A stretch of DNA of 49,619 bases from the NCBI RefSeq assembly GCF_015163655.1, contig NZ_JADEUF010000014.1, forward strand, positions 1 through 49,619. Reading direction: 5' to 3'. Shown here piece after piece: positions 1 through 49,619 of this stretch. The stretch's first letter is position 1, and each line of letters starts with the position of its first letter. Origin of the DNA: Xenorhabdus griffiniae (GTDB lineage Bacteria; Pseudomonadota; Gammaproteobacteria; Enterobacterales; Enterobacteriaceae). A program made the translations under genes and the position numbers. The notes beneath the pieces were generated by a model. That model was not told the DNA's origin, ran no database searches, and was given only the letters and a program-made list of their open reading frames with translations.

Positions 1-292
<292 letters not shown>

Positions 293-315
293 TTTTTTTA
301 ATGTGTTCATTTTGG

Positions 316-340
316 AAGGGCATCGATAGATGCCCTTTTT
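316..340 (+). terminator. Rho-independent terminator of tuf
   Basis: A perfect stem AAGGGCATC/GATGCCCTT with a four-base GATA loop is followed by a T run. It lies 24 bases after the tuf stop, so secE-nusG is probably a separate transcription unit. Confidence 0.85.
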
Positions 341-356
341 ATACGTTGTCTTAAGA

Positions 357-452
357 AGAACCTATCTCATCAATAGTTGTTCATTATTGGCCAATTAAGG
401 CAGATAAATTGCTATTTGATTGCTATTCTTAATTATTGGTGAGATAGGCTCT
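357..452. repeat. 96-bp intergenic inverted-repeat element (MITE-like)
   Basis: Terminal inverted repeats of 19 bases (357-375 and 434-452, two mismatches, core CCTATCTCA) enclose an AT-rich, non-coding interior. No clear target-site duplication is visible. The ends resemble those of small palindromic elements I associate with Photorhabdus and Xenorhabdus genomes, but no second copy occurs in this window. Together with the terminator and 175 bases of AT-rich leader it fills the tuf-secE gap; no tRNA gene is seen there. Confidence 0.5.
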
Positions 453-627
453 GATACAACGGATAGGCTTAAATATCATTAAGATATAAAAGTCCTGCTG
501 AATTAAGGTGCCGAGTCAGATACAATTACAATTATCTTTGGGTTCGGTCTGATTTGTTTTGCTCTTGCGAGGCAAGCTGGCTATCTATTTACATCATAGT
601 TACTTACATATAGTTACAGGTTGGTTT

Positions 628-1011
628 ATGAGTGCGAATAGCGATGCTCAAGAAAGCGGGCGTGGTCTTGATATAGCAAAATGGCTATTAGTGGCAGTGC
701 TACTGGTGGTTGCTATTGTGGGTAATTACTATTACCGAGAGTATAACCTGCCTCTGCGCGCGATAGCCGTGGTTGCTATTGTTGCCCTTGCAGGAGCAGT
801 TGCATTGTGGACTGTAAAAGGTAAAGCTGCATTAGCCTTTGCCCGTGAAGCCCGCATTGAAATGCGTAAAGTCATTTGGCCAACTCGCCAGGAAGCACTG
901 CATACGACTTTAATTGTTGCAGCTGTGACGGCTGTCATGTCTCTTATTTTGTGGGGGCTTGATGGTATTCTGGTGCGTTTAGTTTCATTTATTACAGGCC
1001 TGAGGTTTTAA
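628..1011 (+). CDS. secE: SecE, SecYEG translocon subunit
   Basis: A 127-residue inner-membrane protein, the same length as E. coli SecE. It clamps SecY in the protein-conducting channel. Three hydrophobic segments are visible (about residues 18-36, 43-61 and 92-113). The conserved amphipathic stretch before the third one, with [10 protein letters not shown], is the SecE signature. The reading frame stays open upstream, but the ATG at 628 gives MSANSD, as in relatives, and the family length. It is followed by nusG after three bases. A weak promoter candidate lies upstream, with tandem TACAAT hexamers at 521-526 and 527-532 but no good -35 box. Confidence 0.96.
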
Positions 1012-1014
1012 AAA

Positions 1015-1560
1015 ATGTCTGAGTCCCCAAAAAAGCGTTGGTATGTCATCCAGGCATTTTCTGGGTTTGAAGGTCGCGTCGCTCAATCTCTGCGTGAACA
1101 TATCAAATTACAAGAGATGGAAGATTTTTTTGGCGAAGTGATGGTGCCGACAGAAGAAGTTGTTGAGATCCGCAGTGGTCAGCGCCGTAAAAGCGAGCGT
1201 AAATTCTTCCCTGGCTATGTCTTGGTACAGATGGTAATGAACGATGCGACTTGGCATTTGGTTCGTAGTGTACCTCGCGTAATGGGTTTTATCGGTGGCA
1301 CCTCTGACCGCCCAGCACCAATCAGCGATAAAGAAGTTGATGCGATCATGAATCGTCTTCAACAGGTTGGTGATAAACCACGGCCAAAAACTCTGTTCGA
1401 ACCAGGCGAAATGGTTCGAGTCAGCGATGGCCCGTTTGCAGACTTCAATGGTGTGGTAGAAGAAGTCGATTACGAGAAGAGCCGCTTGAAAGTATCGGTT
1501 TCTATCTTTGGTCGTGCTACGCCTGTTGAGCTGGATTTCAGCCAGGTAGAGAAAGTCTAA
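1015..1560 (+). CDS. nusG: NusG transcription elongation and termination factor
   Basis: 181 residues, identical in length to E. coli NusG. The N-terminal NGN domain ([15 protein letters not shown], about 9-120) binds the RNA polymerase clamp helices. The C-terminal KOW domain (about 127-178, with [19 protein letters not shown]) contacts Rho or ribosomal protein S10. NusG reduces pausing, helps Rho-dependent termination and couples transcription to translation. It forms an operon with secE, three bases apart. The ATG at 1015 is the family start; the ribosome-binding site (GAGG, 1002-1005) is modest. Confidence 0.97.
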
Positions 1561-1586
1561 TCTGGTGATTAAGTAAGCGTTTATGC

Positions 1587-1615
1587 TTGCAAAGGGTGTG
1601 AAATTAGCATACAAT
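1587..1615 (+). promoter_or_regulatory. Sigma-70 promoter of rplKA
   Basis: TTGCAA (1587-1592), a 17-base spacer and TACAAT (1610-1615) form a near-consensus promoter about 160 bases before rplK. This is where the L11 operon promoter is expected. Transcription should start near 1622. Confidence 0.7.
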
Positions 1616-1730
1616 TTCGCGCCTTTTGTTTTTTATCCAAGCATCATTTTTAGATGATACTTAGATAATTATTAGGTTAGTTAAAGTTTTTAGTGACCTG
1701 GTCTTTAATAGACGGGGTTCGAATCGTCAG

Positions 1731-1759
1731 GGGAGCCTCATTTTGAGGCGATAAGACCC
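1731..1759 (+). promoter_or_regulatory. L1-binding operator in the rplKA leader
   Basis: The leader forms GCCTCA-TTT-TGAGGC (1735-1749). It is enclosed by GGG (1731-1733) pairing with CCC (1757-1759) across an asymmetric internal loop GATAAGA. This asymmetric loop next to a GC-rich stem is the layout of the L1 target by which RplA represses translation of rplK and rplA. The site lies just upstream of the rplK ribosome-binding site (AGAGGA). The match is structural; binding is inferred. Confidence 0.6.
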
Positions 1760-1776
1760 GCATAGAGGAAAAATAA

Positions 1777-2913
<1,137 letters not shown>

Positions 2914-2943
2914 TGATTTAAGCTGAGAATAACGCTTTACCTT

Positions 2944-2972
2944 AGCGTCAGATTTGTCTAAAATCTGACGCT
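2944..2972 (+). other. Perfect 12-bp hairpin between rplA and rplJ
   Basis: Arms 2944-2955 and 2961-2972 (AGCGTCAGATTT/AAATCTGACGCT) are perfectly complementary around a five-base loop. Only a short, interrupted T tract follows. It may be a partial terminator, an RNA-processing site or a stability element between the L11 and L10 units. Confidence 0.6.
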
Positions 2973-3082
2973 TCAAATTTGCCTGATCAGTGTGTTTTAT
3001 AACACACAGCTTTCGAAAAATAAGGCAGTATCGGCAAATAACAAGTTTTCGGTTGGAGCTTGGCCTCATCCAAGCCCCGTCC

Positions 3083-3250
3083 AAGACCGCAGGCGTAAGT
3101 AATTACTTAATATCCTGCGTAGACGGTGACAGAGCCAAATGAAATTTATTTTCTGGATTCTGCTCACCGTGTTTCAGCGCTCAGGCACATTTGGTGTTTT
3201 GAGTGAAGTGAGTCCCGGGTTTGCCCGGTTAATCCAGGAGCAAGAAGCTA
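3083..3250 (+). promoter_or_regulatory. L10 leader (autoregulatory leader of rplJL-rpoBC)
   Basis: The 5' untranslated region carries nested stems: CGCAGG 3088-3093 with CCTGCG 3114-3119, and CGGTGA 3124-3129 with TCACCG 3164-3169. A GC-rich hairpin before the ribosome-binding site AGGAG follows. This agrees with the enterobacterial L10 leader, to which the L10-(L7/L12)4 complex binds to repress translation of rplJ. The upstream part of the rplA-rplJ gap (2973-3082) must hold the rplJ promoter; I see TATAAC at 2998-3003 but no convincing -35 box. Confidence 0.75.
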
Positions 3251-3748
3251 ATGGCACTAAATCTTCAAGACAAACAAGCGATTGTTGCTGAAGTCAGCGA
3301 AGTAGCCAAAGGCGCGCTGTCTGCGGTTGTTGCGGATTCTCGCGGCGTTACCGTAGATAAAATGACTGAACTGCGTAAAGCAGGTCGCGAAGCTGGCGTT
3401 TATATGCGTGTTGTTCGTAACACTCTGATGCGCCGTGCTGTTGAAGGTACTGAGTTTGAGTGCCTGAAAGAAGCGTTTGTTGGTCCAACCTTGATTGCTT
3501 TTTCTAACGAACATCCGGGCGCAGCTGCTCGTCTGTTCAAAGATTTCGCGAAAGCGAACCCAGCATTCGAGATTAAAGCAGCAGCCTTTGAAGGTGAGTT
3601 TATCCCAGCGAGCAACATCGATCGCCTGGCAACACTCCCAACTTACGAAGAAGCAATCGCACGCCTGATGTCAACCATGAAAGAAGCCGCTGCAGGCAAA
3701 CTGGTTCGCACTCTGGCTGCGCTACGCGATCAGAAAGAAGCTGCTTAA
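3251..3748 (+). CDS. rplJ: 50S ribosomal protein L10
   Basis: 165 residues, as in E. coli. The N-terminal domain binds 23S rRNA next to L11. The long C-terminal helix (from about residue 135) binds L7/L12 dimers to build the stalk. The start [17 protein letters not shown] is the conserved one, with AGGAG seven to eleven bases upstream. The L10-L12 complex also represses the operon through the leader. Confidence 0.98.
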
Positions 3749-3811
3749 TTGCTTATTTCCTTCGTTGCTTTTTAACGTATAAATTTTTTCTGAATTTTAG
3801 GAACACTTGTT

Positions 3812-4177
3812 ATGTCTATCACTAAAGAACAAATTCTGGACGCAGTTGCAGAAATGTCTGTAATGGACGTTGTTGAACTGATCAGCATGATGGAAGAAAA
3901 ATTCGGCGTTTCTGCTGCTGCAGCTGTAGCTGTAGTTGGTGGTGCTGCTGAAGCCGTTGAAGAAAAAACTGAATTCGACGTAATCCTGACTGGCGCTGGC
4001 GCTAACAAAGTTGCTGTAATCAAAGCAGTACGTGGCGCAACTGGCCTGGGTCTGAAAGAAGCGAAAGACCTGGTTGAAAGCGCACCAGCAGCTCTGAAAG
4101 AAGGCATCAGCAAAGAAGACGCTGAAGCTCTGAAAAAATCTCTGGAAGAAGCAGGTGCTTCTGTTGAGATCAAGTAA
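3812..4177 (+). CDS. rplL: 50S ribosomal protein L7/L12
   Basis: 121 residues. It has an N-terminal dimerisation domain (about 1-33), an alanine-rich hinge (about 34-52) and a C-terminal factor-binding domain with [12 protein letters not shown]. Multiple copies on L10 recruit EF-Tu, EF-G and IF2 and stimulate their GTPase activity. Located 63 bases after rplJ; an AGGA ribosome-binding site precedes the ATG. Confidence 0.98.
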
Positions 4178-4217
4178 GATCTGTTTGAAGTTCGCAGCCT
4201 GATTTTTTAAGGCTGGC

Positions 4218-4248
4218 GGCTGGCGGTTTTTTAATCGCCAGCCTTTTT
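4218..4248 (+). terminator. rplL-rpoB attenuator (partial rho-independent terminator)
   Basis: GGCTGGCG (4218-4225) pairs perfectly with CGCCAGCC (4236-4243) and is followed by TTTTT. In E. coli the hairpin at this place stops most polymerases, so that rpoBC is made in smaller amounts than the ribosomal proteins. The same role is inferred here. Confidence 0.85.
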
Positions 4249-4560
4249 GCGCTGTAAGGGCATTATCTGAAAACCAGATTTGCCTGAAAGGCATTAATAG
4301 GGAGTTAGTAGCATTTCACACTGTTTGGCTGCTAATAAACCCAAGATACTTCTTCCTATTGACGACTTAATATACTGCGTTCTCAGCTACGATCCACTCG
4401 GGTAGCTCGGTAGTAAAGGTAACGCAATGAAATGATTTAAGAGTAATAGTAATGGGTATTACGGAAAATATTCTGTTTTCTGTTCGAAAAAATAGTGTTG
4501 CAGAGTGCTGTCCTTAAGGGCGGACAGAGTGGGTCACTTATCAGCGAGCTGAGGAACCCT
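4249..4560 (+). other. Untranslated rplL-rpoB spacer
   Basis: 312 bases after the attenuator with no convincing gene. A small hairpin CTGTCC (4508-4513)/GGACAG (4522-4527) and the GAGG ribosome-binding site (4551-4554) precede rpoB. In E. coli this spacer contains an RNase III cleavage site. I cannot place the equivalent with confidence. Confidence 0.4.
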
Positions 4561-7500
4561 ATGGTTTACTCCTATACCGAGAAAAAACGTATTCGTAAGG
4601 ATTTTGGTAAACGTCCACAAGTTTTGGATGTTCCATACCTTCTTTCTATCCAACTTGACTCGTTCCAGAAGTTTATCGAGCAAGATCCTGAAGGCCAAAA
4701 TGGACTGGAAGCGGCCTTCCGTTCAGTGTTTCCAATTCAGAGCTACAGCGGCAATTCAGAGCTGCAATATGTAAGCTATCGTCTTGGCGAACCTGTCTTT
4801 GATGTCAAAGAGTGTCAGATCCGTGGCGTGACTTTTTCCGCACCTCTGCGTGTTAAGTTGCGTCTGGTGATCTATGAGCGCGAAGCGCCAGAAGGCACAG
4901 TTAAGGACATCAAAGAACAAGAAGTCTACATGGGTGAAATTCCACTCATGACTGATAACGGGACTTTCGTTATCAACGGTACTGAGCGCGTTATCGTATC
5001 TCAGTTGCATCGTAGCCCAGGCGTTTTCTTTGACAGCGATAAGGGTAAAACCCATTCATCCGGTAAGGTACTGTATAATGCACGTATCATTCCTTACCGC
5101 GGTTCGTGGTTAGATTTCGAATTTGATCCAAAAGATAACCTGTTTGTGCGTATCGACCGCCGCCGTAAGTTGCCGGCTTCGATTATTCTGCGTGCGATGG
5201 ATTATTCTTCTGAAGACATCCTGAATCTGTTCTTCAAAAAAACCGTTTTCGAAATTCGCGACAATAAATTGCAGATGATCCTGATTCCAGAACGTCTGCG
5301 TGGCGAGACAGCTTCATTTGATATTGAAGCAAACGGCAAGGTTTATGTTGAAAAAGGCCGCCGTATCACCGCTCGTCATATCCGCCAGTTAGAAAAAGAG
5401 CAGGTAGACCGTATTGAGGTGCCTGTTGAATATATCGCGGGTAAAGTTGTAGCAAAAGATTACATCGACCAGAACACAGGTGAAATCATCTGTGCGGCTA
5501 ACATGGAACTCTCTTTGGATCTGCTGGCGCGTTTAAGCCAGGCTGGTTACAAATCTATCGAGACCCTGTTCACCAATGATCTGGACCACGGTGCTTATAT
5601 TTCCGAAACTCTGCGTGTTGACCCAACCAATGATCGCCTGAGCGCACTGGTTGAAATCTATCGCATGATGCGTCCGGGTGAACCACCAACACGTGAAGCC
5701 GCAGAAAACCTGTTTGAGAACTTGTTCTTCTCTGAAGATCGTTATGATCTGTCTGCGGTTGGTCGTATGAAGTTCAACCGTTCACTGGATCGTGAAGAGG
5801 TTGAAGGTTCCGGTATCCTGAGCAAAGAAGACATCATTGACGTGATGAAGAAGCTCATCGATATCCGTAACGGTAAAGGTGAAGTCGACGATATCGACCA
5901 CTTGGGCAACCGTCGTATCCGTTCCGTTGGTGAAATGGCTGAAAACCAGTTCCGTGTCGGCTTGGTTCGTGTAGAACGTGCAGTGAAAGAGCGTTTGTCT
6001 CTGGGCGATCTGGATACCCTGATGCCACAGGACATGATCAACGCCAAACCAATTTCTGCGGCGGTGAAAGAGTTCTTTGGTTCGAGCCAGTTATCTCAGT
6101 TCATGGACCAGAACAACCCACTGTCTGAAATCACCCATAAACGCCGTATTTCTGCGTTGGGTCCAGGCGGTTTGACCCGTGAGCGTGCAGGCTTTGAAGT
6201 TCGAGACGTACACCCAACTCACTACGGCCGTGTATGTCCAATCGAAACACCTGAAGGTCCAAACATCGGTTTGATTAACTCATTGTCCGTTTATGCGCGT
6301 ACCAATGAGTATGGTTTCCTGGAAACACCTTACCGCTTAGTTCGTGACGGCGTGGTGACTGATGAAATTCACTACCTGTCTGCAATCGAAGAAGGTAACT
6401 ACGTTATTGCTCAGGCGAACACCGTATTGGATGAAGGAGGCCATTTCGTTGAAGAATTGGTTACTTGCCGTCATTACGATGAATCCAGCTTGTTCAACCG
6501 TGATCAGGTTCAGTACATGGACGTTTCGACACAACAGATCGTGTCCGTCGGTGCTTCTCTGATCCCATTCCTTGAACACGATGACGCCAACCGTGCATTG
6601 ATGGGTGCGAACATGCAACGTCAGGCGGTTCCAACTCTGCGCGCTGATAAGCCGCTGGTCGGAACAGGTATGGAGCGTGCGGTAGCGGTTGACTCCGGTG
6701 TAACCTCTGTGGCTAAACGCGGCGGTGTGGTTCAATACGTTGACGCATCTCGTATCGTTATCAAGGTTAACGAAGATGAAATGTACGCGGGTGAAGCGGG
6801 CATTGATATCTATAACCTGACCAAGTATACCCGTTCAAACCAAAACACCTGTATCAACCAGACACCATGTGTTTCTTTGGGTGAACTGGTAGAACGCGGT
6901 GACGTGCTGGCTGATGGTCCATCCACTGACTTGGGTGAACTGGCTCTGGGCCAGAACATGCGTGTGGCGTTCATGCCGTGGAATGGTTATAACTTCGAGG
7001 ACTCCATCCTCGTCTCTGAGCGTGTTGTTCAGGAAGACCGTTTCACCACTATTCACATTCAAGAACTGGCTTGTGTGTCTCGTGACACTAAACTGGGGCC
7101 TGAAGAGATTACGGCTGACATCCCTAACGTAGGTGAAGCTGCGCTGTCTAAACTGGACGAATCCGGTATCGTTTATATCGGTGCGGAAGTGAAAGGTGGC
7201 GACATTCTGGTTGGTAAAGTGACACCGAAAGGTGAAACTCAGCTGACTCCAGAAGAAAAACTGTTGCGTGCGATCTTCGGTGAGAAAGCGTCTGATGTGA
7301 AAGATTCCTCACTGCGCGTACCAAACGGTGTTTCTGGTACTGTTATCGACGTACAAGTCTTTACCCGTGATGGCGTAGAAAAAGACAAGCGTGCGTTGGA
7401 AATCGAAGAGATGCAGTTGCGTGAGGCTAAGAAAGACCTGACCGAAGAACTGCAAATTTTCGAAGCTGGCCTGTTTGCGCGTATTCACTCTGTATTGGTT

Positions 7501-8589
7501 GCCGGTGGTGTTGAAGCGGAAAAACTCAGCAAACTTCCTCGTGCGCGTTGGTTGGAGCTGGGCCTGGCTGATGAAGAAAAACAAAATCAGCTGGAGCAGT
7601 TGGCAGAACAGTATGACGAACTGAAAGTAGAGTTCGAGAAAAAACTGGATGCTAAACGCCGTAAGATCACTCAGGGTGACGATCTGGCACCAGGTGTGCT
7701 GAAAATTGTCAAAGTGTATCTGGCGGTGAAACGTCAGATCCAGCCTGGTGACAAGATGGCAGGTCGTCACGGTAACAAAGGTGTTATCTCCAAGATTAAC
7801 CCGATCGAAGACATGCCTTACGATGAAAACGGCACACCAGTGGACATCGTCTTGAACCCGCTGGGCGTACCATCACGTATGAACATCGGTCAGATTCTGG
7901 AAACTCACTTAGGTATGGCGGCGAAAGGCATTGGTGACAAGATCAATGCAATGCTGAAACAGCAACAAGAAGTTGCCAAGCTGCGTGAATTTATCCAGAA
8001 AGCGTATGATCTGGGTGATGATACCCGTCAGAAAGTTGACTTGAGTACCTTCACCGATGAAGAAGTGATGCGTCTGGCAGAAAACTTGAGAAAGGGTATG
8101 CCGATCGCAACACCTGTCTTTGACGGTGCAAAAGAGACCGAAATCAAAGAGTTGTTGAAACTGGGTGGCTTGCCGACTTCCGGTCAGATCACGCTGTTCG
8201 ATGGCCGTACAGGTGAACAATTCGAGCGTCAGGTAACCGTTGGTTACATGTACATGCTGAAATTGAACCACTTGGTTGATGACAAGATGCACGCCCGTTC
8301 TACCGGCTCTTACAGCCTGGTGACTCAGCAACCGCTGGGTGGTAAGGCACAGTTCGGTGGACAGCGTTTCGGTGAGATGGAAGTGTGGGCATTGGAAGCA
8401 TACGGTGCGGCGTACACCCTGCAAGAAATGCTCACCGTTAAATCCGACGATGTTAACGGTCGAACCAAGATGTATAAAAACATCGTGGATGGTAACCACC
8501 AGATGGAACCTGGCATGCCGGAATCTTTCAACGTATTGCTGAAAGAAATCCGTTCGTTGGGTATCAACATCGAGCTGGAAGACGAATAA
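4561..8589 (+). CDS. rpoB: DNA-directed RNA polymerase beta subunit
   Basis: 1342 residues, identical in length to E. coli RpoB from the start [15 protein letters not shown]. The frame is open upstream, but ATG 4561 with GAGG six bases before it gives the family start. The rifampicin-pocket segment begins with [11 protein letters not shown] at residue 507. It keeps D516, H526 and S531, so no common resistance substitution is seen. Conserved regions such as [11 protein letters not shown], the [13 protein letters not shown] segment and the C-terminal [20 protein letters not shown] are present. RpoB forms the catalytic core with RpoC and is cotranscribed with it. Confidence 0.99.
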
Positions 8590-8720
8590 ATTCGTTTTTC
8601 CGCTGGTACTGCCCGATATAAGAATGTCGGGTGGCTTACCAGCCAGTGGTTATACTGGTTATAGAGGGGAGTGGCATGGGCCACTCACCTAACAGGTCTA
8701 ACTCCGACAGGAGCCATTTC

Positions 8721-11700
8721 GTGAAAGACTTATTGAAGTTTCTGAAAGCGCAAACCAAGACCGAAGAGTTTGATGCGATCAAAATTGCTCTGGCCTCTCC
8801 AGATATGATCCGTTCGTGGTCATTCGGGGAAGTAAAAAAGCCGGAAACTATTAACTACCGTACGTTCAAGCCTGAGCGTGACGGTCTTTTCTGTGCGCGT
8901 ATTTTCGGGCCAGTAAAAGATTACGAATGCTTGTGTGGTAAATACAAGCGTTTGAAACACCGTGGTGTGATTTGTGAGAAATGTGGCGTTGAAGTAACCC
9001 AGACTAAAGTTCGTCGTGATCGTATGGGTCACATTGAACTGGCATCTCCAACCGCTCACATTTGGTTCCTGAAATCTCTGCCATCCCGCATCGGCTTATT
9101 GCTGGATATGCCTCTGCGCGATATTGAACGCGTACTGTACTTCGAATCCTATGTGGTTGTTGAAGGGGGTATGACCAGCCTTGAGCGTGGACAAATCCTG
9201 ACTGAAGAACAGTATCTGGATGCACTGGAAGAGTTCGGTGATGAATTTGACGCAAAAATGGGTGCAGAAGCAATCCAGGCTTTGCTGAAAAGCATCGATC
9301 TGGAAAACGAATGTGAAACCTTGCGCGAAGAACTGAACGAAACCAACTCTGAAACCAAGCGTAAGAAGCTGACCAAGCGTATTAAACTGCTGGAAGCGTT
9401 CATTCAGTCTGGCAACAAACCAGAGTGGATGGTTCTGACCGTTCTGCCAGTTCTGCCACCGGATTTGCGTCCACTGGTTCCACTGGATGGCGGCCGTTTC
9501 GCAACTTCAGACCTGAACGATCTGTATCGTCGCGTTATTAACCGTAACAACCGTTTGAAGCGCCTGTTGGATCTGGCAGCACCAGATATCATCGTACGTA
9601 ACGAAAAACGTATGTTGCAGGAAGCGGTTGATGCGCTGCTGGACAACGGCCGTCGCGGTCGGGCAATTACCGGTTCCAATAAGCGCCCTCTGAAATCCCT
9701 GGCAGACATGATCAAGGGTAAACAGGGGCGTTTCCGTCAGAACTTGCTGGGTAAACGTGTTGACTACTCAGGTCGTTCTGTTATTACCGTAGGTCCATAC
9801 CTGCGCCTGCATCAGTGTGGTCTGCCTAAGAAGATGGCACTGGAGCTGTTTAAGCCATTTATTTACGGCAAACTGGAACTGCGTGGCCTGGCGACGACTA
9901 TTAAAGCCGCCAAGAAAATGGTTGAGCGTGAAGAAGCGGTGGTATGGGATATCCTGGATGAAGTCATCCGTGAGCACCCTGTTCTGCTGAACCGTGCACC
10001 TACCCTCCACCGTTTGGGTATTCAGGCATTTGAACCCGTTCTGATCGAGGGTAAAGCTATTCAGTTGCACCCACTCGTGTGTGCGGCATATAACGCCGAC
10101 TTCGACGGTGACCAGATGGCTGTTCACGTACCGTTGACACTGGAAGCTCAGTTGGAAGCGCGTGCGTTGATGATGTCTACCAACAACATCCTGTCTCCAG
10201 CGAGCGGTGAACCTATCATCGTTCCATCTCAGGACGTTGTATTGGGTTTGTACTACATGACCCGTGACTGTGTTAACGCGAAAGGCGAAGGCATGGTTCT
10301 GACTGGTCCTAAAGAAGCAGAACGCGTATACCGCGCAGGTCTGGCTTCTCTGCACGCCCGTGTCAAAGTTCGTATCACAGAAGAAGTGAAAGACGGTGAA
10401 GGTAATGTCACTGTCAATACGGGATTGGTTGATACGACCATTGGCCGTGCCATCCTGTGGATGATTGTACCGCGTGGCTTGCCATACTCATTGATTAACC
10501 AGCCACTGGGTAAAAAAGCTATCTCCAAGATGCTAAATACCTGTTACCGCATACTGGGTTTGAAGCCAACCGTTATTTTGGCTGACCAGACCATGTATAC
10601 CGGTTTTGCTTACGCTGCTCGTTCAGGGGTATCCGTAGGTATTGACGACATGGTTATTCCTGAGAAGAAAGAAGGCATCATCGCTGAAGCTGAAGCGGAA
10701 GTGGCCGAAATTCAGGAACAGTTCCAGTCAGGTCTGGTAACTGCTGGCGAACGTTATAACAAAGTTATCGATATCTGGGCTGCGGCGAACGAACGTGTTG
10801 CTAAGGCGATGATGGAAAACCTGTCTTCTGAAACAGTGATTAACCGTAACGGTGAAGAAGAACAACAGGTTTCCTTCAACAACATCTTTATGATGGCCGA
10901 CTCCGGTGCGCGTGGTTCTGCTGCTCAGATCCGTCAGTTGGCGGGTATGCGTGGTCTGATGGCAACGCCAGATGGCTCCATTATCGAAACCCCAATTACC
11001 GCGAACTTCCGTGAAGGTCTGAACGTACTCCAGTACTTCATCTCAACCCACGGTGCTCGTAAAGGTCTTGCTGATACCGCATTGAAAACGGCGAACTCCG
11101 GTTACCTGACCCGTCGTCTGGTTGACGTTGCCCAAGACTTGGTTGTAACTGAAGATGACTGTGGTACTCACGACGGTATCCTGATGACCCCAGTTATCGA
11201 AGGTGGTGATGTTAAAGAACCACTGCGTGAACGTGTATTGGGACGTGTAGCGGCGGAAGACATCCTGAAGCCAGGCACAGCGGACATTCTGGTTCCACGT
11301 AACACGTTGCTGAACGAAAAATGGTGTGATCTGTTAGAAGAGAACTCTGTTGACAGCGTGAAAGTACGCTCCGTAGTAAGTTGTGAAACTGACTTTGGTG
11401 TTTGTGCGAACTGTTACGGCCGTGACCTTGCTCGTGGTCACCTGATCAACAAAGGTGAAGCGATCGGTGTTATCGCAGCACAGTCAATCGGTGAACCAGG
11501 TACACAGTTGACGATGCGTACGTTCCACATCGGTGGTGCGGCATCTCGTGCGGCAGCAGAATCCAGCATTCAGGTACGTAACAAAGGTCATTTGAAACTG
11601 ATCAACGCGAAATTCGTTACGAACTCAGCAAGCAAACTGGTTATTACCTCTCGTAATACCGAATTGCGCCTGATCGACGATTTCGGTCGTACCAAAGAGA

Positions 11701-12947
11701 GCTATAAAGTTCCTTACGGCTCGGTATTGACGAAAGGTGATGGTGAGACAGTAGCTGGCGGTGAAACCGTTGCAAACTGGGATCCACACACCATGCCAAT
11801 CGTGAGTGAAGTATCCGGTATTATCCAGTTCTACGACATGGTTGATGGTCAAACCATTACCCGTCAGACGGATGAACTGACCGGCCTGTCTTCACTGGTG
11901 GTTCTGGATAGTGCAGAGCGTACTGGTAGTGGTAAAGACCTGCGTCCGGCACTGAAAATCGTAGACGCTCAGGGTAACGACGTTCTGATCCCAGGTACAG
12001 ATATGCCTGCTCAGTACTTCCTGCCGGGTAAAGCGATTGTTCAGCTGGAAGATGGTATGTCCATCTCTGCGGGTGATACATTGGCGCGTATTCCTCAGGA
12101 ATCTGGCGGTACTAAAGATATCACCGGTGGTCTGCCACGCGTTGCGGACTTGTTCGAAGCTCGTCGTCCGAAAGAGCCTGCTATCCTGGCAGAAATCAGC
12201 GGTATTGTTTCCTTCGGTAAAGAAACCAAAGGCAAGCGCCGTCTGGTCATTACTCCGCTGGATGGTGGTGAACCTTACGAAGAGATGATCCCTAAATGGC
12301 GTCAGCTCAACGTGTTCGAAGGTGAGGTTGTTGAACGTGGTGACGTGATCTCCGATGGTCCAGAATCTCCACATGACATTCTGCGCCTGCGTGGTGTTCA
12401 TGCTGTTGCTCGTTATATCACTAACGAAGTACAGGAAGTTTACCGTCTGCAAGGCGTTAAGATTAACGATAAACACATTGAAGTTATCGTTCGTCAGATG
12501 CTGCGTAAAGCAACCATTGCGAATGCGGGTAGTTCCGAATTCCTTGAGGGCGAGCAGGTTGAATACGCCCGCGTTAAGGTTTCGAACCGCAAACTGGAGC
12601 AGGATGGCAAAGTACCAGCTCTTTTCCAGCGTGACCTGTTGGGTATCACCAAGGCATCACTGGCAACAGAATCCTTCATCTCTGCGGCATCGTTCCAGGA
12701 AACAACCCGCGTTCTGACTGAAGCTGCTGTTGCTGGTAAACGTGATGAACTGCGTGGCCTGAAAGAGAACGTCATCGTTGGTCGCTTGATCCCTGCGGGT
12801 ACAGGTTATGCTTACCATCAGGATCGCATTCGTCGTCGTCAAGAAAATGAAGTGGTTGAAGCGCCACAGTTTAGCGTTGACGAAGCCACTGCAAACCTTG
12901 CTGAATTGTTGAATGCAGGTTTTGGTAGCAGCAGCGATAACGAGTAA
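8721..12947 (+). CDS. rpoC: DNA-directed RNA polymerase beta' subunit
   Basis: 1408 residues, against 1407 in E. coli. Translation starts at GTG 8721 ([18 protein letters not shown]), as in E. coli, with AGGAG about eight bases upstream. In-frame codons back to 8631 are not family sequence. The zinc ribbon ([19 protein letters not shown], near residues 70-90) is intact. The catalytic magnesium loop NADFDGD is at 458-464. The bridge helix and trigger-loop regions are present. The C-terminal tail ([16 protein letters not shown] and onward) differs most from E. coli. Together with RpoB it forms the active centre; rpoB lies 131 bases upstream. Confidence 0.99.
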
Positions 12948-12990
12948 TCGTGATGCATAGCATACCTTATATAGTATAGCTAATCGTGAA

Positions 12991-13019
12991 ATGCCCTCTC
13001 CTGGTAGAGGGCATTTTTT
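12991..13019 (+). terminator. Rho-independent terminator of rpoBC
   Basis: ATGCCCTCT (12991-12999) and AGAGGGCAT (13006-13014) form a perfect nine-base stem, followed by five T residues. It lies 43 bases after the rpoC stop and only 18 bases before the next gene. Confidence 0.9.
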
Positions 13020-13037
13020 ATTGGATGGAAAATTAAA

Positions 13038-14303
13038 ATGAGACGAATTATTTATGTTCTTACAAAGAGTTTCTTAGCACTTTTGATATGTTTTTCTAAT
13101 CCGGCTTTATCGCAATACCACGATTTCCCACATTATCATTACATGGAAGTGACTAAAGAGAGTGAAATCTATTCTTGGGTAGGTGAGCATATCATTAAGG
13201 TTGGTTTATTCAAGAAAGGGCAAGTCCTTAAAGTTGCTGAAGAAGAAGGGGAAGAAAATGGTCACTATGTGCTTCATTTCGGAAATGGAAGCGGTTATAT
13301 AGATAAAGAAAATTTAAAGGAAATTAAGCAATCTGCATTCCCCAGTGATCCCTTTAGCATTGATCCCTTTCACAAAAAAGCAGCCCAAAACTTGATGATA
13401 ATTAAGGCAGCTCAAGTTTATAGCACACCTGATACGGATAGCCAACCAATTGCCGTTTTGCGGGAAAATCTCCGCTATCCGGTTTTAGATAAATTACAAG
13501 ATCCTTTCCATCATACTTGGTACGAAATTAATTTGGGTGATCGATTAGGTTACATAAGTGATCGGGATGCTAAACTGGATAATGGTATTCCTTTATTAAC
13601 CTATCATCATATTCTTAAAGATGTTAAACGTTTTTTACATAGCTCAACAACAACATCCTTGACTGCTTTTCGTGAGCAGATGGCGTATTTGAAGCGAGCG
13701 GGTTATATCACAATTTCATTATATGAATTAGAAGGTTACCTAAATGGCTCTATTAACTTGCCAGCAAAAGTGGTTGGCTTAACCTTTGATGATGGGTTGA
13801 AATCCGTTTATCGTTATGCCTATCCCATTTTGAAAGAAAATGGTCAGAAAGCTACACTCTTTATTATTTCATCCAGAATTAAACGCCACCCGCAGAAATG
13901 GGAGCCGGATACCCTGCAATTCTTGAGTCTTCCAGAATTGTATGCCATGCAAGATGTATTTGATTTTCAATCTCATACCCATTTCTTGCATCGTTTTAGC
14001 AAGAAGAATCAACAACCCATACTATTAAGTCGGTCGTATCATAATATCCTGTATGATTTCAAACGTTCCAAACGGGTATTATCGCAATTAAATCCGCATG
14101 TGTTTTATCTCTCTTATCCTTTTGGTAGATATAATTTAAAGGCAATGAAAGCGGCTAAACAAGCTGGATTTCATTTGGCCGTTACCACGGTAAAGGGAAA
14201 AGTTAAATTGGGAGATAATCCCTTTTCTTTAAAACGGTTATATATATTGCGCACAGATCCGATTGAGAAAATGGCAAAAATGATTGCTAATAAACCTATT
14301 TAA
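13038..14303 (+). CDS. Exported PgaB-like polysaccharide deacetylase with two SH3-like domains
   Basis: 421 residues. A signal peptide (about 1-25, ending near ALSQ) suggests export. Two SH3-like segments follow (about 35-95 and 125-178, each ending in a GYI(D/S) motif), then a NodB-type carbohydrate esterase 4 domain (about 185-415). Motif 1 is TFDDG (249-253). Motif 2 is SHTHFLH (312-318), with metal-ligand histidines H313 and H318 five apart, the spacing of PgaB/IcaB enzymes. Motif 3 is YPFGRYN (360-366). It probably removes acetyl groups from an extracellular amino-sugar polymer such as poly-N-acetylglucosamine or a wall glycan; the substrate is unknown. The gene starts 18 bases after the rpoC terminator, so it needs its own promoter or read-through. 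No exopolysaccharide synthase gene is adjacent. Confidence 0.75.
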   Translation: MRRIIYVLTKSFLALLICFSNPALSQYHDFPHYHYMEVTKESEIYSWVGEHIIKVGLFKKGQVLKVAEEEGEENGHYVLHFGNGSGYIDKENLKEIKQSAFPSDPFSIDPFHKKAAQNLMIIKAAQVYSTPDTDSQPIAVLRENLRYPVLDKLQDPFHHTWYEINLGDRLGYISDRDAKLDNGIPLLTYHHILKDVKRFLHSSTTTSLTAFREQMAYLKRAGYITISLYELEGYLNGSINLPAKVVGLTFDDGLKSVYRYAYPILKENGQKATLFIISSRIKRHPQKWEPDTLQFLSLPELYAMQDVFDFQSHTHFLHRFSKKNQQPILLSRSYHNILYDFKRSKRVLSQLNPHVFYLSYPFGRYNLKAMKAAKQAGFHLAVTTVKGKVKLGDNPFSLKRLYILRTDPIEKMAKMIANKPI

Positions 14304-14332
14304 CGCCTTCACTATCGCTCAATAATTGAATG

Positions 14333-14436
14333 TATACCAATCTAACTTCAAGATGCGTGTGATTTCTCCCCGCAACGCGAGGAGAAATCACATTTGATAT
14401 AGTGTTGTAAATTGCAACTTGAAGTTTAATTCCTAT
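14333..14436. repeat. Palindromic intergenic repeat, copy A (104 bp)
   Basis: The ends are TATACCAATCTAACTTCAAG and an imperfect reverse complement (14417-14436). The centre holds a 12-base perfect palindrome (14358-14369/14381-14392) with loop CCGCAACGCGA. Two related copies lie at 22462-22566 and 35490-35558. It lies 29 bases after the deacetylase gene. No reading frame is present, so it is a non-autonomous or structural repeat. Confidence 0.8.
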
Positions 14437-14513
14437 AGGAAGGATTGTAAGATCATGTAATTGCTAAATAGCAAGAGAATGTTTTAATATGATATTTTTC
14501 ATTGAGGATAGAA

Positions 14514-14789
14514 ATGATGGATTTCTTGGGATTAATATTGGAAATATTTTATAGGATCATAAAGTGCACTATTAAGTTTTTTGCATGGATATTTAAGATT
14601 ACCATGAAGGAAAGAGTAATTTCATTACTTTCCATAGGGATTTTATTTTGTATTATATTTTCATTCATAATCCCTAGATTTATTTTTGGTATTTTACTGT
14701 TACTCATGTTTATCTATTTGATTTATAAATTTCGTGGGAAAATAAATAATTATCTGAGTAAGAAAGGGATTATGGGTTACTTTAAGTAA
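14514..14789 (+). CDS. Small hydrophobic membrane protein, function unknown
   Basis: 91 residues from the first of two adjacent ATG codons (14514 and 14517); TGAGG at 14503-14507 fits either. At least two strongly hydrophobic stretches (about residues 42-58 and 60-73) and a hydrophobic N-terminal third suggest an inner-membrane protein with a basic C-terminus (KFRGKINNYLSKK). Codon use is very AT-rich compared with the flanking mal and rpo genes, which suggests recent acquisition. I recognise no family. It could be a chance frame, but the ribosome-binding site and the downstream hairpin support expression. Confidence 0.45.
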   Translation: MMDFLGLILEIFYRIIKCTIKFFAWIFKITMKERVISLLSIGILFCIIFSFIIPRFIFGILLLLMFIYLIYKFRGKINNYLSKKGIMGYFK

Positions 14790-14850
14790 ATATGATGTTG
14801 GTAATACTATGTAATGAAAATTTATCCAATAAGGATAATGAACGTATCTT

Positions 14851-14878
14851 TTAAGAGCCTATTCCTTTAGGCTCTTAA
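14851..14878. terminator. Bidirectional hairpin between the small gene and malM
   Basis: TTAAGAGCCTA (14851-14861) and TAGGCTCTTAA (14868-14878) form a perfect 11-base stem with a six-base loop. It lies between two convergent genes. The T-rich flanks on both strands are short, so termination strength is uncertain. It is the best candidate terminator for malK-lamB-malM. Confidence 0.6.
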
Positions 14879-14910
14879 GTTTAATATCTCGCTATAATGA
14901 TTTGATGAAT

Positions 14911-15854
14911 TTATTTTTTGTTTTTTATCGCCTTAATAAAAGTTTCCCGCGCAGTTGGAGAACCAAGTCGTTCTGCTTCATCTAATAGTTTCAATGCTTT
15001 GTCAACATCACCACTGTTAATAGCTCTTTTGATAGCGTCATTGAAATACCGTTCGGTATCGTTCAGTACAGGTTTAACTACTGGGGCATCAGCCGGGGTT
15101 GTTCTTATCGGCGATGCAGATACTGTTTGTGTGGAACCAACTGTGACGGATTTAGGCGAAGGTGAAGAAAATACCTGGCCTATCAGGATATTGCCTGCAT
15201 TGCTTTCTGATTGCACTTTCAGCGTCAGTATACCTGTTGCTGTATGGCGAGCGATCGGATCTGGAATATCCGGCACAGAATTACCGACACCTTTGGCATA
15301 AGCCTTAGCAGGATCAACCATTTGTGTCGAAGCTTGTACATCAGAACGAGTGGTGTAAATCAGCAAATAGATGCGTTGTTGTCCCAATGCTGGTGTCAGC
15401 TTTAACACTCCTTCAAGCCTATCGGTGGACATAATACTGGGTTGTTGATAGCGGAAGTAGTGGCTTGGATAGAAAGCCGCAGGGTGGAGTTGTTCATCAA
15501 GAACTAAAACATTCGGTGAATATACCTGCTTATCTTTTATCAGACTGTTCAGAGTAATTTCCAATGAACCCTGATTGGCAGGTAAAGCAAATGTAGCTAC
15601 CGCACCCTGAATATGGCCATCATTAAGCTGCTGTGATGTGCTATCAAGAATAATAGTCTGTGTGCTATGAGTATTAATAGGCTGCCACTGTAATTTCTGC
15701 AAGGTTGGCAAGGACAACGTTGGGGCAGAATTGGTTGTCTCTATGCCAGATTTAGCTGTGTCAGACAGTGCAGCATCTGATGATGTAGCATAACCCGCCG
15801 GAATTAAGTTGCAGAGCAGGGCACTGAGACAAAGTGAGAGTAATTGCTTTTTCA

Positions 15855-15855
<1 letters not shown>
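14911..15855 (-). CDS. malM: Periplasmic protein MalM of the maltose regulon
   Basis: 314 residues from ATG 15855, close to the 306 of E. coli MalM. A signal peptide (KKQLLSLCLSALLCN, cleaved near AGYA) sends it to the periplasm. Its biochemical role is not firmly established; it belongs to the maltose regulon. The C-terminal segment DTERYFNDAIKRAINSGDVDKAL is typical of MalM. The ATG overlaps the lamB TAA by one base (TAATG), so translation is likely coupled. An in-frame TTG nine bases earlier is possible but less likely. Confidence 0.85.
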
Positions 15856-17150
<1,295 letters not shown>

Positions 17151-18260
17151 CTAGATTCCGGGTTCTTTATGTATACGCTGACATGCAGTTCCATCTTCAC
17201 GGAAAAGATGACATCGGTGGGGAGCGAGTCCGATAGAGAAATCTGCACCTTCTTTAACGAGAACAATATCAGGTTGGCGGTAAACCAAGTTTTGGTGAAT
17301 GGCTGGTATGCGGATGTGAATCTGAGTTTCGTTCCCCAGTTGTTCCACGATCTGTACTGTCCCCTCTAACGTAACATCGGCTACATCATTAGGCAAAAGA
17401 TGTTCGGGGCGAATTCCCAAAGATACATTACTCCCGACAGTTAGCCCTTTGCTTTCAACAGGTAACCAAACGGGCTGACCGTTAGGCAGGATGATCTGTA
17501 CCTGATCAACAGCAATCGCTGAGACTTTGACTGGCAGGAAATTCATTTTCGGTGAACCAATGAAACCTGCGACAAAGCGGTTGGCGGGATAGTGATAAAT
17601 TTCAAGAGGCTTACCAACCTGAGCAATATTGCCCCCATCCAGAACCACAATTTTATCTGCCAGAGTCATGGCTTCGGTTTGGTCATGAGTGACATAGACC
17701 ATCGTACGTTGTAGTCGCTTGTGTAGACGTGAAATTTCAATTCTCATCTGTACACGCAAAGCCGCATCCAGATTAGAAAGCGGTTCATCCAGCAGAAAGA
17801 TATTGGGTTCAGCAACAAGTGTTCGGCCAATGGCAACTCGCTGGCGTTGACCGCCAGATAATGCCTTGGGACGGCGATCTAGTAGATGGGCAAGCTGGAG
17901 AGTTTCTGCAACTTGTTGCACTCGCTTTTGGATATCGCTTTTTTTAACGCCCGCCAGCTTCATACCGAATGACATATTGTCTGCAACAGAGAGATGGGGA
18001 TATAACGCATAAGATTGAAAAACCATGCCGACACTGCGTTTGGCGGGTGGAACATCATTCATTCGCTTTCCGTCTATCAGCAAATCACCAGACGTAACGT
18101 CTTCCAACCCCGCGATCATCCTTAGCAGCGTCGATTTCCCACATCCTGATGGGCCGACAAAAACGACGAATTCTCCTTCCTGAATATCAAGATTAAGATC
18201 TTTGGAGATGACTGTTTCACCATATGATTTAGATACATTGCGGAATGTGATGCTAGACAT
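17151..18260 (-). CDS. malK: MalK, ATPase of the maltose ABC transporter
   Basis: 369 residues, against 371 in E. coli. Walker [10 protein letters not shown] begins at residue 36, followed by the Q-loop [11 protein letters not shown], the ABC signature [13 protein letters not shown], Walker [12 protein letters not shown] and the switch histidine YVTHDQ. The C-terminal regulatory domain (from about 236, with GIRPEHLLP) corresponds to the part that binds MalT and enzyme IIA-Glc. It powers MalFG-dependent import of maltodextrin and restrains MalT without substrate. Start ATG 18260 follows a strong GGGAGGGA ribosome-binding site. Divergent from malE. Confidence 0.97.
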
Positions 18261-18369
18261 TTGTTCCCTCCCTCGGATTTACCGCCTCAGTTTTCTGTTC
18301 GTTTCTTATGAGTCTTCGTTTTCTATTTATCGCAGCGAGAAACTTAATGGAAAACTGATGGCTGGATTG

Positions 18370-18401
18370 TGTATAAAATACCAAGCGCGAAAATCCTCCA
18401 T
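18370..18401 (-). promoter_or_regulatory. malK promoter: MalT box and -10 hexamer
   Basis: On the minus strand, ATGGAGGATT (18392-18401) contains the MalT core GGAGGA and matches 7 of 10 positions of GGGGA(T/G)GAGG. TATACA (18370-18375) lies 24 bases downstream centre to centre. This fits a MalT-dependent promoter, where MalT replaces the -35 element. Confidence 0.5.
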
Positions 18402-18417
18402 TCCATAATTTTTGATG

Positions 18418-18437
18418 GTGGAGGAGTCAGGAGGACG
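18418..18437 (+). promoter_or_regulatory. Pair of MalT boxes in the malK-malE region
   Basis: GTGGAGGAGT (18418-18427, 8 of 10) and CAGGAGGACG (18428-18437, 7 of 10) are adjacent direct repeats with perfect GGAGGA cores. MalT normally binds several such boxes cooperatively between malK and malE. Confidence 0.5.
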
Positions 18438-18482
18438 AGCTTAATGTGATTGAGAAAGGAAGAAGAAAATTGTCAGATAAGA

Positions 18483-18498
18483 TGTGATTTAAATCGCA
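18483..18498 (+). promoter_or_regulatory. CRP site (malK-malE)
   Basis: TGTGATTTAAATCGCA matches TGTGA-N6-TCACA at 9 of 10 informative positions. It lies in the middle of the divergent region, where CRP is known to assist MalT in E. coli. Confidence 0.7.
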
Positions 18499-18544
18499 AA
18501 AAAGGGCACCGTCTTGGTATTAAGGTTCTGATTTCAATTGTTTT

Positions 18545-18560
18545 TGTAAGCAAGTTCACA
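18545..18560 (+). promoter_or_regulatory. Second CRP site (malK-malE)
   Basis: TGTAAGCAAGTTCACA matches the CRP consensus at 9 of 10 positions and lies 46 bases after the first site's end. Confidence 0.65.
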
Positions 18561-18585
18561 CTCATACAGTATGAGGCGTAGAACA

Positions 18586-18595
18586 GGGGAGGATG
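18586..18595 (+). promoter_or_regulatory. malE-proximal MalT box
   Basis: GGGGAGGATG matches GGGGA(T/G)GAGG at 9 of 10 positions. A weaker box, CAGTATGAGG (18567-18576, 7 of 10), lies nine bases upstream in the same orientation. A good -10 hexamer for malE is not obvious downstream. Confidence 0.6.
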
Positions 18596-18684
18596 AGTCT
18601 TTTTTACATTGATTGCACACTGGTGCCATTTTATCACGATGTAACAAAGATAATTATCTTAAACTAACAAATGAAAAAGGCGGA

Positions 18685-19887
18685 ATGATGACCAAGAAAA
18701 TTTTAAAAGTAGGGACTCGTACCCTGATGCTTTCCGTTCTAACAACATGTGTATTGTCTGCTTCGGCTTTTGCAAAGCCGGAAGAAGGGAAGTTGGTCAT
18801 TTGGATCAATGGTGATAAAGGTTATAACGGACTGGCACAGGTTGGTGAGAAATTTGCGAAAGAAACGGGAATTCCTGTCACTGTTGAGCATCCTGACAAG
18901 CTGGAAGAGAAATATACCCAGATTGCAGCCAATGGAGATGGGCCGGATATTATTTTCTGGGCACATGATCGTTTTGGTGGCTATGCCCAGTCAGGATTAG
19001 TTGCTGAAATCACGCCTGATAAATCATTTATTGATAAGCTATTTCCCTTTACATGGGATGCCGTTCGTTATGACGGAAAATTGGTAGGATACCCTGTCGC
19101 AGTTGAAGCTCTTTCTCTTATCTACAATAAAGACTTAATTAAATCTCCGCCCAAAACCTGGGAAGAAATCCCCGCCTTAGATAATGAGCTGAAAAAGCAA
19201 AATAAAAGCGCAATTATGTTCAATTTGCAGGAACCGTATTTTACTTGGCCGCTGATTGCTGCTGATGGTGGATATGCCTACAAGGCAGAAAACGGGACTT
19301 ATAATGTTAAAGACAGTGGAGTGAATAATGCTGGCTCTAAAGCGGGGCTGAAATTTCTGGTTGATTTAGTCAAAAATAAACACCTCAATGCTGATATCGA
19401 TTACTCCATTGCTGAAGCTGCCTTTAATAAGGGCAAAGCAGCAATGACGATTAATGGTCCCTGGTCATGGGCGAATGTCGATAAAAGTAAGATCAATTAC
19501 GGTGTTGCGCTATTACCAACTTTTAAAGGAAAGCCCTCTAAACCTTTTGTTGGCATTTTAACGGCGGGAATTAATGCGGCCAGTCCTAATAAAGAGTTAG
19601 CGAAAGAATTTTTGGAAAATTACCTGCTTACCAATGAAGGATTGGCAACGATGGATAAAGATAAGCCGTTGGGAGCAGTGGCTTTGAAATCCTATCAAGA
19701 GATCCTGGCGAAAGATCCGCGTATTGCTGCCACGATGGCAAATGCCCAAAACGGCGAAATTATGCCGAATATCTCCCAAATGAGTAGTTTCTGGTACGCA
19801 ATGCGTAGTGCTGTGCTTAACACAGTCAGTGGGCGCCAGACAGTAGATGCTGCTCTCAATGATGCTGAAGCGAGAATGACAAAATAA
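18685..19887 (+). CDS. malE: Maltose/maltodextrin-binding protein MalE
   Basis: 400 residues. The signal peptide (residues 1-30) ends SASAFA before [17 protein letters not shown], which matches the mature E. coli start. This periplasmic receptor captures maltodextrins and delivers them to MalFGK2. Sugar-binding segments such as [35 protein letters not shown] and [11 protein letters not shown] are present, as is the C-terminal SGRQTVD. Two adjacent ATG codons (18685 and 18688) follow AAGGCGG; either could be used. First gene of malEFG. Confidence 0.97.
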
Positions 19888-19896
19888 ACGAATGAC

Positions 19897-19919
19897 AGGC
19901 TCCTGAGTTTAAGGAGCCT
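19897..19919 (+). other. malE-malF intergenic hairpin
   Basis: AGGCTCCT (19897-19904) and AGGAGCCT (19912-19919) form a perfect eight-base stem without a T run. In E. coli a palindromic repeat in the same gap protects malE mRNA and keeps malE above malFG. This hairpin is a likely functional equivalent. Confidence 0.6.
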
Positions 19920-19977
19920 TCGCCCTTATTGTGATAGGTGTTGGATAATCACAATTGTTGGTAACAGGAAGTGCAAG

Positions 19978-21534
19978 ATGTCAGCGACATTAGAAAAAAC
20001 AGTATGGTGGCAGCATCCTGCCCTGAAATGGTTTGCTGTAGGTTTTTGCCTATTTTTTACAGGTTATTTGGTTGTGCTGATGTATGCACAAGGAGAATAC
20101 CTGTTTGCTATGGTGACACTGGTATTATTGGGAAGCGGTATCTATGTTTTTTCCAACCGGAAGGCGCATGTTTGGCGTTATACCTACCCTGGAATTGCTG
20201 GAATAGGGATATTTATACTGTTTCCGCTTATTTGTACGATTGCTATTGCTTTTACAAATTATAGCAGTACCAACCAATTGACGTTTGAACGTGCCCAAAC
20301 GGTATTAATGAGCCGCCATTATCAGACAGGAGAGCCATTTAATTTCAAACTCTATCCGGTATCTGAACAGTGGGTTTTGGCGTTGAGCGTCCCCGATAGC
20401 ACTCATTCATTGATCTCTGAGCCTTTTTCTCTTGCGGGAACGGAAGAAATTATTCTGCCTCTCCATGAGCAGGCGGAAAAATTTGAAGGCAATGTTGCGA
20501 CATTGCGTACTATTACCCAGTATCGGCAGGCATTGAACCAACTGGTCGTTGTTCTTCCTGATGGCAGTAAACTGAGAATGAGTTCTTTACGTCAGTTCTC
20601 TGCTATAAATCCTCTTTATTCCCTTGATGAAGATGGCGTTACGCTGATCAATAACCAAACGGGTATAAGATACCAGCCGAATATGGAGACGGGGTTCTAC
20701 CAATCCATTAATGCTAAAGGAGAATGGGAGAAGGAAACGTTAAGCCCTGGATTTACTGTTTCTATTGGTTGGAAAAACTTCTTACGGGTGATACAGGATG
20801 AAGGTATCCAAAAACCTTTCCTGTCCATTTTTGTCTGGACAGTGGTTTTTTCCCTACTGACAGTGGTATTGACGGTAACATTGGGGATGATTCTCGCTTG
20901 TATTGTACAGTGGGAAGCGCTTAAAGGACGAGCAATTTACCGTGTACTGCTTATTTTGCCCTATGCTGTTCCCTCGTTTATTTCCATTCTGATTTTTAAG
21001 GGATTATTTAACCAGAGTTTTGGTGAAATTAATTTGGTGCTAAACGGATTGTTTGGTCTTAAACCGGACTGGTTCACAGATCCGACACTAGCTCGAACTA
21101 TGTTGATTATTGTAAACATGTGGTTGGGCTATCCCTATATGATGATTCTTTGCATGGGATTGCTGAAATCTATCCCTGATGATCTTTATGAGGCATCGGC
21201 GCTTGATGGTGCAGGGCCATGGCAGAATTTCACCAAAATTACCTTTCCATTATTGATTAAGCCATTGACTCCGTTAATGATTGCCAGCTTTGCTTTTAAC
21301 TTTAATAACTTTGTTCTGGTTCAACTGCTAACCACTGGTAAACCTGATCATATTGGTACATCGACCCCGGCGGGTTATACCGATCTTTTGGTGAATTACA
21401 CCTACCGTATCGCATTTGAAGGTGGTGGTGGACAGGATTTTGGTCTGGCTGCAGCAATTGCAACATTGATCTTCTTATTGGTGGGGGCATTAGCCATCAT
21501 CAATTTGAAAACTGCCCGCATGAAATTTGATTAA
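19978..21534 (+). CDS. malF: MalF, maltose transporter permease
   Basis: 518 residues, against 514 in E. coli. Three hydrophobic segments are followed by the large periplasmic P2 domain (about residues 95-275) that holds MalE. The ABC permease core follows, with the coupling EAA loop EASALDGAGPWQNFTKITFP, which docks on MalK. MalF and MalG form the inner-membrane channel. The ATG at 19978 follows AGGAAG; malG begins 12 bases after the stop. Confidence 0.96.
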   Translation: MSATLEKTVWWQHPALKWFAVGFCLFFTGYLVVLMYAQGEYLFAMVTLVLLGSGIYVFSNRKAHVWRYTYPGIAGIGIFILFPLICTIAIAFTNYSSTNQLTFERAQTVLMSRHYQTGEPFNFKLYPVSEQWVLALSVPDSTHSLISEPFSLAGTEEIILPLHEQAEKFEGNVATLRTITQYRQALNQLVVVLPDGSKLRMSSLRQFSAINPLYSLDEDGVTLINNQTGIRYQPNMETGFYQSINAKGEWEKETLSPGFTVSIGWKNFLRVIQDEGIQKPFLSIFVWTVVFSLLTVVLTVTLGMILACIVQWEALKGRAIYRVLLILPYAVPSFISILIFKGLFNQSFGEINLVLNGLFGLKPDWFTDPTLARTMLIIVNMWLGYPYMMILCMGLLKSIPDDLYEASALDGAGPWQNFTKITFPLLIKPLTPLMIASFAFNFNNFVLVQLLTTGKPDHIGTSTPAGYTDLLVNYTYRIAFEGGGGQDFGLAAAIATLIFLLVGALAIINLKTARMKFD

Positions 21535-21546
21535 GGAGGAAAGAAA

Positions 21547-22437
21547 ATGGCGATGGTACAACCCAAATCGCAACGATGGCGGGTATGGGGGACACATATA
21601 TTGATGCTGGCTTTTATTGCCCTGATTTTGTTCCCCTTGCTGATGGTCATTGCAATTTCTTTACGTCCGGGTAATTTTGCTACGGGTAACCTGATTCCAG
21701 ATACCATTTCATGGGAACACTGGAAGCTGGCATTTGGTTATAGTGTGGAATCTGCTGATGGACACGTCATGCTCCCGCCATTTCCGGTCATGCAATGGCT
21801 TTGGAATTCTGTCAAGGTTGCCTTGATTACTGCTACTGGTATTGTGGCATTATCAACGACGTGCGCTTATGCATTTGCTCGAATGCGCTTTCGTGGAAAA
21901 AGTACCTTACTCAAAGCGATGTTAATTTTTCAAATGTTTCCGGCGGTGCTTTCTTTGGTGGCACTATATGCCTTGTTTGATCGATTAGGGGAATATATTC
22001 CTTTCCTTGGTCTCAATACCCACGGTGGTGTGATTTTTGCCTATTTGGGTGGAATTGCTTTGCATGTATGGACGATAAAAGGTTATTTCGAAACGATAGA
22101 TCGTTCTCTGGAAGAAGCCGCTATGTTGGATGGAGCGACATCGTGGCAAATTTTCCGTTTGATACTATTGCCACTTTCTGTACCTATATTGGCGGTGGTA
22201 TTTATTTTGTCGTTTATTGGCGTGATCACCGAAGTACCTGTTGCATCTCTGTTATTACGTGATGTGGACAATTACACGCTGGCGGTGGGAATGCAGCAAT
22301 ACCTTCACCCACAGAACTATCTCTGGGGGGATTTTGCTGCGGCGGCTGTGCTTTCTGCTATCCCTATCACGGCAGTTTTCTTACTTGCCCAACGTTGGTT
22401 AGTCGGTGGATTAACGTCGGGAGGTGTGAAAGGTTGA
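21547..22437 (+). CDS. malG: MalG, maltose transporter permease
   Basis: 296 residues, the E. coli length. Six membrane segments are expected. The EAA loop [21 protein letters not shown] contacts MalK, and the ending [15 protein letters not shown] is the conserved MalG C-terminus. GGAGGA sits eight bases before the ATG. Last gene of malEFG; the downstream region holds a nested palindrome and convergent malQ. Confidence 0.96.
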
Positions 22438-22443
22438 TCCTCT

Positions 22444-22580
22444 CCCCCAATCATATTTATCTATACCAATCTCCTTTCAAAGTGCGTCTTATATCTCCCC
22501 GCGAAGCGGGGAGATATAAACAATCACATTGATTTGCAAGCTGCAACTTGAAGTTGGATTGGTATATATATGATTGGGGG
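22444..22580. terminator. malG/malQ bidirectional terminator stem, split by a repeat
   Basis: CCCCCAATCATAT (22444-22456) and ATATGATTGGGGG (22568-22580) are perfect 13-base complements. They lie exactly outside the palindromic repeat 22462-22566, with only a few A/T bases between. This looks like one terminator hairpin whose loop received the repeat. It separates convergent malG and malQ; GTTTCTT follows on the plus strand. Confidence 0.6.
22462..22566. repeat. Palindromic intergenic repeat, copy B (105 bp)
   Basis: Ends TATACCAAT ... ATTGGTATA, with the same CAACTTGAAGTT segment as copy A. The central palindrome has 14-base perfect arms (22489-22502/22506-22519) around a GAA loop. Its stem sequence differs from copy A (ATATCTCCCC against GATTTCTCC) while pairing is kept, so the hairpin itself seems to be conserved. 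Confidence 0.8.
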
Positions 22581-22626
22581 TGTTTCTTGCTACTTGGCTA
22601 CATATAGCTGTGCGTTGAGTGAGTTA

Positions 22627-24762
22627 TTAACCCTGTTTTCGGCACTCTCCAATTGTTTTTAACAAGTCATTGATATGAGCATCCGCAAACATCGTTTCCA
22701 GCGTGGAGGTCAGTTTTCGTCGCCAGTTGGGATACTCCTCTGTTGTGCCAGGGATATTAACGGGACGTTCCATATCCAGCCAATCTTCAGGTTGTAATCC
22801 TAATAAGGCACAGGCGCTATGGGCTATATAGCGGTGTATGCTTTGATTTATAGCATGTGACATCGGATGTTCAGCTGGTGCCTGTGATATCGCTCCCTGC
22901 AACGGGGAAAGGGTATCTGTTTTGGGCGATAAATAGCCGTGACGATTTAAACTGGTTAATAACGCTTGCTTGCAGCGTTTGCGTTCCAAATATAAATCAG
23001 CAAGAAGAGCTTTATCAGGGTATAAACCGATGGAGTCTCCTAAAGTGAGATCTTCATTTTGCCAGAATCCACGTAAGGTAGGTAAATCATGGGTAGTAAT
23101 AGTTGCCATTGCTTGCACGGGATATTCATCGGGGGAACGGTATTCACCTTGCTCATTGCGTTCGAAATAAAATACCTTATAGGAATAAACACCTCTGTCC
23201 CGTAACTTATCGACAATTTCTGCCGGTACAATCCCCAAATCTTCGCCTATCACCAGGCAATGATTGCGCTGGCTCTCTAATGCCAATATTGCCAGCAGAT
23301 CGTCAACTGGATAATGGACATAAACGCCTTTATCGGCAGTTTCTCCTTGTGGTATCCACCAGAGTCTGAGCAATGACATCACATGATCGATACGCAATGC
23401 ACCACAATGACGCATATTGCTACGCAATAATTCAATGAAAGGTTGATAGGCTTGCGCTTTTAATACATGGGGATTCATTGGCGGTAGCCCCCAGTTTTGT
23501 CCCAGAGGCCCCAGAATATCGGGCGGTGCTCCGACGGATGCCTTAGTGCAATAGATGTTTCGGTTACACCAGGTTTCTGAACCGCCTTGCGCTACTCCAA
23601 CGGCAAGATCACGGTAAATGCCAATTGGCATGTGGTGGGTTTGGCTGGTAGTGAAGCACTCGGCAAGCTGGGTATCAGCCAGCCATTGTAGCCAAAGGAA
23701 AAACTCTATCTCCTGTGGATATGAATGGCAGAATGCCTTAACTGCGTCATTTTCTGGTTCACGGTATTCTTCCGGCCATACAGGCCAGCCCCAATAAACA
23801 TTATTTTCCCCATATAACTTATGGTGTAGGGCATCATAAGCAGCTTGATAATAAAGATTTTTGCCTCCTTTGGTTACAAACTGTTGGAAAGCGATCTGTT
23901 GGGGATCATCGCCAGAGCGGTACTTAAATTGCGGATAAGTCAGACGCAATGCAGCCATTTTTAGAGACATGACTGTGGTGTAATCAACCCATTCCGCCTG
24001 GCGGGCTTGCTGGAGTTTGGATTGTGTTTCCGTTGAATGCCACCACTTTTGTGCTTCGATGCTATAACTAAAATCTTCTACTTGGTGCACGGCAATATAG
24101 ATGATATTGAGCCAGTGGCGAGAAGATGGACTGTAAGGGCTGGCATTTTCCGGCATTGCGGGATATATGGCATGAAGAGGATTTAGGCCAACAAAGGCAC
24201 CACCACGCTGTGCCAGTTTTTGCAGCATATATCTCAGATCACCAAAATCACCAATTCCCCAGTTATTTTCCGATCGCAGGGTATAAAGCTGGACACAAGC
24301 ACCCCAAAGTTTTTCCCCACGTGTTATGGCATCGGGTTCGTAACAACGTTCAGGGGCAACAATAAGTTGTATAACGTATTGCCGAGAGCCAGTTTCTGGT
24401 TTTTCCTCCAATATCAGGTTCAGCGTGTGGTATCCCAAAGGGAGATTGGCGGGCAACGTGAGTTGATGTTGGCAGTGGCCATGAAATATCTCCCCTTGTT
24501 CAGTGTGTATTTGCCACTGGTAATTATTTGTATCTTCCAGAGGCAGGGTTATCCTTTGTGCCTGAATAACCACCTTAACATTAGGTAGGGGAGAAGCATG
24601 TAAATGAGAAACCGGCCTCCCGACCGGTATATCTGTACTCATGGCTTCCAATATTCGATGCCTGATTTCAGCGGGGATCGCCTGGGGTTTTCCATAGGCA
24701 TTAATATATTCGCTGACAATGCCGGCCTCAGTTGCCAATTCATTGAGGCAGTTTTTTTCCAT
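22627..24762 (-). CDS. malQ: 4-alpha-glucanotransferase (amylomaltase) MalQ
   Basis: 711 residues, against about 694 in E. coli. A GH77 enzyme that moves glucosyl units between maltodextrins, releasing glucose. Conserved GH77 features are CVQLYTLRSENNWGIGDFGDL near residue 155, GGAFVGLNPLHA, the nucleophile region LRIDHVMSLLRLWWIP, the acid/base region LVIGEDLGIVP and the motif TITTHDLPTLRGFW. It starts at ATG 24762, nine bases after the malP stop, and is cotranscribed with malP. Confidence 0.96.
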   Translation of the reverse strand: MEKNCLNELATEAGIVSEYINAYGKPQAIPAEIRHRILEAMSTDIPVGRPVSHLHASPLPNVKVVIQAQRITLPLEDTNNYQWQIHTEQGEIFHGHCQHQLTLPANLPLGYHTLNLILEEKPETGSRQYVIQLIVAPERCYEPDAITRGEKLWGACVQLYTLRSENNWGIGDFGDLRYMLQKLAQRGGAFVGLNPLHAIYPAMPENASPYSPSSRHWLNIIYIAVHQVEDFSYSIEAQKWWHSTETQSKLQQARQAEWVDYTTVMSLKMAALRLTYPQFKYRSGDDPQQIAFQQFVTKGGKNLYYQAAYDALHHKLYGENNVYWGWPVWPEEYREPENDAVKAFCHSYPQEIEFFLWLQWLADTQLAECFTTSQTHHMPIGIYRDLAVGVAQGGSETWCNRNIYCTKASVGAPPDILGPLGQNWGLPPMNPHVLKAQAYQPFIELLRSNMRHCGALRIDHVMSLLRLWWIPQGETADKGVYVHYPVDDLLAILALESQRNHCLVIGEDLGIVPAEIVDKLRDRGVYSYKVFYFERNEQGEYRSPDEYPVQAMATITTHDLPTLRGFWQNEDLTLGDSIGLYPDKALLADLYLERKRCKQALLTSLNRHGYLSPKTDTLSPLQGAISQAPAEHPMSHAINQSIHRYIAHSACALLGLQPEDWLDMERPVNIPGTTEEYPNWRRKLTSTLETMFADAHINDLLKTIGECRKQG

Positions 24763-24771
24763 ACTAAGCCC

Positions 24772-27234
24772 TTATTTGGTTTGCCAGATACGTTGTTGAT
24801 AATCCTGAATAGCGCGGTCAGAACTAAAGTTACCCATTCGAGCGGTATTGAGTACAGTACTGTACGTCCAGCCTTGGGTATCGCGATATCGAGCATCAAT
24901 TTGCTTGTGGGCGTGGCAATAAGAGGCAAAATCAGCCAGAACTAAATAAGGATCACCACCGTCAGTCAGGCTATGTAACATAAGATCAAATGCGTGCGTA
25001 TCTCCGTGGCTGAATTCACCCTTAGCAAGGGAACCAAGGATATCTTTCAGATGCTGATCCTGTTGAAGTATATCTTGCGGATTGTAGCCACTGTTTAGTA
25101 AAGCCTTAGCCTCTTCTACAGTCTTACCGAAAATAAAGATATGGTCGTTTCCAACTTGTTCGGCTATTTCGACATTCGCGCCGTCCAGTGTCCCAATGGT
25201 CAGTGCGCCGTTTAAGGCTAATTTCATATTACCTGTACCAGAGGCTTCTTTGCCCGCTGTAGAGATTTGTTCCGACACATCGGCTGCCGGGATCATCAAT
25301 TCCGCGGCGGAAACATTGTAATCGGGGATAAAGGCAATTTTGATGCGATCACGGACAAGCGGATCATGGTTGATTTTTTCGGCGGCATGATTGATGGCCG
25401 AGATAATGTTTTTCGCCAGATAGTAACCGGGAGCTGCTTTGGCACCAAACAGGAAAACACGAGGATGGATATCCAAGGCCGGATTTTCCTGGATTTGTCG
25501 ATAAAGTGACAAGATATGGAGCAGGTTCAGATGCTGACGTTTGTATTCATGCAGTCGTTTTATCTGTATATCGAAAATGGCATGGGGATCAATTTTGAGT
25601 CCCATGACCTTATTGACATAGTTGGACAGGCGAATTTTATTGTTTTGCTTAACGGTTCGATAGGTGTCACGGAAGGCAGCATCATCGGCATAAGGTTCGA
25701 GCTGTTTTAAGGCGGCAAGATTATTTACCCATTCCTGACTTAATGTTTGGTCAATTAATGAAGAGAGTGCAGGGTTGCATTGTTTTAACCAACGACGTGG
25801 AGTTACCCCATTAGTCACATTGTGGAATTTAGTTGGCCACAATTGATGATATTCAGGGAACAGATCGGTGACGATCAAAGACGAATGCAGGGCTGCGACT
25901 CCGTTAACAGCAAAGCAAGCGACAACACACAGATTAGCCATTCTGACTTGGTTGTCATAGATAACTGCCAATTTTTCCCAGACTTGTTGGTTATCAGGCC
26001 AAATTTGCTCTACGGTTGTTTTAAAGCGTCGGTTAATTTCCTGGATGATGCGATGATGGCGTGGCAGAAGCTCACTCATCAATTGTTCATCCCAACGTTC
26101 CAAGCCCTCTGGCAGCAAAGTATGGTTGGTATAGGCGAAAGTTTTTCCTGTGATTTCCCATGCGGTTTCCCAACTTAATTGGTATTCATCAAGCAGAAGA
26201 CGCATCATTTCAGGGATTGCGATAGTGGGGTGGGTATCATTCAGTTGGATAACTTCGTATTGTGCTAGCGCTTCTATTTTTCTCCCTGCCTGTTGGTGGC
26301 GGCGCAGAATATCTGCCACGGCACAAGCACACTGAAAATATTGTTGCATCAGGCGCAGTCGCTTACCTGCTTGATGGTTATCATTCGGGTAGAGAACTTT
26401 GGTCAGGCTGGCGGCTTCAATGCCTTGCTGTTCGGCATGTAGGAACTGACCATCATTGAAGAGTGACAGATCAAAGGGGTTATCGTATGTGGCCTGCCAC
26501 AACCGAAGTGGCTGGGTTACGCCATTGTTATACCCAATCACGGGTAAATCCCAGGCTTCACCAATGAAAGTAAATGCGGGGAGCCACTTTTCATCGCCAT
26601 CGGCCGTTGTCACGATTTCGCCACCAAAATTGACGCTCACTTTTAATTGCGTGTTATGGCGAAGCCACGGATAGGAACCACGTTCCCAATCATCAGGCGT
26701 TTCAATTTGTTGCCCTTTTTTAAAGGACTGGCGGAAAAGACCATACTGATAATTAAGACCATACCCAATAGCAGGTTGGTTGAGTGTCGCCATTGAATCG
26801 AGAAAACAGGCGGCTAATCTTCCTAGTCCACCATTACCCAATGCGGGATCGGTTTCTTCTTCCAGCACGTCACTCAAAATGATGCCATATTCTGCCAGAT
26901 AAGACTGAATATCGTCATACCAACCAAGATTCAATAAGTTGTTGGCTGTCAGTCGACCTATCAGAAATTCCATCGAGATATAGTTCACGTGGCGTTGGTT
27001 GTCACAGGATGGATTAGCATGGCCTTGCTGAGTGGATAGGGGGAGTAATTCAGATACGGCGGCACTGATAGCCTGCCACCACTGATGTGGCGTCATTTCC
27101 TGAGCTGAGTTGAGACCGAAATATTGCCACTGGCGTGTGAGCGCGGCCTGAAATAAGGCTTTATCGAGTTTCGGGTTTTTATCTAATGTAGGTTCTTGAT
27201 TTAATGCAGATGTTTTCAATGTAGATAGTTGCAT
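24772..27234 (-). CDS. malP: Maltodextrin phosphorylase MalP
   Basis: 820 residues from ATG 27234, preceded by AGGA at ideal spacing. An in-frame GTG at 27252 would add six residues. GT35 phosphorylase: phosphate plus maltodextrin gives glucose-1-phosphate. Landmarks include [38 protein letters not shown], the [11 protein letters not shown] segment and the pyridoxal-phosphate lysine in [20 protein letters not shown]. The N-terminal 25-30 residues (many S, T, N) are longer than in E. coli. Confidence 0.96.
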
Positions 27235-27314
27235 GGCGTTGCATCCTGTCACTAACTGAGGAAAGTTTGGCGAATTATTTACAGGGATATGCTGAAGGTT
27301 AGTGGCTTGGGAAA

Positions 27315-27348
27315 CATCATCCCGTGAAAATATTCGCGGGGGAGGAGC
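27315..27348. promoter_or_regulatory. MalT boxes of the malPQ promoter
   Basis: GGGGAGGAGC (27339-27348, plus strand) matches the MalT box at 9 of 10 positions. CGGGATGATG (27315-27324, minus strand) matches at 8 of 10. They lie 80-115 bases upstream of malP, as expected for a MalT-activated promoter. The two are in opposite orientation, unlike the direct repeat known for E. coli malPp, so one may be fortuitous. Confidence 0.55.
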
Positions 27349-27420
27349 GCAAGGGCGTAGCTATTTCTTTCGAGCTTTTTCGCAATTTCATAGAAAAATA
27401 GCAAGGTTGCAAGCAAAGAA

Positions 27421-27436
27421 TGTGACAAGGTGCAAT
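27421..27436 (+). promoter_or_regulatory. CRP site of the malT promoter
   Basis: TGTGACAAGGTGCAAT, followed by TTAACACA, closely resembles the CRP site I remember upstream of E. coli malT (TGTGACACAGTGCAAA). The left half is perfect; the right half is weak in both. It lies about 170 bases before the malT ATG. It implies glucose repression of the activator. Confidence 0.6.
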
Positions 27437-27602
27437 TTAACACAATGAAATTAATCAACTTGTTTGCAAAAGATGGGCGTTTCTCTACATTTGTTGGTCG
27501 TAAAGGAATGTTAATGTGTAAGTGACTTAATAGTGTCAAACAGAATTCAGGTATCAGTTTTATTCGTTGCTTTTATGCGTTACGTATGAGGGGAGAAATT
27601 TA

Positions 27603-30317
27603 ATGCTTATCCCATCGAAACTCAGTCGCCCTCTTCGACTCAATAATATGGTTATGCGGGAGCGCCTGTTGGAAAAGTTCAATGAAATTCAGGATCATCG
27701 ACTGGTATTGATAACCAGTCCCGCAGGGTATGGCAAAACGACCTTGATGTCACAATGGGCTGCCGGACAGGAACATCTCGGGTGGTATTCTCTTGATGAT
27801 AGTGACAACCAGCCAGAACGTTTTGCTAGCTATCTGATTGCAGCCATTCAGCAGGCAACGCAGGGACACTGTGTGAAAAGTGAGATATTGGCCCAGAAAC
27901 ATCAATATGCCAGTTTATCTGCACTGTTTGCGCAATTATTTATTGAACTTAGCGAATGGCAGCAACCGACTTTTCTGGTGATCGATGATTATCATCTGAT
28001 CGTGAATGGGATTATTCATGAAGCAATGCGCTTTTTTCTCCGCCACCAACCCGAAAATTTAACATTAGTGGTTCTGTCACGCCATTTGCCCTCGTTGGGA
28101 ATTGCCAACTTACGCGTGCGTGAACAGTTATTGGAGATTGATAGCCAGCAGTTGGCTTTTGATTATCAGGAAACCCAGCAATTTTTTGCCAAGCGGTTAG
28201 CCAATCCATTGGCGCCTGAACACTGCGAACAGTTATGTAATGACGTTGCTGGGTGGGCAACGGCCTTGCAACTGATTGCCCTTTCTGCCCGTCAATCCGG
28301 TAATACGACTGAAAGTTCAGCCAAGCGCCTTGCGGGAATTAATGCCAGTCATCTTGCTGATTACCTTGTGGATGAAGTGTTAAACCGAGTGGATCAGAAG
28401 ACACGGAATTTCTTGTTGCATAGTTCTATTCTGCGTTCCATGAATGATGGGCTGATTAATTGCCTGACGGGAGAAGAAAACGGTCAACAACGTCTGGAAG
28501 ACATTGAACGGCAGGGGTTATTTATTCAGCGAATGGATGATTCTGGTGAGTGGTTTTGTTTTCATCCCTTGTTTGCTTCATTTTTGCGCCAACGTTGCCA
28601 ATGGGAAATGGCAGCAAAATTGCCCGAATTACATAGAGCAGCGGTGCAAGGATGGCTGATGCAGGGATATCCAGGGGAGGCGATTCATCACGCTCTGGCA
28701 GCAGGAGATACTATCTTGTTACGGGATATTTTGTTGCAACATGCCTGGGAGTTATTTAACCACAGTAAACTTTCCCTATTGGGGGAGTGTATGAATGCAC
28801 TGCCGTATGAACAATTACTGGAAAGCCCTCGCCTGGTACTATTGCAAGCGTGGCTGGCGCAAAGCCAGCATCGTTACTATGAGGTAAATGCATTATTGAA
28901 TCAGGCAGAGCAATCACTAAGGCAGAAGCAAATCGCCATAGAGCCGGAATTACTGGCAGAGTTTGATGCTCTGAGAGCGCAAGTGGCGATGAATGATGGG
29001 CGCCCCGCAGATGCCGATGTTTTGGCCGAAAAGGCGTTAGCGAACTTACTTCCAAATAATCAATATGGCCGTATTGTGGCGATGTCAGTAAAAGGAGAGG
29101 TATTGCATTGCCATGGTCAGTTGGTCAGCGCATTGGCATTAATGAAGCAAACCGAGCAGCTTGCCCGCCTTTGTCATGTTTATCATTATGCTTTATGGGC
29201 GTTATTGCAACAAAGTGAAATTTTACTGGCACAAGGTTATTTGCAAGCGGCTTATGATACCCAGTCCCATGCTTTTGATTTAATCCGTGAACAGCATCTG
29301 GAGCAGTTGCCGATGCATGAGTTTCTATTGAGGATCCGTTCACAACTTTTATGGTGTTGGGCTCGTATTGATGACTCAGAAGAGGCCGCGCGTCAAGGGT
29401 TGGAAGTGTTGGCCAATTACCAGCCACAGCAGCAATTACAATGTCTTACCCAACTGGCGAAATGCTCTTTAGTTCGGGGTGATATTGATAACGCTCGCCG
29501 TTACTTAACCCGTTGTGAAAATTTACTGAGTAATGGACAGTATCACCGCGATTGGCGAACAAATACTGACGAGTTGCGTGTCATTATTTGGCAGATTCTG
29601 GAAGATAGTGATTCCTTGACTCAATGGTTGTTACAGGCAGAACGACCAGAGAGCTTTTGTAACCATTTCAATCAAAATCAATGGCGCAACATTGCACGGG
29701 CTAAAATCTTACTGGATCAGCATGAGGAAGCTGAATCTATTCTGGTGAAACTGAATGAATATGCCAGAAAATTGGCATTGGTCAGCGATTTGAATCGTAA
29801 TCTGCTGTTGTGTAATTTGCTTTATTGGCAGCTTGGACGTAAGGCAGAGGCTCAGGATGTTTTGATGGAAGCCTTGAATTTGGCTAACTGTACAGGCTTC
29901 ATCAGCCATTTTGTTATTGAAGGTGAGTTGATGGCGTTGCAATTGCGCCAGCTTATTCAACTGAATATCTTGCCTGAAATGGAACAACATAGAGCACAGC
30001 GTATTCTTCGGGAAATCAATCGACAGCATCGGCATAAATTTGCCCATTTTGATGAAACGTTTGTAGAACAATTGCTCACTCATCCTGACGTACCTGAGCT
30101 TATCCGTAATAGTCCACTGACTCAGCGTGAATGGCAGGTGCTAGGGTTAATTTATTCTGGTTACAGCAATGATCAAATTGCTACAGAACTGGATGTCGCA
30201 GCGACCACGATAAAAACGCATATACGTAATTTATATCAAAAAATGGGAGTTGCTCATCGACAAGAGGCGATTCAGCAGGCCCAGAAATTAATGCGAATGA
30301 TGGGATTAGGGGTTTAA
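27603..30317 (+). CDS. malT: MalT, ATP-dependent activator of the maltose regulon
   Basis: 904 residues, against 901 in E. coli, starting [10 protein letters not shown] with GAGGGGAG just upstream. In-frame codons before 27603 are not family sequence. A STAND ATPase of the LAL class: the nucleotide-binding domain has Walker [10 protein letters not shown] (39-47) and Walker B region [11 protein letters not shown] winged-helix and TPR-like maltotriose sensor domain follow. The C-terminal LuxR-type helix-turn-helix is [20 protein letters not shown] and onward. Maltotriose and ATP drive its assembly on mal boxes. It diverges from malPQ. No terminator is evident after the stop. Confidence 0.97.
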
Positions 30318-30553
30318 TTATTAATTTCTAAATGTAATTTGTCCTGCATTTAATATAATTAATAGATATTAATGAATAACTATATGATTTTTAAAATTTA
30401 AATTAAATTTTAAATTTGCTTAATATTTTTTATGGTATTTTCGTGATCGAAATAAAATTTGGATGTGCTTAATCTAGTCTCATCACAGTAGGTAGGGTTT
30501 TTCGTTGTTTTATATAACGAATCGTTTAATGTAACTAATAGTGGTGAGGCATT
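30318..30553. other. AT-rich leader upstream of the accessory cluster
   Basis: 236 bases without a gene. It is strongly AT-rich and contains a TATATAA stretch (30511-30517) and a ribosome-binding site GTGAGG (30543-30548) before the aminotransferase. I find no MalT core (GGATGA or GGAGGA) on either strand and no convincing -35/-10 pair. The cluster therefore does not look MalT-controlled, although it follows malT. Confidence 0.4.
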
Positions 30554-31807
30554 ATGGAAAATAAAAACCATCTTGAAAGCATGCTTTCTCGTTTTATCGG
30601 TCATGGCCCTTATTTGATCATTGATGGTGAAAAATATATTGACGCGGCATCGGGAACTTTTAATTTGCCGCTCGGCTATACAAATCATCGGATTGCAGAA
30701 AAACTGAAACAACAGATTGATAGATGTACACATTTAAGCTCGGCTTATACACGTGAAATGTCACAATATATTTTAAGTAAATTAATTAAATATACACCTG
30801 AAGGCGTCGATCGCATCTGGCTGCGAGATGTTTCTGGATCGGGGGCAGTTGAATGTGCTATCCGCATAGCGCAAAAATCAACGGGACGCTCAGGCGTTAT
30901 TTCACTTTTCCTTGCTCATCATGGGCAATCTCTTGCTACAGCTCAAATTTCTGGCAATGCATTCAGAATTAAAGACTTCCATATAAATATTGATGGTTCA
31001 ATAAAAATTCCTGCGCCAGCCAGTGTCCTGGCAGGGCAATCGCAGCCGAGCGAAGAACAATTTGTCGATTTAGAACAGTTTATTCAATTAGGCTCTAATG
31101 ACAATATTGCATGTCTGATTATTGAACCGATTCAGGGGAATGGTGGCAACATGGTTTTCCCTGTGGCTTTCTACCGGAAGCTTAGAGAAATCTGTCACCA
31201 GCATGGCATTATCATTATTGCGGATGAAGTACAAACAGGTTTTGGCCGTACAGGTACGTTCTTCGCATCGACAGGTTATGCCAAAGAATTGGAGCCAGAT
31301 ATCATCGTCTTTGCCAAAGGTGCAGGGGGTGTCGGTATTCCAACAGGGGGGGTATTGATGCGTCATTCACTGGATATCCTGGAATCATTCGAACATTCCA
31401 GTACCTCTGGTGCTAATCCGCTCTCTTTAGTTGCCCTCAATGAAATCATCGACATTATTGAAGATGATCACGTTTTGGAAAATGTGCAACAAAATGAAGC
31501 CTATCTGCGTGATGGTTTATTGAAATTACAGGAGCAATATCCCGAAATCACGGGAGTAAGAGGTGTGGGATATATGTATGGTTTTGACACACCAAACCCA
31601 GATTTTGCAGCGCAGGTGATTGCTACTGCTAACCGTCATCACTTGATCTTGCGTGGCTCTCGTTATGGTAAAGGCCGGGCAATCAAAGTTCGCCCACCAC
31701 TGATTTGTACACAGGAACATTTGGCAGAAATTCTCCATAAACTGGAACTGACTTTCTCAGAATTAACCACTCTCGCACAGATACATAAGGAGGCGGTATC
31801 ATGTTAG
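30554..31807 (+). CDS. Class III PLP-dependent aminotransferase, GabT1-like (putative sugar-phosphate transaminase)
   Basis: 417 residues, complete fold type I. Seen: SGSGAVECA (94-102) for phosphate binding, HHGQ (122-125), EPIQGNGG (191-198), DEVQTGFGRTG (224-234) with D224 for the pyridine nitrogen, and the Schiff-base lysine K255 in FAKG. The residues near the N-terminus (SGTFNLPLGY, 33-42) and C-terminus (HLILRGSRYGKG) are not those of typical ArgD or GabT. They resemble what I recall of GabT1, the Bacillus enzyme that aminates fructose-6-phosphate in azasugar synthesis. Known of the class: an amino group moves from an amino acid to a carbonyl. Inferred: the acceptor is a ketose phosphate. 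The next gene overlaps its end by seven bases, so the two are translationally linked. Confidence 0.7.
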   Translation: MENKNHLESMLSRFIGHGPYLIIDGEKYIDAASGTFNLPLGYTNHRIAEKLKQQIDRCTHLSSAYTREMSQYILSKLIKYTPEGVDRIWLRDVSGSGAVECAIRIAQKSTGRSGVISLFLAHHGQSLATAQISGNAFRIKDFHINIDGSIKIPAPASVLAGQSQPSEEQFVDLEQFIQLGSNDNIACLIIEPIQGNGGNMVFPVAFYRKLREICHQHGIIIIADEVQTGFGRTGTFFASTGYAKELEPDIIVFAKGAGGVGIPTGGVLMRHSLDILESFEHSSTSGANPLSLVALNEIIDIIEDDHVLENVQQNEAYLRDGLLKLQEQYPEITGVRGVGYMYGFDTPNPDFAAQVIATANRHHLILRGSRYGKGRAIKVRPPLICTQEHLAEILHKLELTFSELTTLAQIHKEAVSC

Positions 31808-32862
31808 CACTTAAATATCATCAAACCTGGGATGTTGAAATTCAGCAAGTTGAACCTTTATCTTGCACTGAACCCGATGATGTTGTCGTTGATATTGCAG
31901 TGTGTGGTATTTGTGGCACGGATGTGGGCATTATCACGGGTGCTTATCCTGTTGCAATTTCAGGAACTACTTTGGGGCATGAAACCACTGGTGTGGTATC
32001 CCAAATTGGCAGTGGTGTTACTCAATTTCAGGTGGGTGATCGTGTTGTTGTTAACCCAACTTATTTTTGTGGGCATTGCCGCATGTGTCAGACAGGTAGT
32101 CCTAACCATTGTGAGAGAAAACTGGGAACAGAAGCCGGGGTTTCTTATGATGGCGCGTTCGCAGAGCAATATTTGGCAAAAGAAAATTTGCTTATCAAGC
32201 TGGATGATCATGTCAGTATGGAGGAAGCCTCACTGACTGAACCACTAAGCTGCACAATAACGGGCGTGGATAAACTGGGGATCTCTCATACTAATATTCG
32301 TGCGGCAGTGGCAGGTGCTGGCCCGATGGGGATGCTGTACATTTGGGCGTTGCATGAGCGGGGTGTAAAAGCCTTTATGGTCGAAAAGAATGAAAACCGA
32401 ATCCAGTTTGCAAGAAATAATTTGCCGCCGGAATGCCAGTTGTATTCTGACTTTAATGAAGCATTAATGCAGGAATATGGTGATACGTCAGCCCTGATTG
32501 ATTTATGTGTGGATACGACGGGGCAGTTGACTGAATATATTTTTGATCATCTGGCACCGGGTGGAAAATTATTAAATGTTGCGTTGAAAGATAAACATGC
32601 CAATTTGGATATTATGAGAATTGCAGATAAAAGCCTTTCAGTAATAGGTTCCATTGATTCCCTGAATAATAGTTTTGAACGTGCCTATGCCATGATCCGG
32701 GATGGTGTAATCCCTGTTAAGCGTTTTATCAGCCAGATTTTTGATTTCAAAGATTACCAGCAAGCTTTTCTGACTGTCGGCTGTGATATTGCATTGAAAA
32801 CGCAAGTTCCTCTCAGTGCACCAAACTGCAAGGTATTAATTCGTATTTCTGATCTAAAATAA
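31801..32862 (+). CDS. Zinc-dependent medium-chain dehydrogenase, GutB1/sorbitol-dehydrogenase-like
   Basis: 353 residues. Catalytic zinc ligands C38 (in CGICGTD), H60-E61 (in GHE) and E147 are present. So are all four structural-zinc cysteines (C90, C93, C96, C104). The Rossmann motif GAGPMG is at 172-177. These features place it among polyol and alcohol dehydrogenases that use NAD(P). In Bacillus azasugar synthesis GutB1, of this family, oxidises the terminal hydroxyl of an amino-polyol so that it cyclises; the same step is proposed here. The ATG overlaps the aminotransferase gene and AAGGAGG precedes it. The HAD gene follows 25 bases later. Confidence 0.72.
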   Translation: MLALKYHQTWDVEIQQVEPLSCTEPDDVVVDIAVCGICGTDVGIITGAYPVAISGTTLGHETTGVVSQIGSGVTQFQVGDRVVVNPTYFCGHCRMCQTGSPNHCERKLGTEAGVSYDGAFAEQYLAKENLLIKLDDHVSMEEASLTEPLSCTITGVDKLGISHTNIRAAVAGAGPMGMLYIWALHERGVKAFMVEKNENRIQFARNNLPPECQLYSDFNEALMQEYGDTSALIDLCVDTTGQLTEYIFDHLAPGGKLLNVALKDKHANLDIMRIADKSLSVIGSIDSLNNSFERAYAMIRDGVIPVKRFISQIFDFKDYQQAFLTVGCDIALKTQVPLSAPNCKVLIRISDLK

Positions 32863-32887
32863 TGGATTATTTTGAAGGACGACTTCG

Positions 32888-33544
32888 ATGAATAGATGCA
32901 ATGTTATTTTTGATATCGACGGAGTTATTGTCGATAGTGAACAACTGCATTTTGATGTATTGCTTGATGTCTTAAGTAATGAATTAGGAGAACAGGCACC
33001 TACTCAAATAAGTAATATCCAACCTCAGCAATTAATTGGACTAAGTTTGGTGGAAACCTTAGATAAAGTTGGTGTTCCTCCCACAATGCATCAAGATATT
33101 ACCGAGAAAATTATTTCGCGTTACCAGGAAAAATTGTCTGTACGCTATTTGCGTCCCGGAGTTACTGATTTAATTGCTGCCTTACAACAAGATGGCACTA
33201 AATTTGGATTTGTTTCTACCGCGCCACGTAATGTGTGTCTGGCCAATCTTAGTTTGTTGGATCTACATGAACCACCGGCTTTGATTTCTGGCGATGATGT
33301 GGAAAGAACTAAACCCTTCCCTGATCCTTATTTGGCTATGCTGAAATTGAAAAAGATGGATGTTCAGCAAACGTTGGTGATTGAAGATACCGATTTGGGG
33401 ATCGCGGCGGCAAAGCAGGCGGGTATTCCGTGGATATATGCCTGGCCCCATGCATTGTCAGTAGCAGAGCAGTATGAACAGGCTTCCTGTGTTATTGAGA
33501 AATTAATGGATATTCCCCAGTTTTCAGGAACAAATATAAAGTGA
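32888..33544 (+). CDS. HAD-family sugar phosphatase (beta-phosphoglucomutase-like)
   Basis: 218 residues, a subfamily I HAD enzyme with a helical cap (about 20-85). Motif I is FDIDGVIVDSE with nucleophile D9 and acid/base D11. Motif II serine lies in VSTAPRN, motif III lysine in RTKPFPDP, and motif IV is IEDTDLGIAAAKQAG. Such proteins dephosphorylate or isomerise small sugar phosphates. Next to an aminotransferase and a polyol dehydrogenase, the likely job is to remove phosphate from an amino-sugar-alcohol phosphate before oxidation, replacing the inositol-monophosphatase-type Yktc1 of Bacillus. AAGGACG precedes the ATG. Confidence 0.7.
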   Translation: MNRCNVIFDIDGVIVDSEQLHFDVLLDVLSNELGEQAPTQISNIQPQQLIGLSLVETLDKVGVPPTMHQDITEKIISRYQEKLSVRYLRPGVTDLIAALQQDGTKFGFVSTAPRNVCLANLSLLDLHEPPALISGDDVERTKPFPDPYLAMLKLKKMDVQQTLVIEDTDLGIAAAKQAGIPWIYAWPHALSVAEQYEQASCVIEKLMDIPQFSGTNIK

Positions 33545-33569
33545 TTTTTTATTGAAGACCATTATTTGG

Positions 33570-33604
33570 CGCTTTCCGCCAGAACGGGTGGAAAGCGTTG
33601 TTTT
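33570..33604 (+). terminator. Terminator after the HAD gene
   Basis: CGCTTTCC (33570-33577) pairs with GGAAAGCG (33590-33597), with further pairing inside, and TTGTTTT follows. It splits the cluster after the three enzyme genes, so the transporter and DUF1349 genes may be expressed at a different level. Confidence 0.65.
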
Positions 33605-33643
33605 AAAGGGTATGGTTTGAAGGAATAGTTTGGAGGAGTCAAA

Positions 33644-34795
33644 TTGTCTGAAGAATATGCAGTCTCTTCAATAAAGCAGCCTATCATGGCAACGCGAATT
33701 TCGTTTTTTATTGCAGGATTCAGTATTGCGAGCTGGGCGCCGTTGATCCCATTGGTGAAGGAACGACTGGGTCTGGATGATGGTTCAATGGGGCTTTTGA
33801 TACTGGTGTTTGGTATTGGTTCTTTCATTATGATGCCAATAGCGGGAATGTTGGCAACTCGCTTTGGTTGCCGGAAGGTTTTTACCTTTTTTGCCTTGTT
33901 AGCTGTTTTGATATTACCCGGGCTAAGTGTGTTCTCAGCTCCGTTGACATTGGCTTGTGCTTTGTTTGTCTTTGGGATGGGAATTGGGGCGACAGATGTG
34001 GTGATCAATATCCATGCGGTCAATATTGAGAAAAGAGTACATCAACCGATTATGTCGGGTTTTCACGCATTATTCAGCCTGGGGGGAATTGCCGGAGCCG
34101 GTACTGTCAGCCTATTGTTGTTTTTGGGGATCTCACCATTTCAGGTCACCCTTGCCGTAGGGATATTCGTTATCCTGTTATTGTTGCCAACATGGAATGG
34201 CATGTTGGATAACGCCGAAACGGAGGAAACGCCATTTTTTGCCTTGCCTCGTGGCATTGTTATTCTGATTGGTTCCCTCTGTTTTGTGGTTTACTTGATG
34301 GAAGGCTCCATGCTGGATTGGAGCGGGATCTTATTAAGTAGTGTGCATAATATGAGTAGCCATCAGGCGGGTTTTGGCTATACGCTGTTTGCTATCACCA
34401 TGACTGCGGGGCGATTTTTGGGTGATAAAATTATTGCAGCATGTGGATATCGGCGCGTATTTTTAGGCAGCGCGATTTTGGCGACGTCAGGTTTTGTCCT
34501 GATCTATCTGGCAACCAGCACGATTCAATTGGGAATTTCTTTCCTGATGATTGGGGCGGGATTATCCAATTTGGCGCCAATGTTTTTCACTGCTTCAGGC
34601 CAGCAGAAGGTGATGCCTGATGCGTTGGCAGTTTCTGCCGTTTCTACGATGGGATATTCAGGGATTTTGCTTGGGCCAGCAATTATTGGTGGTTTGGCAC
34701 ATCAGGTAACATTACATGGTGCTTTTGCCTGTATTGCTGTGCTTTCCCTTTCATTGTTAGCGGGATATGGTTTGATTAATCCCACCAGAAAATAA
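33644..34795 (+). CDS. Major facilitator superfamily transporter, YbjJ-like
   Basis: 383 residues and about twelve membrane segments in two halves. The loop after the second segment carries an MFS-like basic motif (ATRFGCRKVF). The overall pattern, with GIGATDVVINIHAVNIEKR after segment four, resembles E. coli YbjJ-type permeases. Translation probably starts at TTG 33644, which has an excellent GGAGGAG five bases upstream. The substrate is unknown. In this setting it could export a product of the upstream enzymes or import a precursor. A terminator lies between it and the HAD gene; the DUF1349 gene follows 14 bases later. Confidence 0.75.
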   Translation: MSEEYAVSSIKQPIMATRISFFIAGFSIASWAPLIPLVKERLGLDDGSMGLLILVFGIGSFIMMPIAGMLATRFGCRKVFTFFALLAVLILPGLSVFSAPLTLACALFVFGMGIGATDVVINIHAVNIEKRVHQPIMSGFHALFSLGGIAGAGTVSLLLFLGISPFQVTLAVGIFVILLLLPTWNGMLDNAETEETPFFALPRGIVILIGSLCFVVYLMEGSMLDWSGILLSSVHNMSSHQAGFGYTLFAITMTAGRFLGDKIIAACGYRRVFLGSAILATSGFVLIYLATSTIQLGISFLMIGAGLSNLAPMFFTASGQQKVMPDALAVSAVSTMGYSGILLGPAIIGGLAHQVTLHGAFACIAVLSLSLLAGYGLINPTRK

Positions 34796-34809
34796 CAGGG
34801 TAAATATTG

Positions 34810-35406
34810 ATGAATTTGCAGCAATGCCATTGGTTGAATGAACCTGCTTTATGGCGGTGTCAGGATAATGAACTTCATGTCACGACAGACAATAAAACCG
34901 ATTTCTGGCGTGATACATGGTATGGTTTTCAGCGTCATAGTGGCCATGTATTTGGTGGCTATGTTGATGATTTTAAAATTGAAGAAGGTTTTACTTTCCA
35001 GTTTTGTATCGAAGGCCAGTTTGAACAATTATATGATCAGGCTGGTGTTATGTTGTTGGTGGATGAACAACATTGGCTAAAAGCGGGCATTGAACATTCT
35101 GATGGACAGGCAACTATCGGCAGTGTATTGACAAATGGCTGTTCTGACTGGGCTATGGGGATCTTTCCCGGTAATCCAGAAAAGTTTTGGCTACGGCTGA
35201 CTTACCATGATGGGGCTATCAGGTTGCAGTATTCTACAGATGGGGTGACATGGCCGTTACTGAGATTGTCTCCTTTTACCGTTGACAGTCAGCGGATTTT
35301 TGTCGGGGCGATGTGTTGCTCACCAGAACGTGAAGGATTGCAGGTGAGGTTTTCCGATTTTTGTCTCACGTCATCGTTGAAAAAGCACCTGCATGATTTA
35401 AGTTAG
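34810..35406 (+). CDS. DUF1349 protein (concanavalin-A-like fold), possible carbohydrate-binding
   Basis: 198 residues from ATG 34810; a TTG three bases earlier is less likely. No signal peptide. The central pattern DTWYGFQRHSGHVFGG, then YDQAGVMLLVDEQHWLKAGIEHSDG, then WLRLTYHDGAIRLQYSTDG matches the DUF1349 beta-sandwich family. These proteins are predicted to have a concanavalin-like fold and are often near sugar metabolism. No catalytic site is known. It is the last gene of the accessory cluster and is followed by a terminator. Confidence 0.7.
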   Translation: MNLQQCHWLNEPALWRCQDNELHVTTDNKTDFWRDTWYGFQRHSGHVFGGYVDDFKIEEGFTFQFCIEGQFEQLYDQAGVMLLVDEQHWLKAGIEHSDGQATIGSVLTNGCSDWAMGIFPGNPEKFWLRLTYHDGAIRLQYSTDGVTWPLLRLSPFTVDSQRIFVGAMCCSPEREGLQVRFSDFCLTSSLKKHLHDLS

Positions 35407-35421
35407 CTTTCTATTCGTTAT

Positions 35422-35460
35422 AACCATAATGTGCATCTTCCTGCACATTAATGGTTCTTT
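35422..35460 (+). terminator. Terminator after the DUF1349 gene
   Basis: AACCATAATGTGCA (35422-35435) pairs with TGCACATTAATGGTT (35442-35456, one bulged A) and is followed by CTTTT. It closes the accessory cluster. Confidence 0.75.
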
Positions 35461-35489
35461 TGCCTATGTATAGTCATATTTTTGCATAT

Positions 35490-35558
35490 TATACCAATCT
35501 AACTTCAAGGTGCGTGTGATATCGTGTTGTAAATTGCAGCTTGAAGTTTAATGTGTAT
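35490..35558. repeat. Palindromic intergenic repeat, copy C (69 bp, lacks inner hairpin)
   Basis: Starts TATACCAATCTAACTTCAAG, identical to copy A, and ends with the same AGCTTGAAGTTTAAT segment. The central palindrome is missing. The gap falls between TGA triplets, so copy C looks like an internal deletion of a copy-A-like element. It lies between the convergent DUF1349 and thiH genes. Confidence 0.75.
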
Positions 35559-35602
35559 ATAAGAAGGTATGCCGCGATTGCAGCATACCCAAATACTTAA
35601 AA

Positions 35603-36727
35603 TTATCGGCCTAGATAATTGTCCCAGTCTTTCCAGACGGGCTGTAAACCCAATTTAATCAAAGATTCAGCAACCTGAAAAACAGAACGATTATCGTGGG
35701 GAGCGAATTGTTCCAACTCGTGGTGCTCATCGGCATAACCGCCTGGCTGGGTTTTTGAACCTGCACTGATATTGTTGATCGCGAGAGGAACAACGTGATC
35801 ACGGAAAAAGGGTGATTCACGGGTGGACAGGGACAGCTCTACATCCGGTGCCAATAGGCGAAAAGCGCAAATCAGTTGTACCAGTTCAGCTTCATTCATT
35901 AAAGAAGCGGGTTCTATGCCACCTGCACAGGGGCGCAGGCGTGGAAAAGAGATGGAGTAACGGCTTTTCCAGAACTGTTTTTGCAGGAAAAAAAGGTGCT
36001 CAGCCACCATATAACAATCTGCTCGCCAATTGTGGGATAACCCAATCAAGGCGCCTAGCCCAATTTTGTCAATGCCCGCGCGACCAAGGCGTTCCGGCGT
36101 TTCTAATCGCCAATGAAAATCCTGTTTTTTGCCTTTCAAATGATGCAGTTGATAACTGGGTTGATGATAGGTTTCCTGATAGACCATCACGCCATCCAAT
36201 CCCAATGTTTTCAGTTCAGCATATTCCTCTTGCGCCAATGGCTGGACCTCCATTGAGACAGAGCTGAAATGGCGGCGGATCAGGGGAAGATAGCGACGAA
36301 AATAATCCATACCGACTTTGTTTTGGTGTTCCCCTGTGACTAGCAGAATATGCTCAAATCCCCGTTTTTTCAGCGCGAGGCATTCCGTCTCAATCTCCTG
36401 TTCATTAAGTGTCTTGCGCTTAATGTGATTGCTCATAGAGAAACCACAATAAGTACAGTCGTTGGCACACAGATTAGAAAGGTAGAGTGGGATAAAAAAT
36501 CCCACGGTATTACCAAAACGCTGGCGAGTCAGTTGTTGTGCACGTTGGGCGAGCGGTTCAAGATAAGGCAGTGCAGCCGGAGAGAGCAGGGCCATAAAGT
36601 CATCCAGCGTCAAGCGCACATTGTTTATTGCACGTTCAATGTCACGCGATGTTTTACTGTTGATGCGTAGGATGATGTCATCCCAATCCAGTTGCTGCCA
36701 GTGTTGGCTGAATGTTCGGTTTGTCAC
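35603..36727 (-). CDS. thiH: 2-iminoacetate synthase ThiH
   Basis: 374 residues, against 377 in E. coli. A radical SAM enzyme that splits tyrosine to dehydroglycine (2-iminoacetate) for the thiazole ring. The 4Fe-4S cysteines are C87, C91 and C94 in [10 protein letters not shown]. The partner is ThiG. Start GTG 36727 overlaps the thiG stop by four bases (GTGA), implying coupled translation. Last gene of the thi operon. No oxygen-tolerant ThiO replacement is present. Confidence 0.95.
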
Positions 36728-37494
36728 AGTACCTCCAGAAAATCGGTCAGTGGGCTGGAAGCCTCAGCATGGGATTTCTGGCTGGCAACGCCTGCCTGGT
36801 GTGAAAGTTCGCCGGCTTCAATGGCAGCTTTGAATGCCTGCGCCATCTTAACGGGATTGCGGGCAACAGCGATGGCGGTATTAACCAGCACAGCATCCGC
36901 CCCCATTTCGATAGCGGTTAGCGCATGGCTCGGTGCGCCGATTCCGGCATCTACAACAACGGGCACGTTAGCCTGTTCGATGATGATTTGTAAAAAATCG
37001 CGGGTCAGTAATCCCTTATTGGAGCCGATAGGGGCGCCCAATGGCATCACGGCAGCGCAGCCGACTTCTTCCAAGCGGCGGCACAGGACAGGATCAGCGC
37101 CGCAATAAGGCAGAACGATAAATCCTTCTTTAACTAGCTGCTCCGCCCCCTTTAATGTCTCAACGGGATCGGGCAGCAGGTATTTTACATCAGGGTGGAT
37201 CTCCAATTTTATCCAGTGAGTTCCCAATGCTTCCCGTGCCAGGCGAGCGGCGAAAATAGCTTCCTCCGCTGTTTTGGCGCCAGAGGTATTGGGTAGCAGT
37301 TTGACACCCAACTGTTGCAATGGGGCAAGAATGCCATCGTCATTATTGCCGTGGAGATCGAGGCGTTTCATTGCCATTGTGACCAGTTGGCTGCCAGAGG
37401 CACGGATCGCGTCGATCATTAATCCTGCATTGGCAAACTTGCCTGTTCCGGTAAATAAACGGGATTGGAAGGTGGTATCTGCAATTTTTAACAT
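36724..37494 (-). CDS. thiG: Thiazole synthase ThiG
   Basis: 256 residues, a TIM-barrel enzyme. It condenses deoxyxylulose-5-phosphate, 2-iminoacetate and sulfur from ThiS thiocarboxylate to the thiazole phosphate. The lysine that forms the imine is K96 in WIKLEIH. The phosphate-binding segments [13 protein letters not shown] and [11 protein letters not shown] are conserved. It lies 19 bases after thiS and overlaps thiH. Confidence 0.96.
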
Positions 37495-37513
37495 AAATTA
37501 ACCTCCGGCAATA

Positions 37514-37744
37514 TCAGCCACCCGCAATGGCCTGAAACAGCAATATAGAGTCCCCGTCATTAATCTGATGGGTTTGCCATTCTGAACGCGGAATAATGGT
37601 TTGATTGATAGCCAACGCAGTACCTGATTGCGGGCGTTCTATATGTTCCAGCAATTGATGTTCCAGAAATTGATGTTCCAGAAATTGTTGCACCGTCATG
37701 GGCGCATTCAGTGTCACTGGTTGATCGTTGACGATAATGTTCAT
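37514..37744 (-). CDS. thiS: Sulfur carrier protein ThiS, lengthened by a tandem repeat
   Basis: 76 residues, against 66 in E. coli. A ubiquitin-like carrier whose C-terminal Gly-Gly (FQAIAGG) is adenylated by ThiF and thiocarboxylated. The extra residues come from a repeated FLEHQ unit in the first helix region (about 21-34: FLEHQFLEHQLLEH), encoded by a 15-bp tandem repeat. The frame is intact and the core (ALAINQTIIPRSEW) is conserved, so the protein is probably functional. ATG 37744 overlaps the thiF stop by four bases (ATGA). Confidence 0.93.
   Translation of the reverse strand: MNIIVNDQPVTLNAPMTVQQFLEHQFLEHQLLEHIERPQSGTALAINQTIIPRSEWQTHQINDGDSILLFQAIAGG
37643..37687. repeat. 15-bp tandem repeat, three units, inside thiS
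   Basis: Three head-to-tail units, ATGTTCCAGCAATTG once and ATGTTCCAGAAATTG twice (37643-37657, 37658-37672, 37673-37687). They are in frame, so slippage would add or remove five residues without a frameshift. Confidence 0.95.
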
Positions 37745-38519
37745 GCGACTTCTTTTCCTAACCGTTTTTTATCGGTTTGTCTGGTAGCGCCACAAATTGG
37801 GCACTGTGATGAACGGGTAAGCTGTAATGTGCTCCAGCTTTGCTGTTTGCCATCAAACAGTCGGAGTTTTCCGTTTAAGGGAGAAGAAAGGCCCGCCAGC
37901 ATTTTTATGGCTTCCAGTGATTGCAAGGTGCCGATGACTCCAACAATAGGGCCTAAGATACCGGCTGTCCGACAATTTCGGTGGGGTTCTTCTTGGTTAG
38001 GATAGAGGCAGGCATAGCAACCGTGCTGGTAAGGGGGAGTCAATACCATTAATTGTCCACTAAAGCCGACGGCACTGCCGCTGATAAGTGGTTTGTTTTC
38101 TGCAATACAGGCGGCATTGATGGCATGGCGAGTTGCCATGTTGTCACAGCAATCTAATACCAGATCGACTTGACTGACAGCATTAACCAAAGATTCACGA
38201 TCTTGCCGCTCAGCGAGGGCTGTGATATTGATTTGCGGGTTTAACTCAGCCAGTTGTTTTGCGGCTAATTGGGCTTTGTTGGCCGGAATATCTACAGTGC
38301 GATAGATAATCTGGCGTTGCAGGTTTGAGATATGCAATTTGTCATCATCTGCCAGATAAAGGTTTCCCACCCCTGCTGCCGCGAGATAGAGCGCAGCCGG
38401 TGATCCTAATCCACCCAAACCGACAACCAACACTTTGCTGGCTTTTAATTTCTCTTGCCCTACCGGACCAATGTCTTCCAGCAGTAATTGACGGCTGTAA
38501 CGCATAAATTCTTGATCGT

Positions 38520-38526
<7 letters not shown>
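37741..38526 (-). CDS. thiF: ThiS adenylyltransferase ThiF
   Basis: 261 residues, E1-like fold. The ATP-binding loop GLGGLG is at 36-41. Zinc cysteines C170, C173, C242 and C245 are present, as is C185 in NCRTAG, equivalent to the cysteine that forms the acyl-persulfide with ThiS. It activates the ThiS C-terminus. The gene overlaps thiS by four bases and thiE by seven. Confidence 0.96.
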
Positions 38527-41172
<2,646 letters not shown>

Positions 41173-41310
41173 TTATCGCCTGTCTCATTGTTGATCAGGC
41201 TTAAGTTGAGAAAATTGCTTGTCTGGAGCTCGCAGGGAGTAATGGTTGGTGCTGATTAATATCTGTACATGTAATGTATAGATGTACGATTGTTGGCAGC
41301 GGGGGATTAC

Positions 41311-41421
41311 TCTTGTTCCCTTCGCGGGTATTAGCCCGATCAGGTTCTGCGGATCCCGAATTAACGGTCTCAGCCTGTGTCCATCGTGATATACGTTGAA
41401 CGCTAGGCACTCCGACAAGAA
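41311..41421 (-). promoter_or_regulatory. TPP (THI-box) riboswitch of the thi operon
   Basis: On the minus strand the leader reads CTTGTCGGAGTGCC, then GGCTGAGACC, GGGATCCGC, GAACCTGATCGGGCTAATAC and CGCGAAGGGAACAAGAG. These are the two conserved internal-loop arms and closing stem P1 of the TPP riboswitch. With TPP bound, expression of thiC and the following genes is expected to fall. Confidence 0.96.
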
Positions 41422-41434
41422 AAAAACACCCCAA

Positions 41435-41462
41435 AGTATAAAGGGGATTGTGAAAACTACAA
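41435..41462 (-). promoter_or_regulatory. thiC operon promoter
   Basis: On the minus strand TTGTAG (41457-41462), a 16-base spacer and TATACT (41435-41440) lie just upstream of the riboswitch. The start would fall close to its 5' end. Confidence 0.65.
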
Positions 41463-41584
41463 CCCCGTTTTTGGGAGCATGTGTTTATTACTGTGACGCC
41501 CATTTAAGAAGAGTATTCGCCAGTGCGGTTAATATAACGAGATTGAAGAAGTCATAAATCACATAACCCATGATGGAATAGATT

Positions 41585-42352
41585 ATGCAACAAAAACTGA
41601 CAGGTGGAGAACAAGGCTGGTGGATTGTCAGTCTCGAAAATCGCGTTTGGCTCCCACAAGGAGAGTTACCTTTAGGTACGGCCAGTCAATGGTCCTTGCA
41701 AGGCCATATGGCAAAACCGATTGGTGAGTGGTTGGGGGAAACGGTCTGGCTGGTGCGTCATAAAATGGCTTCAGATATGTCCTCTCCCCGTTTAATTGCT
41801 GATCGGGATGCTAAGTTATTTCAGTTGGTTGGGCGCGGTGTTCAACTGGCTGAATTTTATCGTTCGCATCATTATTGTGGTTACTGTGGTCATGAGATGC
41901 AGCATAGTCAGCGTGAATGGGCCTGTTTGTGCAACCACTGCCATGAACATTATTATCCACAAATTGCGCCCAGCATCATTGTCGGTATTCGCCGTGATGA
42001 CCATATCTTGCTGGCACAACACCAGCGTCACCGTAATGGGATCCATACCGTGCTGGCCGGGTTTGTTGAAGTGGGGGAAACTCTGGAGGAAGCTGTGCAT
42101 CGTGAAGTGATGGAAGAGAGCGGAATTAAGATCCGTAACTTGCGTTATGTCGCCTCCCAGCCGTGGCCTTTTCCAAATTCATTGATGGTGGGTTTTCTGG
42201 CCGATTATGAGAGCGGTGAAATCAATATTGATCCCGTCGAACTTATTAGTGCAGATTGGCACCGTTATGATCACCTTCCCTTGATTCCTCCTCCTGATAC
42301 GATTGCCCGCCGTTTAATTGAAGATACAGTTGCGTTATGCCGACATCAATAA
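41585..42352 (+). CDS. nudC: NAD-capped RNA hydrolase NudC (NADH pyrophosphatase)
   Basis: 255 residues, against 257 in E. coli. Zinc ribbon C98, C101, C116 and C119. The Nudix box runs [20 protein letters not shown] (159-178). The downstream [11 protein letters not shown] motif is characteristic of NADH-specific Nudix enzymes. It removes NAD caps from RNA and splits NAD(H). It diverges from thiC. In E. coli rsd lies between thiC and nudC; it is absent here. Confidence 0.95.
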
Positions 42353-42458
42353 TCATCACGTTATCGACGGTTATGCCAGAAGTTCAAATTTAGGCATGTT
42401 AAACTGCACCGGTTTTCTCGTGTGTTTGTCGTGCATAAATTAATCAAGGGAGCTTGTC

Positions 42459-43523
42459 ATGAATGAGTTGAAAAACGACCGCTATCTGCGTGCCTTATTG
42501 CGTCAGCCCGTCGATATCACACCGGTATGGATGATGCGTCAGGCTGGTCGATATTTACCTGAATATAAAGCTACGCGTCAGGCGGCGGGAGATTTCATCT
42601 CGTTATGTAAAAACACCGAATTGGCTTGTGAAGTCACTCTCCAGCCCTTACGTCGCTTTCCGCTGGATGCTGCTATCCTGTTTTCTGATATTTTGACTAT
42701 TCCTGATGCGATGGGATTAGGGCTGTATTTTGAAACCGGAGAAGGGCCACGTTTTCATTCTCCGATTCAAAATCATGCTGATGTAGAAAAATTGCCTGTG
42801 CCTGATCCCGAGCTGGAGTTAGGCTATGTTATGGATGCCGTGCGGGCTATTCGTAAGGCATTGGCAGGGCAAGTTCCTTTGATCGGTTTTTCTGGTAGCC
42901 CGTGGACATTGGCCACTTATATGGTTGAAGGCGGTAGCAGCAAGGCTTTCACCAAAATTAAGGCCATGATGTATACAGAGCCTGCTACCTTGCATATGTT
43001 ACTGGATAAATTGGCAAACAGCGTTATTCTATATCTGAATGCGCAAATAAAAGCCGGTGCTCAATCTGTCATGATTTTCGATACCTGGGGTGGGGTTTTG
43101 TCCCATCGCGATTATCTGGCGTTTTCCCTGCAATATATGCATAAAATTGTTGATGGTTTGATCCGCGAACATGAAGGACGTCGTGTGCCTGTTACCCTGT
43201 TTACCAAAGGGGGAGGGCAGTGGCTTGAAGCGATGGCGGCGACAGGATGTGATGCGCTGGGTTTGGATTGGACAACGAATATGGCTGATGCGCGTCGGCG
43301 CGTTGGAGATAAGGTCGCTTTGCAGGGTAATATGGACCCGTCCATGCTATATGCCCCGCCAGCGCGAATTGAAGAAGAAGTTTCGACAATTTTACAGGAT
43401 TTTGGTGTGGGTAGTGGGCATGTTTTCAATTTGGGACACGGTATTCATCAGGATGTTCCGCCAGAGCACGCAGGTGCATTTGTCGAAGCTGTACATAGAC
43501 TTTCAGTAAAATACCACCAATGA
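42459..43523 (+). CDS. hemE: Uroporphyrinogen decarboxylase HemE
   Basis: 354 residues, as in E. coli. It decarboxylates the four acetate chains of uroporphyrinogen III to give coproporphyrinogen III in haem synthesis. Signatures [15 protein letters not shown] near residue 21 and [16 protein letters not shown] near 143 are present. The catalytic aspartate lies in [20 protein letters not shown] precedes the ATG. nfi follows after four bases. Confidence 0.97.
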
Positions 43524-43527
43524 TTTT

Positions 43528-44205
43528 ATGATTGATACAAAGGTATTACGTCAAGAACAGAGAGAGAAAGCACAGCTGGTTATCCGCCATGATGTTTTTT
43601 CCGCATCTTTTACGCCAAGGTTCATTGCGGGTGCTGATGTTGGATTTGAAAAAAGCGGTACGGTGACGCGTGCCGCTATTGCGGTATTGCAATATCCCTC
43701 TCTAGAATTGGTCGAATACCAAATTGCCAAAATTGATACAGTACTTCCCTATATCCCCGGTTTACTCTCATTTCGTGAATATCCTGCACTGATAGCTGCA
43801 TGGCAAAAATTACGTTTGCGGCCTGATTTGGTCATGGTGGATGGTCAGGGCATTGCCCATCCTCGGCGTTTTGGTATCGCCAGCCATTTTGGTGTCTTAG
43901 TGGATGTTCCCACCATTGGGGTGGCAAAAAGCCGTTTGTGTGGTGAGCATATACCGGTAGGTGAGGTTCTGGGTGATCGTCAGCCATTAATAGATCACGG
44001 TGAACAGATTGGTGTCGTATTGAGAAGCAAAAAAAGATGCAATCCGCTCTATATTTCTCTTGGACATAAGATCAGTATTGATAGTGCGGTATTCTGGGTT
44101 GAGCAGTGTATAAAGGGATATAAACTGCCTGAACCCACCCGTTGGGCGGACGGGATTGCTTCAAATAGGGCGTTTTTTGAGCAAACAATGCAGAAAAATC
44201 TATAA
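43528..44205 (+). CDS. nfi: Endonuclease V Nfi
   Basis: 225 residues. It cuts DNA one base 3' of deaminated bases, chiefly hypoxanthine, and starts alternative excision repair. Seen: metal-binding [12 protein letters not shown] near 34, the wedge-region [12 protein letters not shown], the catalytic [19 protein letters not shown] and GVAKSRL. It begins four bases after hemE and is probably cotranscribed with it. Confidence 0.95.
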
Positions 44206-44281
44206 TTGTGGCGGAAAAGTGTGGATATTCTTGATTTTCAGGTAAACTTCGACGCAAATTAGGCATTATGAGTAACGACCA

Positions 44282-44872
44282 ATGTTAAGAAACCCGATCC
44301 ACCTGCGGTTGGAGAAACTCGAAAGTTGGCAACATTTGACTTTTATGGCTAGTCTATGTGAGCGGATGTATCCAAATTATCAGGCATTTTGTCTCCAAAG
44401 CGGATTTGCAGACCCTGTACAATATCGACGCATTTTGGATCTTGTGTGGGAAATTTTGGTCGTTAAAGATGTAAAAGTGAATTTTGATAATCAGCTGGAA
44501 AAATTGGAAACCATTATCCCATCATCAGAAGATTATGATATTTATGGTGTGTATCCAGCGATTGATGCGTGCATTGCATTGAGTGAAGTAATTCATTCTC
44601 GTCTGAGTGGCTCGACGTTAGAGTATGCAATAACCGTCAGTGAAACATCCGTCCGTACTGTTGCGATGCTAGAAATGACGCAGGCCGGTAGGGAAATGAC
44701 TGAGGATGAGTTAAAAGTATTACCTGCCATTGAGGAAGAGTGGGACATTCAATGGGAGATTTACCGTTTGTTGGCAAATTGCGAAGAACGGGACATCGAA
44801 TTGATTAAAGGATTAAAGGCTGATCTCCGTGAAGCGGGGGTTAGCAATATCGGTATAAATTTGGCGCAATAA
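44282..44872 (+). CDS. yjaG: DUF416 protein YjaG
   Basis: 196 residues, the usual length for the YjaG family. It is mostly helical and cytosolic by composition, with no membrane segment. The conserved YDIYGVYPAIDACIALSEVIH segment is visible. Function is not established. It occupies the same nfi-yjaG-hupA position as in E. coli. Start ATG 44282 has no strong ribosome-binding site. Confidence 0.9.
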   Translation: MLRNPIHLRLEKLESWQHLTFMASLCERMYPNYQAFCLQSGFADPVQYRRILDLVWEILVVKDVKVNFDNQLEKLETIIPSSEDYDIYGVYPAIDACIALSEVIHSRLSGSTLEYAITVSETSVRTVAMLEMTQAGREMTEDELKVLPAIEEEWDIQWEIYRLLANCEERDIELIKGLKADLREAGVSNIGINLAQ

Positions 44873-45057
44873 CTTATAAAACGTGACTTAGTGCTTGATT
44901 TGCCGTATTTAAAGGCTTCACATTTGCCCTCACTCTGTTCTACATTGGGGGGCGAAAAGAAGTGGCTATCGGTGCGTGTATGCAGGGGTGCTGTCAAATC
45001 GGCATATCCGTCGCACTCGATGCTTTGCAAACGATAAACACACTGTAAGGATAATCT

Positions 45058-45330
45058 ATGAATAAGACTGAATTAGTTGATGCAATTGCAGCAGGTGCAG
45101 ACCTGACCAAAACCCAGGCTAAAGCTGCTCTGGAATCAACTCTGAATGCAATCACTGAATCTCTGAAAAACGGTGATGCAGTGCAGTTGGTAGGCTTTGG
45201 TACTTTCAAAGTTAATCATCGTGCAGAGCGTACTGGTCGTAACCCACAGACTGGTAAAGAAATTAAAATCGCAGCAGCAAACGTACCTGCTTTCTCCGCT
45301 GGTAAAGCACTGAAAGACGCAGTTAAGTAA
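45058..45330 (+). CDS. hupA: DNA-binding protein HU-alpha
   Basis: 90 residues, the E. coli length. A histone-like dimer with N-terminal helices ([22 protein letters not shown]) and beta arms ([20 protein letters not shown]) that hold bent DNA. TAAGGA precedes the ATG. The 185-base upstream spacer must hold its promoter; I could not assign one. Confidence 0.98.
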
Positions 45331-45335
45331 TCGAA

Positions 45336-46046
45336 TTGCAAAAAAAAATAAGAGGGGGAAATAAACCCCTTTTGTTGATTCTACAGGGGCTGTTAGCATT
45401 AGGGTTCATCTCTTTGCTCAGCGCCTGTTCGATTCAGCCAACAACCCCGCTTTTCAGCGCCAGTGGTTTTGTGACCGATAACGGCGTGATCCGTTTATGG
45501 CGTTTAAACGATCAAGACAGTAAGCCTCAGGTTATCATGAGTGTTTACAGCCCCTACCACAATAAAGCTCCCCATAATAAAGATACGATTGTGACTTTCT
45601 ACGAATATCGTCATGGCAGCTTCTGGCAAATTCGTCGCAATGTGTTTGATAATCCACCCATTGTAGAGACATTACGTATTGCTCAGGATAATTCTGTCAT
45701 TTTCAAGCTACGGCAATTACAAAAACGCAATGAACCGTTGTCCGATGATGATGTGGCTCGTCTGAAATTTGACGCTAAGCAGATAGAAAAAGTCAGTGAC
45801 GCTTTAATTGCCGATAAGGTTAAGTTGCTGCAAGGGCATTGGCAGAATGGACGAGTGACCACCTGCTTAGGAAAACAATTATTCATTGAATTTGGGCCTC
45901 ATGCGCAAAAATGGCTCGAAGAAAGGCAAAGCAATAGCTCCGGTTTACTGACTATTGCATGGTTGGATTCGCCTGAAGGTAAAAAGCTATTGTTGGTCGC
46001 CAATGATGATTTTTGTCGTTGGGAACCGACGAAAGATAAGCTGTAA
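45336..46046 (+). CDS. yjaH: DUF1481 lipoprotein YjaH
   Basis: 236 residues from TTG 45336. A hydrophobic signal segment ends in the lipobox LLSAC, with C31 the likely lipidated residue, so the protein is probably membrane-anchored in the periplasm. The rest is the DUF1481 domain (about 40-230). The start is uncertain: TTG 45336 lacks a good ribosome-binding site, and TTG 45372 or 45375, after GAGGGGG, would still leave a complete signal peptide. Function is unknown. It follows hupA, as in E. coli. Confidence 0.8.
   Translation: MQKKIRGGNKPLLLILQGLLALGFISLLSACSIQPTTPLFSASGFVTDNGVIRLWRLNDQDSKPQVIMSVYSPYHNKAPHNKDTIVTFYEYRHGSFWQIRRNVFDNPPIVETLRIAQDNSVIFKLRQLQKRNEPLSDDDVARLKFDAKQIEKVSDALIADKVKLLQGHWQNGRVTTCLGKQLFIEFGPHAQKWLEERQSNSSGLLTIAWLDSPEGKKLLLVANDDFCRWEPTKDKL
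45351..45374 (+). terminator. Weak terminator after hupA
   Basis: AGAGGGGG (45351-45358) can pair with CCCCTTTT (45366-45373), including two G-U pairs, across an eight-base loop. The T tract is part of the stem. It lies within the proposed 5' end of yjaH and could limit read-through from the abundant hupA message. Confidence 0.4.
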
Positions 46047-46066
46047 TTCTGTTATTTTCGTCGGTT
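46024..46066. other. Inverted repeat across the yjaH stop
   Basis: AACCGACGAAA (46024-46034) and TTTCGTCGGTT (46056-46066) are perfect 11-base complements around a 21-base loop that contains the yjaH stop. It lies between convergent yjaH and purD, so it may act as a bidirectional terminator or mRNA end-protecting structure. Confidence 0.5.
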
Positions 46067-46075
46067 GAGGTTGAG

Positions 46076-47371
46076 CTATTTCAAACGGGCAATGGCTCGG
46101 TAGCCAATATCTTTACGATAAAAGCACCCTTCCCAGTCGATTTGTCCGGCTCTCAGATAGGCTTTTTTCTGGGCCTCTGCGATATCGCAACCTAAGGCAG
46201 TAACACATAAGACACGCCCGCCAGCGGTGATAATATTTTCATCTTTAAGGGCTGTCCCAGCGTGGAAGACTTTTTCATTGGTGTCAGATTCATCGGCATC
46301 AGACTTCTCTAACCCACTGATAACGTCACCTTTGGTATAACTGGCCGGATAACCGCCCGCCGCCAGTACAACGCCCAAAGCAGGACGATCGTCCCATTCA
46401 GAGGTTTTTTCACCTAACTGACCTTTAGCTCCGGCAAGACACAGTTCGACCAAATCAGAACGTAGACGCATCATGATAGGTTGGGTTTCGGGATCACCAA
46501 ATCGACAGTTAAATTCGATCACTTTCGGTTCACCTTGGTTATCAATCATCAATCCCGCATACAGAAATCCAACGTAGGTATGGCCTTCAGCCGCCATTCC
46601 TTCCACTGTAGGGTAAATGATTTTTTCCATCACTCGCTGGTGGATTTCATCTGTGACTACCGGAGCGGGGGAGTAAGCCCCCATTCCGCCGGTATTTGGC
46701 CCTGTATCACCGTCACCTACGCGCTTGTGATCTTGACTGGTTGCCATCGGAACCACGTTTTTGCCATCCACCATAACAATAAAACTGGCTTCTTCTCCTG
46801 CCAGAAATTCTTCAATGACAATACGATGCCCGGCATTGCCAAATGCATTACCTGCCAGCATATCTTTGATCGCGTTTTGTGCTTCTTCCAGAGTTGTAGC
46901 AACGACTACACCTTTACCGGCAGCTAAACCATCGGCTTTGATAACGATTGGCGCGCCTACCTTTTCCAGATAAGCCAGTGCGGGTTCAATTTCTGTGAAA
47001 TTTTGGTAGGCCGCTGTAGGTATATGATGGCGGGCAAGAAAATCTTTGGTAAAGGCTTTGGAACCTTCCAATTGCGCAGCCGCTTTTGTCGGGCCGAAAA
47101 TAGTCAGCCCTGCCTGTTGGAAAGCATCAACTACACCGATAACCAGTGGCGCTTCCGGCCCCACAATGGTTAGGCCAATATCATTATCTTGGGCAAATGC
47201 CAGTAACCCTTCAATATCTGTCGCGGCAATGTCCACATTTTCTAAATTAGCTTCCAACGCAGTACCTGCGTTACCTGGTGCGACATACACCTTGTTTGCC
47301 AGAGGCGATTGTGCTGCTTTCCAGGCTAATGCATGTTCTCTTCCGCCACCGCCAATAACTAATATGTTCAT
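46076..47371 (-). CDS. purD: Phosphoribosylamine-glycine ligase PurD
   Basis: 431 residues. An ATP-grasp enzyme of purine synthesis that joins glycine to phosphoribosylamine. The start MNILVIGGGGREHALAWK and segments GSKAFTKDFLARH, IKADGLAAGKGVVVA and EFNCRFGDPETQ are diagnostic. It follows purH by 30 bases in a purHD operon. E. coli has the zra genes between yjaH and purD; they are absent here. Confidence 0.97.
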   Translation of the reverse strand: MNILVIGGGGREHALAWKAAQSPLANKVYVAPGNAGTALEANLENVDIAATDIEGLLAFAQDNDIGLTIVGPEAPLVIGVVDAFQQAGLTIFGPTKAAAQLEGSKAFTKDFLARHHIPTAAYQNFTEIEPALAYLEKVGAPIVIKADGLAAGKGVVVATTLEEAQNAIKDMLAGNAFGNAGHRIVIEEFLAGEEASFIVMVDGKNVVPMATSQDHKRVGDGDTGPNTGGMGAYSPAPVVTDEIHQRVMEKIIYPTVEGMAAEGHTYVGFLYAGLMIDNQGEPKVIEFNCRFGDPETQPIMMRLRSDLVELCLAGAKGQLGEKTSEWDDRPALGVVLAAGGYPASYTKGDVISGLEKSDADESDTNEKVFHAGTALKDENIITAGGRVLCVTALGCDIAEAQKKAYLRAGQIDWEGCFYRKDIGYRAIARLK

Positions 47372-47401
47372 CTGGAGCTCCTATTAATAAGACATAAGTT
47401 G

Positions 47402-48991
47402 TTAATGGCGAAAATGGCGCATGCCAGTGAAAATCATGGCGATGCCGTGTTCATTGGCAGCGGCAATCACCTCATCATCACGAATGGAGCCACCAGGTTG
47501 GATAATACAGCTCACACCCACAGCGGCTGCGGCATCAATACCATCACGGAATGGAAAAAATGCATCTGAAGCCATGGCACAGCCCTGAACTTCCAATCCT
47601 TCATCTGCTGCCTTAATACCGGCGATTTTGGCAGAATAAACACGGCTCATTTGTCCGGCTCCAATACCAACGGTCATATTATCCTTGGCATAAACAATCG
47701 CATTGGATTTGACGAACTTAGCAACTTTCCAGCAAAACAGAGCATCCTGCATTTCTTGTTCCGTTGGCTGACGTTGGGAGACAACAACCAGATCATCGTT
47801 TGTCACCATACCTAAATCGCGATCTTGGACCAGTAAACCGCCGTTGACACGTTTGAAATCCAAGCCGGCAACCGGAGAATACCATTCACCACACGCCAAA
47901 ACGCGGACATTTTGTTTTGTTGCCAGAATTGGCAGTGCTGCTTCACTAACAGAAGGCGCAATGATGACCTCAACAAATTGACGTTCAATAATGGCCTGAG
48001 CGGTGTTGATATCGAGTTCACGGTTAAAGGCAATAATGCCACCGAATGCGGAAGTAGGATCGGTTTTAAAGGCGCGATCGTAGGCGGTATGGATATCAGA
48101 ACCAATCGCAACGCCACAAGGATTGGCATGTTTGACAATGACACAAGCTGGTTCGGAAAAGCTTTTTACACATTCCAGTGCGGCATCGGTATCGGCGATA
48201 TTGTTATAAGAAAGTGCTTTACCTTGTAACTGGGTTGCCGTAGCAATTGAAGCTTCTGCGATTTGGTCTTCTATATAGAAAGCGGCATCTTGGTGGCTGT
48301 TTTCACCATAACGCATATCCTGCTTTTTAATGAAGTTGAGATTCAGCGTGCGGGGGAAGCGTCCTGATGGCTGATCAGTTTCGCCATAATACGGCGGAAC
48401 CAATTTGCCAAAATAATTGGCAATCATGCTGTCATAAGCGGCGGTATGTTCAAACGCCTTGATGGCTAGATTAAAGCGAGTGGAGTGTGTCAGTGAATTT
48501 TGATTGTTGTCCATCTCCTCAATAATTTTGTCGTAATCCTGGCTATTGACAACAATCGCCACATCTTTGTGGTTTTTAGCCGCGGAGCGAACCATTGTTG
48601 GGCCGCCAATATCAATATTCTCTACTGCGTCTTCCAGAGAGCAATCGGGTTTCGCTACGGTTTGGGCAAAGGGATAAAGGTTAACAACCACCATATCAAT
48701 CTGTGAAATCTGGTGTTGTCCCATCACTTCATCATCCAATCCACGCCGACCCAAAATGCCGCCATGAATTTTAGGATGGAGTGTTTTAACACGCCCATCC
48801 ATCATTTCGGGGAAGCCTGTATAGTCAGAAACCTCGGTGACATTCAATCCTGCTTCGGCCAGCAGACGAGCAGTGCCTCCCGTTGAAAGCAGTTCGACAC
48901 TGCGATTGGATAAGGCTTTGGCAAATTCAACAACCCCCGCTTTGTCAGAAACACTTAGCAGGGCACGGCGGATTGGACGAAGCTGTTGCAT
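47402..48991 (-). CDS. purH: Bifunctional AICAR transformylase/IMP cyclohydrolase PurH
   Basis: 529 residues from ATG 48991, exactly the E. coli length. The frame is open 30 codons further upstream, but that part is not family sequence. The N-terminal cyclohydrolase domain (about 1-200) has [11 protein letters not shown] and [11 protein letters not shown]. The C-terminal transformylase domain has [15 protein letters not shown] with its catalytic lysine and histidine. It carries out the last two steps to IMP. AAGGGA precedes the ATG. Controlled by an upstream PurR box. Confidence 0.97.
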
Positions 48992-49125
48992 TGGTGTGAT
49001 CCCTTGAATTTCATAAAACAAGAATGTGCTATTGGGGAAAATCCACTGATTGAGAGAAAAAAATGGTTTCTGCAATAACATTTCAAAACAATCTGAAAAA
49101 ACACTTGGTGATTTTTCCTTCGCAG

Positions 49126-49147
49126 ATTGTAACGAAAACGTTTGCGT
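49126..49147 (-). promoter_or_regulatory. purHD promoter with PurR operator
   Basis: ACGAAAACGTTTGCGT (49132-49147) matches the PurR operator ACGCAAACGTTTGCGT at 15 of 16 positions. Immediately downstream on the minus strand lies TACAAT (49126-49131), a good -10 box, so bound PurR would cover the promoter. Confidence 0.85.
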
Positions 49148-49240
49148 GATGCTCGATAAATTTTATCAAAATATCACTTTGTGGATAAATCTGTGCATAT
49201 TTAGGTATAAGGCGGTGTTTTGCTGTGTAATTCATCAAAC

Positions 49241-49291
49241 GATAATTATTTCAAAAAAAACTATTGCCAGCGCCGAAAAACTCCCTATAAT
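49241..49291 (+). promoter_or_regulatory. rrn P1 promoter with UP element
   Basis: An A/T-rich UP element (49241-49261), TTGCCA (49264-49269), a 16-base spacer and TATAAT (49286-49291) are followed by GCGCCACCACTGACC. This closely copies E. coli rrnB P1. The GC-rich discriminator after the -10 is typical of ppGpp/DksA-controlled rRNA promoters. Fis sites could lie upstream but were not assigned. Confidence 0.9.
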
Positions 49292-49362
49292 GCGCCACCA
49301 CTGACCGACGCTGAGCTGAAACACGCCGCGAAGGCCGGTGAGAGAAAAGGGAAAATAATCAC

Positions 49363-49390
49363 TTGACTCTCAAGGCGAAAAGCGTAAGAT
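49363..49390 (+). promoter_or_regulatory. rrn P2 promoter
   Basis: TTGACT (49363-49368), a 16-base spacer and TAAGAT (49385-49390), about 100 bases after P1, match the arrangement of enterobacterial rRNA operons. Confidence 0.85.
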
Positions 49391-49430
49391 ACGCAGCCTC
49401 GCAACCCGGAAGTGACTTCCGGTTGCCAAC

Positions 49431-49469
49431 GCTCTTTAACAAGTTAATCAGACAATCTGTGTGGGCACT
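49431..49469 (+). promoter_or_regulatory. rrn leader antitermination region (boxA, boxC)
   Basis: GCTCTTTAACAA (from 49431) is boxA, the NusB/S10 loading site. GTGTGGGCACTCG (about 49457-49469) is boxC. They allow rRNA transcription to escape Rho. Confidence 0.8.
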
Positions 49470-49579
49470 CGCAAGAGACTATCGAATCGCCGCAAGGCAA
49501 AAAGATTCAAGTCTTAAAGAGTGACTAAGCAGTTAATTCATTACGAACTAACAGTGAAATTCTTTGAGCATCAAACTTT

Positions 49580-49619
49580 TAATTGAAGAGTTTGATCATG
49601 GCTCAGATTGAACGCTGGC
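49580..49619 (+). rRNA. rrs: 16S ribosomal RNA, first ~40 bases (partial)
   Basis: AATTGAAGAGTTTGATCATG followed by GCTCAGATTGAACGCTGGC is the universal enterobacterial 16S start, and the window ends inside it. The 5' end is placed by comparison with E. coli and may be off by a base or two. Confidence 0.97.

What the first reader, a model, noticed from the sequence alone, without database searches (positions are those of the whole stretch)
30554..33544. Aminotransferase, zinc polyol dehydrogenase and HAD phosphatase: candidate azasugar (nojirimycin-type) pathway
Seen: three adjacent genes, the first two overlapping by seven bases, encoding an intact class III PLP enzyme (K255), a zinc medium-chain dehydrogenase (C38/H60/E61/E147) and a HAD sugar phosphatase (D9, D11). 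Known: in Bacillus amyloliquefaciens gabT1, yktc1 and gutB1 encode the same three activities. They convert fructose-6-phosphate by transamination, dephosphorylation and terminal oxidation to a cyclising amino sugar. Inference: this cluster makes an amino sugar or azasugar. The SGTFNLPLGY start and RGSRYGKG end of the aminotransferase fit GabT1 better than ArgD or GabT. An azasugar would inhibit glycosidases, for example insect trehalase or competitors' amylases, and would be new for this locus.
Basis: partly seen in the sequence, partly recalled or inferred. Interest (0 to 1): 0.8.

Follow-up and report, generated by a model that had tools for sequence, protein, structure and literature searches.

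The report
Predicted azasugar-making operon in Xenorhabdus
A five-gene operon in an insect-killing bacterium very probably makes and exports a nitrogen-containing sugar mimic of the kind that blocks sugar-cutting enzymes; this type of cluster had already been predicted for the genus, but no product has been shown.

Summary
The three genes are real, intact and co-conserved. They open a five-gene operon: aminotransferase, zinc dehydrogenase, HAD phosphatase, MFS transporter, DUF1349 protein. It follows malT in 17 of 17 named Xenorhabdus loci examined; the same order sits on two Erwinia plasmids. The aminotransferase does not group with the genome's own GABA, ornithine or other class III enzymes but with those of a Streptomyces and a Paenibacillus polymyxa cluster. 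The P. polymyxa one fits the published azasugar consensus; its neighbour is annotated GutB1. Best explanation: an azasugar (iminosugar) pathway: ketose-phosphate amination, dephosphorylation, oxidation, spontaneous ring closure, export. The product is unknown. The idea is not new: Beal and Horenstein 2021 (PMC8382821) list 31 Xenorhabdus and 25 Photorhabdus putative clusters. Corrections: Bacillus YktC1 is an inositol-phosphatase-family enzyme, not HAD; order and phosphatase here match Paenibacillus/Chitinophaga. Added here: the five-gene unit, clade-specific active-site residues, and two lineages that lack the four pathway genes at this locus but keep DUF1349.

The parts
30554..31807 (+). class III PLP aminotransferase, predicted ketose-phosphate aminotransferase (first pathway step)
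   Evidence: PF00202 2.5e-80; group of 34 rows apart from GabT, AstC, ArgD, BioA, AptA, two HemL-like and L050 at 100/99; Q125, R138, N196 and RGSRYG invariant 34 of 34
31801..32862 (+). zinc medium-chain dehydrogenase, predicted amino-polyol dehydrogenase (GutB1-like)
   Evidence: ADH_N plus Glu_dehyd_C; catalytic and further cysteine ligands invariant in 8 aligned; 41% identical to the dehydrogenase annotated GutB1 beside the P. polymyxa aminotransferase
32888..33544 (+). HAD-family phosphatase, predicted to remove the sugar phosphate
   Evidence: PF13419 5.1e-28; D9, D11, K142 and D167 invariant in 7 aligned
33644..34795 (+). MFS transporter, predicted exporter of the product
   Evidence: PF07690 3.9e-21; follows the HAD gene in 32 of 34 loci examined, in two pieces in one of them
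34807..35406 (+). DUF1349 protein; role unknown, possibly binding of the product
   Evidence: PF07081 1.1e-62; profile matches solved proteins 3o12 and 3mep and weakly GH43 xylosidases; two orthologues also match the GH43 C-terminal concanavalin-like domain weakly; in 30 of 34 loci
35427..35450 (+). terminator-like hairpin after DUF1349, possible operon end
   Evidence: pattern match only; 12 terminator-like sites in the scanned region against 8.3 (sd 3.0) in shuffles
27567..30317 (+). malT, upstream neighbour (context, not part of the pathway)
   Evidence: NF003420 at 1525.8 bits against a cut-off of 537

Best explanation
A five-gene biosynthesis-and-export operon for an azasugar (iminosugar). 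Inferred steps: (1) the class III aminotransferase puts an amino group on the keto carbon of a ketose phosphate; (2) the HAD enzyme removes the phosphate; (3) the zinc dehydrogenase oxidises the freed hydroxyl to a carbonyl; (4) the amine attacks that carbonyl and the ring closes by itself; (5) the MFS protein exports the product, a glycosidase inhibitor. DUF1349 is an accessory protein whose fold resembles sugar-binding domains. Shown here: gene content, co-inheritance, intact active sites, group membership. Not shown: substrate, ring size, product, target.
For: Five-gene order in 17 of 17 named Xenorhabdus loci, 4 of 4 probable Photorhabdus loci and two Erwinia plasmids. Aminotransferase next to dehydrogenase in 34 of 34 loci (L077 and L078 are the same plasmid). 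In 72,556 plasmid records, aminotransferase (E up to 1e-60) and dehydrogenase (E up to 1e-45) hit the same 6 records and no others. The P. polymyxa aminotransferase of the same group matches all 16 fixed consensus positions and its neighbour is annotated GutB1. The position of the Arg of GabT/AstC/ArgD is Gln, and that of their switch Glu is Asn, in 34 of 34 (residue roles recalled). Aminotransferase, dehydrogenase and HAD or inositol phosphatase together are the published signature of azasugar clusters, commonly with an MFS gene.
Against: The published motif is met only 9 of 16 in the window protein. No Bacillus GabT1, YktC1 or GutB1 or Chitinophaga sequence could be fetched, so the link runs through a P. 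polymyxa plasmid whose strain is not itself a proven producer. ValM, an aminocyclitol-pathway enzyme, lies in the same published similarity cluster, so the group alone does not prove an azasugar. Outgroup branches in the tree are long. None of the titles or abstract starts listed reports such a product from Xenorhabdus or Photorhabdus.
Confidence: 0.77

Rival explanations
1. The operon makes another amino-sugar product: an acyclic amino polyol, or an aminocyclitol-like compound as in validamycin, rather than an azasugar.
For: ValM of the validamycin pathway falls in the same published aminotransferase network; a relative on a Streptomyces plasmid has a glycosyltransferase in place of the phosphatase and a glycogen synthase-like gene upstream.
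Against: The genome assembly shows a single DHQ-synthase-family match, in a 365-residue frame that I judge AroB-like by length and sequence (judgement, no profile run), so no second sugar-phosphate cyclase was found; the dehydrogenase and HAD phosphatase families are those of azasugar clusters.
Confidence: 0.12
2. A catabolic route for an imported amino sugar or amino polyol, run in the opposite direction, with the MFS protein as importer.
For: All three enzymes belong to families with catabolic members; the operon lies beside the maltose genes.
Against: No sugar kinase, regulator or binding protein among the five genes; a phosphatase is wasteful in catabolism (inference); plasmid-borne in some hosts and lost in some lineages like a niche trait.
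Confidence: 0.08
3. An ordinary amino-acid aminotransferase (ArgD, GabT, diaminobutyrate type) beside unrelated genes.
For: Best NCBIfam hits are ArgD/GabT-like families (25 of 69 shown).
Against: All 25 shown scores are far below their curated cut-offs, e.g. argD 216 against 410, GABA 184 against 507, dat 185 against 402; separate group at 100/99; own GabT, ArgD and AstC genes lie elsewhere in the genome; active-site differences in 34 of 34.
Confidence: 0.03

Closest known systems
Paenibacillus/Chitinophaga-type azasugar three-gene cluster (Beal and Horenstein 2021, PMC8382821)
   Same: Order aminotransferase, dehydrogenase, HAD phosphatase; MFS nearby; a DUF1349 gene also lies beside the P. 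polymyxa plasmid cluster, on the other strand
   Different: Aminotransferase and dehydrogenase each 41% identical to those of the P. polymyxa plasmid; CxxC part of the consensus lost; HAD 28% identical over 193 residues; MFS 24% over 211 residues, E 8e-6
Bacillus amyloliquefaciens/velezensis gabT1-yktC1-gutB1 (1-deoxynojirimycin)
   Same: Same three activities and aminotransferase superfamily
Pseudomonas syringae gsn cluster (galactosyrin, PMC11844564)
   Same: Five genes: PF00107-type dehydrogenase, phosphatase, a protein of unknown function, a transporter and one more enzyme
   Different: gsn uses a RibD-like reductase on a purine-pathway amine instead of an aminotransferase; whether GsnD is DUF1349 could not be tested
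ValM/ValN of validamycin
   Same: ValM is in the same published aminotransferase network
   Different: ValN was not on the published GutB1 networks and ValM/ValN lack a neighbouring phosphatase; no second cyclase found in this genome

Membership tests
bacterial azasugar three-gene cluster (3GC) | class III aminotransferase (PF00202), zinc dehydrogenase (PF08240/PF00107/PF16912) and phosphatase (PF13419, PF00459 or PF12710) as neighbours | tested here: met
   PF00202; PF08240 and PF16912 above cut-off, PF00107 just below; PF13419; adjacent
bacterial azasugar three-gene cluster (3GC) | aminotransferase groups with those of known azasugar producers (40% network) | tested here: inconclusive
   41% identity to and one group with a P. 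polymyxa plasmid aminotransferase; strains with proven product were not available
bacterial azasugar three-gene cluster (3GC) | consensus SGNXFRXXXFPNXXXXXXXLXVPXPYCXRC | tested here: inconclusive
   9 of 16 fixed positions in the window; enterobacterial rows 8-11, Streptomyces 11, P. polymyxa 16; the paper says the consensus also misses some 3GC members, so it is not a required feature
bacterial azasugar three-gene cluster (3GC) | production of an azasugar | not testable with these tools
   needs mass spectrometry
acetylornithine, GABA or diaminobutyrate aminotransferase | score above curated family cut-off | tested here: not met
   216/410, 184/507 and 185/402 bits
acetylornithine or GABA aminotransferase | substrate-binding Arg and glutamate switch (residue roles recalled) | tested here: not met
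   Q125 and N196 in 34 of 34; R and E in the genome's own GabT, AstC and ArgD
Bacillus-type DNJ cluster | order aminotransferase, inositol-type phosphatase, dehydrogenase | tested here: not met
   order aminotransferase, dehydrogenase, HAD phosphatase

The most novel reading that the evidence does not exclude
A portable five-gene iminosugar cassette shared by insect-associated and plant-associated enterobacteria, whose DUF1349 gene is a product-binding self-protection factor. It is kept intact in two Xenorhabdus lineages that lack the four pathway genes at this locus, as an orphan immunity gene would be.
Probability: 0.15. Interest if true: 0.65.

Novelty: new member of a known kind. Interest (0 to 1): 0.42.

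Why it matters
If the product is confirmed, nematode symbionts that kill insects would be shown to carry, in most species sampled (25 of 29 genomes), a glycosidase inhibitor pathway. That would be a direct test of what azasugars are for in nature, since insect blood sugar is largely trehalose (general knowledge) and the related galactosyrin of P. syringae is reported as a virulence metabolite. The case also offers an untested accessory protein (DUF1349) that recurs in these clusters and was listed in print among phosphatase annotations.

Tried and rejected
Published-motif test alone: inconclusive (9 of 16), so tree, residues and synteny were used as well. A class III aminotransferase from an uncultured Granulosicoccaceae (L050, 29% identical) lies outside the group; L051, a 57-residue match, was not examined. 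A MalT-driven operon: no MalT-box-like site was seen by eye in 30318-30553 (the box is recalled), and promoter-like matches do not exceed shuffles, 18 against 20.6. No Rfam match in 29000-38500. A phylum sample gave 2 of 398 genomes with the aminotransferase at E up to 1e-100 (own included) and a class sample 1 of 369 (own) with the dehydrogenase at E up to 1e-60, so these gave no further cluster types. I tried to learn whether GsnD of P. syringae is DUF1349; the passages seen do not say. A dehydrogenase search of plasmids at E up to 1e-33 added 20 records at 28-34% identity in Leuconostoc, Weissella, Streptomyces and Peribacillus, not opened. DUF1349 as a subfamily peculiar to the cluster was rejected: 274 plasmid records hold a relative, and in the four non-cluster ones I opened (of 274) no aminotransferase/dehydrogenase pair lies within 5 kb. 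The group statistic printed for the operon-less rows compares only labelled rows and was not used.
Full report
OBSERVATION. Pfam gives Aminotran_3, ADH_N with Glu_dehyd_C, and HAD_2. The named catalytic residues are present and invariant in the relatives aligned. dN/dS is about 0.04-0.14 over the three genes and nine relatives (the saturated L067 value for the aminotransferase left out; many synonymous distances exceed 1, so the ratios are rough). Five Xenorhabdus matches flagged with a stop end there naturally.

WHERE IT IS. The genome belongs to Xenorhabdus: 17 of the 19 loci found in named genomes are Xenorhabdus, 84-97% identical in the aminotransferase. Upstream lie maltose genes, among them malM, lamB, malK, malF, malQ, a phosphorylase and malT; downstream, on the other strand, thiH and thiG.

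IT IS A FIVE-GENE UNIT. After the HAD gene come an MFS transporter (33644-34795) and a DUF1349 protein (34807-35406), with gaps of 99 and 11 bases. In one search I examined 35 loci and set one aside (L050, an outgroup). Of the other 34 (33 distinct, since L077 and L078 are the same plasmid), aminotransferase and dehydrogenase are adjacent in 34. Orthologous HAD and MFS genes follow in 32; the exceptions are Streptomyces, with a glycosyltransferase and a MATE transporter, and Paenibacillus, with a diverged HAD and an upstream MFS. In one of the 32 (L074) the aminotransferase and the MFS gene are each in two pieces. DUF1349 is present in 30, in Paenibacillus on the other strand. The four without it (L069, L070, L071, L076) are other enterobacteria; in G177 (L076) a broken remnant of DUF1349 lies beside the operon and an intact copy elsewhere. 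In the 17 named Xenorhabdus loci malT precedes the five genes in 17 and thiH is seen downstream in 16; in the 17th (L045) the contig ends first.

DISTRIBUTION. 25 of 29 genomes of the genus (own included) carry the aminotransferase at E up to 1e-80, and 0 of the 50 others in that sample. In a family sample 18 of 392 genomes and 9 of 154 genera do at E up to 1e-75. The same five genes in the same order sit on plasmids of Erwinia tracheiphila and Candidatus Erwinia impunctatus (two of the three Erwinia records opened), so the set can move as a cassette. Aminotransferase and dehydrogenase hit exactly the same 6 of 72,556 plasmid records.

WHAT THE AMINOTRANSFERASE IS. The 25 curated family scores shown (of 69) are all far below cut-off. 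In a tree with the genome's own GabT, AstC, ArgD, BioA, AptA and two HemL-like proteins (named, except L008, named from its likeness to L007) and L050, the 34 cluster aminotransferases form one group at 100/99; the outgroup branches are long, and no diaminobutyrate enzyme, Bacillus GabT1 or ValM was available. Within the group are the Streptomyces and P. polymyxa proteins. The position of the Arg of GabT/AstC/ArgD is Gln, and that of the switch Glu is Asn, in 34 of 34; R138 (SGNAFR) and RGSRYG are invariant in 34 of 34. That these Args hold the sugar phosphate is inference. The published azasugar consensus fits P. polymyxa at 16 of 16 fixed positions, Streptomyces at 11 and the window at 9, with gaps allowed: the enterobacterial branch lacks the cysteine-rich part.

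WHAT IS IN PRINT. Beal and Horenstein 2021 (PMC8382821; parts 1-4 of 5 read) define the azasugar three-gene signature, list 31 Xenorhabdus and 25 Photorhabdus putative producers, describe the aminotransferase-dehydrogenase-HAD order of Paenibacillus and Chitinophaga, and suggest that the MFS gene may transport the azasugar. Their Table S1 could not be read, so that their Xenorhabdus entries are this locus is inferred: it is the only such aminotransferase in this genome (the other seven matches are at most 33% identical). They name PF07081 among HAD-like phosphatase annotations; in Pfam it is DUF1349, and its profile resembles solved proteins 3o12 and 3mep and weakly GH43 xylosidases (also for two orthologues), so I think it is unlikely to be a phosphatase. 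Galactosyrin (PMC11844564, parts 1-3 of 6 read) shows a related five-gene iminosugar cluster that supports growth of P. syringae in plants. Searches for Xenorhabdus or Photorhabdus with iminosugar, azasugar, nojirimycin, trehalase or glucosidase-inhibitor terms (titles and abstract starts only, apart from PMC8382821; one search showed 15 of 75 papers and one search showed 25 of 528) showed no report of a product.

LOSS THAT SPARES DUF1349. Of the four genus genomes without the aminotransferase, two (G005, and G024 at 82% completeness) show no malT match at E up to 1e-150 and no DUF1349 match at E up to 1e-15. In the other two, G001 and G004, an intact DUF1349 gene follows malT directly, and the four pathway genes are not found in the stretch read (genome-wide only the aminotransferase was sought). 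ThiH comes next in G004, and after about 3.4 kb with three other open frames in G001. In the MalT+ThiH+ThiG tree the two lie in separate well-supported groups, each with operon-bearing members (23 of 25 loci, two dropped for missing thi genes); the exact neighbour of G001 is weaker (86/91). So at least two independent losses kept DUF1349, unless the operon was instead gained repeatedly at this site. The operon tree agrees broadly with that tree but places X. hominickii differently, so some transfer within the genus is likely. Retention fits a protective role, or equally a separate household role: DUF1349 relatives are common elsewhere (274 plasmid records).

MECHANISM. By analogy with the published pathway: amination of a ketose phosphate, dephosphorylation, oxidation, spontaneous cyclisation, export. 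Which ketose, which ring size and which target enzyme are open.

VERDICT. A real, probably functional azasugar operon carried by most of the genus sampled; the prediction for the genus is already in print. The added value is the five-gene definition, the clade-specific residues, the plasmid-borne copies and the DUF1349 pattern.

Noticed in passing
   Followed up: partly
L069 (G383): The aspartate that normally holds the PLP ring nitrogen (D224 in the window numbering; role recalled) is Tyr in this relative, 1 of 34 rows, suggesting decay or a sequencing error.
   Followed up: no
L080: Streptomyces plasmid variant: aminotransferase, dehydrogenase, glycosyltransferase, DUF1349 and MATE transporter, with glycogen/starch synthase and epimerase/dehydratase genes upstream and no phosphatase annotated in the stretch; possibly a glycosylated relative of the product.
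   Followed up: no
L094:8156-8944: In G001, between DUF1349 and thiH, one open frame has weak similarity to ADP-ribosyltransferase families (Pfam Pertussis_S1 and Scabin-like); described only.
   Followed up: no
window 13038-14303: A polysaccharide deacetylase-family gene (PF01522) upstream of the maltose genes.
   Followed up: no
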